Assembly (NCBI RefSeq): GCF_036511935.1
Contig: NZ_AP028878.1
Span: 1,674,001-1,738,000 of the forward strand
Origin: Marinobacter nanhaiticus D15-8W
GTDB taxonomy: Bacteria; Pseudomonadota; Gammaproteobacteria; Pseudomonadales; Oleiphilaceae
Reading direction: 5' to 3'
Length of the DNA stretch: 64,000 nt
Below are positions 1-64,000 of the stretch, piece by piece. Both the position numbers and the translations under genes were made by a program. Each line of letters opens with the position of its first letter. The first letter of the stretch is position 1. A model generated the notes under the pieces. That model saw nothing but the letters and a program-made list of their open reading frames with translations. It was not told the origin of the DNA and ran no database searches.

Positions 1-766
1 AGTTATCGCTGCTGCCTGGCGCCCACTGGGAAGCCATCCATTCCAGGTCGGACACCAGCAGATCGGTCACTGCGTCTAGATAGGCGGCCCGGCGCTCGCA
101 GTTGCCGTGGGTGCAGTCACTATCCGTGGCGTAGTCGGTCACCGGGCGCTCGCCGTTGCCAGACTCGAAACCATGACGATCCTGGCCCCAGAGTAGGAAT
201 TCGATCGCGTGATAGCCGGTAGCCACGTTGGCCTCGGAACCGCCGATTTCATTCAGCTCGGCCAGCAGTTCCGGTGTCAGAACGGCGACGTCGACGGATT
301 CTCCACCCACGTTGACCGTTTCGCTGGCGATAATATTGACGGTGGCGCCTTCGTTACCCAGTTCGTACTGGTAGTCGTTGATTTCCACGTAGTCGATCAG
401 GCCTTCATCCAGCGGCCATGCGTTCAGCTGGCCTTCCCAGTCGTCGACGATGGCGTTGCCGAAGCGGAAGACTTCGCTCTGCTGGTAGGGCACCCGTGCC
501 TCGAGCCAGGCAGCCTTGGCCGTCGCGAGGTTGTCTGCGGTCGGGTTGGCGATGAGTGCGTCGGTGGCTTTATCCAGGGCGCGCGCCGTTTTAAGGGCGT
601 CGTGGTAGGTGGCGTAGGCAACGTCTGTATACTGTTCGACCACATTGGCCGGTGTCGCCGGTTCTTCATTCATCGCTGATTCGCCGGACAACGTTCCGCA
701 TGCGGTGATCACAGCCGGTGTCGTGATCGCAAAGGTCAAGGCTTTGAGTGGAAAGCGGGCCCCCAT
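1..766 (-). CDS. Imelysin-family (peptidase M75 / IrpA-like) lipoprotein, 3' end cut by window edge
   Basis: Reading from an ATG at 766, the frame stays open to base 1, so about 255 residues are present and the C-terminus lies outside. A basic N-terminus and a hydrophobic stretch end in a lipobox-like VITAC, giving a predicted outer-membrane or periplasmic lipoprotein. Around residues 184-196 the motif GYHAIEFLLWGQD matches the conserved GxHxxE signature of imelysins, which are periplasmic proteins tied to iron uptake. GGGAG lies about 8 bases upstream of the start. A Fur-box-like dyad sits about 40 bases upstream, which fits iron regulation. Family assignment is firm; the ligand is not shown by the sequence. 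Confidence 0.85.
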   Translation of the reverse strand, partial: MGARFPLKALTFAITTPAVITACGTLSGESAMNEEPATPANVVEQYTDVAYATYHDALKTARALDKATDALIANPTADNLATAKAAWLEARVPYQQSEVFRFGNAIVDDWEGQLNAWPLDEGLIDYVEINDYQYELGNEGATVNIIASETVNVGGESVDVAVLTPELLAELNEIGGSEANVATGYHAIEFLLWGQDRHGFESGNGERPVTDYATDSDCTHGNCERRAAYLDAVTDLLVSDLEWMASQWAPGSSDN

Positions 767-803
767 GGAAATGCTCCCTGTCAATACGAGGTTGTTGAAT
801 AAT

Positions 804-822
804 TTTAATGACACTCATTTGT
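804..822. promoter_or_regulatory. Fur-box-like operator upstream of the imelysin gene
   Basis: The site has a perfect dyad AATGA-CAC-TCATT at 807-819 and, over 19 bases, matches about 12 positions of the classical Fur consensus. It lies about 40 bases upstream of the imelysin start, an expected place for an iron-responsive operator. The assignment rests on this match and on the known iron regulation of imelysins. Confidence 0.4.
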
Positions 823-950
823 ATTTGCGATTATAAAGGCGCGTTAATGTTTTGCAATGAAATCGATGGCCACATGTCGAAGTAGAGTTGCTGGATGCCA
901 CCGCTTGCGGCTTAATGAGCCACTGCCATTTTCGGGAAATCTGTTGCGTT

Positions 951-1787
951 ATGCTGAGTTACCTCCACGCCTTCCACGCCGGCAATTTCGCTGACGTCCA
1001 CAAGCATCTCGGGCTTTTCGTTGCGCTGAAGCTGATGCAGCGGAAACCTACCCCAATTGCCTGTTTTGATACCCATGGCGGAAGTGCGCTTTACGACCTT
1101 GCTGGCGACAAGGCCCGCAAGACCGGGGAAGCGTATGCGGGCGTACAGCGCGTTTGGCAACGGCGAGCAACGTTGGAGCATGAGCTCTGGCCAGAGGTCT
1201 GGGGGCTGATCGGCGGTGACCCGAACGAAGCAGCGTTACGTTACTACCCGGGATCGCCTGCCTGGCTGGAGGGTTTGCGACGGGAGCAGGACAGCGTAAC
1301 CGCTTTCGAGCTGCATTCGAATGAAAGCTCGCGGCTGCAGCAGTGGGCGGCATCGACGTCGGTCGGCGTGATTGCAGCCGACGGCTTCAGGGGATTGCTA
1401 TCGGCCCTGCCGCCGCGGGAGCCGCGCCTGTTCACGTTGATCGATCCGCCTTACGAGATCAAGGATGACTACGCCAGGACGGCCGATACGTTGATCCGCG
1501 CCTGGAAGCGCTGTCGCCACGGCGTCTATCTTGTATGGTATCCGGTGCTGCCTGAGGCCCAGTTCGAACGGATGATCGAGCAGGTCCAGGGCAGTCCGAT
1601 GACCAAGGTTTTGCGCAGTCAATACTTGCTGGACCAACCACCGGAGCGGGGTATGGCGGGTTCCGGACTATTGCTGGTAAATCCGCCGTGGGGCTGGGCC
1701 GATGCCATCCAGTCGATGCTGGGCGAGATCCATGCCAGCGGGGCGATTGCCGCGCGCCATCAGCTTGACTGGGTAGTGCCTGAGTGA
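951..1787 (+). CDS. rlmJ: 23S rRNA (adenine(2030)-N6)-methyltransferase RlmJ
   Basis: This 278-residue protein begins MLSYLHAFHAGNFADVHKH, the typical RlmJ N-terminus, so the start is placed at 951 rather than at an upstream in-frame ATG (888) that would add 21 unrelated residues. The catalytic DPPY motif of N6-adenine methyltransferases is present as IDPPYE about 165 residues in. RlmJ methylates A2030 of 23S rRNA using S-adenosylmethionine. Length agrees with the E. coli enzyme (about 280). It is a stand-alone gene, divergent from the imelysin gene. Confidence 0.95.
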   Translation: MLSYLHAFHAGNFADVHKHLGLFVALKLMQRKPTPIACFDTHGGSALYDLAGDKARKTGEAYAGVQRVWQRRATLEHELWPEVWGLIGGDPNEAALRYYPGSPAWLEGLRREQDSVTAFELHSNESSRLQQWAASTSVGVIAADGFRGLLSALPPREPRLFTLIDPPYEIKDDYARTADTLIRAWKRCRHGVYLVWYPVLPEAQFERMIEQVQGSPMTKVLRSQYLLDQPPERGMAGSGLLLVNPPWGWADAIQSMLGEIHASGAIAARHQLDWVVPE

Positions 1788-1873
1788 TGGCCCGTTGGGT
1801 TAAAGGTAGGGCAGGGCCGGAGGGCCGGACAAGTTTATTTCGTTAGTAAAAATAGTAAAAGGAGTCGCTATTC

Positions 1874-2284
1874 ATGTCATCGATCCACCCCTCTCGTGCC
1901 AGCCTGGAAGCCCTGGTTCGGCATTTCTCTCCAGATGAGCCCGTAGTGATGCTGAACCTGTTGCGTTTCCGCGAACAGGCGGTCTATTCGGACGATGAGA
2001 ACGAAACCGCCTGCACCGGTCGTGAGGCTTATGCGCGCTACAGTAAGCAGGCTTTGCCGCACTTGGAGAAAGTAGGCGCAAAGGCTGAATGGGTGGGCGA
2101 AGCCATGACGACGGTCATCGGGCCTGACGAGGAAGGGTGGCATGATGTTTTGCTGGTACGGTACCCGTCGGCGGAAGCGTTCCTCGCCATGGTCGGCGAT
2201 CCCGAATATCAGGCAGTCGTCCACCACCGGACAGCGGCGCTGGCCGATTCGCGCCTGATTGCCACGCGGCCGAAGAAATTCTGA
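1874..2284 (+). CDS. DUF1330-type dimeric alpha/beta-barrel protein
   Basis: The 136-residue soluble protein carries the ferredoxin-like pattern of the DUF1330 family: an early PVVMLNLLRFRE strand, a central GREAYARYSKQALPHLEKVGAK segment (read as separate helix and strand), a VRYPSAEAFLAMVGDPEYQ segment, and a C-terminal RLIATRP strand. A purine-rich AAAAGGAG lies just before the ATG. No catalytic role is established for the family. It stands alone between rlmJ and the next unknown gene, with no sign of co-regulation. Confidence 0.75.
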   Translation: MSSIHPSRASLEALVRHFSPDEPVVMLNLLRFREQAVYSDDENETACTGREAYARYSKQALPHLEKVGAKAEWVGEAMTTVIGPDEEGWHDVLLVRYPSAEAFLAMVGDPEYQAVVHHRTAALADSRLIATRPKKF

Positions 2285-2370
2285 TGTCGCCGGCCCTGAC
2301 GCCAAACCAGGCGCCGACCCCAGGACATGTGTTTTGTCACGAAACCAAGTGCTGAAGCTGGATCCCCGTC

Positions 2371-3582
2371 TTGACTGAAAGTACATACAGTGAGTCTGAA
2401 AGGAGAGTGTTCGTCCCCCTGGACCAATGGAGTCTGCCCACGACATCCGTGCATCGCACCTTGCGGGACGCGATAAGCAGCTTTCTCGAGCGTGCCCGGC
2501 AGACGGCCTGGCTGGCGGAATCGGATGAGGAGGGAGGCGATGCGCTACGCCCGCTGTCCCGCCGCCAGTTGTCCCGATGGGCGCCGCCAGCGGATTGGCA
2601 GTCTGGGCTGGTGGGTATGACCGATGCCCTCGATAACTGGTGGGAGCGGTGGGGCACGGTCCAGACTGTGGCATTCCTGGTTGCGCCACCCTTTTCCGGT
2701 ATTGGAGAGTCCCTTGAGCAGCTGTGTAGGGAACGGGGCTGGCGCCTGATAGAACCACCGGATGATCGGGCTATTCACCGTACGGATGCCGTTAGCTGGT
2801 GGTCCCAGTTCGATGGCGAGACAACCTGGGTGCTGCCTGAATTGGGTCATTGCTGGTTGCGAACACCGGCCGGGCTCACATTGGTGCGACGCCTACTCGG
2901 CGCCATTGCGGCGGGCGAGTTGGGACAGGGTGTCATCGGCTGTTCCAGTTGGACCTGGCAGTTCTGGCGTCACTTGATGCCGGAGTTGCGCTTTTCGGTT
3001 ATGACCCCTCAAGCCTACGATCATGTTCGCTTGGGACGCTGGCTTGGTGATCTTGCCCAAGAACCCTCGTCACATTTTCGTCTTACCACCAATGGCAGTT
3101 GGGTGGTCCCGCCGAAGGCTGCCGGCGAGCAGCAAAACCACAAGACCAGCGCCTTCCTCCGGGACCTGGCCGCCTGGTCGAGAGGCATCCCTGAAGTGGC
3201 CTGGTCGACATGGCGCCAGGCTTTACGGGCTCAGCCGGAGGCTGAAGTGGTCGAAGGTACGGCAGGTACGACGCCGGTACGACATGAGTCTACCTGCTGG
3301 GTAGTGCCCTGGGATCAGCTCACCTTACCGTCCCTCCCCCCCGGTGAATCGCGTCCATTGGCTTTCGTGTTACATGCGTTGCTGATGCACCAGGGGCTCG
3401 ACGAAGAACACCTGCGCCAAACCACCGGCCTCGATCTGGACGATATCCATATTTCACTGCACTCCCTGCGCCGGGCCGAACTGGTCGAACCGCACCCGCG
3501 GGGCTGGTTCGTGACGGCCCGGGGCTACCCGGCCATAAGGCGCTACCTGCAGACGGAAGGCTTTGCCGTGGACGGTTTCTAG
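2371..3582 (+). CDS. Unknown protein with degenerate P-loop-like core and C-terminal winged-helix-like region
   Basis: I do not recognise this 403-residue protein. It is Trp-rich and soluble. Residues 105-114 (APPFSGIGES) look like a Walker A loop whose lysine has become Glu. Residues 153-164 (WVLPELGHCWLR) sit where a Walker B strand would be, and residues 188-199 form another hydrophobic strand. The last 70 residues read like a winged helix (HALLMHQGLDEEHLRQTTG, then RRAELVEP). The longest start is TTG at 2371. GTG at 2407 is also possible but has AAGGAG only one or two bases away. It ends 23 bases before the MscS gene, so the two may be co-transcribed. A dead AAA/STAND-like scaffold is an inference only. 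Confidence 0.6.
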   Translation: MTESTYSESERRVFVPLDQWSLPTTSVHRTLRDAISSFLERARQTAWLAESDEEGGDALRPLSRRQLSRWAPPADWQSGLVGMTDALDNWWERWGTVQTVAFLVAPPFSGIGESLEQLCRERGWRLIEPPDDRAIHRTDAVSWWSQFDGETTWVLPELGHCWLRTPAGLTLVRRLLGAIAAGELGQGVIGCSSWTWQFWRHLMPELRFSVMTPQAYDHVRLGRWLGDLAQEPSSHFRLTTNGSWVVPPKAAGEQQNHKTSAFLRDLAAWSRGIPEVAWSTWRQALRAQPEAEVVEGTAGTTPVRHESTCWVVPWDQLTLPSLPPGESRPLAFVLHALLMHQGLDEEHLRQTTGLDLDDIHISLHSLRRAELVEPHPRGWFVTARGYPAIRRYLQTEGFAVDGF

Positions 3583-3605
3583 ATGTTTTCTCGGGAGAAA
3601 AGATA

Positions 3606-4406
3606 ATGGGAGATCTCGGGCTGAAGGACGCACTACAGGCAATCACCTCGACGGCGGTGATCGAGGCGATTGTGCTGGTGTTGGCATGCTGGGGGCTGAT
3701 CCTACTTATTCAATGGGTCGTGCCACGCGTAGCAGGGCGGTTCTCCGGCAAGTCGCGGCTTTATATCCTGGCAGTGGCGCCCTTGCTGCGGCTGGTGATT
3801 ATCATCGGCGCCATTATCCTTGTCGTGCCGGTACTGGTGGAGCCCACGTTCGAAAACCTCATTGCCATATTCGGTGCCCTGGCGCTGGCTTTGGGCTTTG
3901 CTTTCAAGGACTACGCCAACAGCCTGATCGCGGGCATCGTTACCCTCTATGAAATGCCCTACCGCCCGGGCGACTGGATCGAAGTGGATGGACAATACGG
4001 TGAGGTGCGCTCCATCGGCACGCGTGCAGCGACCATCGTGACCCCGGACGACAATGCGGTCGTGATTCCGCATGGGAAGCTCTGGGACAACCTGATCGCC
4101 AACGGAAATGGTGGTACCAGCAATCTTATGTGTGTGGTGGAGTTCTACCTGGAACCCGAACACGATGCCGCCGAAGTCAGAGCCTGCCTGCGGGACGTGG
4201 CCTACACCAGTCCATGGACCAAGACCTATCAGCCTGTCGTCGTTGTTCTATCCGAGAAGCCCTGGGGCACCTGCTACCGGGTCAAGGCCTATCCGGTAGA
4301 ACCTCGCGATCAGTTCCAGTTCATCTCCGACTTGACGGTGCGTGGCAAGGCGGCCCTGCGCCAGTTGAATGTCCGTCAGGTTACGGCGCCGGTCAGCGTC
4401 AACTGA
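3606..4406 (+). CDS. MscS-family mechanosensitive ion channel
   Basis: The 266-residue protein has hydrophobic helices at about residues 18-40 and 57-80, then the pore-type helix with ALALGFAFKDYANSLIAGI followed by the MscS beta domain (YRPGDWIEVDGQYGEV and VVIPHGKLWDN). Such channels open under membrane tension and release solutes on osmotic downshock. It is shorter than large MscK-type members and like small MscS. GGGAG precedes the ATG by about 9 bases. It sits tightly between an unknown gene upstream and a lipoprotein gene 20 bases downstream, suggesting one transcript. Confidence 0.92.
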   Translation: MGDLGLKDALQAITSTAVIEAIVLVLACWGLILLIQWVVPRVAGRFSGKSRLYILAVAPLLRLVIIIGAIILVVPVLVEPTFENLIAIFGALALALGFAFKDYANSLIAGIVTLYEMPYRPGDWIEVDGQYGEVRSIGTRAATIVTPDDNAVVIPHGKLWDNLIANGNGGTSNLMCVVEFYLEPEHDAAEVRACLRDVAYTSPWTKTYQPVVVVLSEKPWGTCYRVKAYPVEPRDQFQFISDLTVRGKAALRQLNVRQVTAPVSVN

Positions 4407-4426
4407 ATCCCAATCCAGGAGTATCT

Positions 4427-5476
4427 ATGAAGGCGAATGTCTCCCTGCCCATCACCCTGCTGATCGCATCGGCACTCTCCGGTTGCGCCATTAATGGTAG
4501 CCAGCCCGGGGATCAGCCGTTACCCCTGAATCCGGGCACCTACGTATCGAGCGACGAGCGCCAGGTGTGGGTGTTCTGGGAAAATGGAATGTTCGAGCGG
4601 TCAGCGATCGGCGGAGAAGAAACTGAAAGCGGGGAACCTGGAAGCGCAAACGATGCCGCGCCGCAGCCGCAGTTTGACTGGGGCCAGTGGCATGACCTTA
4701 ACGGCATGGGCGTCGCTATCGCACGCGGGGGGCAGGCATCTCGTTATTTTCTGGACGTGGCGTCCGACGATACGGCAACGCTTAAGGGCTCAAGCGTTAC
4801 CGGTCCGGTGAACCTGGTTCGTGAAGACGATGTGGAACCTCTCGAGACGCCGCGTCCCATGGCCATCTGTTTTATGACGCAGGCCGATGCGCCGCTGGCT
4901 TACGAGCCGCTCACCCGCCGCAACTACCCGGTACAGATGGCAGAGGCCTACCCTCAGTTGGAAGCCGCTTATCTCGAGTCTGGTCTCCAGCCGCCTCAAC
5001 GATTGCCAATCCAGGTGAGTGGACACTGGGTGCTGGACGATGCGCCGGATGGTGTCGGTGACGTGCTTTTCCTGCGGGCCGCGAACCTCGAGGCGCTGGG
5101 AAAAGCCGGCGCAGGGATTTGTCCCCAGGTCGCGTTACAAGGGACATACTGGGTCCTGCGCAAGCTGGGAAACGAGCACATTGAGACAGACAGGGGCAAA
5201 CGTGCAATCCATGTTACCTTCGGCGCGGACGGTAAGGTCTCCGGTCTGGCGGGTTGTAACCGTTTCAGTGGGCCCTTCACTCGCAGCAAGGACGACTTGC
5301 AGTTGGGGCCGTTGGCCGCAACACGCATGATGTGTCCGGAACGGGCGGAAACCGAGAACGCGTTCTTTGTCGCGTTGGAACGGACCGAACGTTTTGCTAT
5401 CGAGGGCGAAACGCTGTTGTTGATGACGGACGACGGCAAGATATTGGCCGAATTCGAGGCCGGGGATCTGCAATAG
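4427..5476 (+). CDS. Lipoprotein with C-terminal META/HslJ-like domain
   Basis: The ATG at 4427 has AGGAG 6 bases upstream and starts a 349-residue protein with signal peptide and lipobox LSGC. The mature N-terminal part begins PLNPGTYVSSDERQVWVF, reminiscent of NlpE-like copper/envelope-stress lipoproteins, but the CxxC of NlpE is not evident. From about residue 235 a META domain is clear: GTYWVLRKLGNE, then the hallmark GLAGCNRFSGPF, and a final LLLMTDDGKILAEFE strand. META-domain lipoproteins are linked to heat or antibiotic stress in other bacteria. A longer in-frame extension upstream overlaps the mscS gene and is rejected. Confidence 0.82.
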   Translation: MKANVSLPITLLIASALSGCAINGSQPGDQPLPLNPGTYVSSDERQVWVFWENGMFERSAIGGEETESGEPGSANDAAPQPQFDWGQWHDLNGMGVAIARGGQASRYFLDVASDDTATLKGSSVTGPVNLVREDDVEPLETPRPMAICFMTQADAPLAYEPLTRRNYPVQMAEAYPQLEAAYLESGLQPPQRLPIQVSGHWVLDDAPDGVGDVLFLRAANLEALGKAGAGICPQVALQGTYWVLRKLGNEHIETDRGKRAIHVTFGADGKVSGLAGCNRFSGPFTRSKDDLQLGPLAATRMMCPERAETENAFFVALERTERFAIEGETLLLMTDDGKILAEFEAGDLQ

Positions 5477-5530
5477 CGTTTCGTTTAGATGGCTGGGGTT
5501 TTGCGCTGCCTCCAGGTGGAGGTGGAACGA

Positions 5531-5558
5531 AAAAAGGCGTGACCGAAGCCACGCCTTT
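5531..5558 (-). terminator. Rho-independent terminator for dctP
   Basis: A perfect 9-bp stem AAAGGCGTG / CACGCCTTT with an 8-base loop lies just past the dctP stop. On the minus strand it is followed by a run of T residues (the A-run at 5530-5535 on plus), so it terminates dctP. Plus-strand activity for the lipoprotein gene is weaker. Confidence 0.8.
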
Positions 5559-5578
5559 CATGCAGTAAAACGGAGGGA

Positions 5579-6727
5579 TTACTGCTGCTCAGAGCCCGAG
5601 CCAGAACCTGAATCAGACCCGGAACCGCCTTCTTTCTCTTTAACCATGGAGGTTACGGTGTCCAGCAGCTTCTGACCGTTCTCGCCAGCCTGCTCGACGT
5701 AGGTGTCGCGAACACCCATGCTGGCTTCGCGGAAGGCCTGGCGCTCCTCGTCGCTCAGCGTAATTACTTCGGTGTCGCTGTTATTCTTGATTTTCTCCAG
5801 ACGCTCCTGGTTGAACTGCGCCTGCTTCTCGTAGATGAAGTCGACCATCTCGTCACGTGTTTCGTCTACCCACTGACGCTGATCATCCGGCAGGTTCGCG
5901 TACCACTCGTCGTTAGCAATAACGGTGGCGATAAACTGCGCGTGCTTGGCAATGATCATATAGTCCTGAACTTCATAGAAGCTCATTTCTTCGATGGCGA
6001 AGATCGGGTTCACCTGACCTTCGATCTGCTTCAGCTGCAGACCGCTGTAGACTTCGGAGTAGGGCATCGGCGTCGGGTTGGCGCCATAAGCCTCGTACGA
6101 CTGGGTCAGGATCGGGGAGGTCATCGTGCGAATCTTGAAGTCGTTAAAGTCCGCCGGAGTACGCAGCGGCTTGTTGGCGGTCCAGACCATCCAGCCTTCG
6201 GGCACGATGCTCAGCAACTGGAGGTTCTGCTCCGCATACCGCGGTGCCAGGATGTCGTGTACCTCTGAACTGGACAGGACTTCCTTGTTCACATCGTTGT
6301 CGTCAGAAAGCACGAAATGCAGGGTGAAGATACCCACTTCCGGAATCACTGACGCAAGGTGCCCTGGAGAAGCGAACGCCAGCTCAACTGCTTTTTGCTG
6401 GACCAGTTCGGTCAGCTGGGATGACGTACCCAGGGACCCGTAGGGATAGACCTCGATCTTGATCTGACCGTTGGATTTCTCTTCGATGCGCTTCTTGAAT
6501 TCCTGCGCATAGGCGTCCTGGACACTGCCTTCGATTTCTTCCAGTGCAAAGCGCCAGGTCACCGTTTCGCCGCTCTTTTCTGCGGTTTCGGAGGACGAGC
6601 CTGAAGATTCCTGTTGTTGGGTGTTGGCATCCTGATTCGCGCTGTCGTCGCCTGAATCCGAGCATCCGACCAGAACGAATGTCATCAGAAGGGTCAGGCT
6701 TCCCAGCCAGCGGATGAGTGTTCTCAT
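5579..6727 (-). CDS. dctP: TRAP transporter solute-binding lipoprotein (DctP family)
   Basis: The 382-residue protein has a lipobox (FVLVGC), a Ser/Gln-rich linker, then a DctP fold: VTWRFALEEIEGSVQDAYAQEF, YPYGSLGTSSQLTELVQQ, and the ligand-helix region KIRTMTSPILTQSYEAYGA with PMPYSEVYSGLQLKQIEGQ. It should bind an organic acid in the periplasm and hand it to DctQM. AAGGAG lies 8 bases before the ATG. The last 20 residues are a Gly/Ser/Asp-rich low-complexity tail. It is divergent from dctQM, which is less common than the usual co-directional dctPQM order. The substrate cannot be told from sequence. Confidence 0.9.
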   Translation of the reverse strand: MRTLIRWLGSLTLLMTFVLVGCSDSGDDSANQDANTQQQESSGSSSETAEKSGETVTWRFALEEIEGSVQDAYAQEFKKRIEEKSNGQIKIEVYPYGSLGTSSQLTELVQQKAVELAFASPGHLASVIPEVGIFTLHFVLSDDNDVNKEVLSSSEVHDILAPRYAEQNLQLLSIVPEGWMVWTANKPLRTPADFNDFKIRTMTSPILTQSYEAYGANPTPMPYSEVYSGLQLKQIEGQVNPIFAIEEMSFYEVQDYMIIAKHAQFIATVIANDEWYANLPDDQRQWVDETRDEMVDFIYEKQAQFNQERLEKIKNNSDTEVITLSDEERQAFREASMGVRDTYVEQAGENGQKLLDTVTSMVKEKEGGSGSDSGSGSGSEQQ

Positions 6728-6856
6728 GTGCTTTTCTCCTTTGAGTTCTAACCAACTTCTCTAAGATAACATACTATCAAATAGACATATTTCTTGAAGT
6801 TTGCCATCCATTACAACGTATACTGTATTTATCTGAAAAGAAAATGGAGCGAAACC

Positions 6857-7540
6857 ATGGCATCATCCACGGGCGCATCCGATGGCCCAAATAAGGGACA
6901 GGGACAGGGAAAGAAAAAGAAAGGTGGGCCCTTTCACATGCTTGATACCGGCCTCAACGTTGTTGAGCAGGGTATTCTCATCGTCGGCATACTGGTGATG
7001 GCGGCAACCAGTATCATCGGCGTCTTCGCCAGGAACATGGGGCACAGCCTGTCATTCGTCGACGAGCTGGCTCAGTTACTCGTGGTGATCGTGACTTTCG
7101 TGGGGGTTGGTCACGGCGTCCGAAACGCCCGCCATATCCGGGTTTCCGCGCTCCATGACATGCTTCCGGACAAAGGGCAGAAAATATTGCTGACCTTCGT
7201 CAGCTTTTTCTCATGCGCGTTGTTGGCCCTGCTGGCCTACTATTCCATCGAATACATCCAGAACCTCCAGAAGTCTGGTCGGGTAATGCCCTCCATGCAG
7301 TTGCCCTTATGGATTCCCTATCTCATCGTACCTGTCGGTCTGATCGTCGGTTCGGCGCAGTTCTTCCTTGCAGGCGTACGCAACATCATTAGCAAGGGCG
7401 CCTGGCTGTCATGGCATAACCGGGACGAGTACGAGGATGAACTGGCCGCCGAGGCGGGCATCTCCACTGAAGAGCAGGCGTATTACGAAAGCGAGAGTGC
7501 GCCGAAGGAAGCCGGTGGAAAGGAGAAGTCCAATGGATAA
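6857..7540 (+). CDS. dctQ: TRAP transporter small permease (DctQ family)
   Basis: The ATG at 6857 with GGAG 8 bases upstream gives a 227-residue protein with four hydrophobic helices (for example GILIVGILVMAATSIIGVFA and LLTFVSFFSCALLALLAYY), typical of DctQ. It associates with the large permease in the inner membrane. A hydrophilic N-terminus of Gly/Gln/Lys repeats (GQGQGKKKKGG) and an acidic C-terminal tail extend beyond the usual core. A longer reading from 6794 lacks a ribosome site. Its stop overlaps the dctM start by 8 bases, so the two are translationally coupled. Confidence 0.9.
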   Translation: MASSTGASDGPNKGQGQGKKKKGGPFHMLDTGLNVVEQGILIVGILVMAATSIIGVFARNMGHSLSFVDELAQLLVVIVTFVGVGHGVRNARHIRVSALHDMLPDKGQKILLTFVSFFSCALLALLAYYSIEYIQNLQKSGRVMPSMQLPLWIPYLIVPVGLIVGSAQFFLAGVRNIISKGAWLSWHNRDEYEDELAAEAGISTEEQAYYESESAPKEAGGKEKSNG

Positions 7541-8864
7541 GGTCATGGAGTTTCTCGGCCTGGCTGGCATGAGCACATTCAGCATGGCGATCGTGGTGGC
7601 GGTGGTCATGATCGTATTCCTGCTCCTGGGCTTTCCGATGATGGTCCCGCTGCTGATCGGTGCCATTGTGTTATTGTTTTCCCAGTTTCCCTTCCTCGAA
7701 GGCACGGTACTGATCCAGCAGATGATCGGCGGCATCTCCCAGAGCGTTCTGGTGGCGGTGCCGATGTTTATCCTGGCCGCGGATATCATGATCAAGGGTC
7801 ATACCGCGGATCGGCTACTCGATTTGGTTTCCAAGTTCGTCGGCCACTTGCGCGGCGGACTGCCCATGACCACTGCGATGTCCTGTACGCTTTTCGGTGC
7901 CGTCTCCGGCTCCACGCAGGCCACTGTAGTGGCCATGGGCCAGCCGCTGCGGCCAAAACTGATCGAGGCGGGCTATACCGACAAGTTCGCGATGGCCCTG
8001 ATCATCAACGCCAGCGACATCGCGCTCCTGATTCCACCCTCTATCGGCATGATCATCTATGGTGTGGTTTCCGGCACCTCAGTCGGTGACTTGTTCATCG
8101 CGGGCATCGGCCCCGGGCTAATGATTCTGGTGCTGTTTTCGGTCTACTGTTATTTCAAGTCGGTGCGGCTCAAGATCCCGACTGCAGAAAAGGCGAGTTG
8201 GTCCGAACGCTGGGTGGCACTGAAGAAGGCGCTGCTACCTATGGGCTTTCCGGTGATCATCATCGGCGGGATCTATTCGGGGACCTTCAGTCCCACGGAG
8301 GCAGCGTCCATGTCCGTGGCATACGCGCTATTGCTGGAGGTGGTGATCTTCCGACAGGTTAAGATCAGTGACCTGCCTTCCGTTGCGCTTTCGACCGGAC
8401 TGATCACCGCGGTGGTGTTTATCCTCGTGGCGGCGGGTACTGCCTTCTCCTGGGTTATCTCATTCGCCAAGATCCCTGATTTGCTCCTCGGGGATGTGGT
8501 CGCCAACGCGGCGGATAGCCCGTATTTCATTCTCGGGTTGATCGCGGTGTCGTACTTCATCGGCTGTATGTTCGTGGATCCCATCGTGGTGATCCTGATT
8601 CTTACACCCATCTTTGCGCCGGCTGTTGAAGCGGCAGGAATCGATCCGGTTCTGGTGGGCACCCTGGTGACACTGCAGGCAGCAATTGGTTCGGCGACAC
8701 CACCTTTTGGCTGTGACATCTTTACAGCGGTGGCGATATTCAGGCGCCCCTATCTGGAAGTCATTGCCGGCACGCCTCCCTTTATAGTGCTATTGCTGTT
8801 GTCGACAGTGCTATTGATCATGTTCCCGCAGATTGCGTTGTTCCTGCCCGGGTTAATGCAGTAG
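7533..8864 (+). CDS. dctM: TRAP transporter large permease (DctM family)
   Basis: The ATG at 7533 has AAGGAG about 8 bases upstream and gives 443 residues with about 12 membrane helices, the usual DctM size. Family signatures include LRGGLPMTTAMSCTLFGAVSGST, LIPPSIGMIIYG and the C-terminal GSATPPFGCDIF. It is the sodium-driven channel subunit of the TRAP system and works with DctQ (8-base overlap) and the divergent DctP. An in-frame upstream extension from 7368 lies inside dctQ and is rejected. Confidence 0.93.
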   Translation: MDKVMEFLGLAGMSTFSMAIVVAVVMIVFLLLGFPMMVPLLIGAIVLLFSQFPFLEGTVLIQQMIGGISQSVLVAVPMFILAADIMIKGHTADRLLDLVSKFVGHLRGGLPMTTAMSCTLFGAVSGSTQATVVAMGQPLRPKLIEAGYTDKFAMALIINASDIALLIPPSIGMIIYGVVSGTSVGDLFIAGIGPGLMILVLFSVYCYFKSVRLKIPTAEKASWSERWVALKKALLPMGFPVIIIGGIYSGTFSPTEAASMSVAYALLLEVVIFRQVKISDLPSVALSTGLITAVVFILVAAGTAFSWVISFAKIPDLLLGDVVANAADSPYFILGLIAVSYFIGCMFVDPIVVILILTPIFAPAVEAAGIDPVLVGTLVTLQAAIGSATPPFGCDIFTAVAIFRRPYLEVIAGTPPFIVLLLLSTVLLIMFPQIALFLPGLMQ

Positions 8865-8890
8865 GGCACCAGCCAAAAACAACCACCCAT

Positions 8891-8921
8891 AAAAAAACCC
8901 GCTCCTCGGAGCGGGTTTTTT
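8891..8921. terminator. Bidirectional rho-independent terminator between dctM and the DUF4168 gene
   Basis: The stem pairs AAAAAACCCGCTCC with GGAGCGGGTTTTTT around a two- to four-base loop, with T-runs on both strands. It lies between the convergent ends of dctM (plus) and the DUF4168 gene (minus) and can serve both. Confidence 0.9.
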
Positions 8922-8936
8922 CGTTCTTGCGCTTTA

Positions 8937-9311
8937 TTACATCAGCGCGTCGACCCGGTTACGCACTTGCGGTTCGCTATTGTAAGCGGTAGCAATGGCG
9001 TTGTAGGTCGGAATGTCGAGGCCCTTCTCCTGGATGGCATTGACCATCTTATCGTTCGCCTCCATCTGGAGCTGTTGGGCCTTGTTCTTATCGTCGGTCT
9101 TCTCAATCTGTGGAATATATTGCTCGCGAATGTCGCTGATATCTTCCTGGACATTCACGAATTTCTTCAACTGTGCGTCTGTGTAGTCGGTCTTCTGGGT
9201 GCCGGTGGCTGCCGGGTTCTGGTAGCCCTGGTTTTGGGTGGATTCAGCCATGGCGGGGCCTGCAGCCAGCAGCGCCATGGAAACCGCAGCGGATGTGATT
9301 AAAGTCTTCAT
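8937..9311 (-). CDS. Secreted DUF4168 protein
   Basis: The 124-residue protein starts at an ATG at 9311 with a clear signal peptide (MKTLITSAAVSMALLAAGPAMA) that can be cut after AMA. The mature part is helical and charged. It has the DUF4168 pattern: YTDAQLKKFVNVQEDISDIREQ, a coiled middle rich in K, Q and E, and a closing YNAIATAYNSEPQVRNRV (read in shorter blocks). The family is periplasmic, function unknown. A longer frame from 9437 would bury the signal peptide and is rejected. GGAGA precedes the start. Confidence 0.8.
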   Translation of the reverse strand: MKTLITSAAVSMALLAAGPAMAESTQNQGYQNPAATGTQKTDYTDAQLKKFVNVQEDISDIREQYIPQIEKTDDKNKAQQLQMEANDKMVNAIQEKGLDIPTYNAIATAYNSEPQVRNRVDALM

Positions 9312-9687
9312 AGATGTCTCCTCAATTTCCCAGGGAGTTTCCGTTTTCTCGGGGAGTCGCGAAAAGACGCGCTTGAGCAAGCGGGTACCTACCCAATAGC
9401 TCCCCCGGATGGCGCCAGTCCTAGAGCGACAACCCATCCAAATCAGACACTGCTCACCTTGCCATGTGTGTTTTTTGGTTCAAGTTAAGGATTACCCATG
9501 CTTTGGCCACACTTGGCACCGCTGAAAAGCCGCTGTCAGGCCCTTCTTCACCGCCTGTTCCTACAGGACGCTCGGGCTTTTCGTGACCGCTGATCGCTGG
9601 CGGGAGAAAGGCATCTTGGTTATTCTGCGGCGTTCGCTGGGACCAGGTGCCTGTTCATGTTGTATGTGCACCGCGACGGGGAGAATC
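9312..9687. other. Intergenic region between the DUF4168 and EamA genes
   Basis: These 376 bases hold the divergent leaders of the flanking genes. The only coding hint is a 31-codon reading frame at 9498-9593, listed separately. I recognise no RNA gene, clear promoter pair or mobile element here. Confidence 0.5.
9498..9593 (+). CDS. Possible 31-residue small protein
   Basis: ATG at 9498 is preceded by AAGGA with 7-base spacing and opens 31 codons, beginning MLWPHLAPLKSRCQ and ending ARAFRDR before TGA. It is basic and amphipathic, with no known relative that I can name. Equally it could be a leader peptide or chance. The ribosome site is the only support. Confidence 0.22.
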   Translation: MLWPHLAPLKSRCQALLHRLFLQDARAFRDR

Positions 9688-10590
9688 ATGAAGAATCAAA
9701 AGCAGGCCTTGATGTTTGGGGCGGGCACCGTGCTGCTTTGGTCGACGGTGGCGACTGCCTTCAAGCTCTCCTTGCGGGACCTCACGCCGTTGCAGCTGAT
9801 GCTGATCGCCTGTGCCACCTCGGTTGCCGTGATGGCAGGGGTGCTGGTAGCGCAGAAGCGTTTGCCGATGCTGTTCGAGCTGACCCGGCGTCAATACCTG
9901 GTTTCGGTGGTCATGGGGTTGCTGAATCCGTTGCTCTACTACCTCGTGTTGTTCGAGGCGTTTGACCGACTACCCGCCCAAGAGGCACAGCCCTTGAACT
10001 ACACCTGGGCGCTGACCCTGGCGTACCTGTCGGTGCCGTTGCTTGGGCAGCGTCTGAGCCGGGCGGATATCGTCGCCGGGCTGATCTGCTACAGCGGGGT
10101 TGTGGTTATCGCCACCCATGGCGATGTGCTGGCTCTGGAGTTCTCGGATCCCATAGGCGTCTTTATGGCCCTGGCCAGCACCGTCGTCTGGGCGGTCTAC
10201 TGGATTGCCACCGCCCGGGACACCCGGGATCCTTTGGTTGGCCTGTTTCTCAACTTCCTTTTCAGCCTGCCGTTCATTGTGGTGATCTGTATGGTCGTTG
10301 ATGGGTTGCCTACCGGATCCAATACCGCCTTGATGGCATCTGTCTATATTGGCGTCTTCGAGATGGGCATCGCCTTCGTGCTGTGGATGTTCGCCATGAA
10401 GAAGGCGGAAAATACCTCCCAGGTGAGTAACCTGATTTTCATCTCGCCTTTCCTTTCCCTGATCTTCATTCACTTCATTCTCGGCGAGGAGATCCTGGAG
10501 TCCACCTACGTCGGGCTGGTGCTGATCGTGGTCGGGCTATGGTGGCAGCAGCGTGGACGCAAGCGGGACCTGGCCGCAGAAGCCGTATGA
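9688..10590 (+). CDS. EamA/DMT-superfamily permease
   Basis: The ATG at 9688, with GGGGAG 4 to 6 bases upstream, gives 300 residues with about ten hydrophobic helices in two EamA repeats (for example [19 protein letters not shown] at the N-terminus and [14 protein letters not shown] in the second half). Members export metabolites or amino acids across the inner membrane. The last residues are basic (QQRGRKRD), as expected for a cytoplasmic tail. The stop overlaps the ATG of the GIY-YIG gene. Substrate unknown. Confidence 0.85.
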
Positions 10591-10865
10591 CGCCCTGGTT
10601 TCTCTACCTGATCCGGACCCGCTCCGGTACACTCTATACGGGCATCACGACGGATGTTCAGCGCCGCTTTTCCGAACACCAGTCCGGCGGACCCAGGGCA
10701 GCCCGGAGCTTGCGAGGCAAGGGGCCGCTGGAGCTGGCCTATGCCGCGAAGGTTGGCGACCGAACCCGTGCCGCCCAGCTCGAGTATGCCCTCAAGCGCT
10801 GGCCGCGCACCCGAAAGGAAAGACTGGTGGCGGGCAAGATTCACCTGGACGATATCGAACCCTAG
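10587..10865 (+). CDS. Small GIY-YIG domain protein (UPF0213/YhbQ-like)
   Basis: Starting at the ATG that overlaps the EamA stop (ATGA), the 92-residue product has the GIY-YIG core: [20 protein letters not shown] in VQRRFSEHQ and a later [17 protein letters not shown] segment. This matches YhbQ/UPF0213 proteins, single-domain GIY-YIG members of uncertain nuclease role, usually 90-100 residues. The longer frame from 10539 lies within the transporter gene and is rejected. Confidence 0.88.
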
Positions 10866-10931
10866 GGAGCCCCTGAATAACGCCGGATCACCTCTGGCCC
10901 TCAGAGCGGTTCACAGGTAAGGCTCCCTAGG
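10861..10931. repeat. Long inverted repeat spanning both stops of convergent genes
   Basis: CCTAGGGAGCC at 10861-10871 is exactly complementary to GGCTCCCTAGG at 10921-10931, giving an 11-bp stem with a 49-base loop. The left arm contains the stop of the GIY-YIG gene and the right arm contains the stop of the SDR gene. There is no T-run, so it is not a standard rho-independent terminator, but it could act in transcript 3'-end formation for both genes. Confidence 0.5.
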
Positions 10932-11733
10932 TCTTGCTCAGTAATCCGATCAATTGACGGGTAACGGCGTTGGGCAGCCATTTGCTGCCGGTCACCAGGG
11001 ACTTGAACTGCAGGCCGACCGGATTGTGGACGTCGTCGACGGTATGTGCTTTCCAGACCGCCTCGGCAATATCCTCCGCTTCCAGGTTGACGCCCAGGCG
11101 GTCGATGATAGGCGCCTGGAAGGTCTGGCTCGATACCATCTTCGTCTTTACGAAGGGCGGCATGATGTCCTGGACGGTGATGTCGTGTTGCCGCCACTCC
11201 AGGTTCAGCGCCTCGGTGAAGCCACGGACCGCGAACTTGGATGCCGAATAACTGGCGAAGTGGGGGATCCCGTAGAGCGCCGAGGCCGAACTCATGTTGA
11301 TGACCCGGGCACCGGGCGTTGTTCGAAGCAAGGGAAAGGCCTGCTGGGTTATCTCCATCAACGCCAATACGTTGACCTCCATGATACGGCGGTGCTCCGC
11401 TGCGGGGATGTCCTCGTAATGGCCAACACGCAGGATGCCGGCGCAATTGAACAGCAGGTCGAGCCGCCCGTTGACGAAGGTGCCGAAGTCACTGAGGGCC
11501 GAGGCAACGGCAGTCGGGTCGGTCACGTCCAACGCACGGTGCCAGTGGCGGCTACCCAGTTCGGTGTTGAGGGTCTCCACCGCTTCGCCGTCGATGTCGA
11601 TCAGGCCCAGGGTCCAGCCCTCGCGGGAAAAGCGGCGCGCCGTGGCGGCGCCGATGCCGGCGCCAGCGCCGGTAACCAGCATGGTTTTGCGGGCGTTTTT
11701 CCTCTTTTTTGATTCAGTGTATGCGTATGCCAT
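10927..11733 (-). CDS. Short-chain dehydrogenase/reductase (SDR)
   Basis: The 268-residue protein shows the classical SDR cofactor loop VTGAGAGIGAATARRF near residue 20, D/E after beta-2 (LIDIDGE, suggesting NAD), NCAGI, the catalytic Ser in MSSASALYG and YSASKFA as the YxxxK motif. The reaction is NAD(P)-dependent oxidoreduction of an unknown substrate, perhaps lipid-related. A lysine/arginine-rich 17-residue N-terminus precedes the cofactor loop. An alternative ATG at 11682 removes it. It lies beside two alpha/beta hydrolase genes. Confidence 0.88.
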   Translation of the reverse strand: MAYAYTESKKRKNARKTMLVTGAGAGIGAATARRFSREGWTLGLIDIDGEAVETLNTELGSRHWHRALDVTDPTAVASALSDFGTFVNGRLDLLFNCAGILRVGHYEDIPAAEHRRIMEVNVLALMEITQQAFPLLRTTPGARVINMSSASALYGIPHFASYSASKFAVRGFTEALNLEWRQHDITVQDIMPPFVKTKMVSSQTFQAPIIDRLGVNLEAEDIAEAVWKAHTVDDVHNPVGLQFKSLVTGSKWLPNAVTRQLIGLLSKT

Positions 11734-11817
11734 AGGACGAGCTCGTTTTTGGTACGTATTTTTCAGGACGCCTGCTGACCTGTCCTGTTGGTCTAGGGGG
11801 ACGCTGAAGCTACCAGG

Positions 11818-12717
11818 TCAGGACAACGCATTGACATGAAGGGCGAGGTGCTCGGTGATCTGCCGAATCGCTTCATTGGCTGCCTCCAGGGGGCCTGCAT
11901 GAATCTGGAAGACGTGCCATAGGTCGGTGTACTCCTCCAGTCTGGCGTGGACGCCGACCTGTCGCGCTTTCTCCGATAGACGGCGGGCGTCGTTCAACAG
12001 GATTTCCTGGGTGCCCACCTGGACCAGCATCGGCGGCAGCCCCGTCAGATCGCCGAAGAGGGGCGAGATCAGTGGTTCGTCAAGTGACAGGCCGCTGCTG
12101 TATTCTTCGGCTGCTTTCATGATCCAGCCGAGCTGGAGTACCGGTTCAATCTCTGGGGTATGCATTTTGCGGTGTGTCAGGTCCAGCCAGGGCGAGAGCA
12201 TGATCAAGGCGCCAGGTAACGGCACTTTCTCCTGCTTGAGTTTCAGCGCGAGGGCCAACGTCAGCCCGCCGCCCGCGGAATCGCCGGCGATGCTGATGCG
12301 ATCTGCCCGGTAGCCCAATGCCAATAAGTGGTGGTACATGCATAGGGCATCTTCCAGGGCGGCGGGGAAGGGGTGCTCCGGTGCGAGACGATAGTCTGGG
12401 ACGAAAACCGTGGTCCCCGACACTTTGGCAATGTGGCCGGTTAGGCCCCGATGGGTGTCCGACGAACCTATGATATAGGCCCCGCCGTGGAGATAGAGCA
12501 TAGCCGTGCCGTTGGGCTTGCCATGGGTAACCCGCACATAGGGAATGTTGCTGATCCTCGAACGCGAGAACTCGCAATGTCTCGGAGGCGGCGACAGGCG
12601 ATAGGCCTGGCGGATCAATTTGCGCTGCAGTCCAACCGGCATGCCGGGCCTGAGCAGCGGCTTGACCGTGGTTTGCAGGGTAAATCTCAGAACGTTCTGT
12701 AAAGCGGTCTGCAGCAT
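11818..12717 (-). CDS. Alpha/beta-hydrolase, hormone-sensitive-lipase (HSL) family esterase
   Basis: The 299-residue enzyme carries the HSL oxyanion motif LHGGAYIIGS, the nucleophile elbow GDSAGGG, and a C-terminal DLWHVFQIHAG with the catalytic His. The catalytic Asp is probably in the LPPMLVQVGTQEILLND stretch. The motif VPDYRLAPEHPFPAALED is typical. Such enzymes hydrolyse short or medium acyl esters. No signal peptide is evident, so it is predicted cytoplasmic. It is transcribed in the same direction as the SDR gene, 84 bases upstream of it, and divergently from another hydrolase. Substrate not known. Confidence 0.9.
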   Translation of the reverse strand: MLQTALQNVLRFTLQTTVKPLLRPGMPVGLQRKLIRQAYRLSPPPRHCEFSRSRISNIPYVRVTHGKPNGTAMLYLHGGAYIIGSSDTHRGLTGHIAKVSGTTVFVPDYRLAPEHPFPAALEDALCMYHHLLALGYRADRISIAGDSAGGGLTLALALKLKQEKVPLPGALIMLSPWLDLTHRKMHTPEIEPVLQLGWIMKAAEEYSSGLSLDEPLISPLFGDLTGLPPMLVQVGTQEILLNDARRLSEKARQVGVHARLEEYTDLWHVFQIHAGPLEAANEAIRQITEHLALHVNALS

Positions 12718-12952
12718 TGAGGGAGCTCCATCGACGTGCGCCTATGATTGCCGATCGGGCATCGCATTGATGTGGCCTTGGCTCGGTGGATTGTCATCTA
12801 TTTCGGTCAATACGGCATCATTGCATCCGGCCACGTTGTGATAATGTAGTCGCACTGGAAGATTCAGAGAAGAGCGCGCGCAGGTAGGCCGTCGTTGTTC
12901 AGGTGATTAATCGCCACGGGAATGATCGTGCCGCGAGCCTGGGCAGATGACA

Positions 12953-12970
12953 GAGACGTAATAACGTCTC
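12953..12970. promoter_or_regulatory. Palindromic operator candidate upstream of hydrolase gene
   Basis: GAGACGT-AATA-ACGTCTC is a perfect 7-bp dyad with a 4-base spacer, 41 bases before the GTG start at 13012. Its size and place fit a dimeric repressor site (for instance TetR type), but no candidate regulator gene adjoins it. It could also be a small hairpin in the leader. Confidence 0.35.
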
Positions 12971-13011
12971 CAAAACCCCTTTCGTAGAATGTCCGCAAAC
13001 GGCGAATCACT

Positions 13012-14055
13012 GTGTATTGGAAAACCGACAATCTGGATATGCCCGAGTGGGAACGGGCCAGCCTGATTTCCCTGTTGCCTGACTTCGCCATTGGTGAAGT
13101 TCGTGGTGCTGCCCAGGGCGGGCAGACCCAGCTCCAGGACGAGGTTGCCGCCTACTGCCGTTTCTACGGACTGGATCTCTGGGTCGAGCACCCGGATGTG
13201 CAGTACACCGTCGGTAACCTACAGGCTGGGGCTCACCGGGTGGCCATTCACTACTACCGTCTGCCCCAGGCCCGCGGAACCGTGTTTATCCTGCATGGCT
13301 ATTTCGACCACGTCGGTCTCTACAGCCAACTGATTGACCGCTGCCTGGCTGCAGGCTTCGATGTGCTCGCCTACGACCAGCCCGGACATGGGCTATCCAG
13401 CGGTACGCCAGCTGCGATCGGTAGTTTTCTGGAGTATCAGCAGGTACTGACGGACGTTATGAAAGCCGCCCGTGGTAAGGCTCCGGGACCCTGGTTTGCG
13501 GTCGGCCAGAGCACGGGCGGCGGGGTGTTGATCGACTACCTGCTGAACAATGTACCCGAAGGCAAGTCAGAGTTTCGTCACGTGGTGCTTTTGGCGCCCT
13601 TGGTGCGGCCGGCGGGCTGGATTGGCGCCAAACTTCTGCACAGCGTGATGCGCCCCTTTATTTCGCGCTGGCGTCGGATGTTTTCGGAGAACAGCGGTAA
13701 TTCCCGCTTTCTCCGCTTCCTGCGTGAGCATGATCCGCTCCAGGCCCGCGCCGTACATGTGGACTGGGTCTCGGCATTGCGTCAGTGGGTGCCGCGTATC
13801 GAGGCCGCAACGCCAGTAGAGTTCGCCGTCACGGTTATCCAGGGTGAAAAAGACCTGACAGTAGACTGGCAGCACAACCTGAGAATTATCAGGAACAAGT
13901 TTTCAGCGGTTACCGAGCGGCGGTTACCCAACGGTCGTCATCACCTCGTCAACGAGGCGACTGACCTCCAGGCCACCGTGTTCAACGTGACCATCAATGC
14001 TTTCGTTGAACGCAGCGAAGAAACGGCCGAGGCCAGAAGAGCCGCCGGCGCGTGA
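13012..14055 (+). CDS. Alpha/beta hydrolase (monoglyceride lipase/lysophospholipase-like)
   Basis: The 347-residue protein has LHGYFDHVGLYSQLID, the YDQPGHGLSSG block of the serine-aminopeptidase/monoacylglycerol-lipase group, the nucleophile elbow GQSTGGG and the final His in NGRHHLVNE, with an Asp in QGEKDLTVD. It should hydrolyse a lipid ester. The start is uncertain: GTG at 13012 is the longest, ATG at 13039 also fits, and neither has a strong ribosome site. No export signal is seen. It is divergent from the HSL esterase gene and upstream of the OmpA lipoprotein gene by 32 bases. Confidence 0.87.
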   Translation: MYWKTDNLDMPEWERASLISLLPDFAIGEVRGAAQGGQTQLQDEVAAYCRFYGLDLWVEHPDVQYTVGNLQAGAHRVAIHYYRLPQARGTVFILHGYFDHVGLYSQLIDRCLAAGFDVLAYDQPGHGLSSGTPAAIGSFLEYQQVLTDVMKAARGKAPGPWFAVGQSTGGGVLIDYLLNNVPEGKSEFRHVVLLAPLVRPAGWIGAKLLHSVMRPFISRWRRMFSENSGNSRFLRFLREHDPLQARAVHVDWVSALRQWVPRIEAATPVEFAVTVIQGEKDLTVDWQHNLRIIRNKFSAVTERRLPNGRHHLVNEATDLQATVFNVTINAFVERSEETAEARRAAGA

Positions 14056-14087
14056 TTGATGTAGAAGTAGCTAGGGAGTGAAGTGGA

Positions 14088-14747
14088 ATGAAAAAAACAA
14101 TCATGGCGGTCGTGGTTGCAGGTACCACGCTGAGTGGCTGCATGACCTACGATCCGTATTCCGGTGAAGAAAAGGTATCGAACGCGACTAAAGGTAGTGT
14201 GATTGGTGCAGTCACTGGTGCCGCGATCGGTGCGGCGACGTCCAGCAAGAGTGACCGCGGCAAGGGCGCGCTGATTGGCGCAGCCGCCGGAGGTGCAGCC
14301 GGGGGTGGCATCGGCTATTACATGGACCGCCAGGAATCCGAGCTGCGCCATAAGCTCGAAGGTACGGGTGTCCGGGTCAAGCGTAACGGCAACCAGATTG
14401 AACTGATCATGCCGGGCAACGTCACGTTCGACGTCGATCAATCATCGATCCGCTCGTCCTTCACGGGTGTCCTTGAATCCGTCGCACTCGTGCTCAATGA
14501 GTACGACGAGACCATGATTCAGATCGACGGCTTTACCGACAGTACCGGTTCCGAATCCTACAACCAGATGCTGAGCGAGCGCCGGGCGTCCTCCGTGCGT
14601 GATTTTCTACTCAATCAGGGTATCTCGCCGTCACGCACTCGCGCCACAGGCTATGGCGAGCAGTATCCTGTAGCGTCCAACGACAGCGCCGCAGGGCGCG
14701 AGCAAAACCGCCGCGTGGAACTGACGCTGGTGCCGATGCAGGGCTGA
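14088..14747 (+). CDS. OmpA-family peptidoglycan-binding lipoprotein with glycine zipper
   Basis: The 219-residue lipoprotein has a signal peptide ending at lipobox LSGC. A Gly/Ala-rich glycine-zipper segment (GSVIGAVTGAAIGAAT, then GALIGAAAGGAAGGGIGYY) follows, and an OmpA C-terminal domain runs from about residue 105. The domain has DGFTDSTGSESYN, LSERRASSVRDFL and the peptidoglycan-contact Arg in REQNRRVEL. This is the YiaD layout (about 219 residues). It anchors outer membrane to peptidoglycan. GGGAG precedes the ATG. A strong hairpin follows its stop. Confidence 0.9.
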   Translation: MKKTIMAVVVAGTTLSGCMTYDPYSGEEKVSNATKGSVIGAVTGAAIGAATSSKSDRGKGALIGAAAGGAAGGGIGYYMDRQESELRHKLEGTGVRVKRNGNQIELIMPGNVTFDVDQSSIRSSFTGVLESVALVLNEYDETMIQIDGFTDSTGSESYNQMLSERRASSVRDFLLNQGISPSRTRATGYGEQYPVASNDSAAGREQNRRVELTLVPMQG

Positions 14748-14780
14748 ACCTGCAAGGTGTGAAAAAGTGCGAAGCGTTAA

Positions 14781-14810
14781 AAAGGCGTGGTCCCTCGGGA
14801 CCACGCCTTT
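14781..14810. terminator. Rho-independent terminator between convergent OmpA and coiled-coil genes
   Basis: A perfect 14-base arm AAAGGCGTGGTCCC pairs with GGGACCACGCCTTT around a tiny loop. The A-run on its left gives a T-run on the minus strand, so it best serves the minus-strand coiled-coil gene, but the stem can stop both convergent transcripts. Confidence 0.85.
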
Positions 14811-14861
14811 CTATCATCTTCGACAAGATGGAATTGCGCTATTTTTTGATGGGCCAGCTCG

Positions 14862-15125
14862 CTATTTCCTTTCCTCAGACTTGCCGTTACCTGAACTTTG
14901 CCCGGCTTCGGCCTGCTCGCGGGCCTTCCTGATATTGTCCTGTCTCTGCTGGATTTCCCGTGCGAACTCTTCCTCAATCCGTTGTCGGGTTTGGGGATCC
15001 TGGGCCTCAGCCATTTTCTCGTGGGACTGGTTGCGCAAACGCTCTATCTCCCGGTTCCATTCCTCGGTCTGGGAGTCCAGTTCGTGGGTTGGCCAGTCTG
15101 TCGGCGATGTTCTGTTCCCTGCCAT
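14862..15125 (-). CDS. Small coiled-coil protein, paralogue of its upstream neighbour
   Basis: The 87-residue, highly charged product is almost entirely helical, with no signal peptide or membrane segment. GGAGG lies 6 bases before the ATG at 15125. It shares an order of features with the next gene: a Trp-anchored start (EEWNREIERLR), a KMAEAQDPQTRQRIEEEFAREIQ-type block (read in parts) and a closing RQDNIRKAREQAEAG. No named family is recognised. A role as scaffold or stress protein would be speculation. Confidence 0.65.
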   Translation of the reverse strand: MAGNRTSPTDWPTHELDSQTEEWNREIERLRNQSHEKMAEAQDPQTRQRIEEEFAREIQQRQDNIRKAREQAEAGQSSGNGKSEERK

Positions 15126-15253
15126 GAGTCACCTCCATTTTCGTAAATCAAATAAAAGGGGGCCTAATTGAATGCCGGATACCAGCGTCAGGTATTGAGC
15201 AGAGTAGATAGGCGCGCCGCCAGATGCAGCGCCCGAATCATCCATCGTACAGA

Positions 15254-15568
15254 TCACTGATTGGACGCCTGACTCCGGTCTTCCTCATCTTCATTGCTGG
15301 AGAGGAAGTCGTCGACCTTCCCTTTCAGGGAATCGACCTTGTCTTCACCGGCTTCGCGTAGCTCATCCATCCGGCTACGAGCCTGGTCCATGCGATCTTC
15401 CACACCCTGGATGCGCTTGGCGAACTTCTCGCGGACTTCGGCTTCGGCCTTCTCGTCTTCGGCACGGGCCTGCTCTTCCTCGGATTCGGCCCGCAGGCGC
15501 TCAACCTGTTTGCTCCAATGGTCTCGTCGGGTTTCGAGTTTCTTCAGGAGTGAGTCTTTCAGGGACAT
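15254..15568 (-). CDS. Charged coiled-coil protein, paralogue of the downstream gene
   Basis: Starting at the ATG at 15568 (AAGGAG 6 bases upstream; a 12-residue extension to 15604 is rejected), the 104-residue protein begins MSLKDSLLKKLETRRDHW and continues as one long Glu/Arg/Lys-rich helix: QVERLRAESEEEQ, REKFAKRIQGVEDRMDQARSR, then an acidic tail ending in SQASNQ. The core aligns with the 87-residue product encoded 128 bases downstream, so the pair probably arose by duplication. Cytoplasmic, function unknown. Confidence 0.7.
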   Translation of the reverse strand: MSLKDSLLKKLETRRDHWSKQVERLRAESEEEQARAEDEKAEAEVREKFAKRIQGVEDRMDQARSRMDELREAGEDKVDSLKGKVDDFLSSNEDEEDRSQASNQ

Positions 15569-15898
15569 AGTCTTCTCCTTTTGACTGTCGTGATGTGGAA
15601 CCATTCGTGGTTATAACGACCCGTGACTTGAACGACTCGTGAAAGTGGACTGCTGCGTTATCTGTGATATGTGTTCAGCGTCGTGACGGCCATAACCTGT
15701 TTTAACCAAGGTTTCGTGAGATTTCCCTTCGCCTCACTAGTTAGATTAGGACGATCAGTTTGCGAAACAAGGTCAGAAAAGGCCGGCAAGGTTAAGGCTG
15801 CTAAAAATGAGATACCGTGAGGGCAGGGGGATTTGGGGCGCTGAAACAAAACAGGCCGGGAATATCCCGGCCTGTTTGTGCTTTGAAGCCTGGGCGGC
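15569..15898. other. Intergenic region upstream of the coiled-coil genes and downstream of serA
   Basis: The 330 bases contain the serA terminator near the right end and the leader of the minus-strand coiled-coil genes. No gene with a ribosome site was found, and reading frames here look like chance. Confidence 0.5.
15849..15877 (-). terminator. Terminator of serA
   Basis: AAACAGGCCGGGA pairs perfectly with TCCCGGCCTGTTT around a 3-base loop, 22 bases past the serA stop. On the minus strand it runs into TTTTG then TTTC, a fair T-tract. Confidence 0.85.
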
Positions 15899-17128
15899 CT
15901 AGAAAAGCACGCGGCAGCGGATGGTGCCACGGACAGACTTGAGCTTCTCGAGTGCCAGTTCGCCGTAGGCCTTGTCTACATCGATCACCACGTAACCGAT
16001 GTCCTCCTGGGTCTGCAGGTATTGGCCGCAGATGTTGATGCCGTTGTCGGAGAAAACGCGGTTGATCTCGGACATGACGCCCGGGATATTCTCGTGGATG
16101 TGCAGCAGACGGTGCTGGCCCGGGTGGGACGGCAGCGCCACTTCCGGGAAGTTGACCGATGATACGGTGGTGCCGTTGTCGCTGTACATCGCAAGTTTTT
16201 CGGCCACTTCGCGACCGATGTTTTCCTGGGCCTCGATGGTGGAACCACCGATGTGCGGCGTTAGGATGACGTTGTCGAACTCACGCAGGGGAGAGACGAA
16301 CTCCTCGTCGTTCGACTTCGGCTCGACCGGGAATACGTCGATCGCAGCGCCGAGCAGCTTACCGCTCTTCAGGGTTTCCGCCAGGGCTTCGATGTCGACC
16401 ACGGTACCGCGCGAGGCATTCATCAGGATGCTGCCCGGCTTCATCTGGGCCAGCTGCTCGGGGCCGAACATGTACTTGGTGGCCGGGGTTTCCGGTACGT
16501 GCAGGCTCACCACATCGGATATGTTCAGCAGTTCCTTGAGGGAGTTGACCTGGGTGGCGTTACCGATCGACAGCTTGGAAACCACGTCATAGAAGTAGAC
16601 CTTCATGCCCAGGGACTCGGCCAATACGCTGAACTGGGTGCCGATGTTACCGTAGCCGATGATCCCCAGCTTCTTGCCTCGGATCTCGTAGCTGTCCTTG
16701 GCGGACTTCAGCCAGTCACCGCGATGGGCCTTGGCGTTCTTCTCCGGGATGCCGCGAAGCAGCAGGATAGCCTGGGCCAGGACCAGTTCGGCCACGCTGC
16801 GGGTGTTGGAGAAAGGTGCGTTGAACACGGCCACGCCACGACGGGTCGCCGCCTTCAGGTCGACCTGGTTGGTCCCGATGCAGAAGCAGCCCACGGCAAC
16901 CAGCTTGCTGGCCGCTTCGAATACGGCTTCGGTCAGCTGCGTGCGGGAGCGGATGCCGATGAAATGTGCGTCCGCAATCTTTTCCTTCAGCTCGTCCTCG
17001 GCGAGGGAGTGCTTAAGGTACTCGATGTTGGTGTAACCCGCTTCGTGCAACGTATCCAGCGCTGACTGGTGAACACCTTCCAGCAGCAGGATCCGAATCT
17101 TGCTTTTGTCGAGGGACGTATTTGCCAT
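15899..17128 (-). CDS. serA: D-3-phosphoglycerate dehydrogenase SerA
   Basis: The 409-residue enzyme has the length of E. coli SerA. An N-terminal lid (KIRILLLEGVHQSALDTLH) leads to the NAD fold GIIGYGNIGTQF near residue 155. Catalytic residues are in NASRGTVVD (Arg), the PVEPKSNDEE region (Glu) and LTPHIGGST (His), and a C-terminal ACT domain (HENIPGVMSEINRVF) allows serine feedback. It oxidises 3-phosphoglycerate in the first step of serine synthesis. Related SerA enzymes also reduce 2-oxoglutarate to D-2-hydroxyglutarate, which fits the divergent neighbour. Confidence 0.96.
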   Translation of the reverse strand: MANTSLDKSKIRILLLEGVHQSALDTLHEAGYTNIEYLKHSLAEDELKEKIADAHFIGIRSRTQLTEAVFEAASKLVAVGCFCIGTNQVDLKAATRRGVAVFNAPFSNTRSVAELVLAQAILLLRGIPEKNAKAHRGDWLKSAKDSYEIRGKKLGIIGYGNIGTQFSVLAESLGMKVYFYDVVSKLSIGNATQVNSLKELLNISDVVSLHVPETPATKYMFGPEQLAQMKPGSILMNASRGTVVDIEALAETLKSGKLLGAAIDVFPVEPKSNDEEFVSPLREFDNVILTPHIGGSTIEAQENIGREVAEKLAMYSDNGTTVSSVNFPEVALPSHPGQHRLLHIHENIPGVMSEINRVFSDNGINICGQYLQTQEDIGYVVIDVDKAYGELALEKLKSVRGTIRCRVLF

Positions 17129-17339
17129 GGGCTTAACAGACCTTTCGTCGCGTGATGTAAACCGTGGCCGCGGCCGTCCAGGCGGCCGGGCTCGCAGAAT
17201 AGGGGCGGTATGATACCATAATCGCCCGTTTTGACATTGTGTTCGGTGACTTCCATCAAGACCCTGTGACGGCTGCCGCCGCAGTGCCGGGAACTGATTG
17301 AAACGCCGCGGATTTGCCTTTCACGAGACTGACACCTTC

Positions 17340-18734
17340 ATGACTGCCGACCAGATTATTGCTGCCCTCAAAGACCTTGTAGACGATGGCAAGGTGCTCA
17401 CCGACCCTGACGACCTCGACAACTTCGGCAAGGACTGGACCAAGATCTATCCGCCCAAGCCTGTCGCTATCGTCTTCCCCAAGACCACCGAGCAGGTGCA
17501 GGCGCTGGTCCGCTTCGCCAACGAGAACGAGGTGGCACTGGTACCCTCCGGCGGTCGCACCGGTCTCAGTGCGGGCGCGGTTGCAGCCAATGGTGAGGTG
17601 GTTGTTGCGTTCGACTACATGAACCAGATCCTCGATTTCAGCGCCAGTGACCGCACGGTCCGCTGCCAGGCTGGCGTGATTACCGAGCAGTTGCAGAATT
17701 TTGCGGAAGAGAACGACCTGTACTACCCGGTGGATTTTGCCTCCGCCGGCTCGAGCCAGTTGGGCGGCAACCTCTCCACCAACGCAGGCGGTATCAAGGT
17801 CATCCGCTACGGTATGAGCCGCGACTGGGTGGCGGGCCTGACCGTGGTCACCGGCAAGGGCGATATCCTTTACCTGAACAAGGACCTGGAGAAGAACAAC
17901 ACCGGCTACGACCTGCGTCACCTGTTCATCGGCGCCGAGGGCACCCTGGGCTTTATCACCGAAGCCACCATGAAGCTGACCCGCAAGCCGGATAACCTTA
18001 CGGTACTGGTGCTCGGCCTGGCGGACCTGACCAATACCATGGACGTGCTGCAGGCCTTCCAGAAGCAGATCGACCTCACGGCTTACGAGTTCTTCTCCCA
18101 TGAAGCGATGCAGTTTGTCCTCGCGCATGGCCAGGTGCAGGCGCCGTTCGAGACCGAGGCGCCGTACTACGCGCTGCTTGAGTTCGAGGCGATTTCCGAT
18201 GAGGTGATGGATACCGCCATGAGCCTGTTCGAGCAGACCGTCGAGAACGGTTGGGTGCTGGATGGCGCCATCAGCCAGAGCGAGACCCAGGCGAAGAACC
18301 TGTGGATGTTACGGGAGGGCATTTCCGAGTCGATTGCGCCGCGCACGCCCTACAAGAATGACATCTCCGTGGTGGTCTCCAAGGTTCCGGAGTTCCTCAC
18401 CGAGATCAACGCGGTGGTCACCGAGCACTATCCGGACTTCGAGATTATCTGGTTCGGCCACATCGGCGATGGCAACCTGCACCTGAATATTCTCAAGCCT
18501 GAGGACATGGCGAAGGAAGACTTCTTCGAGAAGTGCCAGCAGGTGAACAAGTGGGTGTTCGAGATTGTCGAGCGCTACAACGGCAGCGTTTCCGCCGAGC
18601 ACGGTGTGGGTATGACCAAGAAGCCTTACCTGCAATACACCCGCAGCGAAGCCGAGATCGCCTATCTGAAAGGTATCAAGCAGGTTTTCGATCCGAACGG
18701 CATTATCAACCCGGGCAAGATCTTCGATCTCTGA
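17340..18734 (+). CDS. FAD-dependent D-2-hydroxyglutarate dehydrogenase (FAD-binding oxidase/lactate dehydrogenase family)
   Basis: From the ATG at 17340 the 464-residue protein has a FAD-binding PCMH domain (PSGGRTGLSAGAV, FASAGSSQLGGNLSTNAGG, RYGMSRDWVAGL) and a FAD-oxidase C-terminal domain with GHIGDGNLHLN and the metal-site SAEHGVGMTKK. It is of the D2HGDH type, passing electrons toward the respiratory chain. It is divergent from serA. In Pseudomonas the two enzymes are coupled, with this one removing D-2-hydroxyglutarate made by SerA. The upstream TTG at 17298 is less likely, and the ribosome site is weak for both. D-lactate dehydrogenase is the alternative. Confidence 0.88.
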   Translation: MTADQIIAALKDLVDDGKVLTDPDDLDNFGKDWTKIYPPKPVAIVFPKTTEQVQALVRFANENEVALVPSGGRTGLSAGAVAANGEVVVAFDYMNQILDFSASDRTVRCQAGVITEQLQNFAEENDLYYPVDFASAGSSQLGGNLSTNAGGIKVIRYGMSRDWVAGLTVVTGKGDILYLNKDLEKNNTGYDLRHLFIGAEGTLGFITEATMKLTRKPDNLTVLVLGLADLTNTMDVLQAFQKQIDLTAYEFFSHEAMQFVLAHGQVQAPFETEAPYYALLEFEAISDEVMDTAMSLFEQTVENGWVLDGAISQSETQAKNLWMLREGISESIAPRTPYKNDISVVVSKVPEFLTEINAVVTEHYPDFEIIWFGHIGDGNLHLNILKPEDMAKEDFFEKCQQVNKWVFEIVERYNGSVSAEHGVGMTKKPYLQYTRSEAEIAYLKGIKQVFDPNGIINPGKIFDL

Positions 18735-18741
18735 TCCCAAG

Positions 18742-18776
18742 CGATAGCCGGGCCGCATAGGTCGGGCCGGCTATCG
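18742..18776. terminator. Hairpin between convergent D2HGDH and oxidoreductase genes
   Basis: CGATAGCCGG pairs exactly with CCGGCTATCG across 15 bases, with extra GC pairing possible inside. There is no T-run, and its right arm overlaps the stop of the minus-strand gene. It probably marks the shared 3' end, but as a terminator it is weak. Confidence 0.4.
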
Positions 18777-19796
18777 AACATCCGGTACCAGGATCACCTT
18801 GCCGATATTGCGCCGCTGTTCCAGGTGGCGGTGGGCGTCGGCGCCTCCGCTAAAGTGAAAGACCTTGTCCACGTGTGGCCGCATCCAGCCTTCGCTATAA
18901 CCCTCCAGGAGCCGCTGCATCCAAATACGGATCTTGCCGGTTTCCTCCCAGAGATGCCCCAGATTGACGCCGAACACGCCTTTATTGGCGTTCATCAGGC
19001 CAATGGGATGAAGGATGGGCATGCCGGCGACCGTCGGTAGCAGTTTCAGCCGGCCTTTCAGCCCCGACTCGCTGGCGGAAGATATCCCGAACATACCCAA
19101 CCGACCGGTCGAACGTAGGGATTTATAGCTGCGTTTGAGGTGACTGCCACCGATGGGATCGATGATCAGCTCGACGCCCTTGTTATCTGTCAGTTGGGCC
19201 ACCTCGTTTTCCCAGTCATCCGCCCGATAGTCGATGGCTTCGTCCAGGCCCCGCTCCTTGAGGAAGGCGTGCTTGCCGGGGCTGGCGGTGCCCAGCGTGC
19301 GTGCGCCGATCTTGCGGGCGATATCCAGCGCTGCCAGTCCCACGCCGCCACCGGCGTTGTGGATCAGGATCGTCTCTTCCGGCTGCAAGCTGCCCATTAC
19401 TACAAGGAGCTGCCAGGCGGTCAGGTAGTTCACTGGAATGGCCGCCGCAGTCTCGAAGTCCATTTCCTCGGGCAGGGCGAACAGCTGATCTGCCGGTACG
19501 CAGACCTGTTCGGCCTGAGCATTAAAGCGGCTGAGGCCGAATACCCGCTTATCCTGCCAGCCGCCCTCGACCTTGGAGCCGACGGCGGCGACCACGCCCG
19601 CAAACTCATAACCCATGCAGTTCGGATAGGGCGGCGCGTCCGGGTAAAGGCCTTGCCGGGCCAGCACATCCGCAAAGTTGAGCCCGGCGGCGCGTACATT
19701 GACCAGGACCTCATGCGGTAGCGGTTGGAGATCCGCAACCTCTTCGACCTTCAGGACATCCGCATCACCAGGTTCGGGCGTAATCAGGCGTCGCAT
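18771..19796 (-). CDS. Zinc-independent MDR/quinone oxidoreductase (VAT-1-like)
   Basis: The 341-residue medium-chain reductase has the GroES-like N-terminal domain (VRAAGLNFADVLARQGLYP, GYEFAGVVAAVG) and the NADPH fold with HNAGGGVGLAALDIAR, then DPIGGSHLKRSYKSL. It lacks the zinc ligands of alcohol dehydrogenases. The layout with GINLMN-like IGLMNANKGVFGVNLGHLWEE is that of the VAT-1/Qor branch. It would reduce quinones or enones with NADPH. It is a single gene, convergent with the dehydrogenase. The physiological substrate is unknown. Confidence 0.87.
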   Translation of the reverse strand: MRRLITPEPGDADVLKVEEVADLQPLPHEVLVNVRAAGLNFADVLARQGLYPDAPPYPNCMGYEFAGVVAAVGSKVEGGWQDKRVFGLSRFNAQAEQVCVPADQLFALPEEMDFETAAAIPVNYLTAWQLLVVMGSLQPEETILIHNAGGGVGLAALDIARKIGARTLGTASPGKHAFLKERGLDEAIDYRADDWENEVAQLTDNKGVELIIDPIGGSHLKRSYKSLRSTGRLGMFGISSASESGLKGRLKLLPTVAGMPILHPIGLMNANKGVFGVNLGHLWEETGKIRIWMQRLLEGYSEGWMRPHVDKVFHFSGGADAHRHLEQRRNIGKVILVPDVR

Positions 19797-20007
19797 CCTT
19801 GTGTCCTCGTGTTCGTCAGTGATCTTTCACTTCGATACCTGTCGAAGTGTGAGCCGATTACCCCATAAGTTCAACTCATCTAATGTGGGGGCCGGTGAGC
19901 AACGCGAACCGCACCGGTTAACCTTCTGCGCCAGGAGTTACCTGCCTCCACCCAACCTCTGCCAGATGCTAAAGTCCCAACACACCCCCAAACATGCGAG
20001 GCTGGAT

Positions 20008-20685
20008 ATGCAAGAACACATCGTCGTCCTCACCGGCGCCGGCATGAGCGCTGAAAGCGGGCTCGCCACCTTCCGCGACAACGGTGGCCTGTGGGAAAAA
20101 CACGATGTGTACGATGTCGCCACCCCCGAAGCCTTCCAGCGAGACCCTGAGCTGGTACTGCGCTTCTACAACGACCGTCGCCGGCAACTCAAGGATGTCC
20201 AACCCAATCCGGCCCACAGGGCCCTGGCGGAGCTGGAAGAGAAATACCGCGTCACCATCATCACCCAGAACGTCGACGACCTCCACGAACGCGCCGGCTC
20301 CACCAAAGTCGTCCACCTTCACGGCAAACTCACTGAAGCCCGCAGTTCCAAGCGCGAAGATCTCGTCTACGATATTGGTTACGACGCTATCCGGATGGGT
20401 GACACCTGCGATATGGGCAGCCAGATGCGCCCCAACGTCGTGTGGTTTGGCGAAGCAGTCCCCATGATCGAAACCGCAGCGGATGTGGTGGGTACTGCAG
20501 ACCATCTGTTGATTGTCGGCACCTCCCTGGAGGTCTATCCGGCCGCGGGGCTTGTGGATTTCGTCGATTTCGATGTACCGATCACCGTGATTGATCCAGG
20601 TGAGGCGAATGTGTCCCGGGCGACGGTGATTCGGAAGACGGCGAGTGAAGGGGTGTTGGAGTGGCTGGCGTCATTGCGAAGCTAG
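20008..20685 (+). CDS. cobB: Sir2-family NAD-dependent deacylase, zinc-cysteine-free type
   Basis: The start is ATG 20008, with GAGG about 7 bases upstream. The longer frame from 19678 runs through non-homologous sequence. The 225 residues show GAGMSAESGLATFRDNGGLW, QNVDDLHERAGS and the catalytic His in VVHLHGKL, then MRPNVVWFGEAVP and GTSLEVYPAAGLV. Only one Cys (GDTCDMGS) is left where typical sirtuins have four zinc-binding cysteines, a known feature of one bacterial subgroup. It should remove acetyl or other acyl groups from lysines. Stand-alone gene. Confidence 0.9.
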   Translation: MQEHIVVLTGAGMSAESGLATFRDNGGLWEKHDVYDVATPEAFQRDPELVLRFYNDRRRQLKDVQPNPAHRALAELEEKYRVTIITQNVDDLHERAGSTKVVHLHGKLTEARSSKREDLVYDIGYDAIRMGDTCDMGSQMRPNVVWFGEAVPMIETAADVVGTADHLLIVGTSLEVYPAAGLVDFVDFDVPITVIDPGEANVSRATVIRKTASEGVLEWLASLRS

Positions 20686-20812
20686 GTTGGCGTCCGGTGT
20701 GCGAATAGGAACCCGTACCCGAAGACCGGACTCGGCGGGCCGCCGATCATTGTGTTCGTCAGGTGAGTGAGCGGTAATATTAGTCTTTTTTGGTGAAACC
20801 GAGGGAATGGAT

Positions 20813-21298
20813 ATGCCAAGGTTAATACGCGATGCGTGGGTTGTCGTTGGGGCAACCGCTATAGGTGCCTTTTCGCAGGTTTTTGCAGCGCCAGGGCCGA
20901 CGCCGGGAGCTTACCTTTCGTCGAAGCCACTCGTGCTGGAAGTACGCTACTGCGAATGTGCGGCGACGGACTTGAGTCGCGCGTCAGACGCTGTGCTTCC
21001 AAGCTTTCTTGAGACATCGAAGCTTCTCAAGGTCGGGGCTTTTGGTGAGGATGAGGGGTTTGTTTCTTCCGACGGGTTTTCGATGGGCTATGGGATCAAG
21101 CAAATTGAAGGCGGTCGTGCAAGATTCCTTTTCACCTATTCGGCAGAGTACACGATCGATGCCGATATGAACGCTGGCCACGGCGAATTACTCGTGAATG
21201 AAGGCCAGTGGGTCCAATTGTTCGGCTCCAGCCACACGACGAATACCGGGGCGGAATATACTGGCGTTGCGATACGACTGGTAAAGACGGATCTTTAA
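20813..21298 (+). CDS. Secreted protein of unknown function
   Basis: I do not recognise this 161-residue protein. A signal peptide (RLIRDAWVVVGATAIGAFSQVFA) is predicted, cut near FAAPG. The mature part has YCECAATD near its start and reads as beta-strands (KPLVLEVRYC, RARFLFTYSAEYTID, GVAIRLVKT). The ATG at 20813 is preferred over that at 20807 because GAGGG sits 7 bases before it. It precedes a LysE exporter gene by about 20 bases and may share its transcript. Its AT-richer, less codon-biased look differs from the neighbours. Confidence 0.6.
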   Translation: MPRLIRDAWVVVGATAIGAFSQVFAAPGPTPGAYLSSKPLVLEVRYCECAATDLSRASDAVLPSFLETSKLLKVGAFGEDEGFVSSDGFSMGYGIKQIEGGRARFLFTYSAEYTIDADMNAGHGELLVNEGQWVQLFGSSHTTNTGAEYTGVAIRLVKTDL

Positions 21299-21320
21299 GG
21301 ACGGACTTTTGGAGGGCAGG

Positions 21321-21947
21321 ATGCCGGAGTCACACAACCTATGGATTTTTCTGAGCGCCAGTTTCGTCCTCTGGGTTACCCCGGGCCCGGACACCGTCTA
21401 CATTCTGGCCAGAACAACGACCCAAGGGCGCCTTTCTGGAGTGGTGTCGGTTCTGGGTATCGGTAGCGGTGTGCTTGCTCACACACTTCTTGCCTCCATC
21501 GGGCTCTCTACTTTGCTGGCAACATCGGCCGCGGCCTTCACGGTCGTGAAGTGTATTGGCGCTGCGTATCTCATCTATTTGGGTATCCAGGCATTTCGAC
21601 GCGGCAACGCGCCACCCAACACGTCTTCCGTAGCAACGCTAAGCTATCAAAAAATTTATTGGCAAGGTTTTCTCACCAACCTGTTGAACCCGAAGGTCGC
21701 CGTGTTCTTTCTCGCCTTCTTACCTCAGTTCGTTGCGCCGGGTATCAACGAGGGCGGCGCGAGGTTGCTCTTGCTGGGTGTCCTATTTGTGCTGGGCGGT
21801 ACGATTTGGTGTCTGATGCTAGTGGTCTTCGCCGCTTATTTTACCAAGGCTGCCCGTGCTGACGGTGTAGTGGGACGAATCGTTTGCAAAGCGGTGGGTG
21901 CCGTCTATGTGGTGCTTGGTTTAAATTTGCTGCGCGCAAAACTATAG
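21321..21947 (+). CDS. LysE-family exporter (RhtB-like)
   Basis: The ATG at 21321 has GGAGGGCAGG just upstream. The 208-residue product has about six membrane helices and the LysE/RhtB N-terminus (WVTPGPDTVYILARTTTQGR) and mid-region motif GFLTNLLNPKVAVFFLAFLPQF. Family members export amino acids such as threonine, homoserine or lysine. The gene follows a secreted unknown and precedes an SRPBCC gene by 24 bases, so a small transcript is likely. Exported substrate unknown. Confidence 0.9.
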   Translation: MPESHNLWIFLSASFVLWVTPGPDTVYILARTTTQGRLSGVVSVLGIGSGVLAHTLLASIGLSTLLATSAAAFTVVKCIGAAYLIYLGIQAFRRGNAPPNTSSVATLSYQKIYWQGFLTNLLNPKVAVFFLAFLPQFVAPGINEGGARLLLLGVLFVLGGTIWCLMLVVFAAYFTKAARADGVVGRIVCKAVGAVYVVLGLNLLRAKL

Positions 21948-21971
21948 GCGTCTGGAAAGGAGGTATGCCCC

Positions 21972-22367
21972 ATGTATGAAGTGCAACATATCAGCATCTC
22001 CATCGCCCGCCGACCAGAAGATGTCTACACCTTCGCATCTAACCCAGCCAACCTCCCGCAATGGGCTGCCGGTCTGGCCAGTTCGCAATTGACGCAAGGC
22101 CCTGACGGCTGGGTGGCCGAAGCACCCTTCGGCAGGGTCAAGATCCGGTTTGCCGATCGGAACAATTTTGGTGTCATGGACCACGATGTAGAGCTCGCAT
22201 CGGGTGTGCTCGTTCACAATCCGATGCGCGTGGTGCCCAATGGCGAGGGCAGTGAATTTCTCTTCACGCTGATTCGCCAACCGGATATGACCGACGAGCA
22301 ATTCGCGGAAGACCGATTGGCGATCGAGACCGATCTCAGGACGCTGAAGACGTTGCTTGAGAAGTAG
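21972..22367 (+). CDS. SRPBCC (START-like) domain protein
   Basis: The 131-residue soluble protein begins MYEVQHISISIARRPEDVYTFASNP and continues NLPQWAAGLASS, the polyketide-cyclase/SRPBCC pattern, with a beta-rich middle and a closing C-terminal helix (LAIETDLRTLKTLLEK). AGGAGG at 21959-21964 sets the start at 21972. Such folds bind hydrophobic ligands; no specific reaction can be assigned. It is likely co-transcribed with the LysE gene. Confidence 0.8.
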   Translation: MYEVQHISISIARRPEDVYTFASNPANLPQWAAGLASSQLTQGPDGWVAEAPFGRVKIRFADRNNFGVMDHDVELASGVLVHNPMRVVPNGEGSEFLFTLIRQPDMTDEQFAEDRLAIETDLRTLKTLLEK

Positions 22368-22607
22368 TACCCTCCCGCTACGCTGGGATTCCGCGGCTGC
22401 CCATCTCTACCGCCAGTTGGTCGTTATTTGCCTGGCCAAACTGAAAAGAATAGGTCCATCGCACTTTAGCGGGAATCCGTATAACGGAAAGCATTCCGGG
22501 AATGGGCAGCCCGGCGCCGAAGGTGCCCATGGTCTTACGACTCGTGCGGAGAACTCCCGGCTCCCTGTCACGCTAATCCGCGATGAACCAAAGAATAGGA
22601 GGGGATT

Positions 22608-23177
22608 TTGGAGAACATTCTTTACGATGGCTGGCAGGGACTGGCTCGAATCCTGATTGTTGGCATACTCGCATACATCAGCCTGATCCTGTGCCTGCGT
22701 ATTTCAGGTAAACGTACGCTAGCGAAGATGAATGCGTTTGACTTGGTTGTCACGGTCTCCCTCGGGTCGACCCTTGCCTCGATCATTCTGAGCGATGGTG
22801 TTGCTCTGGCAGAGGGTGTTGGCGCGTTCGTGCTCTTAATAACCCTGCAGTTCGTTGTGACCTGGTCGAGTGTGCGCATCCGGTGGGTCAGGCAGATAGT
22901 GACGGGCGAACCTCAACTGCTTCTTCACGGCGGCCATTTTGTTTCGGCGGCTTTGCGCCGTGCCCGGGTCACGAAAAGTGAGGTACGCGCGGCCGTCAGG
23001 TCAGCGGGGATCAGCGATCTGAACGCGGTCCAGGCCGTTGTCTTGGAGACAGACGGCTCGTTCAGTGTTGTTCGAGGTGCAGATCGTCCGGAGAACTCCA
23101 GCCTGGTCGACGTCCGCGGTATGGAAGCCCGTGATCACGTGGTTAGTCCTGCAGCGACGGCGAGGCGCGAGAATTAA
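22608..23177 (+). CDS. DUF421 membrane protein (YetF/YcaP-like)
   Basis: The start is TTG at 22608, supported by AGGAGGGG five bases upstream. The 189 residues have three N-terminal membrane helices (for example LARILIVGILAYISLILCL) and the DUF421 signature RISGKRTLAKMNAFDLVVTVSLGS, followed by a cytoplasmic domain with GEPQLLLHGG and AVVLETDGSFSVV. The family is of unknown function and common in envelope-stress or sporulation settings elsewhere. About 240 non-coding bases precede it; the DUF2243 gene follows. Confidence 0.88.
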   Translation: MENILYDGWQGLARILIVGILAYISLILCLRISGKRTLAKMNAFDLVVTVSLGSTLASIILSDGVALAEGVGAFVLLITLQFVVTWSSVRIRWVRQIVTGEPQLLLHGGHFVSAALRRARVTKSEVRAAVRSAGISDLNAVQAVVLETDGSFSVVRGADRPENSSLVDVRGMEARDHVVSPAATARREN

Positions 23178-23255
23178 GATAGGTTAAACGCCATCTCCCC
23201 GAAGTGTGCCACGCTGCACAGACTTCATAGCATGGATGATGGAGGGATCCCGACC

Positions 23256-23768
23256 ATGGCGACTAACCAGGCACACAAGGATCGAACTTTCCCCACTTCT
23301 GCCGGAATCTTCTTTGGCTTGGGACTCGGCGGTTTCTTCGATGGCATAGTCCTTCATCAGATTCTCCAATGGCACCACATGCTGACAAGCGCGGGTTATC
23401 CCATTACCAGCATGGAGAATCTGAGAATAAACACGCTATGGGATGGCCTGTTCCACGCGAGCACCTATGTTTTTATCTTTGTTGGGCTACTCCTGCTTTG
23501 GCGGACGTCGCACCGCGCGCATCTGTGGTGGTCCGGCAAGCTCCTGGCCGGGTCGCTATTGATGGGGTTTGGCATCTTCAATCTGGTTGAGGGGCTTATC
23601 AATCACCAGATATTAGGCTTGCATCATGTGAACGAAACCGTGCCCCAATCCCAGTGGATCTATTGGGATATCGGCTTCCTGGTATGGGGTGCGGCGATGC
23701 TGGTCGGTGGCTGGATCCTCTATCGATCTGGTCTGGAGAAGTCGCCACCGGGCGCCGTCAAACGCTAG
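23256..23768 (+). CDS. DUF2243 membrane protein
   Basis: The ATG at 23256 has GGAGGGA 9 bases upstream. An ATG at 23232 lacks this spacing. The 170-residue protein has four membrane helices and the His-rich DUF2243 marks: GFFDGIVLHQILQWHHML, FHASTYVFIFVG and EGLINHQILGLHHV. The conserved histidines suggest metal or heme binding, which is inference. It lies in a run of small membrane-protein genes with DUF421. Confidence 0.88.
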   Translation: MATNQAHKDRTFPTSAGIFFGLGLGGFFDGIVLHQILQWHHMLTSAGYPITSMENLRINTLWDGLFHASTYVFIFVGLLLLWRTSHRAHLWWSGKLLAGSLLMGFGIFNLVEGLINHQILGLHHVNETVPQSQWIYWDIGFLVWGAAMLVGGWILYRSGLEKSPPGAVKR

Positions 23769-23904
23769 TTTCCTGGATATTCGTCGTGCCGCCTAACCCA
23801 GACCATGTCAAACCGCCGTTATATGGACTGCCCCCTAGGTCTGCTACTCCTTGGTCGCCGCCGCACCGTGCAAATCGACGGCAGGGTGCAGCGGTTTGTG
23901 CATA

Positions 23905-24438
23905 TCAGACCTGCAGGCGCTGCTCGTATTCCACTTTCAGCCGCACCCACTCGTCCCATAACGGTTCCGGTTTCTGATCGGTCAGGCGAGCGACAAGGAT
24001 ATCCAAATGGGTATGCCATCCGGCGCTGACACCCAGCAAGGTCGAGCGATCGGAAATACGGTGATGGACGATTGTGAGTAATACCTTGTCTCCCTGCGGC
24101 TCCAGCTCGAAGGCGACGCCACCCGTACCGCCCCAGGTGATCGCGAGTTTGTGGGGCGGGTCGAGTTCGGTGACCTGGCTCTCCAGCCGATGTTCTTCGG
24201 AGTGACCCGGTGGGCGCGTGCCGGGAGGATCGGTGAGTTCGTCGTTACGCCAGACCAGCTCGAAGGTGGAGCCAACCTTCATCTCCATCTGGCCCGCAGC
24301 AAGCCACTGGCTGCGCAGGTCACTCTCGGTCAGATAGGCCCAGACACGCTCGATGGGGCCGGGTAGCAGGCGCTGGATTTTCAGCGTGGTCGGCTCGATC
24401 AACGTGCCGTAAGCGTCGGGGGTTACGGTTCCGTTCAT
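23905..24438 (-). CDS. AHSA1/SRPBCC domain protein
   Basis: The 177-residue soluble protein has the AHSA1-like opening LKIQRLLPGPIERVWAYLTESDLRSQWL (cited here in parts: RLLPGPIERVWAYL and LRSQWLAAG), a beta-sheet core with LAITWGGTGGVAFEL and LLTIVHHRI, and a C-terminal helix (LVARLTDQKPEP). Its start overlaps the ArsR stop by four bases (ATGA). The ArsR plus AHSA1 pair is common in bacteria and usually means the second gene is controlled by the first. Ligand unknown. Confidence 0.88.
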   Translation of the reverse strand: MNGTVTPDAYGTLIEPTTLKIQRLLPGPIERVWAYLTESDLRSQWLAAGQMEMKVGSTFELVWRNDELTDPPGTRPPGHSEEHRLESQVTELDPPHKLAITWGGTGGVAFELEPQGDKVLLTIVHHRISDRSTLLGVSAGWHTHLDILVARLTDQKPEPLWDEWVRLKVEYEQRLQV

Positions 24439-24803
24439 GGGTCATCTCCTTCTTTGTCGTAAGGGGACTGGCTTGCGTCCTCCTTGTGCAGGAGACGTTC
24501 GAGCGCATCCAGTCGGTCGGTCCAGAAGCGTTCATAGAAGCCCAGCCATTCGTGGGCGCCTGCCAGCGGTGCCGGCTCGAGGTGGCACACATGCGTGCGC
24601 CAACGCACCTCGCGACGGATCAGCCCGGCTTTTTCCAGCACCTTGATGTGCTTCGACGCTGCTGCGAGTGAGATCTCGAACGGCTTCGCAAGCTCGCCAA
24701 CGGTGCGTTCGCCATCGGCGAGCTCCAGCAACATCTGGCGGCGCGTCGCATCACCGAGTGCATGGAAGACGGTATTCAACTGAGTCGTTTCTGATTTAAC
24801 CAT
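24435..24803 (-). CDS. ArsR-family winged-helix repressor
   Basis: From the ATG at 24803 the product has 122 residues: TVFHALGDATRRQMLLELADG, then the recognition helix region KPFEISLAAASKHIKVLEKAGLI and the wing RREVRWRTHVCHL (short excerpts). This is an ArsR regulator of the kind paired with AHSA1 genes. No cysteine metal box is apparent. A TTG at 24839 would add 12 residues but would lie inside an operator-like dyad. It shares a four-base overlap with the next gene and probably represses both. Confidence 0.87.
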   Translation of the reverse strand: MVKSETTQLNTVFHALGDATRRQMLLELADGERTVGELAKPFEISLAAASKHIKVLEKAGLIRREVRWRTHVCHLEPAPLAGAHEWLGFYERFWTDRLDALERLLHKEDASQSPYDKEGDDP

Positions 24804-24853
24804 ATGGTTGAATATAGACCTGTGCGTCTCTTCATTCAACCAGTTTGTTGAAT
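24798..24853. promoter_or_regulatory. Operator region of the ArsR/AHSA1 operon
   Basis: Two dyads lie here. ATTCAAC-N6-GTTGAAT at 24834-24853 is perfect, and AACCATATGGTT at 24798-24809 overlaps the chosen ATG. A further GTTGAAT occurs at 24807-24813. Repeated half-sites at the start of a regulator gene suggest autoregulation. Confidence 0.5.
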
Positions 24854-24917
24854 AAAAGATGTGGCGGTTGTAGAACGAAACCTCGATTAAGGGAGGATAC
24901 GCTGGAAAGCCCTGGCG

Positions 24918-25382
24918 TCAGTGGCCGGCTTCCGGATACCGTTGCTTGTCACGATGGATGCGATAGATGGTAACCGCGTTGGTGAAGAGCACGAGTGCTT
25001 CGGCCAACGTCCCTCCGACCGAGCCCACCAGGATGTGGCTGAGCATCCACGCTACTGCCGCCAGTCCCAGGCAGGTGCGCAGCGGGATGCCCCTGAGCAG
25101 GAACATGCCCATCGTGCCCAGCACCATGGCCACGATAGCCGGCAGGTCCGCCCAACCCTGCCAGGTCAGCGCTGCCGCCGCGCCGCTGGCAGCCAACACG
25201 AACGTCATGACCTTCTTGCTGCCTGGATAGCGCCTTGCTAGGGCAATGCGGACAATAACCAGCACGGTCAGCGCCGCCGCCGTCCAACTTTCAAAGAACA
25301 GGAATTGCAGGGCGAATGCCACATTAGCGGAGAGCAGCAGTACCAGCAGTCGGTCGTCCTGCTTGCTGGAAAAGGCCAGCAC
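24918..25382 (-). CDS. YgjV-family inner membrane protein, N-terminus uncertain
   Basis: The C-terminal half matches YgjV (AIVAMVLGTMGMFLLRGIPLR, HILVGSVGGTLAEA, TNAVTIYRIHR read in pieces). GTG at 25382 is the first standard start and gives 154 residues. However the frame stays open upstream to a TGA near 25510 and encodes WAGQFFGLLSLILCVLAF, which aligns with the first YgjV helix. No ATG, GTG or TTG lies in that extension. An ATC at 25454 has GGAG seven bases before it. The gene thus uses a rare start, lost its start, or contains a sequencing error. Function of the family unknown. Confidence 0.65.
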   Translation of the reverse strand: MLAFSSKQDDRLLVLLLSANVAFALQFLFFESWTAAALTVLVIVRIALARRYPGSKKVMTFVLAASGAAAALTWQGWADLPAIVAMVLGTMGMFLLRGIPLRTCLGLAAVAWMLSHILVGSVGGTLAEALVLFTNAVTIYRIHRDKQRYPEAGH

Positions 25383-25454
25383 GCAAAGGATCAGGGAAAG
25401 CAGGCCAAAGAACTGGCCGGCCCACGCGCTGTAGCTCTCAAATAGGGAAACGAT

Positions 25455-25801
25455 AGGTGAGCTCCGGCTATTCGACGGAAGGTCGAAGGGTTCGATAGAT
25501 ATCGGTAGTCAATGGATTCTAAGTTTTTGGGCCACCATCTAAAAATATGGCGAAACCGATAGCAACATCATGCTCCGTTGACGTTTGGTACAGGATACAG
25601 AGTTGTATCGACGATGTTTTTCCATGTATCACCCGTCATACGCTACCGCTAGCGACACTGTCTTCCGCAAACCATCATCGAAGTAACATCCAGTGTTAAT
25701 GCAAGACGGCCCTTAACCGACTAGCTTCAAATAATTACCGCCACGTTCTTCAATTCCGAGAGGCCGCTTTTCAACCGCTGGCAGTGCCGCAGGAGCTAGC
25801 A
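25455..25801. other. Intergenic region before the DHA2 transporter gene
   Basis: About 350 AT-richer bases separate the divergent YgjV and DHA2 genes. A TTGACG at 25578 could be a -35 element, but no well-spaced -10 follows. No gene, RNA or mobile element is recognised. Confidence 0.45.
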
Positions 25802-27199
25802 ATGGACAGGCAAGCGCACGTGAACCCACCGATTTCGGGGCGTACCTGGGGTATCGCTGCGGTCACGGGGGCAGGTGCCTTTATGGCTATGCTCGATTCC
25901 ACTGTGGCCAACCTCGCGCTTGAATCCATTCGCGCCGACTTTGCCACCACGCTTCCTGTCGTCCAGTGGGTCAGCACCGGTTACCTCGGGGCACTGGCCG
26001 TGTCCCTGCCGGCAGCGGCCTGGTTAGGTGGCCGTTTCGGCTACGGTCGGATCTGGGCGGTGAGCCTGGCCCTCTTTGTCATGGCCTCCGCTTTCTGCGC
26101 GGTGGCTGCGAGTCCCGGAATGCTTATCGCCGCGCGCCTACTACAGGGATTGGCCGGTGGCCTCATGGTACCTGCCGGCCAGGCGGTGATTGGCGCCGTG
26201 GCGGGGAGTCGTCAGTTGGGGCGGATCATGGGATTCCTCGGCCTGGTCATTGCGTTGGGGCCGGCGATTGGACCGGCGGCTGGCGGCTTCCTGCTGGATG
26301 TGGCGTCGTGGCGCTGGCTATTCTGGATCAACGTTCCCTTTGGTATCGCGGCGTTGCTCATGGCTATCCGCTTGGTTCCGGAAGGGCGGGAAGATCCCGA
26401 GCGAATACTGGATATTGCCGGGCTGCTGATGCTTAGCCTGGGACTTCCCTTGCTGCTTTATGGCGCGACGGAAATCGGTGCTGCCGGTCTCGGCTCGATG
26501 GCAATCGTGGCGGGGACGCTGGGGGCGTTTCTCGTAGGGTCGTTTGTCCTGCGCACGATGAATGCCCGTCATCCACTGATCCATCTTCATCTGTTGGGAA
26601 TGAGGCGTTTTGCCGCGGCAACGGTGATCACCGGTTTCACCGGCGCCAATATGTACGGTGGCCTGTTGTTGTTGCCGCTTTACCTGCAGATCGTGGTGGG
26701 GCTGGAGCCGGGTGCGACCGGCATTTGGCTCCTGGTCATGGGGTTAGGGAGCGCGGTAGCCTTGCCGGTGGCAGGTTCGCTGGCCGACCGCCTTGGCGCC
26801 GGTCCGGTTTCCCTGACCGGCGCCGGGCTGCTGCTGGTCAGTACCATTCCCTTCCTGTTTCCGACTGCGCTTTCCGATGGTGTTTTGGCGGCGGCCCTGC
26901 TGGCACGGGGCGCCGGGTTGGCACTGGCACAAATGCCGGCTGTAGCGGCTGCATACTCAGTCGCGCATACCGATGAAATGGGGGACGCCACCACGCTGGT
27001 GAATATCGTCCAGCGCGTAGGGGGCGCAATAGGCGCGGTGGCCGTCGTGATTGTCCTGCAACAGGTCAACATCCTGTCGACGACCGAATCCTATATTTGC
27101 GCTTTCGCCGCGCTGGGGCTGCTTTCCCTCATGACCCTTGCGACAGCCATGGTGCTTCAGCGCCAGTCACATCAGCCCCAGGAGCGACTGGCGGACTAG
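25802..27199 (+). CDS. DHA2-family MFS drug/solute exporter (EmrB/QacA type)
   Basis: The ATG at 25802 has CAGGAG six bases upstream and gives 465 residues with 14 hydrophobic helices. Signatures are AFMAMLDSTVANLALESI (motif D1 with LDSTVVN-like sequence), GGRFGYGRIW (motif A) and GLAGGLMVPAGQAV then IALGPAIGPAAGGFLL (motif C). It exports drugs or other hydrophobic compounds by proton antiport. The convergent LysR gene ends 12 bases after it and may regulate it. No EmrA-like partner is adjacent, so it probably acts alone. Confidence 0.92.
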   Translation: MDRQAHVNPPISGRTWGIAAVTGAGAFMAMLDSTVANLALESIRADFATTLPVVQWVSTGYLGALAVSLPAAAWLGGRFGYGRIWAVSLALFVMASAFCAVAASPGMLIAARLLQGLAGGLMVPAGQAVIGAVAGSRQLGRIMGFLGLVIALGPAIGPAAGGFLLDVASWRWLFWINVPFGIAALLMAIRLVPEGREDPERILDIAGLLMLSLGLPLLLYGATEIGAAGLGSMAIVAGTLGAFLVGSFVLRTMNARHPLIHLHLLGMRRFAAATVITGFTGANMYGGLLLLPLYLQIVVGLEPGATGIWLLVMGLGSAVALPVAGSLADRLGAGPVSLTGAGLLLVSTIPFLFPTALSDGVLAAALLARGAGLALAQMPAVAAAYSVAHTDEMGDATTLVNIVQRVGGAIGAVAVVIVLQQVNILSTTESYICAFAALGLLSLMTLATAMVLQRQSHQPQERLAD

Positions 27200-27211
27200 A
27201 ACAGGCCGCTC

Positions 27212-28135
27212 TCACCCAATCGTGTTTTCCGGCGCAACCACGTCCTCGCTCTCCCTTGCCCAGAGCTGCTTGACCAGTTCGACCATGGAGGCCACCGGTG
27301 CGCGTGTGAGCTGGTCGCGGCGGACCAGCAGGTTCAGGTTAATCGCGCTGTCCGGTTTATCGTAGAGCCGAACACTGCCCCGGTCGGCCCAATGCCTGGC
27401 CAGCTCGTACTCAAGGATGCCGTAGCCGATACCGGCACGGATCATCGACAGGGTCGTGTGCTCGTCTTCCGATGTGCTGACTGTGTTCGCTTCGTCACGG
27501 GTGCAGCCGATAATTTCCGGCATCAGGCGATCGAAAGGGCAACTGCAGGAAGGCCAGATCCAGGGTAGGCGCTGCAGGGCCTTCGTATCGTCGGGTATCG
27601 TATCGAGGCCGCCTTCCATGGGTCCGACGATACAGATCCGGATGGGCGACAGACGAATGTTCTGGATCTGCTCATCGAGCACATCCCCGTAAACGAACCC
27701 CAGGTCCATCTTGCCTGCGCGCACTTGCTCGGCAATAAGATAGGACGCGCTGGTGCCCAGTTCCAGTGATACTTCCGGTATATGCCGCGCAACCTGCCGC
27801 AGCAGCTGATCCACCTTCAGGTACTCGGGCGGCGCATTCAGGCCGAGGAACAACCGTGACGGCTTCTCGCAGCGCAGGGTACGTGCGATTTCATCCAGCT
27901 CCGCTACCTGCAGCAGTGCCTGCCGCGCCGGCACCACCAGCTTGCGGCCTTCGGGTGTGAGCGACATGCCCCGGGCTGAACGCTCGAATAGCGACACACC
28001 AAAGTGATCCTCCAACTGACGCAAGTGCTCACTGACTGCCGACGGTGTGGTGTGGCGACGGTTGGCTGCCCGGGTCAGGTTGCCTTCGTCGGCCACGAGG
28101 ACGAAGGAGCGGAGCTTGTCGAGTTTGATGTTCAT
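27212..28135 (-). CDS. LysR-family transcriptional regulator
   Basis: The 307-residue protein begins MNIKLDKLRSFVLVADEGNL, with the helix-turn-helix TRAANRRHTTPSAVSEHLRQLE and FGVSLFERSARGMSLTPEG (short excerpts). A type-2 periplasmic-binding effector domain follows. It is convergent with the DHA2 exporter gene and divergent from the DUF1127-type gene at 28244, the more usual target position for LysR. Effector unknown. Confidence 0.93.
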   Translation of the reverse strand: MNIKLDKLRSFVLVADEGNLTRAANRRHTTPSAVSEHLRQLEDHFGVSLFERSARGMSLTPEGRKLVVPARQALLQVAELDEIARTLRCEKPSRLFLGLNAPPEYLKVDQLLRQVARHIPEVSLELGTSASYLIAEQVRAGKMDLGFVYGDVLDEQIQNIRLSPIRICIVGPMEGGLDTIPDDTKALQRLPWIWPSCSCPFDRLMPEIIGCTRDEANTVSTSEDEHTTLSMIRAGIGYGILEYELARHWADRGSVRLYDKPDSAINLNLLVRRDQLTRAPVASMVELVKQLWARESEDVVAPENTIG

Positions 28136-28243
28136 GTTTTACGAACGCCGCCTTCATGAATGACTGATGGATGTGCCGTTATCAGAGCAGTCTAATGGCA
28201 ATCACAGGCCTGGCTCAATTCGTCTTTTATGGAGGAAGGTGTT

Positions 28244-28507
28244 ATGCACAATGCAGCGTCATCGGAGAAACAAACGGTGTTTATCCCGCCGTTCGAGGCT
28301 TGTCATTTAGAGTCGCAGGTAAACCGCCGGGGCGATTTTCGGACGAGGATCGGGGCGATACTGCGCGAGTGGGCCAGGCGTTACCGGAGCCGGTCCCGTC
28401 TGCGCCGTCAGCTACGAGAGATGGACACCTACCTGGCTGAGAAAGATGTCGGCCTGCCGATGGGGACGTTGGCGGAGGAGGCCGGTAAACCGTTCTGGCG
28501 GGCTTAA
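28244..28507 (+). CDS. Small DUF1127-like basic protein
   Basis: The start at 28244 is set by GGAGGAAGG five bases upstream. The 87-residue protein has a C-terminal DUF1127/YjiS-like segment: WARRYRSRSRLRRQLREMD, LAEKDVGLP, and PFWRA at the very end. Short DUF1127 proteins are linked to RNA binding and phosphate or metabolic stress in alphaproteobacteria. It is divergent from the LysR gene, whose product may control it. The N-terminal 40 residues are not recognised. Confidence 0.72.
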   Translation: MHNAASSEKQTVFIPPFEACHLESQVNRRGDFRTRIGAILREWARRYRSRSRLRRQLREMDTYLAEKDVGLPMGTLAEEAGKPFWRA

Positions 28508-28644
28508 AGGGTACTGTCATAAAAGGGTTTGTCATACAACGCGGGGAACTCTGCTCTTGGGACTCCATCCAAACATTCGTTTCGGGACTTTAGGTCCACG
28601 AATGCGAAATCCATGAATGCGAAACCAGAAAAAGGAGTTTCCCC

Positions 28645-29673
28645 GTGCGTTATCTCTTGCCTCGCATTGGTTGCATTGCTTTCTTGGCTCTTGGGCTCGC
28701 GAGCCCGGTTTTTGCCGAAGAAGAACGCAGCGCCCAGTCCTCGACAGAAGATCTTTCCTACGACAAGCGCTTGTCCGGTTATGACTACCCGTTCGATGTG
28801 AAAACCTTCAGTTTCGACTCCCAGGACCAGGAACTGGAAATGGCCTACATGTACTTGCCGCCCAAGGGCGACAAGCCGGTAGTTACCCTGTTGCATGGCA
28901 AGAATTTCAACGGGGCCTATTGGGAGCGGACAGCGCAGTTCCTTCAGAAACAGGGTTACGGCGTGTTGATGCCGGACCAGATCGGGTTCGGCAAGTCATC
29001 CAAGCCGACCGGCTATCAATATTCTTTCCCCGTACTCGCCAATAATACGCGGGAGCTGATGAAATCGCTGGACATCGACAACGCCGTGATCGTAGGCCAC
29101 TCGATGGGTGGCATGCTGGCTTCGCGTTTTGCCCTGAACTACCCGGATGCCACCCGAAAGCTCATCCTGGTTAATCCCATCGGCTTGGAGAATTACCTGC
29201 ATTTCGTCCAGTACAAGGACGTGGGCTTTTTCTACCAGAACGAACTCAAGCAATCAGCCGACAAGATCAAGGCTTACCAGCGGAAGAACTACTACGCCGG
29301 TGACTGGAATGAAGACTATGCCGCACTGACCGAGCCGCTGGTAGGCTGGGTCCAGGGCCCGGACTGGAACGATCTGGCCTATGTCAGTGCGCTGACCTAC
29401 GACATGATCTTCACCCAGCCTGTGGTCGAGGAATACGATGATTTCAATGTGCCGGCAGCGCTGATCCTCGGTACCCGGGACCGCACCGGCCCAGGCCGCA
29501 ATTGGAAGAAAGAGGGCGTCGAGTATGAGTTGGGGCGTTACGACCAACTCGGCCGTGCCATCCGTGCACGCAATGAGGACATCCAGCTTTACGAGTTGGA
29601 AGACCTCGGACACCTGCCGCACATCGAAGCGTTCGATCGCTTCAAGACGGTATTCGCCAAGGCGCTACCCTAA
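28645..29673 (+). CDS. Exported alpha/beta hydrolase
   Basis: GTG at 28645, with AAGGAG seven bases before it, begins a 342-residue protein with a signal peptide cut near VFAEEE. The hydrolase domain has LLHGKNFNGAYWERTAQFL, MPDQIGFGKSS, the nucleophile elbow GHSMGG, and the catalytic His in LGHLPHIEAF with an Asp in GTRDRTGPG. It resembles periplasmic epoxide-hydrolase/haloperoxidase-like esterases. Periplasmic location is inferred from the signal peptide. Substrate unknown. A small unknown gene follows 26 bases later. Confidence 0.87.
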   Translation: MRYLLPRIGCIAFLALGLASPVFAEEERSAQSSTEDLSYDKRLSGYDYPFDVKTFSFDSQDQELEMAYMYLPPKGDKPVVTLLHGKNFNGAYWERTAQFLQKQGYGVLMPDQIGFGKSSKPTGYQYSFPVLANNTRELMKSLDIDNAVIVGHSMGGMLASRFALNYPDATRKLILVNPIGLENYLHFVQYKDVGFFYQNELKQSADKIKAYQRKNYYAGDWNEDYAALTEPLVGWVQGPDWNDLAYVSALTYDMIFTQPVVEEYDDFNVPAALILGTRDRTGPGRNWKKEGVEYELGRYDQLGRAIRARNEDIQLYELEDLGHLPHIEAFDRFKTVFAKALP

Positions 29674-29699
29674 CCGGAAAGGGCGTGATTGGAAGGTGT

Positions 29700-30008
29700 A
29701 TGGCCGACACGGAACATAAGCCGCATCCGGTTCCCATCGTTTCCAGGGCGAAGCTGGAACAGATGCATACCGGTTCGCTGATGAATCGGCGGTCGGCGCT
29801 GCTGAAGTGCGCCGAGACCGCCGCTATCCCGGGCGATGCGGCACTCAACCGGCCCGGGGCAAGGGCCCGGACGATCCGGTTCAAGGACCAGCCGGAATGG
29901 AAGCAGGCCTACGCCGAACTCAAGGACGTGCTCTCCATCCGCGAGCACGTACCCAACAAGCAGGAGCGCAAGGCCATGCGCCAGGAAAGAGCCCGGCAAC
30001 GCAAGTAG
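29700..30008 (+). CDS. Small basic protein of unknown function
   Basis: The ATG at 29700 has GGAAGG 4 to 5 bases upstream. It gives 102 residues with no signal peptide, beginning MADTEHKPHPVPIVSRAKLE and ending in a strongly basic KQERKAMRQERARQRK tail. The middle has ARTIRFKDQPEWKQAYAELK. I do not recognise the family. It lies 26 bases behind the exported hydrolase gene and ends just before the convergent crotonase gene. Confidence 0.6.
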   Translation: MADTEHKPHPVPIVSRAKLEQMHTGSLMNRRSALLKCAETAAIPGDAALNRPGARARTIRFKDQPEWKQAYAELKDVLSIREHVPNKQERKAMRQERARQRK

Positions 30009-30015
30009 TCGATTT

Positions 30016-30798
30016 CTACTCCCCGAACTTGCCGTGACGTCCGGCACCCTTGGCGAACCGATGCGCGCCCTGGATCGCTTCCTCGAAGACGATCGGATAG
30101 CCGTCGGCGCCTTCCTCGATCAACGCCTGGTCCAGCTCCAGATCCCATTGACGATAGGCTGAGCGGCGGTCTGCGCGCAGACATTGCTGGGGGAATTGGG
30201 CGATTTCCGCGGCCAGCGCCTGGGCTGTCTCGAGGGATTCGTGGTCGGGAACCACCCGGTTAGCCAGTCCAATACGTAAAGCCTCGTCTGCCTGAACCGG
30301 GCGTCCGGTCAGGATCATATCCATGGCATGGCCCTGGCCAACAATACGGGGAAGGCGCACCGTGCCGCCGTCAATCAGCGGTACGCCCCAACGTCGGCAA
30401 AATACGCCGAAGACAGCGGACTCTCCCGCGATTCGCATGTCACACATCAAGGCCAGTTCCAGGCCGCCGGCAACCGCGTAACCGTTTACGGCGGCGATGA
30501 CCGGTTTGTCCAACCATAGCCGACTGGGGCCCATAGGGCCGGGGCCCGTGCCCTGGGGTTCGATTTCGTTGCGCAGATCGGGATCGGCCATGGCGGTCAG
30601 GTCGGCCCCGGCGCAGAAGTTGCCGCCATTACCGGTCAGTATGGCGACTTTAAGGGTATCGTTGGCTTCGAAGTCTTCGAAGGCCTGGCGAAGGGCCCGG
30701 GCGGTGGGGCGATCGACGGCGTTGCGTTTGTCCGGGCGGTTGATCGTGATCGTGCAGACCGGGCCGTCGGCTGCTGTGATGACCAGTGATTCGTTCAC
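30016..30798 (-). CDS. Enoyl-CoA hydratase/isomerase (crotonase) family protein
   Basis: The start is GTG at 30798, with GGGAGAGAG about five bases upstream. A frame to 30837 adds unrelated residues. The 260-residue protein shows the crotonase pattern: TITINRPDKRNAV, FCAGADLTAM (oxyanion loop) and AAVNGYAVAGGLELALMCD with the first catalytic Glu. At the usual second Glu position it has FGVFCRRWGVPLIDGG instead, so classical hydration may be lost. This variant is common among crotonases annotated only by family. It is convergent with the small gene at 29700. Confidence 0.85.
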   Translation of the reverse strand: MNESLVITAADGPVCTITINRPDKRNAVDRPTARALRQAFEDFEANDTLKVAILTGNGGNFCAGADLTAMADPDLRNEIEPQGTGPGPMGPSRLWLDKPVIAAVNGYAVAGGLELALMCDMRIAGESAVFGVFCRRWGVPLIDGGTVRLPRIVGQGHAMDMILTGRPVQADEALRIGLANRVVPDHESLETAQALAAEIAQFPQQCLRADRRSAYRQWDLELDQALIEEGADGYPIVFEEAIQGAHRFAKGAGRHGKFGE

Positions 30799-30959
30799 AT
30801 ACTCTCTCCCTGGATCTGTTCTTATTTTGTGGTTCAACTTCTCACAGGCGATAAGTTTCGCACAAATTCAGACCGGCGCGAGAAGGCAGGCGTCCCATTT
30901 GGTGAATGGGCAGGAGATCAACGGATTCGCCAAAGGGGGCACCAGACCTTACAGAGCTC

Positions 30960-31979
30960 TCAGGGAAAATTCGGGTGCGCCGCCAAGTGGGTGCCAAGTT
31001 CTTCCAGGTCGCTCTCGGCGTGGCACTGGCGAATGTAAAGCTGAAGCTCCGTCGTCCGCCGTGCGTTCACCTCATCGAAGGCAAAGGGACGCGGCCCCAA
31101 TGCACGTCCGAAGCGATCGAGGACTTCGGTACAGTTGCGTTCAATGAGATGGCGCACCAGCAACGCCGTCGCAAACATATGGCCCTGTTCATTGGCGGGA
31201 TCCGTGTCTATCCGCGTTGCACCCCATTCCAGCATTGCCACGTTGCTCTGGCTGGCTGCGACTATCGCTCCCAGGTGGGCTTTCGCGTGACCGCCCTTCA
31301 AGGTTCTCTGGCGTACGTGGTCGACCAGGCCGCTCGCCCCGCCCGCCCAGCATGCGGCCGGCGCCAGGGTGCCGAGACAGAAACCGGGCCGTTCGAAGTA
31401 CCACTTTTGCTCGCCGACTTTCTGTTCTGGCCCAATCGGTAGCTGATCAAAGGTGACCGTCCAGGTATGGGTTTCGGAAAACGCCTGTGCTTTCCATTGC
31501 CCCCTTTCGAAGCGGAGCCGATGTTCCGCCGAGGCGGCTTGCATATCGACGTCCACCAGTTGCTCGTTGGGATAGACATAGACCAGGGCGCGGTCAACGA
31601 TGTCAGAACCACTGCAGAATGGTTTGCTACCTGAAAGCGCGTCTCGCGCGCCTATGGCCTCCGATTGCATGAAGTGCGTGGTATCGTCCGGTCCTCCGGA
31701 AGCCCAGACCCCATAGAGTGCCCCGGGTTCCGCTGTGCGTTCGGCCTCGTGGAGAATCTGCGTGGCGTCGAGATGGCCTTCCAGTATGCGGGCGAGGCCC
31801 AGATCGCGCCTTGCGACCTCGATAAGGAATTGAAGGCGCGCCAGGCTACGGCCCTCTCCCATGGGGGGAACATGGGCCTGGATATAGGGCAATAGTGCCC
31901 GGGCCAGGTTCCGGTATTGTTTGGCAGTGGGGGAGCCTGGCAGATCTGAGAGCAGGCCGTGGAGTTCGGAATCGTCCAT
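30960..31979 (-). CDS. Acyl-CoA dehydrogenase-like protein, last gene of six-gene glycosyl operon
   Basis: The 339-residue protein is shorter than catalytic acyl-CoA dehydrogenases (about 380) but has their middle domain pattern (YGVWASGG, then LSGSKPFCSGSDIVDRALVYV) and a helical C-terminal domain with HAKAHLGAIVAASQS. The usual catalytic Glu cannot be placed with confidence, so it may use FAD differently or be inactive. It starts two bases after the methyltransferase stop, and the six genes form one transcript. It probably oxidises an acyl or other intermediate of the pathway. Alternative: a structural partner. Confidence 0.75.
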   Translation of the reverse strand: MDDSELHGLLSDLPGSPTAKQYRNLARALLPYIQAHVPPMGEGRSLARLQFLIEVARRDLGLARILEGHLDATQILHEAERTAEPGALYGVWASGGPDDTTHFMQSEAIGARDALSGSKPFCSGSDIVDRALVYVYPNEQLVDVDMQAASAEHRLRFERGQWKAQAFSETHTWTVTFDQLPIGPEQKVGEQKWYFERPGFCLGTLAPAACWAGGASGLVDHVRQRTLKGGHAKAHLGAIVAASQSNVAMLEWGATRIDTDPANEQGHMFATALLVRHLIERNCTEVLDRFGRALGPRPFAFDEVNARRTTELQLYIRQCHAESDLEELGTHLAAHPNFP

Positions 31980-31981
31980 GG

Positions 31982-32584
31982 TTACCCCTCCGGCTTGGTC
32001 CAGCGTTTTAGGGCGTAGCCCGGATTGCTGATGTCGAAGTCATCGGGTACGCGGATCACCTGGTCCATCGTTGCGTGCACCTCGGATCCGTGGAGGCGAT
32101 GGTCCGCGGAGAATCCCAGCCAATGGCAGGCAATCAACCGCCCGCCCGGTTCCAGGCGCGTCCATAACCGGGCCACAAGCAGTGCGAGTTCGTCCGGGGT
32201 GAAGTAGTAGCCCAGCTCCGAGAAGACAATCAGGTCAAAGGTTTGCCCGGGAAGGTCGCCTGGCAGGTTGCCCTCGTGCACTTCCACATGGTCGAAACCG
32301 CTGCAGCGACGCTTTGCGCTCTCGATGGCGGCTGCAGAACAGTCCATGGCAATCAACGAATCACAATGCGGTGCGAGCAAGGCGGTCAACTCGCCAATGG
32401 CGCAGGCCGGTTCAAAGGCCGCTGCGTATTGACGGTCGCTGATGCCGTCGACGATATCGCTATAGCGATAGCGTTCGTAGGCGGAGTTACGGAAATCCCA
32501 GGGGTCTTCGGACTGACGGTACAAGCTCTCGAAGAATTCAGGCGACGTATCCGGGGAGGAATCAAAGGTATGGGATGTTCTCAT
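31982..32584 (-). CDS. NodS-like SAM-dependent methyltransferase
   Basis: The start at 32584 overlaps the GT2 stop (ATGA), which rules out the longer frame to 32728. The 200 residues show the NodS family opening FFESLYRQSEDPWDFRNSAYER (read in halves) and the SAM-binding AFEPACAIGELTALLAPHC, with IAMDCSAAAIE and the later LIVFSELGYYF. NodS methylates the amine of a deacetylated chitooligosaccharide during Nod-factor synthesis. With a deacetylase (PIG-L) in the same operon, an N-methylated amino sugar is a tempting but unproven product. Confidence 0.85.
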   Translation of the reverse strand: MRTSHTFDSSPDTSPEFFESLYRQSEDPWDFRNSAYERYRYSDIVDGISDRQYAAAFEPACAIGELTALLAPHCDSLIAMDCSAAAIESAKRRCSGFDHVEVHEGNLPGDLPGQTFDLIVFSELGYYFTPDELALLVARLWTRLEPGGRLIACHWLGFSADHRLHGSEVHATMDQVIRVPDDFDISNPGYALKRWTKPEG

Positions 32585-33486
32585 GCGAAGGCAATCTCCG
32601 GTCCTTGGCGAGAGGCTTCTACCTCTTGCGGTGTTGGGCGTCTTAAAATCTCGATCCTGTCGGCATCCAGTGCCCATCGAACGAGGCCGTAGCGGGCGAA
32701 GTAGTCCAGCCAGTATTCGAGACACCAACTGCCCCAGGTGGCACGAAAACGGGTGGCGTTCTCGATAATGTCGTCGAATCTATCCAGCGGCGGTGTATAC
32801 ACCGTGTGGTATTGGTGCAGGGCCAGGGCATCTGAGCACCAGGCTAGCCGTGTGCCGTTTGCGGCCAATCGCTCGGCAAAGTCGGTTTCTTCGCCGCCAT
32901 AACCGACGTAGAGTTCGTCCATGCCGCCAGCGCTGAAGTATTGGTCCTTGGTCAGGGCGAACGAAAGCCCCCAGAGTGCCCGGTGTTCGGGTTCGTCGAT
33001 CCAGCCATCGCTCTCCAGGCTGGGGCGGGCTGGGTGCTGCACGGCAAAGCCGGCCAAATCGGCAAAGGTGCTCGCCTTGATATCTTCGGTGGAGCAGGTG
33101 CCCGGGAGATAGCGAACCTCGCCAAGCAGGCAACGGCCGGATGCATCGAGCTGGCGGATATACTGGCCCACCAGCTCGGGGCCCGGTATGCAGTCCACGT
33201 CGAGGAAGATCAGCCGCTCGGTATCTGCCGCCCGTGCAGCCGCGTTCCTGGCCGCGGCCAGGGGCATTCTCTCGCCCGGAACAGTGACGACCCTGACCGG
33301 GAACGGGACCTCGGCTGATATCCGCGGGGGTTCAGGCTGCATGCTCGCGATGATCAACTCGAAGGCCGGCTCCGTCTGCCTGGTCAGGCCGTCTATCAGC
33401 GCGTCGAGGTGGGCCTGGCGGCCCCGAACCAGTGTGAGCACGCTGGCTTTAGTGCCACGTGCCCCGGTATCTGTGTTGGACGTCAT
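32581..33486 (-). CDS. Family 2 glycosyltransferase with Glyco_transf_7C-like C-terminus
   Basis: From the ATG at 33486, which overlaps the upstream glycosyltransferase stop by four bases, the 301-residue protein has a GT-A fold: SVLTLVRGRQAHLDALIDGL, LPLAAARNAAARAAD, and the metal-binding FLDVDCIPG (DxD-like). The motif GMDELYVGYGGEETDFAERL matches the galactosyltransferase C-terminal domain. A frame reaching 33606 lies inside the neighbour and is rejected. It transfers a sugar from a nucleotide donor, acceptor unknown. Predicted cytoplasmic. Confidence 0.87.
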   Translation of the reverse strand: MTSNTDTGARGTKASVLTLVRGRQAHLDALIDGLTRQTEPAFELIIASMQPEPPRISAEVPFPVRVVTVPGERMPLAAARNAAARAADTERLIFLDVDCIPGPELVGQYIRQLDASGRCLLGEVRYLPGTCSTEDIKASTFADLAGFAVQHPARPSLESDGWIDEPEHRALWGLSFALTKDQYFSAGGMDELYVGYGGEETDFAERLAANGTRLAWCSDALALHQYHTVYTPPLDRFDDIIENATRFRATWGSWCLEYWLDYFARYGLVRWALDADRIEILRRPTPQEVEASRQGPEIAFA

Positions 33487-34724
33487 TCGGGGTCCTGCAC
33501 GGTTTCTTCGTACTCGCCGGGGGACAGGGCGGCGGACGCCGGAATGGCCCGATAGAGGCCCGGATGCTGATCTTCCGACAGTTCGTCGGGACGGCTGTCG
33601 AGCCATAGGTCGCGTATCAAACCTTCCAGATAGTCACCTGCGCGGCGTGCAGCATGCTCATCGACCAGTTGGCGTTGGCCCTCGATGTCGCAGGTGTTGG
33701 CCTGGTCGACCAGGCGTCGCCACTGGGCGAAACTGGCGGGCCAGGTCGGCGAATAGGCTGCGTAGTTCCGGGCGGCCAGGGCCTCGGCCTTACAGGCCTG
33801 TTCGTCGTAGTAGCACCATTCGGGAATACAGATCAGCGGCCGGCCCACCCGGGCAATTTCGTGGGTCAGGGTGTCACCTGGCGTGGCAATGACGACATCC
33901 GCGGCGGCCAGGTAATCGTTGACGTTGTCGACCCAGCCTACATCGATCACGTTGGAGAAATCCGTTTCGTGGCCGTAGCGCACGGTTTTACCGACCGTAA
34001 GCCAGAGTGCATCGGGATAGGCCCGCGCCGCCAGGGTTACAGGCGCGATCGGAATGCCGGCGCCACCGTTGCCGGCGACGACGACGAAGATTTGCTGATC
34101 TTGCGAAAGCCCCAGGCGTTCCCGTGCTTCGGATCGGTCTGGAACTGACTCACGGGTATCGATCAGCCCGCCGGTATAGAACGTGCGCTTGCGCAGGTGA
34201 GGTGGCCAATCCGCTTGTTCCAGCGCTTCGTCGTAGGGGGCCAGCATCGCCGCGCATGCCGAATAAGCGGCTTGGTGGGCCTGGTCTTCGCGGTCCCCGT
34301 GCATGCGGACTTTAACCACCGGTACGCTGCAGATGCGTCCCAGCAGCGCCAGCTCGGCTGAAACGTCCACCACGAACAGGGCAGGATCTTCACTGGCAAG
34401 CCAAGAGGCGATGATGCCGCCGGTCCCGCGAATGGCGGACACGCCTACGGGGGCGCAATCCAGCGCCACGCAGGCAGGTTGGTTGTGCAACTGTTCCGAG
34501 CGCGCCTGCTTTCCATGGAAATCCGGTATCCGGACGATCTCGGCGTTATCCGGCGGGTCCGGGAAGATCTCCGGTTTGGCACAAAAGATGGTCACCGGCC
34601 GAGGGGCCAACTGCTGGGTGATGGCCAGACAGCGTTTGGCGTGACCATGGCCATGGTGGTGTACGAAGTAACCCACAGGCCGCTGGGAGAACGTGTTGTC
34701 GGGGAGAACGTGATGTGACGTCAT
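33483..34724 (-). CDS. GT-B fold glycosyltransferase (MurG/GT28-like)
   Basis: The start at 34724, one base after the upstream stop, gives 413 residues beginning MTSHHVLPDNTF and then GYFVHHHGHGHAKRCLAI, the His/Gly-rich opening of this glycosyltransferase group. The C-terminal donor-binding half has VVAGNGGAGIPIA, and near residues 270-290 AAADVVIATPGDTLTHEIARVGRPLICIP (split here). GT-B enzymes use nucleotide sugars. It sits between the sucrose-phosphate-synthase-like fusion and the GT2 gene, with ATGA coupling to the latter. Donor and acceptor unknown. Confidence 0.82.
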   Translation of the reverse strand: MTSHHVLPDNTFSQRPVGYFVHHHGHGHAKRCLAITQQLAPRPVTIFCAKPEIFPDPPDNAEIVRIPDFHGKQARSEQLHNQPACVALDCAPVGVSAIRGTGGIIASWLASEDPALFVVDVSAELALLGRICSVPVVKVRMHGDREDQAHQAAYSACAAMLAPYDEALEQADWPPHLRKRTFYTGGLIDTRESVPDRSEARERLGLSQDQQIFVVVAGNGGAGIPIAPVTLAARAYPDALWLTVGKTVRYGHETDFSNVIDVGWVDNVNDYLAAADVVIATPGDTLTHEIARVGRPLICIPEWCYYDEQACKAEALAARNYAAYSPTWPASFAQWRRLVDQANTCDIEGQRQLVDEHAARRAGDYLEGLIRDLWLDSRPDELSEDQHPGLYRAIPASAALSPGEYEETVQDPE

Positions 34725-34725
34725 G

Positions 34726-36981
34726 TTATGCACCTGCCTCCATACCCGCTGCGTTTCCATTGATGTCGATTTCAAGCGGCGTATGGCGTTGATTGTTGTC
34801 GTTGAGTTGGCGTCCCGTAGACGTGTCGACGGAGTTCAGGCCTTCCAGAATGCCGGCGGCGCAGGATGAGCGGGCCCAGAAAATGTGTTCGTAGCCCTTC
34901 AGGTCGTTAAGCTCACCGCTATGGTTCGCCACGACGATCCCCAATGCGGCGTAACGGAGCATGTCCTCGTCATTGCCGGAATCTCCTGCGGCGACAACCC
35001 GGCGGCGGGCTATTCCCGCATGCTGGCGGATAAAGTCCACGGCCCGGGCCTTGCCGCTCGCTACCGGGAGGATATCCAGCAAGTGGCCATGGGAATGGAC
35101 AACCCGCGCTTCCAGACCTGCACCTGCCAGGCACTGCTTCGCTTTGACGATGAGGCTATCTTTGGACGCGCCTGAGTCATCTGTGAAATAGCTCAGTTTG
35201 TAGGCTGACTGCGTGTGTGCTGGCTGTAGCCGGAGCCCTGGTAACGGGCTAAGTACCTGCTCGCATGCGCGCCTGTCCCAATCCTGATCGAGTTTGTCTT
35301 GCCAGGCCTGGACCGGGTGGGGGCGGCCTTGGGGATCGATCCGGTAGATTGACGACCCCACGTCCGCGATCAGGAAATCGGGCAGCGGAGCGGACCAGGC
35401 GTTAAGCTCACCAAGTGCCTCATCTACAGCGCGGCCCGTGGCGACGACAAACAGGCATTCTCGGTTTTGCGCCAGCCACTGCTTGAGGCGTTCCAGGCCT
35501 CGATGGTCGCCAAGAAGTGTGCCATCCATGTCGGAAGCGAGGATCCGAGTGGGGCGCTCGTGTCCGAGGACGGGGAGCGAATCCCGCGTCACCAGCCCCG
35601 TTTCCATCACATATTGCCGGGCATGCCGGGACCAGCTGTAGAACGCGACATTTTTGCGCCCGCGGGCGCTCAGACGCTGCCAGCCGACATCATCGAACAG
35701 GATTTGCCGGCAGCCCTCAGCAATGGCCCTGGTATCGGTCGGCGGAACCACGAGACCATGCCCGCAACGACGGACGATATCGATGGGGCCGCCTTCCTGT
35801 GTGGCCACGACCGGGAGGCCGGCAGCAGCCGCTTCGAGCAGGGTCAGTCCGAATGGCTCGTTGAGCGCCGGGTTTACGAAAACACCCTTGCGTTGCGCCG
35901 CCCATTGATAGATTGCGGGAATCTGACGGAGTTCGTGCTGCTTCGGGTAGGCGACGTGGCCGTAAAGATCGTAGTCGTCGATCAGCTGCAGCATCTCGAG
36001 CCAGACCTGCTGGGCCTCGGGTTCACAGGCTTCGATCCGGGAACGGGTACCAGCGATAAGGACGAGATTGGCCTTCTGCCGTAACTCCGGGTTTTCGCCG
36101 TAGGCTTTGATCAATGCCTTCAGGTTCTTTTTCGCGACCGGACGCGCTATGGCCAGGAGGCACGGCAACTCGGGCTCGCGCAGGAAGCGCTTAAGCAGGG
36201 TATCCACCTCGTGGGTCGTACTTTGAGGCGCCGGTCGACTGAAATTCTGCAGGTCACAGCCGGGCGGATTGACCTTCGTCCGGTTTAGGTCGTGGCAACG
36301 GTAAAGTCCGTACTGGAACTTTGCCTCGTGCTCGGAGCTGGCAATCATGCTGGACGCACCGCGCACGGCCAGCTCCTCGTAACGGATGCGACGCCTTAGG
36401 GTCCTGCTGATTGGCTTGTCCGGAGACGCATGCTGTAGCTTTGACGCCCCCAGTGAATGGGCAGTGAACACGTAAGGTATGCCCAATCTGCGTTTGAGCT
36501 GGTAGGCCATGATGCCCGCATCGGCATAATGGGCATGTACCAGGTCAGGGCGGATGCCTTGCTCGCGCATACGGTCCACCAAGGCTTCCGTCAGCGCCGG
36601 TAGCTCGCTCCAGAGTGCTTCCTTGGCAAGGTAGTCGCTGGTCTGGCCCGGGCAGCGCCAGAGCGTGACGTTGGGCCCCAGGGACTCTTCCGCGGCGGTG
36701 TACTCGGCACCCAGCTTGGGATCGTCGAAAGCTCGGGTAACGATGATCTGGTGCTCGACTTCGGGCCTTCGCGACAGAGCCTCGACCAGTTCGAGCAGGT
36801 AGCGGATGTGGCCTCCGGTGTCGGCGGTCAGGCCGTAGGGGATGTCGCCCCCCCGCAAACATCCCTGCAGTGCGATGTGCATGACCACGCCGGATCGGGA
36901 GCCTGGCGCCTTGCTGTCCGTCAGTATGTCGTTGTCAGAAAGATCCAAGAAGGGATGGGCTCTGGTGATGTCCTTGTCCAT
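34726..36981 (-). CDS. Sucrose-phosphate-synthase-like glycosyltransferase (GT4) fused to HAD-IIB phosphatase
   Basis: The 751-residue protein has two parts. Residues 30-480 form a GT4 enzyme: LTADTGGHIRYLLELVEAL, HAHYADAGIMAYQLKRRLG, HSLGASKLQH, and the donor-site NEPFGLTLLEAAAAGLPVVAT with its EX7E pair. Residues 490-720 form a HAD-IIB phosphatase: ASDMDGTLL, VVATGRAVDEAL and AAGDSGNDEDML. This is the sucrose-phosphate synthase plus sucrose-phosphatase layout. A mannosylfructose-type disaccharide is also possible. It lies in an operon with other glycosyltransferases, so the product could be a solute or a precursor. Confidence 0.88.
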   Translation of the reverse strand: MDKDITRAHPFLDLSDNDILTDSKAPGSRSGVVMHIALQGCLRGGDIPYGLTADTGGHIRYLLELVEALSRRPEVEHQIIVTRAFDDPKLGAEYTAAEESLGPNVTLWRCPGQTSDYLAKEALWSELPALTEALVDRMREQGIRPDLVHAHYADAGIMAYQLKRRLGIPYVFTAHSLGASKLQHASPDKPISRTLRRRIRYEELAVRGASSMIASSEHEAKFQYGLYRCHDLNRTKVNPPGCDLQNFSRPAPQSTTHEVDTLLKRFLREPELPCLLAIARPVAKKNLKALIKAYGENPELRQKANLVLIAGTRSRIEACEPEAQQVWLEMLQLIDDYDLYGHVAYPKQHELRQIPAIYQWAAQRKGVFVNPALNEPFGLTLLEAAAAGLPVVATQEGGPIDIVRRCGHGLVVPPTDTRAIAEGCRQILFDDVGWQRLSARGRKNVAFYSWSRHARQYVMETGLVTRDSLPVLGHERPTRILASDMDGTLLGDHRGLERLKQWLAQNRECLFVVATGRAVDEALGELNAWSAPLPDFLIADVGSSIYRIDPQGRPHPVQAWQDKLDQDWDRRACEQVLSPLPGLRLQPAHTQSAYKLSYFTDDSGASKDSLIVKAKQCLAGAGLEARVVHSHGHLLDILPVASGKARAVDFIRQHAGIARRRVVAAGDSGNDEDMLRYAALGIVVANHSGELNDLKGYEHIFWARSSCAAGILEGLNSVDTSTGRQLNDNNQRHTPLEIDINGNAAGMEAGA

Positions 36982-37048
36982 ATCGTTCCTTGTCCATGCT
37001 GCGCCGCAGGTCCTCTTTCAACGCGGTGAACATCACAATCTGCGCGTT

Positions 37049-37834
37049 TTATATACTCCATGCGGGTAGGTCGCGAACTAACGCGTAAATTTCCTGGTTT
37101 TTGAGCTTTTCCTCCAACAGCACCGCCGGCATCTGAAAGCCCTCGCGTTGAGCGGTCTTCAATCCACCGAGCTGTGACTGATGTTCGTGTACGGCATTTC
37201 GCTTCAACGACAGAAGGTCGCGGATGTCATGTCGGTATGGCTGTTCATTCGCCTCGACGTGCGTTGGCCGTTGCTCCGGCGGCCAGATTTGGTAGCTGAA
37301 CACGTACTCGACGGGGCATTGCCCGAGCACTTCCGCCATGAGCCGGGCGGTTTCACGATGGTCGTTGTGACAGTCATCGACCGCGGGTACGAAAACGCTT
37401 CGAACAGCACGGGATTGCAGGGTGTCCCGGATCAGCTCGACGATGCGGTCGCGCATCTGGCCGGTGATCTTATCCAGATGTCCATCCGGTAATTCCAGCG
37501 CGAGAACATCCGGCCGTTCCAATCCAAGCGTTTTTAACGCATTTCGCTGCTCGCGTTTGCGAATCGTAGCCAGTTCGCGACGCCATACCCGATTGCCAGG
37601 GTGCGATGCGTCGCCGCTGGTCATGGCCAGTACAGTCACCGGTATCGACAAGTCGGCACAACGGGCGATCAGGCCACCGCACCCCAGCGACTCATCGTCC
37701 GGGTGTGGCGATGCGACAAGGACCGGCCCCAGGTCTTCAATGGCAATAGCATTCAATGCGTCATCGACGAGTACGGGTCTGGTCTGGGAGAAGTTCGAGC
37801 ATGATGCGCTATCCACGCATGCGATCTGGTTCAT
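37049..37834 (-). CDS. PIG-L family deacetylase, first gene of the glycosyl operon
   Basis: The ATG at 37834 is chosen because AGGAGG stands 11 bases upstream; a frame to 37888 has no ribosome site. The 261 residues contain the PIG-L metal and catalytic motif ASPHPDDESLGCGGL and a later metal-binding PAVDDCHNDHRETARLM. Family enzymes (MshB, BshB, PIG-L) deacetylate N-acetylglucosamine linked to another group. As the leading gene, 67 bases ahead of the SPS-like gene, it suggests an acetylamino sugar in the product. Cytoplasmic. Confidence 0.88.
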   Translation of the reverse strand: MNQIACVDSASCSNFSQTRPVLVDDALNAIAIEDLGPVLVASPHPDDESLGCGGLIARCADLSIPVTVLAMTSGDASHPGNRVWRRELATIRKREQRNALKTLGLERPDVLALELPDGHLDKITGQMRDRIVELIRDTLQSRAVRSVFVPAVDDCHNDHRETARLMAEVLGQCPVEYVFSYQIWPPEQRPTHVEANEQPYRHDIRDLLSLKRNAVHEHQSQLGGLKTAQREGFQMPAVLLEEKLKNQEIYALVRDLPAWSI

Positions 37835-38064
37835 CGATTCCGTAGCCTCCTGTGACGAAAGATACGAGTTGTTCTCCAGTAACCTCACTCACATAGGTTA
37901 TGTTGTCGTTTGCCGCGATATGTGGGGTTAAGTTTCAGACAGGATGTAACCCGTTTAATGGAAAGAACATTTACCACGTTCGGGATAAGGCCTCCTTGCG
38001 TCGGACGACAGACGGCTTACCAAACCTTAAGTATGAACGGCTTTGAAGGCTGCGCATTCCCGGC

Positions 38065-38865
38065 TCAAGGCTCGGGTTGGCACCTGGGACAGATATAAGC
38101 AGAGCGACCGCTGGCCTTGATCTTGCGGAGGGCACTTTTACATCGTGGGCAGGGCTCGCCCTCGTGTCGGCGTGGAAGGATAAACCAGTCGGGCATGCGG
38201 TCCTGGTCGGCGTTGGCATCCAAATCGGCCTTCAGCACCCTGTGCATTGTCTCGTAGAGTTTTCGATACTGCTCGTGATCCAGTGCCCTGAGTTCTGCGC
38301 TGGGGTGCCAACGTGCCTGGAACAGGATCTCGTCACTGGTTTCATTACCAAGGCCACTCAGGTGTTTCTGGTTCATCAGAAAGGATTTCAGACCGCCCCG
38401 TGCCTTGCGGGCAATGTCTACAAACTCGTCTTTTCCCAGTTCCAGAGCATCCGGCCCAAGCTTTCGTCCCTGGCCATAGTGCTCGGGGTCGTCGATAAGG
38501 CGGATGTGCCCGAGCTTCCGTCGAGAGTTGAAAGCTAGTGCGTACTCGTTATCGAAGAAAAAACGAACAGCGTCGTAGGCAGCGTCAGGACTCTTGTCCA
38601 AGCTGTCTTTACAGCCGTACCGGGGGCGGCTGGTCATACCGAAGTGCAACGCGAGCCATTGGCCGCTGTCGAGGGCGAGAAAGAGATGCTTCCCCCATCG
38701 GTAGCTTTTGGTAAAGGTATGGCCGGAAACCGCTTGGGCCAGTTTACGCTTGCTGAGATCGCCAAGGACCTTGGGCGCCGGAACCGTCACGCGACGTATG
38801 GATTGGTGAAGGGCAGTGGAATCGATGTACCGTTTGAATGCTTCGACGTCAGGCAGTTCGGGCAT
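38065..38865 (-). CDS. Fpg/Nei-family DNA glycosylase
   Basis: The protein (266 residues from the ATG at 38865) begins MPELPDVEAF, so Pro2 and Glu3, the catalytic N-terminus, are present once Met is removed. It has the lysine-bearing YRWGKHLFLAL, the helix-two-turn-helix LSGLGNETSDEILFQA, and a C-terminal zinc finger with CPRCK and CPRCQ. It excises oxidised bases. A frame extending to 38922 would block the required Pro N-terminus and is rejected. It lies near a catalase, a fitting neighbour. Fpg or Nei subtype is not certain. Confidence 0.92.
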   Translation of the reverse strand: MPELPDVEAFKRYIDSTALHQSIRRVTVPAPKVLGDLSKRKLAQAVSGHTFTKSYRWGKHLFLALDSGQWLALHFGMTSRPRYGCKDSLDKSPDAAYDAVRFFFDNEYALAFNSRRKLGHIRLIDDPEHYGQGRKLGPDALELGKDEFVDIARKARGGLKSFLMNQKHLSGLGNETSDEILFQARWHPSAELRALDHEQYRKLYETMHRVLKADLDANADQDRMPDWFILPRRHEGEPCPRCKSALRKIKASGRSAYICPRCQPEP

Positions 38866-38942
38866 GGCTGACCCTCCTTGCAGTTTGTCGTCTGGAAATG
38901 GCATTGGGAGCCATTCTTCCACATCTTGATACGACGAACCAA

Positions 38943-38977
38943 AAGAGCCCGCACCGGCGGAACCGTTGCGGGCTCTT
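38943..38977 (-). terminator. Terminator of the catalase gene
   Basis: An 11-bp stem AAGAGCCCGCA / TGCGGGCTCTT with a 13-base loop lies 33 bases beyond the catalase stop, and on the minus strand is followed by T's (AAAA on plus at 38941-38944). Confidence 0.78.
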
Positions 38978-39009
38978 GGTCTGTGGCTATTCCAACCGAT
39001 GGAAAAGCC

Positions 39010-40464
39010 TTACATGCCTTCTTTCACGCCTTTCTCAATCCGGGCACCGATTTCCGGGTCGATGTTCTTCCAATACTCGAAGACGCGAGACAGCACGGGC
39101 TCCTTGACGCCCCCGGACACATGGCCGACGACGTTGCTGACCAGCCGATCACGAGCGGCCTGGTCCATGACCTTGTTGATCATGTCGCGGGCCTGGCTGT
39201 AATCGTCGTCGCCTTCCCGCAGGGTGTAGGCGGCGCGGACCATGTCTCCACTGGTATGCCAGGTGGAATCGGTCGGATAGCGCTCGCCATCGGCGGATGG
39301 GCCACCCTTGGAGTTGGGCGCATAGACCGGATCAGAGACCTTGTTGATCCGCATGGCGCCGTCCTTGCTGTAACTGTGCACCGGCGCGACAGGCTGGTTG
39401 ACCGGAATCTGCTTGTAGTTGACCCCAAGGCGAGCCCGGTGCGCATCCGCATAGGAGAAGACACGGCCGATCAGCATCTTGTCCGGACTGATCCCGATCC
39501 CGGGTACGAGATTGTTCGGCTCGAAGGCCGCCTGCTCGATCTCGGCATGGTAGTCAGTCGGATTCCGGTCCAGGGTCAGCTTGCCGACCTTGATCAGCGG
39601 ATAGTCACCGTGCGGCCAGACCTTGGTCAGGTCGAACGGATTGATGCGATAGGTTTCCGCGTCCTTGAACGGCATGATCTGCATATACAGCGTCCAGCTC
39701 GGATATTCGCCACGCTCGATGGACTCATACAGGTCGCGGGTGTGGTAGTCGTTGTCCTCACCACAGATGCGATCGGCGTCCTCCTGGGTCAGGCACTCAA
39801 TGCCCTGGTCGGTCTTGAAGTGGTACTTGACCCAGAATTTTTCGCCCTCGGCGTTGGTCCACATGTAGGTGTGGCTGGAGTAGCCATTCATATGGCGCCA
39901 CGTCTTGGGAATGCCACGATCCCCCATCAGCCACGTCACCTGGTGCGCAGATTCCGGGGATAGGGTCCAGAAATCCCACTGCATGTCGTGGTCACGCAAG
40001 TGGTTGTCGGCGCGGCGTTTCTGGGAGCGGATGAAGTGCTGGAACTTCATCGGATCACGAACGAAGAAGACCGGCGTGTTATTGCCGACCATGTCGTAGT
40101 TGCCTTCGCTGGTATAGAACTTGATCGAAAAACCGCGCGGGTCGCGCCACGTATCGGGGCTGCCGCGTTCGCCTGCCACTGTTGAGAAGCGAATCACCAC
40201 ATCGGTCTTGGTACCGGGCTGGAATACGGCCGCCTTCGTGTACTTGCTGACGTCTTCGGTAACTTCGAAGTGGCCGAAGGCACCACCGCCCTTGGCGTGA
40301 GGCTGGCGCTCGGGAATGCGTTCCCGGTTGAAGTTGGCCATTTGTTCGATCAGGTAATGATCGTGCAACAGTAGGGGGCCGTCCGGGCCGATGGAGAGCG
40401 AGTGCTCGTCGCTTGCTACCGGTATACCGGCATCGGTCGTTGTCGGTTTGTTATTACTGCTCAT
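39010..40464 (-). CDS. Clade 3 small-subunit heme catalase
   Basis: The 484-residue enzyme has the small-subunit length. It shows the catalytic His region [33 protein letters not shown], the Asn-bearing [10 protein letters not shown], and the heme-ligand Tyr in [14 protein letters not shown]. It lacks the extra C-terminal flavodoxin-like domain of HPII-type large catalases. It degrades hydrogen peroxide in the cytoplasm. GGGAG precedes the ATG. An Fpg/Nei gene follows and a hairpin ends it. The symbol katA would suit but is not certain. Confidence 0.95.
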
Positions 40465-41073
40465 CGTGAGGTCTCCCTTGTCTTCACTTTGAAGCGATGT
40501 CCAACACGTACCCGGTCATCATCGAGGCGTTTTAGCGAGCCCCGGTCGTCCTGGATGAACGAGAAACTGCCTGGCGGAATAATCGCGCTTAATTCAACGT
40601 TAAGCCTCACAATCCTCAGATCAGAGCGAGCGTCAGTCAATCAATAGGCCCGATAGGCTGTGCCTTTCGCAGGACCCTCTCAATAGCTTTTCTATACTGT
40701 TGGACTCCAGGTCTGGCGGGGATTGGGCCTGTTCCGGGCCCATCAAGGGTGAGCTCGCCCCAGCTATTCATGGAGAAGATTTAAGTTTGCTGATGCCGCA
40801 CCGGAGGGAATTCATCTACAAACTAAAAAAGCCTCTCGCATATGACGTTCTGGGCTGCGGCTCCCGAGAAGCCGCGTGCGCAACTGTGAAGTCGATGTGC
40901 AGATCAGTTCCGAACTGGCGCCGGGGTCTATTTGGGTATGCTTACCCTGGAGCGGGAGGATCATCGTAAACCCTGGCGGGAGATTACACGGGGTTATTTG
41001 CGGCGTGGACAGAGGACACTTGGAGAGTCGTCGGCCGCTTGTTGATCGCTCCCGCCAGGAGGTCGAGTTTATT
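40465..41073. other. Unassigned 600-base region between catalase and PRPP synthetase genes
   Basis: Besides the catalase promoter region at the left, I find no gene with both a ribosome site and recognisable product. Short frames on both strands look like chance. A TATACT at 40693-40698 may be a -10 element, but its -35 is unclear. The stretch could be a decayed gene or a long leader. Confidence 0.4.
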
Positions 41074-42024
41074 CTAGAACCCGTGCAGTTCCCGTACGGC
41101 ATCGGCGAACAGTTCAGCCACGGGTACCACCGTCACCTTGCTGCCATCTTCGGCCTCGCGTTGGGGTTTGACACTGTCTGTGACGAAGAGCTGGTCCATA
41201 ACGTCCGTATCGTAGAGCTTCTCCGAACCGGGGCGGAACAAGGCATGGGTAATGACGCCATAAACCGCTGTCGCACCCTTGTTCCTGCAGGCCTCCACTG
41301 CGCGTAGCAGCGTCGTCCCGCCAGAGACCATGTCGTCGATGACGATGGCCACGCGGTCAGTCATATCCCCCACCACGGCATCTCCGTAAACCTCGCCCTC
41401 GCTCCGGTGCTTCTCCAGGAAAGCCGTCGGGGGCGTCTCGCCGGTAGCCTCGGCCCAGGCGTCACGGAAACGGTCTGCGCGTTTGGTCCCGCCAGCGTCC
41501 GGGGAGACCACCACGACGGGCTCTTCGCCGATGTGCTCGCGGATTCTATCGACGAACAGATGGTGCGCTTCGAGATGCATTGTCCGGCAGCGGAACGCGT
41601 TGTCGAATGCCGCCTGGTTATGCACCTCCAGTGCAGCCACGCAGTCGGTCCCCATGGATTCCAGCAATTGGGCGACGTAGCGTGTCGTGATCGGATCGTG
41701 CTCCTTGGTGCGCCGGTCTTTGCGCGCGTAGGCGAGATAGGGGAGCAGGGCGGTAACGTGGTGGGCGCCAGCGTCCTTGACCGTCGCGACAAAGAACAGC
41801 AGCCGCATCAGCTTGTCGTTGACGTTATGACCTTCGTCGCCAAACAGCGTATGCAGGATAAAGACATCCCGGCCGCGAACGCTCTGCAACGGACGGGTTT
41901 TATGCTCGCCGTCCTCGAACTCCCGGAGCTCGTGTTCGCTCAACTGGATACCAAGAGCATCGGCGACATCCTGGCCCAGGTGTTCGCTTCCTTCCAGGGC
42001 AAACAGCAGCGGCTGGCTTTCCAT
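41074..42024 (-). CDS. Ribose-phosphate pyrophosphokinase paralogue
   Basis: The 316-residue enzyme has the PRPP-synthetase layout: the N-terminal LREFEDGEHKTRPL, the ATP-flexible-loop region YARKDRRTKEHDPITTRYVAQLLE (in parts), VVVSPDAGGTKRADRF and the PRPP-binding VIDDMVSGGTTLLRA. It makes PRPP from ribose 5-phosphate and ATP. It differs from the housekeeping type in its N-terminus (LFALEGSEHLGQDVA instead of the usual GNANPELA) and has no nucleotide-synthesis neighbours, so it is probably a second copy. AAGGAGAGG precedes the ATG. It is a stand-alone minus-strand gene. Confidence 0.88.
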   Translation of the reverse strand: MESQPLLFALEGSEHLGQDVADALGIQLSEHELREFEDGEHKTRPLQSVRGRDVFILHTLFGDEGHNVNDKLMRLLFFVATVKDAGAHHVTALLPYLAYARKDRRTKEHDPITTRYVAQLLESMGTDCVAALEVHNQAAFDNAFRCRTMHLEAHHLFVDRIREHIGEEPVVVVSPDAGGTKRADRFRDAWAEATGETPPTAFLEKHRSEGEVYGDAVVGDMTDRVAIVIDDMVSGGTTLLRAVEACRNKGATAVYGVITHALFRPGSEKLYDTDVMDQLFVTDSVKPQREAEDGSKVTVVPVAELFADAVRELHGF

Positions 42025-42177
42025 ATCCTCTCCTTGTTTTCGATGGGCGTGCCGTCACGATGCTACGCAACTCACGGGTTTGTAAATAAACGAGTTATAG
42101 ATAAGCGCACTAGCGATGAAAAACGGTCCATAACCGGTGACGCCCGCCGCTGCGCAATTCAGTAATGGTGCTACTCT

Positions 42178-42207
42178 TTATACCAGAACGTGTTATACCA
42201 GAACGTG
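42178..42207 (+). repeat. Tandem 15-base direct repeat upstream of yiaW-like gene
   Basis: TTATACCAGAACGTG occurs twice with no gap (42178-42192 and 42193-42207), about 80 bases before the DUF3302 start. Spacing of repeats by 15 bases could let two regulator molecules bind side by side, or it could be a replication-slippage duplication. Confidence 0.6.
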
Positions 42208-42285
42208 CTTCCTACAGAGAAAGCGCTTCTGTCTCGAGATTACTTCAGGTAAAGACGTGATCGGCCCCGAAGAGGATTCGGACCC

Positions 42286-42630
42286 ATGCTCGACTACGTG
42301 GCGCTGTTCATGCTCGTGTTTGTGGTGATCGTACTGTTCTACGGCATCATCGCCATTCACGACATTCCCTATGAGATCGCCAAGAAGCGCGGTCATCCCC
42401 ATCAGGACGCAATCCATGTGACGGGGTGGATCAGCCTGCTGACGCTGCATATCCTCTGGCCCTTCCTGTGGATCTGGGCAACACTTTATCGCCCCGATCG
42501 TGGGTGGGGTTTCAAGGACGGGCGCTCCGACCATGAGCATCTGGCGAGCCTGGAAGCCCAGGTCGCCGAACTCAAGAAACGGCTGGATCGTTACGAGAGC
42601 GATCGTTCCACGAACGAACCGGGGGCCTGA
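42286..42630 (+). CDS. DUF3302 inner membrane protein (YiaW-like)
   Basis: The 114-residue protein has two membrane helices, an opening MLDYVALFMLVFVVIVLFYG and a second HVTGWISLLTLHILWPFLW, then a coiled C-terminus (LASLEAQVAELKKRLDRYE). This is the DUF3302 pattern. In E. coli yiaW it lies next to yiaV, as here. AGAGGA stands 9 bases before the ATG. The next gene starts two bases after its stop, so the two form an operon. Function unknown, perhaps a cofactor of the adjoining export system. Confidence 0.9.
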   Translation: MLDYVALFMLVFVVIVLFYGIIAIHDIPYEIAKKRGHPHQDAIHVTGWISLLTLHILWPFLWIWATLYRPDRGWGFKDGRSDHEHLASLEAQVAELKKRLDRYESDRSTNEPGA

Positions 42631-42632
42631 GC

Positions 42633-43586
42633 ATGGATTTGCTGCTGATCCTCACCTATGCCGCCATTTGCGTGGTGATCTTCAAGGTGTTCCGGGTGCC
42701 GTTGAACAAGTGGACTGTTCCCACCGCGGTCCTGGGCGGCGTGGTGCTGATCGGCGCATTGATCATGCTGATGAACTACAACCATCCCTATTCGGAACGC
42801 GCGCGCAAGTACGAACTAACGACGCCGATTATCCCTAGCGTGTCAGGGCGCGTGGTCAGTGTCGAAGCGAGACCGAACGCGTTGCTCGAGAAGGGGGATG
42901 TACTCTTTCGGATGGATCCGACGCCTTACCAGGCGGTTGTAGATTCCCTCGAGGCCCAACTGAAATCCGCCAGGATGGATCTCGACCGGGCAACCCAGCT
43001 GGCGCAGCGAGGGGCCGGCCCCAAAAGGGACCAGGATCTGGCCCAGGCTCGCTACGATGACCTGACAAGTCAGATGATTGCGGCTCAGTACAATCTGGAC
43101 GAAACAATTGTCCGGGCGCCCACGCGCGGCTATGTCTCCCAGGTCTTCCTGAGACCTGGTATGCGCGCGGTCAGTCTTCCATTGCGGCCCTCTATGGTAT
43201 TCGTGCACCAGGAGGCAGATTTGTTTACCGGCTGGTTCAGGCAAAACAGCCTGCTGCGGCTGGAGCAGGGCGATGAGGCCGAGGTGGCCTTCGATGGCAT
43301 TCCCGGCCAGGTCTTCCGTGGGGAGGTTGAAATCGTAGTGCCCATCCTGGCCGAGGGACAACTCCAGCCGTCAGGGACGCTGGCCATCGACGTCGCCCCG
43401 CCGGGCCGTATCCCGGTTGCGGTACGCATTACCGACCCAGCCTTCGACAAGTACCGTCAGCAACTCCCGGGCGGCGCCTACGGCCAAATGGCCCTCTACA
43501 GCGACCATTTTCACCACGTAGCCATCATGCGCAAGATCCTGCTGCGGATGTCGGCGTGGATGAACTATGTCTTTCCTTTCCATTGA
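42633..43586 (+). CDS. HlyD-family secretion protein (YiaV-like)
   Basis: The 317-residue inner membrane anchored protein has two N-terminal helices (LLLILTYAAICVVIFKVF and TAVLGGVVLIGALIMLMNY) and the HlyD/EmrA body: TPIIPSVSGRVVSVEA, a coiled-coil hairpin (VVDSLEAQLKSARMDLDRA), the second barrel half IVRAPTRGYVSQVFLRPG, and a beta-barrel. It is a periplasmic adaptor for an exporter, but no pump gene is adjacent. It pairs with the DUF3302 gene (two-base gap), exactly as in E. coli yiaWV. Substrate unknown. Confidence 0.9.
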   Translation: MDLLLILTYAAICVVIFKVFRVPLNKWTVPTAVLGGVVLIGALIMLMNYNHPYSERARKYELTTPIIPSVSGRVVSVEARPNALLEKGDVLFRMDPTPYQAVVDSLEAQLKSARMDLDRATQLAQRGAGPKRDQDLAQARYDDLTSQMIAAQYNLDETIVRAPTRGYVSQVFLRPGMRAVSLPLRPSMVFVHQEADLFTGWFRQNSLLRLEQGDEAEVAFDGIPGQVFRGEVEIVVPILAEGQLQPSGTLAIDVAPPGRIPVAVRITDPAFDKYRQQLPGGAYGQMALYSDHFHHVAIMRKILLRMSAWMNYVFPFH

Positions 43587-43748
43587 GCTTATCTGAATTT
43601 TTTGTCGAGCTTTGGTGAGATATGGGAAGCGCCTTATCCATGCTGGCCTAAAGCTTGTCTTCCGGCGGCTCCGTCAGGGACCGAAGAGGCCTGCTTTCGC
43701 ACTGGTAGAAATACCCATTGCCAATTCTAAGAAAACCGAGCAACCGAG

Positions 43749-43776
43749 TTGCAAGAGCAGTTGTATGATGTATGAT
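43749..43776 (+). promoter_or_regulatory. Promoter with overlapping regulator site upstream of tctC
   Basis: TTGCAA (43749-43754) and TATGAT (43771-43776) are separated by 16 bases and lie about 110 bases before tctC. The 14-base word GTTGTATGATGTAT (43760-43773) overlaps them and is repeated before kdgD. A direct repeat TGTATGA TGTATGA is contained in it. Likely operator of the GntR regulator. Confidence 0.6.
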
Positions 43777-43887
43777 AACCGACAAGCTCGCCTGTTATTG
43801 GGCACGACGAAGTCGTGAATGCGACTGCCAGTGTCGGAGCAGGGGGTGTGAAGGCCAAAATTGACAGCACAAAAACAGGAAAATGTC

Positions 43888-44934
43888 ATGAAACAGCTCC
43901 TAACCCGGGCGAAGGTTGCCCTTTTAGCCCTATCCCTTGTCGCGCCCATGCAGAGCTTTGCTGCCAGTGATGCCATTCGCGGTAACGTGCGTGTCGTTAT
44001 AGGCTCATCCTCGACGGGCGGGGATACCTATCAAGCGTCCAGCATCATTGCTGATGCGCTCTCAGAGAATCTGGGTGTCAATTTCAAGGTGGATGCCGTT
44101 GGCTCCTCTGCCGCATTCCGGACGCTGGAGCGAATCTCCAACGGCAGCACCATTATGATCTTCCATGATCAGGCGTATCTTGGACATTTGTATGGCACGC
44201 CCGGTTACGACAATATTTTCGAGAACTTTATCGTCGGCCCGACGTTTGCCATCAACCCCGGCAACGCGTATCTCGTCCCGAAAAATTCTCCTTACAAAAC
44301 ACCTCAAGACGTTATCGATGCGGCAGGTAGTGGTAAGACGGTACGCGTCGCCATCCAGCCTGGAGGGGTGTCAGAGATCGGCTATAGCGCGCTGAAGAAT
44401 GCGGTGCGGCTGCAATATCCCGGTAAGGAATCCAATCTGGTGCCTCTAAATACCGGATCCCAATCAGACAAGAACCAGACGCTATTTGATGGGCTGGCCG
44501 ACGTGATCAACGGCACCGTCCAAGCAAATGAGCAGTACACCCGCCTTCCTGCTGATGACCAGAAAGCCATGCTATTCCTTTGGCTCACAGCACGCCATGA
44601 CACGATTGAGCAGGCCAACGCAGAAGGAATGGGTAAGACCAGCCGCGAAGACCTTCTGAAATATGTCGAGCCGGCCGTTACCGTCCCTATGGGAGACGAT
44701 GAGAACTTCACGTTCGATAAGGAATTCTTCTTCCTCTATAACAAGGAGACGGATCCCAAGATTATCGAGGCGATCGATACCGCTCTCGCCGAGATATTCG
44801 AGGCTGGAAACATCCAGAAGGTCCAGAAGAAGTCCTTCTTCATCCCGAACTTCAAGCCATCGAGTGAAGCCCAGACTTACCTCAAAGACAAACGTGACCG
44901 TTACGCTGACATCATCGAAGCGTTGAACGAATAG
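43888..44934 (+). CDS. tctC: TTT-family solute-binding protein TctC
   Basis: The ATG at 43888, after AGGAAA, begins a 348-residue protein with a signal peptide cut near SFAAS. The mature protein is a TctC-type binding protein: VRVVIGSSSTGGDTYQASSIIADAL, FKVDAVGSSAAFRTLE, and ligand-site region AIQPGGVSEIGYSALKN. It is the first gene of tctCBA-garD, so it most likely binds galactarate or glucarate. The upstream frame to 43861 (TTG) is not needed. Family certain, substrate inferred. Confidence 0.88.
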   Translation: MKQLLTRAKVALLALSLVAPMQSFAASDAIRGNVRVVIGSSSTGGDTYQASSIIADALSENLGVNFKVDAVGSSAAFRTLERISNGSTIMIFHDQAYLGHLYGTPGYDNIFENFIVGPTFAINPGNAYLVPKNSPYKTPQDVIDAAGSGKTVRVAIQPGGVSEIGYSALKNAVRLQYPGKESNLVPLNTGSQSDKNQTLFDGLADVINGTVQANEQYTRLPADDQKAMLFLWLTARHDTIEQANAEGMGKTSREDLLKYVEPAVTVPMGDDENFTFDKEFFFLYNKETDPKIIEAIDTALAEIFEAGNIQKVQKKSFFIPNFKPSSEAQTYLKDKRDRYADIIEALNE

Positions 44935-45050
44935 CGACGGTTGTGGAGGGCTGGTGCCGGTCGCCATCCCTCCTGTCTTTACTGGAATGGCTCCCGGCAT
45001 GTCCTGCGTAGTCGCTGGATCTGCCGCCGTTGATAGGTAGAGGTATTGTT

Positions 45051-45494
45051 ATGGGCGAGCAACTTCACGCCTTGATGGAAGTCTCGGTCGACTTCGATAA
45101 GTCGCACCTGTTCTTTCCGACAATCATCCTTTCGCTGCTCGGCATCCTCCTGGTGTGGATAGCGATTGCCAATCACAAGACGCTACTTGCAAAGGTGAAA
45201 GGCGAGCAGGGTGGTTTCGCGTTCTTTACACCGGGGGCGGATAAGTTCCGGCTCTTCAGCACCCTGATCCTGGTCACCGCCTACTTTTACCTGATGGATG
45301 TCGTGGGCCAGATGTTTCCCAACACGGGGTTGGGTTTCCTGTTGACCTCCATCCCGTTCGTGTTCCTGCTATCCCTCGTTTATGTGCATGGCGTTACTGC
45401 ACGTGTCGTGCTGATCATTACGCTCAATGCCGTGATTGCTCCGCTTTGCGCCTGGTACGTCTTGGGGCAATTGTTTGGGATTACGCTTCCATAG
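45051..45494 (+). CDS. tctB: TTT-family small permease TctB
   Basis: The ATG at 45051, after AGAGG eight bases upstream, gives 147 residues with four membrane helices (for example TIILSLLGILLVWIAIAN and FVFLLSLVYVHGV), typical of the TctB small membrane subunit. It assembles with TctA in the inner membrane. It lies between tctC and tctA, 12 bases before the latter. The N-terminus is a short hydrophilic stretch (GEQLHALMEVSVD). Confidence 0.85.
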   Translation: MGEQLHALMEVSVDFDKSHLFFPTIILSLLGILLVWIAIANHKTLLAKVKGEQGGFAFFTPGADKFRLFSTLILVTAYFYLMDVVGQMFPNTGLGFLLTSIPFVFLLSLVYVHGVTARVVLIITLNAVIAPLCAWYVLGQLFGITLP

Positions 45495-45506
45495 GGGCGC
45501 TTTGAC

Positions 45507-47018
45507 ATGGAATTTATAGCACTACTGTCTCCTGAATATTTCCTGCTTGCCGCTGTTGGTTGCCTGATCGGTATCATTTTCGGCGCGATCCCCGGAATGA
45601 CGGCAACGATGGCCGTTGCCGTCTGCCTGCCATTGACCTATTCGCTGGAACTCCAGCAAGGCCTGGCCTTGCTCCTGGGTTTGTATGTCGGTGGTATCTC
45701 CGGCGGTATGGTGCCGGCCGTGCTGCTTAACCTGCCGGGTACGCCATCGTCCATAACGACAACGTTCGACGGGCACCCGATGGCCAAGAAGGGCGAGCCC
45801 GAGCGGGCCCTGAAGATCTGTATCGTGGCGTCGGTGTTCGGCGGCCTGTTCAGCGCCATCCTGCTTTTTTTCTTCGCGCCGTTACTCGCTGATTTTGCGA
45901 TCAAGTTTTCCTACATCGAGAAATTCCTGATCATCTTCTTTGCGCTGACGGTTATCGCATCCCTCTCCAAGAACGTGTTGGCCGGAATTTTCAGCGGTCT
46001 GTTGGGCGTCCTGTTGTCACTGGTTGGGGCCTACGAGATCTCCGACGGCGGTAACGGCGAGTACCGCCTGATTACCGACAGCATGGAGGACTACCTCTAC
46101 GCGGGCTTTGCTTTGCTGCCAGTGCTGATCGGCCTGTTCGGCTTGGCCACGATTTTTGACGAGGCCGAGAAAGGCATCAAGGAGAATACCAGCGAGGACC
46201 AGGTCGCGTTATCCAAGGGCAAGCGCTTCAAGTTCAACGTGTTCAAGGGCCAAGGGGTCAACCTGGTGCGCTCTTCGTTCATCGGCACGTTCGTGGGGAT
46301 GCTTCCGGGTATCGGCGGTAGCGCGGCTTCCGTGCTGTCCTACACCCAGCAGAAGAACATGTCCAAGAACCCGAGCCAGATGGGTAAGGGTGCGCCGGAA
46401 GGGCTTATTGCCTCTGAGTCGGCCAACAACGGTCTGACGGGCGGTGCGTTGATTCCGCTTCTCTCACTGGGTATCCCGGGGGACAGCACGACGGCTGTGC
46501 TTATTGGCGCCTTCACGCTGCAAGGCCTGCAGGTTGGCCCGCTGTTTATCGGCGAGAACCTTGAGATGTGGTACGCCATGGTCGTGGCGCTGGTCTTTGC
46601 CAACCTGGTGATGTTTGGCTTGATGTATTTCGCCATTCGCCACATTGCCAAGGTGGTGATGGTACCCAAGTACATTCTTTACCCGATCATCATCATGATG
46701 TGTGTCATCGGTGCCTATGCGATCAACTACGGCATCATGTTTGACGTGTGGACGCTGTTGATCTTCGGCATCTTCGGATGGGCCGCGACCAAGATAGGCA
46801 TCGAGGCGGCCCCGTTGGTCATCGGTTTCATTCTCGGTGGGTCCGCGGAAGTCTACTTCGTCAAGAGCATCGAATCCTACGGCAACCTGACGATCTTTTT
46901 TACCAAGAGCCCCATTGCTGTTGTGCTGTGGATCCTGATTATCGCTTCCCTGGTGTTCTCGGTCGTCGTTCATCGCCGCAACAAGCTTCAGGCTGCTCTA
47001 GAGGAGGCTAACGCGTGA
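45507..47018 (+). CDS. tctA: TTT-family large permease TctA
   Basis: The 503-residue protein has about 12 helices and strong TctA signatures: [44 protein letters not shown], and [21 protein letters not shown] with [15 protein letters not shown] (short excerpts). It is the channel subunit of the tripartite tricarboxylate transporter. Its stop overlaps the garD GTG (GTGA), tying transport to galactarate dehydration. Substrate inferred as an aldarate. Confidence 0.94.
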
Positions 47019-48589
47019 GTGTTGAAGCGAATACGAAGCCACTGGTTATCCGCATTAAACCTGAGGATAACGTCGCTATTGTCGTCAATCCCAAAGGACT
47101 ACCCGAGGGGACCGAGCTCGAGGATGGCACCATGCTGATCGAGGGTGTTCCGTCAGGTCACAAGGTGGCCCTGGCCGATATCGGGAGCGACGAACCGATT
47201 GTCCGCTACGGCGAGGTGATAGGTTATGCGCTCGAACCGTTGCCCCGCGGACGCTGGATACGCGAAACCCTCGTGCAGCTCCCGACACCTCCGGGGCTCG
47301 ATAACCTGCCGATGGCAACGCGGCCTGCTCCGGAAGCCGCCCCGCTGGAGGGCTATACCTTCGAGGGATACCGCAACGCCGACGGCACCGTAGGCACGCG
47401 AAATATCCTCGGTATCAGCACCAGCGTGCAGTGTGTCGCGGGTGTGACCGACTATGTGGTCAAGCGCATCAAGCAGGAATTGCTACCGCGCTATCCAAAT
47501 GTGGATGACGTCGTCGCGCTCAATCACAGCTATGGCTGCGGGGTGGCGATAAATGCACCGGCCGCCATCGTGCCGATCCGTACCCTGCAAAACATGGCGA
47601 ATAACCCCAATTTCGGGGGCGAAGTCATGGTAATCGGCCTGGGATGCGAGAAGCTGCAACCCAAACGACTGCTGGGGGAGGGCAATGATGAGCAACCACT
47701 GCGTATTATCGATCCGGCCGAAGAGATCGATCACATCCTCAGCCTGCAGGATGAGCAGTTTGAAGGCTTCGGCGAGATGGTTGACGGGATCCTGGAAATG
47801 GCCGAAGCCCACCTGCGGAAGCTGGATCGCCGCCGTCGCGAAACCTGTCCCGCCAGTGAGCTGGTGGTCGGCGTTCAATGTGGCGGCTCCGACGCCTTCT
47901 CCGGTGTGACGGCGAATCCGGCCGTTGGTTTTGCCTCCGACCTTATCGTTCGCGCCGGTGGCAGCGTCATGTTTTCCGAGGTGACCGAGGTTCGCGATGC
48001 CATTCACCTGCTCACGCCGAGAGCGGCCGACCGATCGGTAGCAGAGGCGCTGGTCCGTGAGATGGACTGGTACGACAACTACCTGACCCAGGGCATGGCT
48101 GACCGCAGTGCGAATCCATCTCCCGGTAACAAGAAGGGCGGCCTGAGTAACGTGGTCGAGAAGGCGCTCGGCTCCATTGTGAAGTCCGGTACCAGTCCGA
48201 TCGTCGACGTTCTGGGTCCTGGCGAACGTATCCGCAAGCGCGGCCTGAACTTTGCGGCGACGCCGGCGAGCGACTTTATCTGCGGCACGTTGCAGTTTGC
48301 CTCGGGGATGAATCTGCAAGTGTTCACCACGGGACGGGGGACTCCCTATGGCCTGGCAGTTGCGCCGGTCATCAAGATGTCCACTAACAGCACGTTGGGC
48401 AACCGCTGGCACGATCTGATTGATCTGGATGCCGGACGGATTGCTACCGGTGAAGCAACGATAGAAACGCTCGGGTGGGAACTCTTCGAGATGATTCTTG
48501 ATGTCGCCAGCGGGCGCAAGGTCGTCGCCGCCGATCGTTTGGGTCTTCATAACGATCTGGTCCTGTTTAATCCAGCGCCAGTGACTTGA
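47015..48589 (+). CDS. garD: Galactarate dehydratase (GarD, UxaA family)
   Basis: The 524-residue protein (GTG at 47015, GAGGAGG eight bases before) has an N-terminal SAF domain ([14 protein letters not shown]) and the UxaA/GarD body: [62 protein letters not shown] and a C-terminal TFAT-like [18 protein letters not shown]. Length equals E. coli GarD (523). It dehydrates galactarate to 5-dehydro-4-deoxyglucarate, using an iron-dependent site. A UxaA-type altronate dehydratase is less likely given the downstream genes. Confidence 0.9.
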
Positions 48590-48607
48590 TGTAGTAGGGA
48601 TGCGTGG

Positions 48608-48639
48608 TTGAGACGACCGCTGCATGTTGTATGATGTAT
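48608..48639 (+). promoter_or_regulatory. Promoter and operator upstream of kdgD
   Basis: TTGAGA (48608-48613) and TATGAT (48630-48635), spaced by 16 bases, form a promoter about 90 bases before kdgD. GTTGTATGATGTAT (48626-48639) overlaps the -10 and is identical to the word before tctC. A bound repressor here would block RNA polymerase. Confidence 0.6.
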
Positions 48640-48726
48640 TACTAAGTGACCGGGCATCGAAACTCTTCTGCCGAGTATGACCACCCAGGTGGGCGCCCGA
48701 AAACGACAGATCGAGGATTATTAATA

Positions 48727-49638
48727 ATGACACTTTCAGTAGAACGTATCCGCCAGTCCCTTAGCGACGGCCTGCTTTCGTTCCCGATCACCGACATGGA
48801 CGCCGAAGGCCGCTTCAATGTCGAGACCTATCGCCAACGCATCGAGCGTTTCGTGGAGCAGGGCGTATCCAGCGTGTTCGTGGCTGGCGGTACGGGTGAG
48901 TTCTTCTCCCTGTCGCTGGATGAGTACAGGCAGATCGTCAAGGCAGCTGTCGAGGTCGTTGACGGCCGTGTGCCGGTGATTGCCAGTGCCGGCCGTAGCG
49001 TCCCGGACGCCCGGGCCTTCTGCAAGGCCGCGGAAGAGGCGGGCTGTGACGGTATCCTGCTGATGCCGCCGTACCTCACTGAGTGTCCGGTAGAAGGTGT
49101 GGTCGAGTATGCAAAAGCGATCATTAACAGCACCTCGCTGCAGGTGATTTACTACAACCGCGGCAACGGCATTCTCGATGCTGAAAGCGTAAAGGCGCTG
49201 GCGGCGGACTGTCCGAACCTGATCGGCCTGAAGGACGGCGTCGGCAATATCGCCGCCCTTAACGACACCATCAAGACCGTGGGCGATCGCCTGGTCTATA
49301 TCGGTGGCGTTCCGACCGCCGAGATTTTTGCCGAGGCTTACCTGTCTGTCGGCGTGAATACATACTCTTCAGCCGTCTTCAACTTCATGCCGGAAATGAC
49401 AATGAAGTTCTACAAGGCGCTGCGCGGCGGCGACCAGGCCACGGTGTCGTCCATCATCAAGGATTTCTTCATTCCGTTCTGCCGCCTGCGCGATCGCAAG
49501 AAAGGTTATGCGGTCAGCCTGATCAAGGCCGGTGCGGACATTATGGGCCAGCCGGCAGGCGACGTGCGCGCTCCACTGACCATGCCGACACCGGCGGACC
49601 GCGAGGCACTTGCGGCCATCATCAACAACAATCGTTGA
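48727..49638 (+). CDS. kdgD: 5-dehydro-4-deoxyglucarate dehydratase KdgD
   Basis: The 303-residue protein (ATG at 48727, GAGGATT upstream) is a DHDPS-like aldolase-fold enzyme: FVAGGTGEFFSLSLDEY, the Tyr in IYYNRGN and the Schiff-base Lys in GLKDGVGN. It converts 5-dehydro-4-deoxyglucarate to 2,5-dioxopentanoate, with loss of CO2 and water. Gene context (garD, gudD and a semialdehyde dehydrogenase) fits this step exactly. First gene of the second transcription unit. Confidence 0.95.
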   Translation: MTLSVERIRQSLSDGLLSFPITDMDAEGRFNVETYRQRIERFVEQGVSSVFVAGGTGEFFSLSLDEYRQIVKAAVEVVDGRVPVIASAGRSVPDARAFCKAAEEAGCDGILLMPPYLTECPVEGVVEYAKAIINSTSLQVIYYNRGNGILDAESVKALAADCPNLIGLKDGVGNIAALNDTIKTVGDRLVYIGGVPTAEIFAEAYLSVGVNTYSSAVFNFMPEMTMKFYKALRGGDQATVSSIIKDFFIPFCRLRDRKKGYAVSLIKAGADIMGQPAGDVRAPLTMPTPADREALAAIINNNR

Positions 49639-49713
49639 CCGCGGTATCACGTCCCCTGGACAGGCAACAGCAAGAACAAGGGCCCTGTCCAAACCTTTGA
49701 GTGAGGTATGCGC

Positions 49714-51039
49714 ATGTTTACAACCATAAAGAAGATGTCCGTGGTGCCGGTCGCCGGCTACGACGGCTTCCTGCTGAACCTCAGCGGCGGGCATGCCCCG
49801 TGGTTTATCCGGACGGTGGTGGTTCTGGAAGATAACGACGGCAATATCGGCCTGGGCGAAATCCCGGCAACGGCTTCGATCATCGATACCCTGGAGAAGT
49901 GCCGCGAGCTGGTGGAAGGCCAGTCCGTGGGACGCTACAAGGCCATCATCAGCCGTGTGCGCGAGGCCACGTCGGGACAGGCGGACGACGTCCGTGGCAA
50001 TCAGACGTTCGATCTGCGCACTGCCGTGCATGTGATTACTGGCATCGAGTCCGCGCTACTGGACCTTGCTGGCCAGAGCATGGGGCTACCGGTGGTCGAG
50101 CTGCTGGGTCAGTTCGGGCGCCAGCGCGACGAGGTCGAGGCCCTCGGCTACCTGTTCCTGTTGGGCGATCCGAAGAAGACGGACCTGCCGTATCCGACCG
50201 CCGACGATCCTTCCGACGATTGGGACATTGTTCGGACCCAGGAGGCCCTGACGCCCGAGGCTGTTGCGCGGCTGGCCAAGGCCGCCTACGCCCGTTATGG
50301 CTTCAGGGACTTTAAGTTGAAGGGCGGCGTCCTCGATGGCCACCAGGAAGCTGAATGTATCGCGGCACTCTATGACGTCTTCCCCGAGGCCCGGCTGACT
50401 CTGGACCCTAACGGCGCCTGGACGCTCAAGCAGGCGGTGGAATACCTCACGCCGGTCAAGCATATGCTCAGCTATGCCGAAGATCCCTGCGGCCAGGAAG
50501 GCGCATGGTCGGGTCGCGAAACCATGAGCGAGTTCCGTCGCCAAACGGGCCTGCGCACGGCGACCAATATGGTCGCCACCGACTGGCAGCAACTACGCAA
50601 CGCGGTTCGACTGGACTCCGTGGACATCCCGCTTGCCGACTGCCACTTCTGGACCATGCAGGGCGCTGTCGCCGTGGGTGAGCTATGCAACGAGTGGGGC
50701 ATGACCTGGGGTTCTCACTCCAACAACCATTTCGATATTTCACTGGCGATGATGACCCACGTGGCAGCTGCTTGCCCAGGCGAAATCACCGCTATCGACA
50801 CGCACTGGATCTGGCAGGACGGCCAGCGGATCACCAAGGACCCGCTGAAGATCCGTGGCGGCAAACTCAAGGTTCCGGAAAAGCCCGGCCTCGGCATCGA
50901 ACTGGATCGCGAAAAGCTGGAGCAGGGGCACGCGCTGTTCAAGTCCCTATCTCTCGGTAAGCGAGACGATGCCATGGCAATGCAGTACCTGATTCCGGGC
51001 TGGACCTTTAATCCCAAGCGCCCCGCGCTTGTTCGCTGA
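49714..51039 (+). CDS. gudD: D-glucarate dehydratase GudD
   Basis: The ATG at 49714 is preferred to 49708 because GAGG then has proper spacing. The 441-residue protein is an enolase-superfamily member: [18 protein letters not shown], the catalytic KxK in FRDFKLKGG, metal ligand region LDPNGAW and AEDPCGQEG, and the His base in [13 protein letters not shown]. It dehydrates glucarate to the KdgD substrate. A glucarate dehydratase-related paralogue is possible, but the location supports the true enzyme. Co-directional with kdgD, 75 bases downstream. Confidence 0.93.
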
Positions 51040-51075
51040 TCAGCTCATGGGGTAATGTAACTCGGCCGAATTGGA

Positions 51076-51855
51076 TTGATGATGGAAACAACAAAAATGG
51101 GAAACACTGGCTCCTCCGGTAGTACGTTCAAGGTTGAACCCGTCAAGCGCACGGGCAGCCTGGCGACGCATGTCGCTTCGCAGTTGGAGCAGATGATTGC
51201 CCAGGGGCAGATTGCCATTGGCGACAAGTTGCCGACCGAGAGCCGGTTGTGCGACATGTTCGAGGTCAGCCGCACCGTGGTCCGCGAAGCGATTACCCAG
51301 CTCAAGTCGCTGGGCCTGGTCGAGACGCGCCGTGGTGTTGGCACGACGGTCATGCGTAATCAGCCCGCTGAAACCCTGTATGCGTACACCATCAATCCCA
51401 CGGCCGTGGAAGATATCCTGAACATCCTGGAACTGCGTCTCAGTGTCGAGACCAAGGCGGCGGAATTTGCTGCGGTGCGCCGGAACGAACAGGATATCGA
51501 ACGGCTCGAACAATGCCTGGATCGCTTTGACCAGGCCCTGGAAAAAGGGGAGTTGGCCCGGGACGAGGATCTCGCGTTCCACCTCGGCATCGCCAGCGCC
51601 ACCAAGAACCCGTTTTTCCGACAGTTCTACGAGCAGTTCAACAAGAACATCATCCCCAGAGCAAAGATCGTCAATACCAGTCTCGATCACCCGGCGACCG
51701 AGCAGTACCTGGACCGGGTGCGTCAGGAGCACCGCGAAATCCTCGACGCTATCAAATCGGGACAGCCCGAAGCGGCCAGTAAGGCGATGCACAAGCACCT
51801 CTATCGTGCCTATCACCTGTACGAGAAGTACCGCACCAGCAATGAGTTCGACTAA
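51076..51855 (+). CDS. FadR/GntR-type regulator of the aldarate genes
   Basis: The 259-residue protein has an N-terminal GntR winged helix (ATHVASQLEQMIAQGQIAIGDKLPTES, then FEVSRTVVREAITQLKSLGLVETRRGVG in parts) and a C-terminal FCD domain with metal-site His/Asp residues (AFHLGIASATKNPFF). Start codon among 51076, 51079 or 51097 is not settled, as no ribosome site is strong. It lies within the aldarate unit and likely binds the shared operator word, released by an aldarate or KDG intermediate. Confidence 0.88.
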   Translation: MMMETTKMGNTGSSGSTFKVEPVKRTGSLATHVASQLEQMIAQGQIAIGDKLPTESRLCDMFEVSRTVVREAITQLKSLGLVETRRGVGTTVMRNQPAETLYAYTINPTAVEDILNILELRLSVETKAAEFAAVRRNEQDIERLEQCLDRFDQALEKGELARDEDLAFHLGIASATKNPFFRQFYEQFNKNIIPRAKIVNTSLDHPATEQYLDRVRQEHREILDAIKSGQPEAASKAMHKHLYRAYHLYEKYRTSNEFD

Positions 51856-52002
51856 CGCTAGCTGACGTCATTTATGACGCAGTGGCAATGGCTCGCACTT
51901 TGTAGCCATCGACTCATAGCCGCGGACCTTTCTCCGAGTACTGGCCTGACTGAATGCGCTCCGGATCGTCTGGAGTGCAGACAATCTTTAATGGAGATGC
52001 AG

Positions 52003-53580
52003 ATGACTATTCTTGGCGAAATGCTCATTGGCTCACGCGCCGTGAAGGGCAGCAACGGGCCGATCCACGCAATCAATCCTGCCACTAACGAGACCCTGGA
52101 ACCGGTCTTCGCCGGCGGTACCGAAGCAGATGTGGATTCAGCTGTAGAACTGGCCTGGGACGCCTTCGCCAGTTACCGCGAAACGGCACCCGAAGCCCGC
52201 GCCACGTTCCTTGAGACCTGCGCTGACGAGATCCTCGCCCTGGGCGATGAACTGATCGAGCGTGCCGTGGCCGAGTCCGGCCTGCCCCGGGCGCGGATCG
52301 AAGGCGAGCGCGGTCGTACGATGGGTCAGTTGCGTCTTTTCGCCAGCGTCGTGCGTGCGGGCAACTATCTTGATGCCCGGATCGATCCGGCCATGCCCGA
52401 CCGTGAGCCGATGCCGCGCGCCGACCTGCGCATGCGCATGATCCCTCTGGGTCCGGTCGCCGTTTTCGGCGCCAGCAACTTCCCACTGGCGTTCTCCGTG
52501 GCAGGTGGCGATACCGCCTCTGCGCTGGCTGCGGGCTGCCCGGTTGTGGTCAAGGCGCACTCTGCGCATCCCGGCACCTCCGAACTGGTCGGCCGCGCCC
52601 TGCAGAAGGCTGTGGCCAAGTGCAACCTACACGAGGGCGTGTTCTCGCTAATCTTCGGCGCTGGCAACGTCGTGGGTCAGGCGCTGGTCGCGCACCCGCG
52701 CATCAAGGCCGTAGGCTTCACCGGCTCCCGTTCCGGTGGCACGGCGCTGATGAACATCGCAGCCAATCGCCCGGAGCCTATTCCGGTGTATGCGGAAATG
52801 AGCAGCATTAACCCGGTATTCCTGATGCCACAGGCGCTCAAGGCGCGGGGCGAAGCGATTGCCAAGGGCTTTATCGGCTCCCTGCAAATGGGGGCAGGCC
52901 AGTTCTGCACGAACCCGGGTTTGGTGTTTGCACAGGAAGGAGAGGACCTCGACAACTTCCTGAAAGTCGCTGCTGAGGAACTGTCCCAGGCCGGCACGCA
53001 GACCATGCTCACTCCGGGGATCCATAAGGCCTATTGCAGCGGCATGGAGCAGCTCAAGGGCAACAGCCGCGTCACCGAGGTCGCGACCGGCCAGGATAGC
53101 GACCAGCCCAACCAGTGCCAGGCGGGCCTGTTCGTAACGACTGCGGAAGACTTCCTGGCGGATGAGAGTCTGTCCGCCGAGGTGTTCGGATCGACGTCCC
53201 TGGTGGTCAAGTGCAAGAGCGTCGACGACTTCGCCCGCGTTGCGGATCAAATGGAAGGTCAGCTGACGGCAACGTTGCAGCTGGACGACGGCGACCACGA
53301 TGCCACCCGCAAACTGCTCCCGGTGCTTGAATACCGTGCAGGGCGCATCCTCTGCAACGGCTATCCTACCGGCGTGGAAGTCTGCCATGCCATGGTTCAT
53401 GGGGGCCCCTATCCGGCGACTTCCGACAGCCGCACCACCTCTGTCGGTTCCCTGGCGATCCAGCGCTATGTGCGCCCGGTTTGCTATCAGGACCTGCCGC
53501 AGGAGCTGATGCCGGAGAGCCTCAAGGATGGCAATCCACAAGGCATTCGCCGCTTGGTGGATGGTCAGGACCAACGCTAG
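52003..53580 (+). CDS. 2-oxoglutarate semialdehyde (2,5-dioxopentanoate) dehydrogenase
   Basis: ATG 52003, with GGAG six bases before, gives 525 residues, the usual size for this NADP-type aldehyde dehydrogenase. The cofactor loop is [19 protein letters not shown], the catalytic Cys lies in [11 protein letters not shown] and the general-base Glu in [10 protein letters not shown]. It oxidises 2,5-dioxopentanoate to 2-oxoglutarate, finishing aldarate breakdown. Earlier ATGs at 51991 and 51997 are possible but less well spaced; a frame from 51874 is unlikely. Last gene before the terminator at 53654. Confidence 0.92.
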
Positions 53581-53653
53581 ACGATCCGCTCTCATATCTT
53601 TGGTTTCTTCCGGGTGGCTCTATAGGCGCCCGGTTCGGAGCGATCCTCTCCTT

Positions 53654-53677
53654 GCCCCGTGAGAGCGGGGCCTTTTT
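53654..53677 (+). terminator. Terminator of the aldarate unit
   Basis: GCCCCG / CGGGGC with a 6-base loop, followed by TTTTT, ends the kdgD-gudD-gntR-dehydrogenase transcript about 75 bases beyond its last stop and before the next gene. Confidence 0.85.
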
Positions 53678-53694
53678 GGTTCAGGGAGGTACCT

Positions 53695-54672
53695 GTGTCA
53701 GAACCGAATTCAGATACTCGCTCAGCAACCCGGGCAGAGCGGCATGTGCTCGTCGTTGGCGCCATTCGACCGGCCCAAATGGCCGAGCTCGAAGACCTCT
53801 ATATACTGCACCGATTGGACCAAGCCACTGATTCCGACGTCTTGATTGCAAACTTTGGCGAGAAGATCGAGGTGGTGGTAACCAGCAACGGCGTGGGTTT
53901 TTCCCGCGAACTACTCGATCGGTTGCCCAATCTCAAACTGGTGTCGTCCCAGGGTGTCGGCACAGACGGACTCTGCGTCGAGGCCTGCAAGGCCAGGGGC
54001 GTCCATGTCGCCAACACACCTGACGTACTCAACGATGACGTGGCTGATATGGCGCTGATGCTCCTGCTCGCCACGGTACGACGTCTGCTGCCCGGTGACC
54101 GTTGGGTCAGGGGAGGGCACTGGGTGCGCGATGGGATGATGCCGCTTAATCGCTGCGTACGCGGAAAAAGACTGGGCATCGCGGGGCTCGGCCGTATCGG
54201 TAAGGCCATAGCGCACAGGGCCGAGGCATTCGGGCTGGATATCGCCTATTACGGTCGTCGGGAGCAGCCCGAGGTGGATTATCCCTGGTACGACGATCTC
54301 CAAGCGTTGGCGGAAGACGTGGATATTCTTGTGGTTGCGCTACCGGGTGGCGAGCCCACACATCGACTGGTAGGTCGCTCGGTGCTAGAGGCGTTAGGTC
54401 CTGACGGCTATCTGGTCAACATCGGTCGCGGTTCGGTTGTGGACGAGCCTGACCTGGTAGAGGTGCTATCTAGCGGCATGCTGGCCGGCGCGGGACTCGA
54501 CGTCTTTGCGGATGAGCCCAACGTGCCTCAGGCGCTGCTGGATATGGACAACGTTGTCCTGCAGCCCCATTGCGCCAGTGGCACCGAGGAAACGCGCCAT
54601 GCCATGGCACAGTTGGTGGTGGATAACGTGGCCGCCTACTTTTCCGGTAGCCCCTTGCTGACGCCGGTATAG
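53695..54672 (+). CDS. D-isomer-specific 2-hydroxyacid dehydrogenase
   Basis: GTG at 53695, with GGGAGG six bases upstream, starts a 325-residue enzyme. The NAD(P) fold is IAGLGRIGKAIAHRAEAFG, and catalytic residues are Arg in VNIGRGSVVDE, Glu in VFADEPNVP and His in LQPHCAS. It resembles hydroxypyruvate/glyoxylate reductases (GhrB/HPR). It is separated from the aldarate unit by a terminator and followed 9 bases later by an AEC transporter gene, so the two form a pair. Substrate unknown; a link to hydroxyacids from aldarates is inference. Confidence 0.87.
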   Translation: MSEPNSDTRSATRAERHVLVVGAIRPAQMAELEDLYILHRLDQATDSDVLIANFGEKIEVVVTSNGVGFSRELLDRLPNLKLVSSQGVGTDGLCVEACKARGVHVANTPDVLNDDVADMALMLLLATVRRLLPGDRWVRGGHWVRDGMMPLNRCVRGKRLGIAGLGRIGKAIAHRAEAFGLDIAYYGRREQPEVDYPWYDDLQALAEDVDILVVALPGGEPTHRLVGRSVLEALGPDGYLVNIGRGSVVDEPDLVEVLSSGMLAGAGLDVFADEPNVPQALLDMDNVVLQPHCASGTEETRHAMAQLVVDNVAAYFSGSPLLTPV

Positions 54673-54681
54673 CGTCCATCG

Positions 54682-55626
54682 ATGGAGACAGCGCTGTTTT
54701 TCCAGGTCTTCACCGTCACGGGTCCGGTGTTCGCGATGCTGATTGCCGGCGTATACCTGCGTAAGGCACGGCTGATCAACGATGCGTTCATCGCCACGGC
54801 TTCGAATCTCAGTTTTCGGGCCCTGATGCCCACGCTCCTGTTTTTCTCGATCCTCCAGGCTGACTTGGATACGGCGCTTCAGCTTGATCTTATCGGCTAT
54901 TTCTACCTTGTTACGCTGCTGACTTTCGGGTGGGCGTGGCTCTGGTCATTGAAACGCGTTCCGGTGCGGGACCGGGGTGTCTACGTGCAGGGTGCCTTTC
55001 GCGGCAATTGTGGGATCATCGGTCTGGCCCTGGCAGCGAGCCAGTATGGCGTCTACGGCCTGTCCACTGGCGGGGTGATTGCCGGCATCGGCATCGTGCT
55101 CTTCAACGTGTTGTCGGTCGTCGTATTGGGTATCTACAGTCCGACATTTGAGAGCGATATCAAATCGGTGCTCAGCAACCTGGCGCGCAACCCTCTGATC
55201 CTCAGCGTGTTAGCTGGACTCCTGGCGTCTTGGGTGGGGCTCGGGCTGCCGGAATGGGTGATGGTGTCCGGCGATTATTTCGCGTCCATGACCCTGCCAC
55301 TGGCGTTGGTCTGTATTGGTGGGTCGCTTTCCCTGGGTTCGTTGGTGGATTCGGGACGTTTGGCTATCAGTGCCAGCCTGATCAAGGTGCTCTGGACCCC
55401 GGCGTTGTTTACCGTCATCGCCTGGCTGATCGGTTTCGAGGGCCGCGACCTGGGCATGCTCTATCTCTTCCTCGCCAGCCCGACAGCCGCCGTCAGTTAC
55501 GTTATGGCGCGGGCTGCAGGAAGCGACGGCAAGCTGGCAGCCAACATCATTGCCATCTCCACCGTTTTTTCCATGGTGACCATCATGTTCGGCCTTTATC
55601 TTCTCGAGCACTACGGTTTGATTTAA
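54682..55626 (+). CDS. AEC-family (auxin efflux carrier) permease
   Basis: The 314-residue protein has about ten membrane helices and the AEC layout of two halves, with FRALMPTLLFFSIL, GAFRGNCGIIGLALA (the N-G-x-x-x-G type turn) and CIGGSLSLGSLVDSG. The family moves carboxylates such as malate or malonate, or auxins. The start (ATG 54682) is nine bases after the hydroxyacid dehydrogenase stop, so it is likely to export or import a substrate of that enzyme. It converges on the LysE gene with six bases between stops. Confidence 0.85.
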   Translation: METALFFQVFTVTGPVFAMLIAGVYLRKARLINDAFIATASNLSFRALMPTLLFFSILQADLDTALQLDLIGYFYLVTLLTFGWAWLWSLKRVPVRDRGVYVQGAFRGNCGIIGLALAASQYGVYGLSTGGVIAGIGIVLFNVLSVVVLGIYSPTFESDIKSVLSNLARNPLILSVLAGLLASWVGLGLPEWVMVSGDYFASMTLPLALVCIGGSLSLGSLVDSGRLAISASLIKVLWTPALFTVIAWLIGFEGRDLGMLYLFLASPTAAVSYVMARAAGSDGKLAANIIAISTVFSMVTIMFGLYLLEHYGLI

Positions 55627-55632
55627 CCGTAT

Positions 55633-56238
55633 TCACCGCGCCAATGGCAGGTAGATATACTCGTACCCGATGGCCACTGCTACATACAGCAGTAATAGCG
55701 CCATAACGCGGTTGAACCAGCGAAAGAAAGCCGGATGGTGGATGCGTTTGCCCACCAGGCTACCTACCAATGAATAGCTCCCCGGCGCACCGATGGCGAG
55801 CAAGGCCAGCACGCCTGACCAGAGCACCAGCGCAATGCCGTGGATACCGACGCCGGGAAACTGGATGGTGGCAATCGGCAGGGTGGCGACGATGCCCTTT
55901 GGATTGAGGAGCTGGGTGACCAGACCCTCCCGGAAGCGCAATGGACGTGTGGCCCGGCTGTTTTCCTCGATCTCGACGCTGGCCCGTAGGATCTTGAACG
56001 CCAGGTAGGCGATGTAGGTACACCCCAGGACGCTCACCAGGATAAGGCCGTTGCCTCCGACGACGTTGGAGCCGACCCAGCCAAAGAACAGGAACAGGAT
56101 CAGCATGGCCGTGCCAACGCCCACGTAGAAGCCGGACGATGCGCGGAAATGGCCATTGATGCCGGAATTCAGGCCGAGCAGGTTCACGGGCCCAGGCGTG
56201 TACATCACGCCTATGGCGTAGGCGAAGATCTCAATCAT
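55633..56238 (-). CDS. LysE-family exporter
   Basis: The 201-residue protein has six helices and a LysE-type opening (GVMYTPGPVNLLGLNSGINGH, where PGP is conserved) and middle motif REGLVTQLLNPKGIVATLP. It would export an amino acid or a related metabolite. The AraC gene lies 36 bases upstream on the same strand and may control it; many LysE genes pair with a regulator. Substrate unknown. Confidence 0.87.
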   Translation of the reverse strand: MIEIFAYAIGVMYTPGPVNLLGLNSGINGHFRASSGFYVGVGTAMLILFLFFGWVGSNVVGGNGLILVSVLGCTYIAYLAFKILRASVEIEENSRATRPLRFREGLVTQLLNPKGIVATLPIATIQFPGVGIHGIALVLWSGVLALLAIGAPGSYSLVGSLVGKRIHHPAFFRWFNRVMALLLLYVAVAIGYEYIYLPLAR

Positions 56239-56274
56239 GGTTAAACCTTTGGGATGCGGGTAGCGAGTGCGCCG

Positions 56275-57105
56275 TCAGGCTGTGACGCTTTGCTGGTACT
56301 GCCTGGGCGTCATGCCGTAGATGCGTTTGAAGCGCCGGTTGAAGTGGCTCAGGTCGGAGAAGCCGTAGCGATAGACCACATCGTTGACCGGTTCGCCGGC
56401 CTCCAGGGCCGTTCGTGCCGCATTGATACGGCAGTTGATGACATACTGGTGCGGCGTGATGCCATACTGGCGCCGGAACAGGCGCAGGAAGTGGTATTTG
56501 GAAAGATTGGCGGCGTCGCTGATCTCTTCCAGCGACAGGTCCGCGTCGACATGATTGTGGATGAAGTCCTTGGCGCGCCGTAACAGCACATCGGCCCGCC
56601 GCGCCACCTCGTCCGGCTCGAATCGGCCGACGCGTTGAACAACCCGTGACGCGATCTGGTAAAGCGCGTGCTCCTGGTCGATACGGCTGCCGACATTGTT
56701 GGCAATCAGGCGTACGAGTTCCATGAGGTGTCCGCGCAGGACTGGGTCGTGCGTCAGGGTCTCGCTCATGCGGATATCGCTGGCTTCCTCCGCGCCCGCA
56801 GCATTGGCGAACAGCGGTTCGATCTGGCGGGGATGCACGTAGAGCATCACGTAGTTGAGCGGTTCATCGCCACCGGAATTGCCGTCGTGCACTGCGTCCG
56901 GATTGAGCTGGATAATGTTGCCGGGCGGGCTACGGTGATAGACGCCGTTACTGAAGAAATCCTGACGGCCGCTCAGGGTGACGCCAAAGGCGTATTCCTC
57001 ATGTGCGTGCTTGTCATAGGTGAAGGTGTCCATGGCAGCTTCGAGTGCCGTCACTTCGGGCAAGTGCACGCTTTTGATAAATCGAAACTGACTGTCTTGT
57101 TCCAT
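56275..57105 (-). CDS. AraC-family regulator with N-terminal cupin
   Basis: The 276-residue protein has an N-terminal cupin-like effector domain (HAHEEYAFGVTLSGRQDFF and PPGNIIQLNPDAVHDG) and a C-terminal AraC DNA-binding domain with two helix-turn-helices: LSLEEISDAANLSKYHFLRLFRRQYG (in parts) and PVNDVVYRYGFSDLSHFNRRFKR. It is encoded just before a LysE exporter gene, a frequent regulator-exporter pairing, and probably controls it. Inducer unknown, likely an amino acid. Confidence 0.92.
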   Translation of the reverse strand: MEQDSQFRFIKSVHLPEVTALEAAMDTFTYDKHAHEEYAFGVTLSGRQDFFSNGVYHRSPPGNIIQLNPDAVHDGNSGGDEPLNYVMLYVHPRQIEPLFANAAGAEEASDIRMSETLTHDPVLRGHLMELVRLIANNVGSRIDQEHALYQIASRVVQRVGRFEPDEVARRADVLLRRAKDFIHNHVDADLSLEEISDAANLSKYHFLRLFRRQYGITPHQYVINCRINAARTALEAGEPVNDVVYRYGFSDLSHFNRRFKRIYGMTPRQYQQSVTA

Positions 57106-57225
57106 TGCCGATTCCCCCGATGCTTAAGGATACTTTAAAACGGGTATGAGGGAATGGCTTGGACAATATTGCTCGAATGGACCATGCCGTAAAACTGGCC
57201 CTGAAGCTATCAAGGAGATTGAATC

Positions 57226-57684
57226 ATGCCTTTTGTCGGCGAAGTGGAAACCCGCTGGATCGTGGAGGAAGGTCTCGACCGCCGTATGGAGCTGTTGGCG
57301 CCGTTTGCCTTCATCGATAGCGAGGGCCGTACCTGGCCCGCTGAGTCGGGCGACGTCATCAATGGCGCCAGCCTGCCGGAAGCCATCTGGTCACGCCTGG
57401 CGGGGACGCCCTTCGTGGGTGATTACCGCAGGGCTGCTGTGGTACATGATGTCGCCTGCAATAAGCACATCCGCAGCTCTCGGGACGCCCACCGCATGTT
57501 TTATGAGGCCATGCTCGAGGACGGCGTCGATCACCGGCGCGCCATGCTGTTCTATGTAGCCGTACGGGCATTCGGCCCCAAGTGGCAGGAGGGCGAAGCC
57601 CCGGCGCCTTTCGATCCGCAGTTGCCGGACGATCCTGATTTCAGCATCGTCGAGGCAGCGCTCGACAATGCGTTGGGAGAGTGA
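57226..57684 (+). CDS. DUF1353 protein
   Basis: The 152-residue soluble protein has the DUF1353 pattern: EVETRWIVEEGLDRRMELLAPF, then WPAESGDVINGASLPEAIW, the VVHDVACNKHI motif and FYEAMLEDGVDHRRAMLFY (cited in parts). The VHD and His/Asp residues suggest a metal site. The family occurs both in phages and in chromosomes, and no other phage gene is nearby. AGGAG lies six to ten bases before the ATG. Confidence 0.85.
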   Translation: MPFVGEVETRWIVEEGLDRRMELLAPFAFIDSEGRTWPAESGDVINGASLPEAIWSRLAGTPFVGDYRRAAVVHDVACNKHIRSSRDAHRMFYEAMLEDGVDHRRAMLFYVAVRAFGPKWQEGEAPAPFDPQLPDDPDFSIVEAALDNALGE

Positions 57685-57977
57685 GTCAGTCCCGGTAAAA
57701 CTTACCCTTTTCGCCGCCTCGTCCCGGCCTCGGTTAACTGCAGGTTCCGATATAAAAATTATGAGTTGGTGGCAGAGGCCGATGAAACCATGGCGATTCT
57801 TCTTCCTGGCGCAGTCTTCGGATAATCGCTGGTCGCTTTATCTTGCAACGGTTTGTGAGGCGGGCGGCGATGTTTGATAGGTGGGCATGAGGATGCGCGA
57901 TATTTGCACCATTTAAAGTAGTATCGACGGGTTTACGCTTTAAACTGGTATGGCATATCCATGAACCGGAGACAGAA

Positions 57978-58913
57978 TTGGGCGAGGTAGTTGGTAGTCC
58001 TGCAGCAACCACCGCATTGCGGCAACTTGAGGAAAGTCGTCACTTTCTTCTGCGGTTGATCCGTATGACGAGTTCGATCGAGGGGCTCAAACGGGGTATC
58101 GAGGATATGCTGGCCCAGGGGGAGCCGGCCGCGGACAGCGATCCGGAGGCGACCCAGTTTATCGAGGGCCTGGGGCGCAAGGTGCGCAACATGTCGGATG
58201 CAGAGGTGGCCTTACGGCTCGAAAAGCTGGACCTGAGGATGCATGGGTTGTTTTCCCGCATGATGCCATTGATTGAATGGATCAGCGCCGGCGAAGCACG
58301 CGTCGATGACCGGATGCTGGCTGAAGCCTCGAACGACATCGATGCCCTCAAACGCATGTCGCGGACAGCATTGGCCCTTCGTGGCATGCTCGCCCGGCGA
58401 GGCCTCAGCATTCCTGCTTTCCGCTTGCCTTTGGATCGGGCAAAGCTACAGAAAAAGCTCTTTGCCATCGCACGTGAAGAGCAACAGGCACGCCGGGAGG
58501 TTATCCAACAGGTCAGGGCCATGGGTAATGATGTGCGCATGTTGCTGGAACGAACCGATCTGTCTGCGGCAATGCGCCAATTACTGGAGCAGTTGCAGAC
58601 CGGATTGCTTGCCAATCTTGAACATCTCAGAGCCGGGCACGGCGTCGCTGAATTGCCACTACCCATAGAGACCGCTGATTTCGGCATTGCTCTACCCGAA
58701 GCAGATCAGGCATCGTCGGAGGAGGACGAGCCTGTCGTAGTAAAGCCGACCTCAAGTTCAACCGTGACAGGCGGCAGCCAAGCGCCCGTGGAAGCGACAC
58801 CGGACAGCGATAAGCCCTCACTGCCCGGTATGTTTCGTTCGGTATGGTTGTGGTTCAAGTCGCCTTGGGAAGTATCCTGGCGCGATATCCGACAGGGCAG
58901 ATATCGCGGCTAG
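57978..58913 (+). CDS. Helical protein of unknown function
   Basis: I do not recognise this 311-residue protein. TTG at 57978 has GGAG six bases upstream, and an ATG alternative at residue 30 lacks such support. The first 220 residues are helical and Arg/Leu/Glu-rich, for example LRLEKLDLRMHGLFSRMMPLIEW and KKLFAIAREEQQARREVIQQVR (in parts). A low-complexity Glu/Ser/Thr/Pro linker follows at about 235-275, and a Trp-rich C-terminus (MFRSVWLWFKSPWEVSWRDI) closes it. The tail may touch a membrane. It converges on fetB. Confidence 0.6.
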   Translation: MGEVVGSPAATTALRQLEESRHFLLRLIRMTSSIEGLKRGIEDMLAQGEPAADSDPEATQFIEGLGRKVRNMSDAEVALRLEKLDLRMHGLFSRMMPLIEWISAGEARVDDRMLAEASNDIDALKRMSRTALALRGMLARRGLSIPAFRLPLDRAKLQKKLFAIAREEQQARREVIQQVRAMGNDVRMLLERTDLSAAMRQLLEQLQTGLLANLEHLRAGHGVAELPLPIETADFGIALPEADQASSEEDEPVVVKPTSSSTVTGGSQAPVEATPDSDKPSLPGMFRSVWLWFKSPWEVSWRDIRQGRYRG

Positions 58914-58931
58914 GTCTCCTTCACTTGCCCG

Positions 58932-59738
58932 TTACGTCCCTGATCGTTTTTCCAGCCGGTCAAGACGCAGGCGTTCCCGTTCGTCGAACAGGCGCCGACT
59001 GCCCAGGTTTACTGCGATTACCGAGCCAAACCCCGCCCCCACATTGATCGCGAACATCACCAGGATTTGATATTTAACCGCGACCCCCGGCGGGCTTCCA
59101 GCCAGGATCTGGCCCGTCATCATGCCGGGCAGGCTGACGATGCCGGCGGCCGCCATGGCATTTATGGAAGGAATCAGGCCGCTGCGCATGGCGTCCCGAC
59201 GGATATCGCCTACCGCCTCGCGCCAGGTCTGGCCCAACATCAGCCGGGACTCGATCACCGATTGCTGGCGCCAGACTGCCTCGGTCAGGCGATCCAGGCT
59301 AAGGGCGATACCGGTCATGGCATTGCCGAGGATCATGCCCAGCAGGGGAATGGCATACTGCGGCGCATACCAGGGATTGGGACCGATAATGACGGTCAGC
59401 AAGAAAATCGTGACCGTAAACGAGGATACGAACATCGCGCCGGTACCCAGGCCGAAGGCCCAAGCGCCGGTCAGACGTCGGTTCTGACGGGCCATGACCT
59501 CTCGCCCGGCGACGAGCAGCATGACGATCGCCAGCAAGATCACCCACAGAACGCCGGCGTTGGCAAACAGCGCTTCGAGCACCAGTCCGATCAGGGCGAG
59601 TTGAATGACCGTGCGGAGGGCTGCGACCAGGAGACTTCTGGTCATGCCCAAATGCCCGAAATAGGTAAAGGCGGCCAGCAGCAGTACCAGACCTGAGGCC
59701 AGCGCCAGTTTCCACCAGGCGATATCGATCACGTCCAT
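58932..59738 (-). CDS. fetB: Iron/metal export ABC permease FetB
   Basis: The 268-residue protein has seven membrane helices and FetB/YbbM motifs: LAAFTYFGHLGMTRSLLVAALRTVIQL (in parts), AIPLLGMILGNAMTGIALSLDRL and GIVSLPGMMTGQILAGSPP. In E. coli the fetAB pair exports iron and helps resist oxidative stress. The start overlaps the fetA stop by one base (TAATG), so they are coupled. A C-terminal charged tail (RRLFDERERLRLDRLEKRSG) extends into the cytoplasm. Confidence 0.93.
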   Translation of the reverse strand: MDVIDIAWWKLALASGLVLLLAAFTYFGHLGMTRSLLVAALRTVIQLALIGLVLEALFANAGVLWVILLAIVMLLVAGREVMARQNRRLTGAWAFGLGTGAMFVSSFTVTIFLLTVIIGPNPWYAPQYAIPLLGMILGNAMTGIALSLDRLTEAVWRQQSVIESRLMLGQTWREAVGDIRRDAMRSGLIPSINAMAAAGIVSLPGMMTGQILAGSPPGVAVKYQILVMFAINVGAGFGSVIAVNLGSRRLFDERERLRLDRLEKRSGT

Positions 59739-60343
59739 TATGTGGCCTCCAGGCGGCCGGACTGGAGGCGGAAATGACGATTGGCCACCCGGTCGATCTG
59801 CGCGGGGTCGTGGGCGACCCAGAGTGTAGGGATGCGGTGCGATCGAATCTGCTCCAGCAACCAGGTCTCCACATCCGCGACGCGATCCGGATCCAGGTTG
59901 CTCGTCGGCTCGTCCAGCAACAGGGCTTCCGGCTTAAGGACGAGCGTGCGCAGCAGCGCGAGGCGCTGACGTTCCCCGCTTGACAGGCGGCTGATGGACC
60001 AGTCGCTCACATCCTCATCGAAGCCCAGGGCCTTCAGATCATCCTGCGACAGGGAAGTTGGGAAGTGCTCTCCCACCGAATCGAACCACCACTGACTGTC
60101 TGCGGGGACCATGATCACCCGACGTCGCCAGGCATGCCCGGTCATGTCTTGCTGGTCTTGGCCGTTGAGTCGGATATGGCCATCGTGAGCTTCAATGTCG
60201 GCGATGGCCCGCAGCAGCCGGCTCTTGCCGCTACCGGAAGGGCCTGAAATGCACACGATTTCACCAGGCGCGACGGTTAGGCCGACGCCGCTAAGCTCGC
60301 CTACGGCGACATCGTCGAGGTTTAGGCAGCCGGGTTCAGACAT
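59738..60343 (-). CDS. fetA: Iron/metal export ABC ATPase FetA
   Basis: The 201-residue ATPase has Walker A GPSGSGKSRLLRAIAD, a signature LSSGERQRLALLRTL, Walker B LLLDEPTSNLD and the switch His in VAHD. The N-terminus (LNLDDVAVGELSGVGLTVAPGE) is FetA-like, and it is the short single-domain form. It drives the FetB permease. It starts the two-gene fetAB unit. No strong ribosome site precedes the ATG; GAGG at about -18 is weak. Confidence 0.92.
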   Translation of the reverse strand: MSEPGCLNLDDVAVGELSGVGLTVAPGEIVCISGPSGSGKSRLLRAIADIEAHDGHIRLNGQDQQDMTGHAWRRRVIMVPADSQWWFDSVGEHFPTSLSQDDLKALGFDEDVSDWSISRLSSGERQRLALLRTLVLKPEALLLDEPTSNLDPDRVADVETWLLEQIRSHRIPTLWVAHDPAQIDRVANRHFRLQSGRLEAT

Positions 60344-60457
60344 GTTCGCTATCCGCTTTCCTCTTCATGGCGGGAAGGTGGGTCAAGAGGGGAAAGTGTA
60401 GCGGAATGAAGGTGTAGCGGAATAACCGTCCTTTGTTTGTGCTCAACTTGAGTAGAC

Positions 60458-61576
60458 TCAGCTCGCCAGGTGTTTCCGGAAAAGCACCAGCGCGAACAGG
60501 AACACCACCAGGCCAATGCCCAGCAACGCCAGGAATTGAGGCCAGACGATGGACAGGTCGGCGCCCCGGTAAAGGATCGCTTGCGCCAGACTAACGAAAT
60601 GGGTTGTGGGTGCCAGTTGCATGATGGCCTGGACCGCAGACGGCATGGTTTCGACTGGTGTCATGGCACCGGAGAGCATCTGCAAGGGCAGTATGACCAG
60701 GAAAATGAGCAGCCCAAGTTGCGGCATGGAGCGCGCCACGGTGGCAATGAGGATGCCAATGGAGGTGGTGGAGAAGAGATGCACCAGCGTACCGGCCAGG
60801 AACAGCAGGATCGAGCCCCTGACGGGCATGGCCAGGAACCCGTGGATAATAAGGGTGATCGATATCGCGGTAGCCAGCAGGATGACCAGGCCGTTGGCCC
60901 AGACTTTGGCCAGCATGATCTCCAGGGGACTGAGCGGCATCACCATCAGGTGTTCGATGGTGCCATGCTCCCGCTCCCGGATCAGCGCGGCGCCGGTGAG
61001 GATGATACTGATCATGGTGATCTGCTGGATCAGCTCCATGGCGCCGCCAAACCAGGTGCCATCGAGATTGGGGTTGAAGCTGGTGCGGGTAACCAGCTCC
61101 AGCGGCGAGGTTTCCCGGGAACTGCCAGCCGTGAGGAATTCCTGGGCTTCCGTGGTAAACAGTTGCTGGATGTAGTTGGATCCGATAAATGCCTGGCTCA
61201 TGCGGGTGGCATCGATATTAAGCTGGATCGAGGGCTGGCGGCCCTCACGCACGTCCCGCTCGAAGCCGCTGGGAATAACGATGGCAAAGGTATGGGTGCC
61301 CTGGTCCAACACGCGGTCGATCTCGTGCATTCGGACGGTATCCGGTGGAAGGAACCAGGGCGGCTGCAGCGAATTTACCATCGCTTCAGATAGGACACTC
61401 TGGTCTTCATCGACCACGGCAACGGGCGCATTGTGAAGATCCGTCGAGCCGCCAGTCCCTGCGGTATACACCATGAAGGTAAAGGCAACCACGACGAAAA
61501 TGAGGAGCACACGGTCCCGCCGCAAGCTGCGCAGCTCCTTGATGCCAAGGTGATAGACGTTCCGCAGGAAAGCCAT
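60458..61576 (-). CDS. ABC-2 type permease (YhhJ-like)
   Basis: The 372-residue membrane protein has an N-terminal helix (RDRVLLIFVVVAFTFMVYTAG), a large extracytoplasmic domain and five C-terminal helices, the ABC-2 arrangement, with EREHGTIEHLMVMPLSPLEIMLAK as its hallmark cytoplasmic helix (cited in parts). It starts one base after the stop of the RbbA-like gene and matches the E. coli rbbA-yhhJ order. Together they export an unknown substrate, probably with an HlyD partner outside the window. Confidence 0.9.
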   Translation of the reverse strand: MAFLRNVYHLGIKELRSLRRDRVLLIFVVVAFTFMVYTAGTGGSTDLHNAPVAVVDEDQSVLSEAMVNSLQPPWFLPPDTVRMHEIDRVLDQGTHTFAIVIPSGFERDVREGRQPSIQLNIDATRMSQAFIGSNYIQQLFTTEAQEFLTAGSSRETSPLELVTRTSFNPNLDGTWFGGAMELIQQITMISIILTGAALIREREHGTIEHLMVMPLSPLEIMLAKVWANGLVILLATAISITLIIHGFLAMPVRGSILLFLAGTLVHLFSTTSIGILIATVARSMPQLGLLIFLVILPLQMLSGAMTPVETMPSAVQAIMQLAPTTHFVSLAQAILYRGADLSIVWPQFLALLGIGLVVFLFALVLFRKHLAS

Positions 61577-61577
61577 A

Positions 61578-64000
61578 TCAGCGCCCCTGTTTCTTCAGCA
61601 GCATGGCGGCCATGGCGGTCAGCACCGGGATGAAAGCCGCGAGGAAAATATAGGCTGAACGCATGTCTTCCGGCGTAAGTCCCTTGGTGAAGATGCCCCG
61701 GCTGATCAGCAGGAACCAGGTCGCCGGCCAGAAGTGGCCAATCACGGCGCTGGCACCGTCAAGCGAGGTGACCGGCTCGGTGAGGCCGGAGAACTGCGTG
61801 GTGGGGAGCATAGTCAGCACGGCCGTACCGGCCAGCGCTGCGATTTGAGTGGAAGAGAACGAGGACATGACCTGGCCGATGGCGGTGGTCGCCGTCACGT
61901 AGAGCAAGGCGGCTATGGTCAACCACAGCAGGCTACCGGCCATCGGCACGCGGAAAACCAGCAGCGCCAGCCCTACCAGGCTGAAATAGCTGATCATGCT
62001 GAAGCCGATGTAGGGCAACTGTTTGCCAATGAGGAATTCCAGGCGCGTCACGGGAGTGACGTAGAGGTTGGTGATTGAGCCGAGCTCTTTCTCACGCACG
62101 ATGCCCAGGGCCATGAGGATGGCCGGGATAAAGATCAGCAGCATGGGTATCACCGCCGGGACCATGGCATCGAGGCTCCTGAAGTCCTGGTTGTACCGGT
62201 AGCGGTCTTCGATTCCGAACGGGGCAAGAGAGATCTGGCTGCCGTAACTGCGCTGCATCAGGTCCTCCAGGTATGCGTAGTGCAAACCCTGGATGTAGCC
62301 GGTAATCGTTTCACCTCGAAACGGCATGGCGCCGTCTACCCAGATGGCGATAGCGGTGTCCCGACCGCGCTTGAGGTCTTTACCGAAATGCGGGGGTATC
62401 TCTATGGCCAGGCTGATGTCACCACTACGTAGCCGATTCTCCAATGCTTCCCGATCGGGGATGGGCGGCTGTTCCAGGAAATAGCGCGAGCCCGAGACTG
62501 CAGCGATGTAGTCCCGGCTTTGTGGGGTTTGGTCGTAATCGAGCACGGCGAACCGAAGATCCTCGACGTCCATGGTGATGCCGTAGCCGAGGATAACCAT
62601 CAGCAAGGCTGAACCGAGGAAGGCGAAAGCCAGTCGGATCGGATCTCGCATCAGTTCTTTCGCTTCCCGGCGGGAATAGGCGAACATACGGCCGGGACTG
62701 AAAACCCTGCGAGGCTGCCTGCGGCCCGTTGACTCAGGTGCGGCCAGCAGGGCGCTTTGTTCGATCGGCCTACCCGTGTTCTGGTCCTCGCGCTCGAGCA
62801 CCTTGATAAAGGCCTCTTCGAGGGTATCTGCCTGGTACTGCTCGACAAGTTTGTGGGGGCTGTCGCAGGCCAGTACGCTGCCTGCGTGCATCAGGGAAAC
62901 ACGGTCGCAGCGCTCGCCTTCGTTCATGAAGTGGGTAGAAATGAAGATCGTGACGCCCTCCTCCCGTGAGAGAGCCATCAGCATTCGCCAGAAGTTGTCC
63001 CTGGCCAGCGGATCGACACCCGAGGTAGGTTCATCCAGGATCAATAACTCGGGCGAATGCACAAGCGCGACGGCCAGGGAGAGGCGCTGGCGCACCCCAA
63101 GGGGGAGCTCTGCCGCAACCTTGTCCATGACGGCTTCCAGATCGAACTGGCGTCCCAACTCGGCGATACGGGCCTCGATGGCGGTGCGGGGCAAATCAAA
63201 GAGACGGGCATGCAGGTCAAGATTCTGGCGAACGGTCAGCTCGCCATATAATGAGAACGACTGGGACATGTAGCCCACGCGCCGCCGAGCCGCCCGGTCA
63301 TGAAAATCCAGGGGCTGCCCGAACAACACCACCTCGCCCTTGCTCGGTTCCAGCAGCCCGGTCAGCATCTTCATCGTGGTTGTCTTCCCACAGCCATTGG
63401 AACCGAGGAAACCGAAGATTTCACCGCGTTCAATGCGGAAACTCACGTCGTTAACCGCCGTAAATTCGCCGAATCTCAGGGTTAGGTTTCGTGCCTCGAT
63501 AGCGATGGTATCGTCGCCGGTCCCATCTGGCTCGCGGGGCTGGATTTCCAGTTTTCGCGCGCCGTCGCGTCTGGATTCGGGGAGCAACTGAATGAACGCG
63601 TCGTCCAGATGGTCGGTTCGGGTTGCGGTCAGTAGCTCATGGGGTGCTCCGGAAGCGAGCACCCGACCAGCATCCATGGCGGCCAGCCAGTCGAAGCGTT
63701 CGGCCTCCTCCATGTAGGCGGTGGCCACCAAAACGCTCAACTGGTCCCGGTCCGCGCGGATGGTGTTGATTAATTCCCAGAAACGCCGACGGGACAGCGG
63801 GTCTACACCGGTAGTCGGCTCGTCGAGGATCAGCAAATCCGGATCGTGGATGAGGGCGCAGCACAGTGCCAGTTTCTGTTTCATGCCGCCGGATAGCTGA
63901 CCGGCGGGCCGTTCGATAAAACGGAGGAGATCGGTTGCGGCCAACAGCTGGTTAACCTTGTCCTTTTTGTATCGACCCCTCAGACCGAACAGGTCGGCGA
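61578..64000 (-). CDS. RbbA/YhiH-like fused ABC ATPase and ABC-2 permease, 5' end outside window
   Basis: About 807 residues are visible; the frame is open past base 64000 (ADLFGLRGRYKKDKVNQLL precedes the first visible TTG), so the start lies outside. Order of domains: end of ATPase 1 with LSGGMKQKLALCCAL and LLILDEPTTGVDPLS, then ATPase 2 with Walker A FLGSNGCGKTTTMKML and signature LPLGVRQRLSLAVAL, then an ABC-2 permease (SSYGSQISLAPFG-like LMQRSYGSQISLAPFG, EKELGSITNLYVTPV). This is the RbbA layout (about 910). E. coli RbbA is ribosome-associated; here export is as likely. Confidence 0.9.
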   Translation of the reverse strand, partial: ADLFGLRGRYKKDKVNQLLAATDLLRFIERPAGQLSGGMKQKLALCCALIHDPDLLILDEPTTGVDPLSRRRFWELINTIRADRDQLSVLVATAYMEEAERFDWLAAMDAGRVLASGAPHELLTATRTDHLDDAFIQLLPESRRDGARKLEIQPREPDGTGDDTIAIEARNLTLRFGEFTAVNDVSFRIERGEIFGFLGSNGCGKTTTMKMLTGLLEPSKGEVVLFGQPLDFHDRAARRRVGYMSQSFSLYGELTVRQNLDLHARLFDLPRTAIEARIAELGRQFDLEAVMDKVAAELPLGVRQRLSLAVALVHSPELLILDEPTSGVDPLARDNFWRMLMALSREEGVTIFISTHFMNEGERCDRVSLMHAGSVLACDSPHKLVEQYQADTLEEAFIKVLEREDQNTGRPIEQSALLAAPESTGRRQPRRVFSPGRMFAYSRREAKELMRDPIRLAFAFLGSALLMVILGYGITMDVEDLRFAVLDYDQTPQSRDYIAAVSGSRYFLEQPPIPDREALENRLRSGDISLAIEIPPHFGKDLKRGRDTAIAIWVDGAMPFRGETITGYIQGLHYAYLEDLMQRSYGSQISLAPFGIEDRYRYNQDFRSLDAMVPAVIPMLLIFIPAILMALGIVREKELGSITNLYVTPVTRLEFLIGKQLPYIGFSMISYFSLVGLALLVFRVPMAGSLLWLTIAALLYVTATTAIGQVMSSFSSTQIAALAGTAVLTMLPTTQFSGLTEPVTSLDGASAVIGHFWPATWFLLISRGIFTKGLTPEDMRSAYIFLAAFIPVLTAMAAMLLKKQGR

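Follow-up and report, generated by a model that had tools for sequence, protein, structure and literature searches.

In the window (the whole 64,000-nucleotide stretch of DNA that was analysed), six open reading frames occupy positions 30,960–37,834 of the minus strand. Their coordinates follow from the most likely start codon of each frame, and the shared strand and intergenic gaps of 67, 1, -4, -4, and 2 bases noted in the sequence-only reading were reproduced. The genes, in the direction of transcription and preceded by two upstream context genes, are as follows.

39010..40464, minus strand: catalase, upstream context (PF00199, 4e-190)
38065..38922, minus strand: Fpg/Nei-family DNA glycosylase, upstream context (Pfam)
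37049..37834, minus strand: PIG-L family de-N-acetylase, 261 amino acids (PF02585, 2.5e-25)
34726..36981, minus strand: SPS-like GT4 plus HAD sucrose-6-phosphate-phosphatase-like domain (SPS-HAD), 751 amino acids (PF05116, 3.3e-60; TIGR02472, 455 bits); module B
33483..34724, minus strand: GT-B glycosyltransferase, 413 amino acids (sub-threshold GT28-C); marker gene of module B
32581..33486, minus strand: GT2 glycosyltransferase with a galactosyltransferase-type C domain, 301 amino acids (GT2 and Glyco_transf_7C, Pfam); module B
31982..32584, minus strand: NodS-like SAM methyltransferase, 200 amino acids (PF05401, 1.6e-15); module A
30960..31979, minus strand: ACAD-fold protein lacking the dehydrogenase Glu, 339 amino acids (AF2 model and Foldseek); marker gene of module A

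The six-gene arrangement exceeds chance. All six Marinobacter-type loci read (the window, L004, L005, L006, L007, and L125; L126 is the L006 locus a second time) share the same-strand order SPS-HAD, GT-B, GT2, methyltransferase, ACAD-fold protein, and at most junctions the genes overlap slightly or are only a few bases apart. PIG-L is the first gene in five of these six loci, and lies ~7 kb from SPS in L006 (genome G026). A sigma-70 scan of the operon region gave 0 matches (1.9 expected), and 6 terminators were predicted there (7.2 expected). The sequence-only reading could name no described pathway with this gene set, and searches for it among open-licence papers found none.

The identification of the second gene as an SPS-like GT4-HAD fusion agrees with Pfam (GT4 plus S6PP). 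The protein scores below the equivalog-domain cut-offs for both sucrose-phosphate synthase (TIGR02472, 455.3 vs 576 bits) and the SPP-like phosphatase (TIGR02471, 180.2 vs 209.75 bits). In TeSPS, His158 and Glu331 are catalytic and Arg105 and Arg178 bind the phosphate of S6P, according to the available text of PMC7264703. By alignment, the catalytic residues correspond to H175 and E375 of SPS-HAD, and the phosphate contacts to K120 (a conservative replacement) and R198; these residues point to a sugar-phosphate acceptor. The enzyme resembles those of sucrose and mannosylfructose osmolyte synthesis, the latter employing mannosylfructose-phosphate synthase, in having a GT4 and a HAD phosphatase with the catalytic His and Glu and the phosphate-binding positions kept. 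Unlike those systems, it falls below the SPS and SPP-like cut-offs and, in the loci read, mostly lies beside GT-B and GT2 genes. The sole Pfam signal in the GT-B protein is the GT28-C domain (20.8 bits, just short of the 22-bit cut-off). The GT2 assignment agrees with Pfam, and the predicted GT2 model is closest in structure comparison to residues 148–414 of K4 chondroitin polymerase (K4CP), matching its first glycosyltransferase domain. An N-acetylhexosaminyl transferase is a possible assignment from this model, which galactosyl, rhamnosyl, and fucosyl transferases likewise match.

PIG-L belongs to the deacetylase family to which it had been assigned (PF02585, 89.9 vs a 28.2-bit cut-off). The two motifs with roles in PIG-L proteins, PHPDDE and an HxxH-type motif (here HNDH), are both intact, and the nearest solved structures include diacetylchitobiose deacetylases. 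There is one PIG-L copy each in G000, G003, and G026, and this gene is the sole match in the window genome. The methyltransferase was called NodS-like, which holds for the Pfam NodS family (57.9 vs 24 bits) and fails for NodS itself, as the score against the NodS equivalog NF041650 is 62.2 bits with a cut-off of 300. Its closest solved structure, 4isc, is annotated merely as Methyltransferase. During Nod-factor decoration an amino sugar is deacetylated and then N-methylated. The operon shares with this system the methyltransferase family and the deacetylate-then-N-methylate logic, but has PIG-L in place of NodB, nothing NodA-like, and a NodS score of only 62 against 300 bits. With the SPS catalytic residues kept, a GT2 that is chondroitin-polymerase-like, and PIG-L intact, the earlier suggestion of sugar assembly followed by de-N-acetylation and N-methylation is plausible.

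The pairing of a GT4 with PIG-L also occurs in the bacillithiol and mycothiol pathways, and a parallel route to a low-molecular-weight thiol, or to a comparable redox cofactor, would explain the link to catalase described below. The top NCBIfam model for PIG-L is indeed BshB1 (TIGR04001, 66.1 bits), and the GT4 of SPS-HAD matches the MshA model with 106 bits. Both scores lie far under their cut-offs (182.5 and 462.5 bits, respectively), for which reason we rank this reading low. None of the six genes encodes a ligase, and the SPS residues indicate a sugar-phosphate acceptor instead, making a thiol very improbable.

The last protein of the operon had been described as acyl-CoA dehydrogenase-like. 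The ACAD fold stands (AF2 model, pLDDT 94.1), whereas dehydrogenase activity is unlikely. It is the only one of the six without any Pfam match, and PF02770 is detected at E≤0.01 in 5 of 24 members of its family. We take the catalytic Glu of acyl-CoA dehydrogenases to reside at either a C-terminal (LEGT) site or a helix-G site. Eighteen of 19 aligned paralogs have one Glu across two columns (10 at the first and 8 at the second, residue 203), and the ACAD-like family has Gln in 23 of 24 members at the first of these and Gly in 23 of 24 at the second (one gap), as judged by alignment. With this family lacking Glu in both columns, acyl-CoA dehydrogenation is no longer the preferred activity. Flavin monooxygenases head the Foldseek list (MsuC, DszC/TdsC, DnmZ, and KijD3), and nitrososynthases and amino-sugar N-oxygenases are among the structural neighbors; VIA-align does not tell flavin monooxygenases and dehydrogenases apart. 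Group D flavin monooxygenases have the ACAD fold and receive reduced flavin from a separate reductase, as stated in the available text of PMC5481743. The operon protein is like the nitrososynthases and group D enzymes (DnmZ, KijD3, DszC, and XiaF) in its ACAD fold and lack of the dehydrogenase Glu. It differs from them in its length of 339 amino acids, with a shortened middle segment, and in that no flavin reductase was seen among the annotated genes at the operon.

The sequences fit an intracellular set of proteins. No strong membrane segment was detected in the six proteins by 19-residue hydropathy mean, the highest value being 1.68 (GT-B) and the other five ≤1.44. This argues against a glycolipid, in which the amino sugar would be carried on a lipid carrier or membrane lipid and the ACAD-like protein would act on the lipid part. 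Such a product has precedents, as glucosamine-bearing, glycosylated hopanoids are made by a GT2 followed by a deacetylase, and the PIG-L family is named after an enzyme with a glycolipid substrate. An enoyl-CoA hydratase gene also follows the operon in the window. It is not a kept part of the locus, however, because the next gene is on the opposite strand in L004, L005, L006, L007, and L125. By Pfam, the six genes include neither an acyltransferase nor a carrier, and the dehydrogenase Glu is absent from the ACAD-like family. We therefore consider a glycolipid unlikely. The succession of several glycosyltransferases, to which a polysaccharide pyruvyl transferase is added in Sphingomonas sp. R1, might instead mark part of a common type of exopolysaccharide or capsule locus. 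This is improbable, given that neither the six genes nor the ten annotated flanking genes encode a flippase, polymerase, or exporter, that an SPP-type phosphatase is fused, and that the genes are tied to catalase and trehalose-type genes. MFS and HlyD-like proteins are present among the ten flanking genes.

The neighborhood survey contradicts the notion that the operon is peculiar to the window genome. The Marinobacter operon fuses two wider modules: module A, consisting of the ACAD-fold protein, PIG-L, the NodS-like methyltransferase, and usually a short GT2; and module B, consisting of SPS-HAD, GT-B, and GT2. Loci of module A were read in seven phyla. Because flank gene calls came from a simple open reading frame and codon-bias rule, which places certain starts too far upstream and overlooks certain genes, neighbor counts were taken from profile matches on all open reading frames. 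By these, the methyltransferase lies within 5 kb of the ACAD gene in 91 of 94 loci and PIG-L in 84 of 94; about a third of these loci are from Cellulomonas relatives and so not independent, the locus with the two handles L006 and L126 enters the count twice, and the window, L005, and L125 were scored as lacking PIG-L solely because it sits just over 5 kb away. The 94 loci are 111 minus 17 that had <3.5 kb on one side of the ACAD reading frame. The short GT2 of module A had no match in the window genome (in a search without a positive control), and the GT2 of module B may thus stand in for it.

Co-occurrence was assessed in one draw of 398 genomes, in which the ACAD-like gene is present in 33 (E≤1e-15) and a strong GT-B match in 16 (E<1e-50). 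The ACAD-like gene accompanies GT-B in 15 of the 16 strong-GT-B genomes (Fisher p = 2.7e-17), or in 12 of 13 without the three genomes whose own GT-B was contained in the search profile. SPS of the window type (>840 bits) occurs in eight genomes, all of which have both marker genes. The two markers are within ~10 kb of each other in 7 of the 15 shared genomes; in the other 8 they are unlinked, being on different contigs or >0.2 Mb apart. The presence of module B requires five changes on the ACAD tree, at least four of them forced by well-supported branches, indicating repeated gain or loss of the pairing. Label shuffles on this tree show merely that the module-B label is clustered.

These distributions bear on whether the modules serve one product or two. 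Module B might make a sucrose-like glycoside and module A modify something unrelated, as two separate stress products that are co-inherited or co-regulated. The 18 of 33 genomes having A without B, and the unlinked modules in 8 of 15, are as expected from this. Yet B was found without A only once, Marinobacter interleaves the modules in a single overlapping operon, and module A and B genes are also mixed on one strand in Novosphingobium pSA2 and in L143. The missing short-GT2 match in the window genome, for which the GT2 of B may substitute, is likewise harder to reconcile with two products, which we regard as rather unlikely. We favor a single stress-linked pathway whose two conserved modules are fused in this operon and which leads to a cytoplasmic amino-sugar oligosaccharide that is N-methylated and possibly N-oxidised. 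We put the probability of this at just under one half (about 0.48), a value lowered on account of the bias in the GT-B search profile.

Starting from the observed gene set, order, intact motifs, co-occurrence, and neighbors, we infer each reaction, their sequence, the product, and its protective role. SPS-HAD would couple a nucleotide sugar with fructose-6-phosphate or an analogous sugar phosphate and then strip the phosphate, leaving a non-reducing disaccharide core. GT-B would add a further sugar and GT2 an N-acetylhexosamine, from which PIG-L would remove the acetyl group. The free amine would then be methylated by the NodS-like enzyme, and the ACAD-fold protein, assumed to be a flavoprotein, would oxidise the product, perhaps at nitrogen. 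Where module A occurs alone, its short GT2 would add the N-acetylhexosamine to another core. This core may be trehalose, whose genes adjoin module A in some lineages.

Catalase, trehalose-type genes, YetF, and Ku are neighbors that the sequence-only reading left unused. Over 110 loci, the neighbors include catalase (18), YetF (11), and TreY-type, GlgX-type, and OtsA genes (5 each), the names GlgX and TreY being our presumptive labels, from gene order, for genes of the alpha-amylase family. Among 36 genomes, 6 have a catalase no more than 10 kb from the ACAD-like gene (0.33 expected) and 3 have OtsA in the same range (0.14 expected), as counted by hand from match positions. Outside Actinomycetota, catalase or trehalose genes are near module A beyond expectation. 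Catalase is upstream of PIG-L in L125 (G003) as well, there without the Fpg/Nei-family DNA glycosylase that separates the two in the window. Genes of the glgX or otsBA type adjoin module A in some lineages. In L128 and L149 the ACAD gene could start as close as 1 base behind a glgX-type gene, and the corresponding distance behind otsA is 16 bases in L140 and 34 bases in L157. The position of the module beside catalase and trehalose genes, together with its presence on a plasmid, points to a survival trait that can be transferred.

More speculatively, and with a good deal less confidence than in the single pathway itself, a widespread class of stress metabolites may exist in which a non-reducing disaccharide (trehalose or sucrose-like) bears an N-methylated, N-oxidised hexosamine. 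The core on which module A acts would come either from trehalose enzymes or from module B, and the system would span at least seven phyla, with a mobilizable Acinetobacter plasmid among its carriers. Many bacterial stress regulons hold sugar genes of unknown purpose. Should the modules produce a single protective amino-sugar glycoside, a testable product could be assigned to many of these genes, there would be a new compatible-solute-like compound to seek, and the label ‘acyl-CoA dehydrogenase’ would be wrong for this family in many genomes.

The pattern GGAAC-N16-17-[CT]GTT, which we take to be the EcfG promoter form, shows no clear enrichment in 21 alphaproteobacterial loci (12 matches vs 6.7 expected from mononucleotide shuffles), with one match upstream of ACAD (L205). 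In Sphingomonas melonis Fr1, the available text of PMC6599016 describes an EcfG-dependent glycosyltransferase run (#3505–3509) and names no product for it. Its order of labels, compared as labels and not as sequence, resembles that of the module B run in Sphingomonas sp. R1 (SPS, GT-B, GT2, GT, and pyruvyl transferase).

The six genes that the sequence-only reading had proposed as an operon for sugar assembly, deacetylation, N-methylation and oxidation, leading to a new glycosylated product, are present on the minus strand as described. In transcription order, with families assigned by Pfam and NCBIfam, they are:

37834–37049, minus strand, PIG-L
36981–34726, minus strand, SPS-HAD fusion (SPS)
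34724–33483, minus strand, GT-B glycosyltransferase
33486–32581, minus strand, GT2 glycosyltransferase
32584–31982, minus strand, methyltransferase (NodS-like)
31979–30960, minus strand, acyl-CoA-dehydrogenase-fold (ACAD-like) protein

The window covers positions 1674001–1738000 of contig C1 in a 5.4 Mb genome (G000), and the nearest named proteins come from Marinobacter. The last five genes keep this order on a single strand in all six Marinobacter-type loci read (the window, L004, L005, L006, L007, and L125), with junctions that are mostly overlaps or few-base gaps. PIG-L is the first gene in five of the six, and lies ~7 kb from SPS in L006 (genome G026). The single PIG-L match in each of G026, G003, and the window's genome (G000) is this gene. 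An Fpg/Nei-family DNA glycosylase (38065–38922) separates the operon from a catalase (39010–40464) in the window; in L125 (G003), catalase is the next same-strand gene ahead of PIG-L.

The finding extends beyond the window, in that two modules, often stress-linked, are fused in Marinobacter. Both conserved modules are very probably real. Module A was followed with a profile (A1) built from the ACAD-like family, which gave 68 loci in named genomes and further loci in others. Where the flanks were long enough (94 loci), the ACAD-like gene has the methyltransferase within 5 kb in 91 cases, PIG-L in 84, and a short GT2 in 79; these loci are not independent, as about one-third belong to Cellulomonas relatives. 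Pseudomonas-type and Acinetobacter loci have the gene order ACAD-PIGL-MT-GT2 (MT, methyltransferase), most Acidobacteriota have PIGL-MT-GT2-ACAD, and Cellulomonas has ACAD, a PIGL-MT fusion, then GT2. Verrucomicrobiota and Myxococcota have one locus each, Cyanobacteriota are represented by Nostoc, and Deinococcota by Deinococcus radiodurans. In the latter (L215, 8786–15190), PIG-L follows the ACAD-like gene and the methyltransferase lies past a helicase gene; its ACAD-like protein is annotated as a 779-amino acid product and thus may be fused to a further domain. A second PIG-L gene stands behind module A in L128 (6111–6869), with similar matches in L127 and L149. Near module A in L147 (~5200–7500), repeated GSSPRVRGT/FIPAGAGNT-type translations resemble a candidate CRISPR array. 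The short GT2 had no match in the window's genome in a search run without a positive control, and module B's GT2 may therefore stand in for it there.

The module B genes SPS, GT-B, and its own GT2 adjoin in Kushneria-, Methylobacterium-, Sphingomonas-, and Sulfitobacter-type loci, not always on a shared strand. Across 398 genomes, the ACAD-like gene occurs in 33 (E≤1e-15) and GT-B in 16 from 10 families (E<1e-50, a limit fixed after the hits were seen, at the gap between 1.5e-54 and 6.3e-22). Fifteen of these 16 also have the ACAD-like gene (Fisher p 2.7e-17), albeit with a GT-B profile built from copies near ACAD-like genes; leaving out the contributors G000, G504, and G548, the count is 12 of 13. 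A further 19 GT-B matches are weaker (down to 1e-8) and were taken for other families; all lie in genomes without the ACAD-like gene. In seven of the 15 genomes the two genes are ~10 kb apart or less, and in eight they are unlinked, although draft contig breaks could hide linkage. Each of the eight genomes with an SPS gene above 840 bits has both markers; at ≥680 bits, 10 of 31 genomes have the ACAD-like gene. On a 57-protein ACAD-like tree, module B presence requires five changes (gains or losses), at least four forced by well-supported branches, with 20 rows of unknown state uncounted. Where both modules are present, we somewhat favor their serving one product. This is most likely an amino-sugar oligosaccharide of the cytoplasm, N-methylated and possibly N-oxidised; we give this explanation as a whole a probability of about 0.48. 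The step sequence proposed initially is plausible, and N-oxidation by the ACAD-like protein is a tentative assignment.

One or more of nine stress-type genes occur in the fetched flank of 38 of 110 loci with an ACAD-like match, L006 and L126 being one locus: catalase (18), YetF (11), TreY-type, GlgX-type, OtsA, and DUF2383 (5 each), OtsB (4), and DUF892 and Ku (3 each). The link is not universal, since just 1 of 43 actinomycetotal loci has any. In a whole-genome control, 6 of 36 genomes have a catalase no more than 10 kb from the ACAD-like gene (0.33 expected, P 1.3e-6; P = 3.7e-4 with the three Marinobacteraceae counted once) and 3 of 36 have OtsA that close (0.14 expected, P 4e-4), both families having been chosen once they had been sighted beside some of the loci. 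In L128 and L149, the closest possible ACAD start falls 1 base after a glgX-type gene; after otsA the distance is 34 (L157) or 16 bases (L140). In Bradyrhizobium, Ku and LigD are near ACAD, PIG-L, and methyltransferase genes. YetF is found repeatedly near module A in further lineages; the window has a YetF (DUF421) gene (22608–23177) ~8 kb from the operon. Outside Actinomycetota, module A is likely part of stress programmes.

The operon is patchily distributed: within the genus, 2 of 6 genomes have the ACAD-like gene, as do 3 of 58 relatives. In the tree, branches supported at 94/86, 93/96, 88/85, and 94/88 place Marinobacter in the part that holds Acidobacteriota and several Actinomycetota, its exact neighbor weakly supported (84/67). 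This placement, apart from the Pseudomonas- and Kushneria-type genes that belong to the same order as Marinobacter, suggests horizontal transfer. On a mobilizable Acinetobacter johnsonii plasmid (L216, 2438–15795), module A lies together with catalase, YetF, OtsAB, and an iron-containing redox enzyme, and 19 of 56 plasmid-collection records with ACAD-like matches are Acinetobacter, some chromosome-sized. In Novosphingobium pSA2, catalase is followed by genes of the two modules intermingled on one strand.

A scan of the loci for EcfG motifs gave no clear enrichment. In Sphingomonas melonis Fr1, #3506–3509 (predicted glycosyl transferase, predicted glycosyltransferases, glycosyltransferase, exopolysaccharide biosynthesis protein) are among the top EcfG-dependent genes (log2 −3.3 to −4.3), and the #3505 promoter, lacZ-confirmed, was classed as a putative indirect target (PMC6599016). 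This run matches, by labels only, module B of Sphingomonas sp. R1, where the order is HAD/SPS, GT-B, galactosyltransferase-related GT2, GT, and pyruvyl transferase. The last of these, a polysaccharide pyruvyl transferase gene after module B (L217, 12130–13041), hints at a pyruvylated product in Sphingomonas sp. R1.
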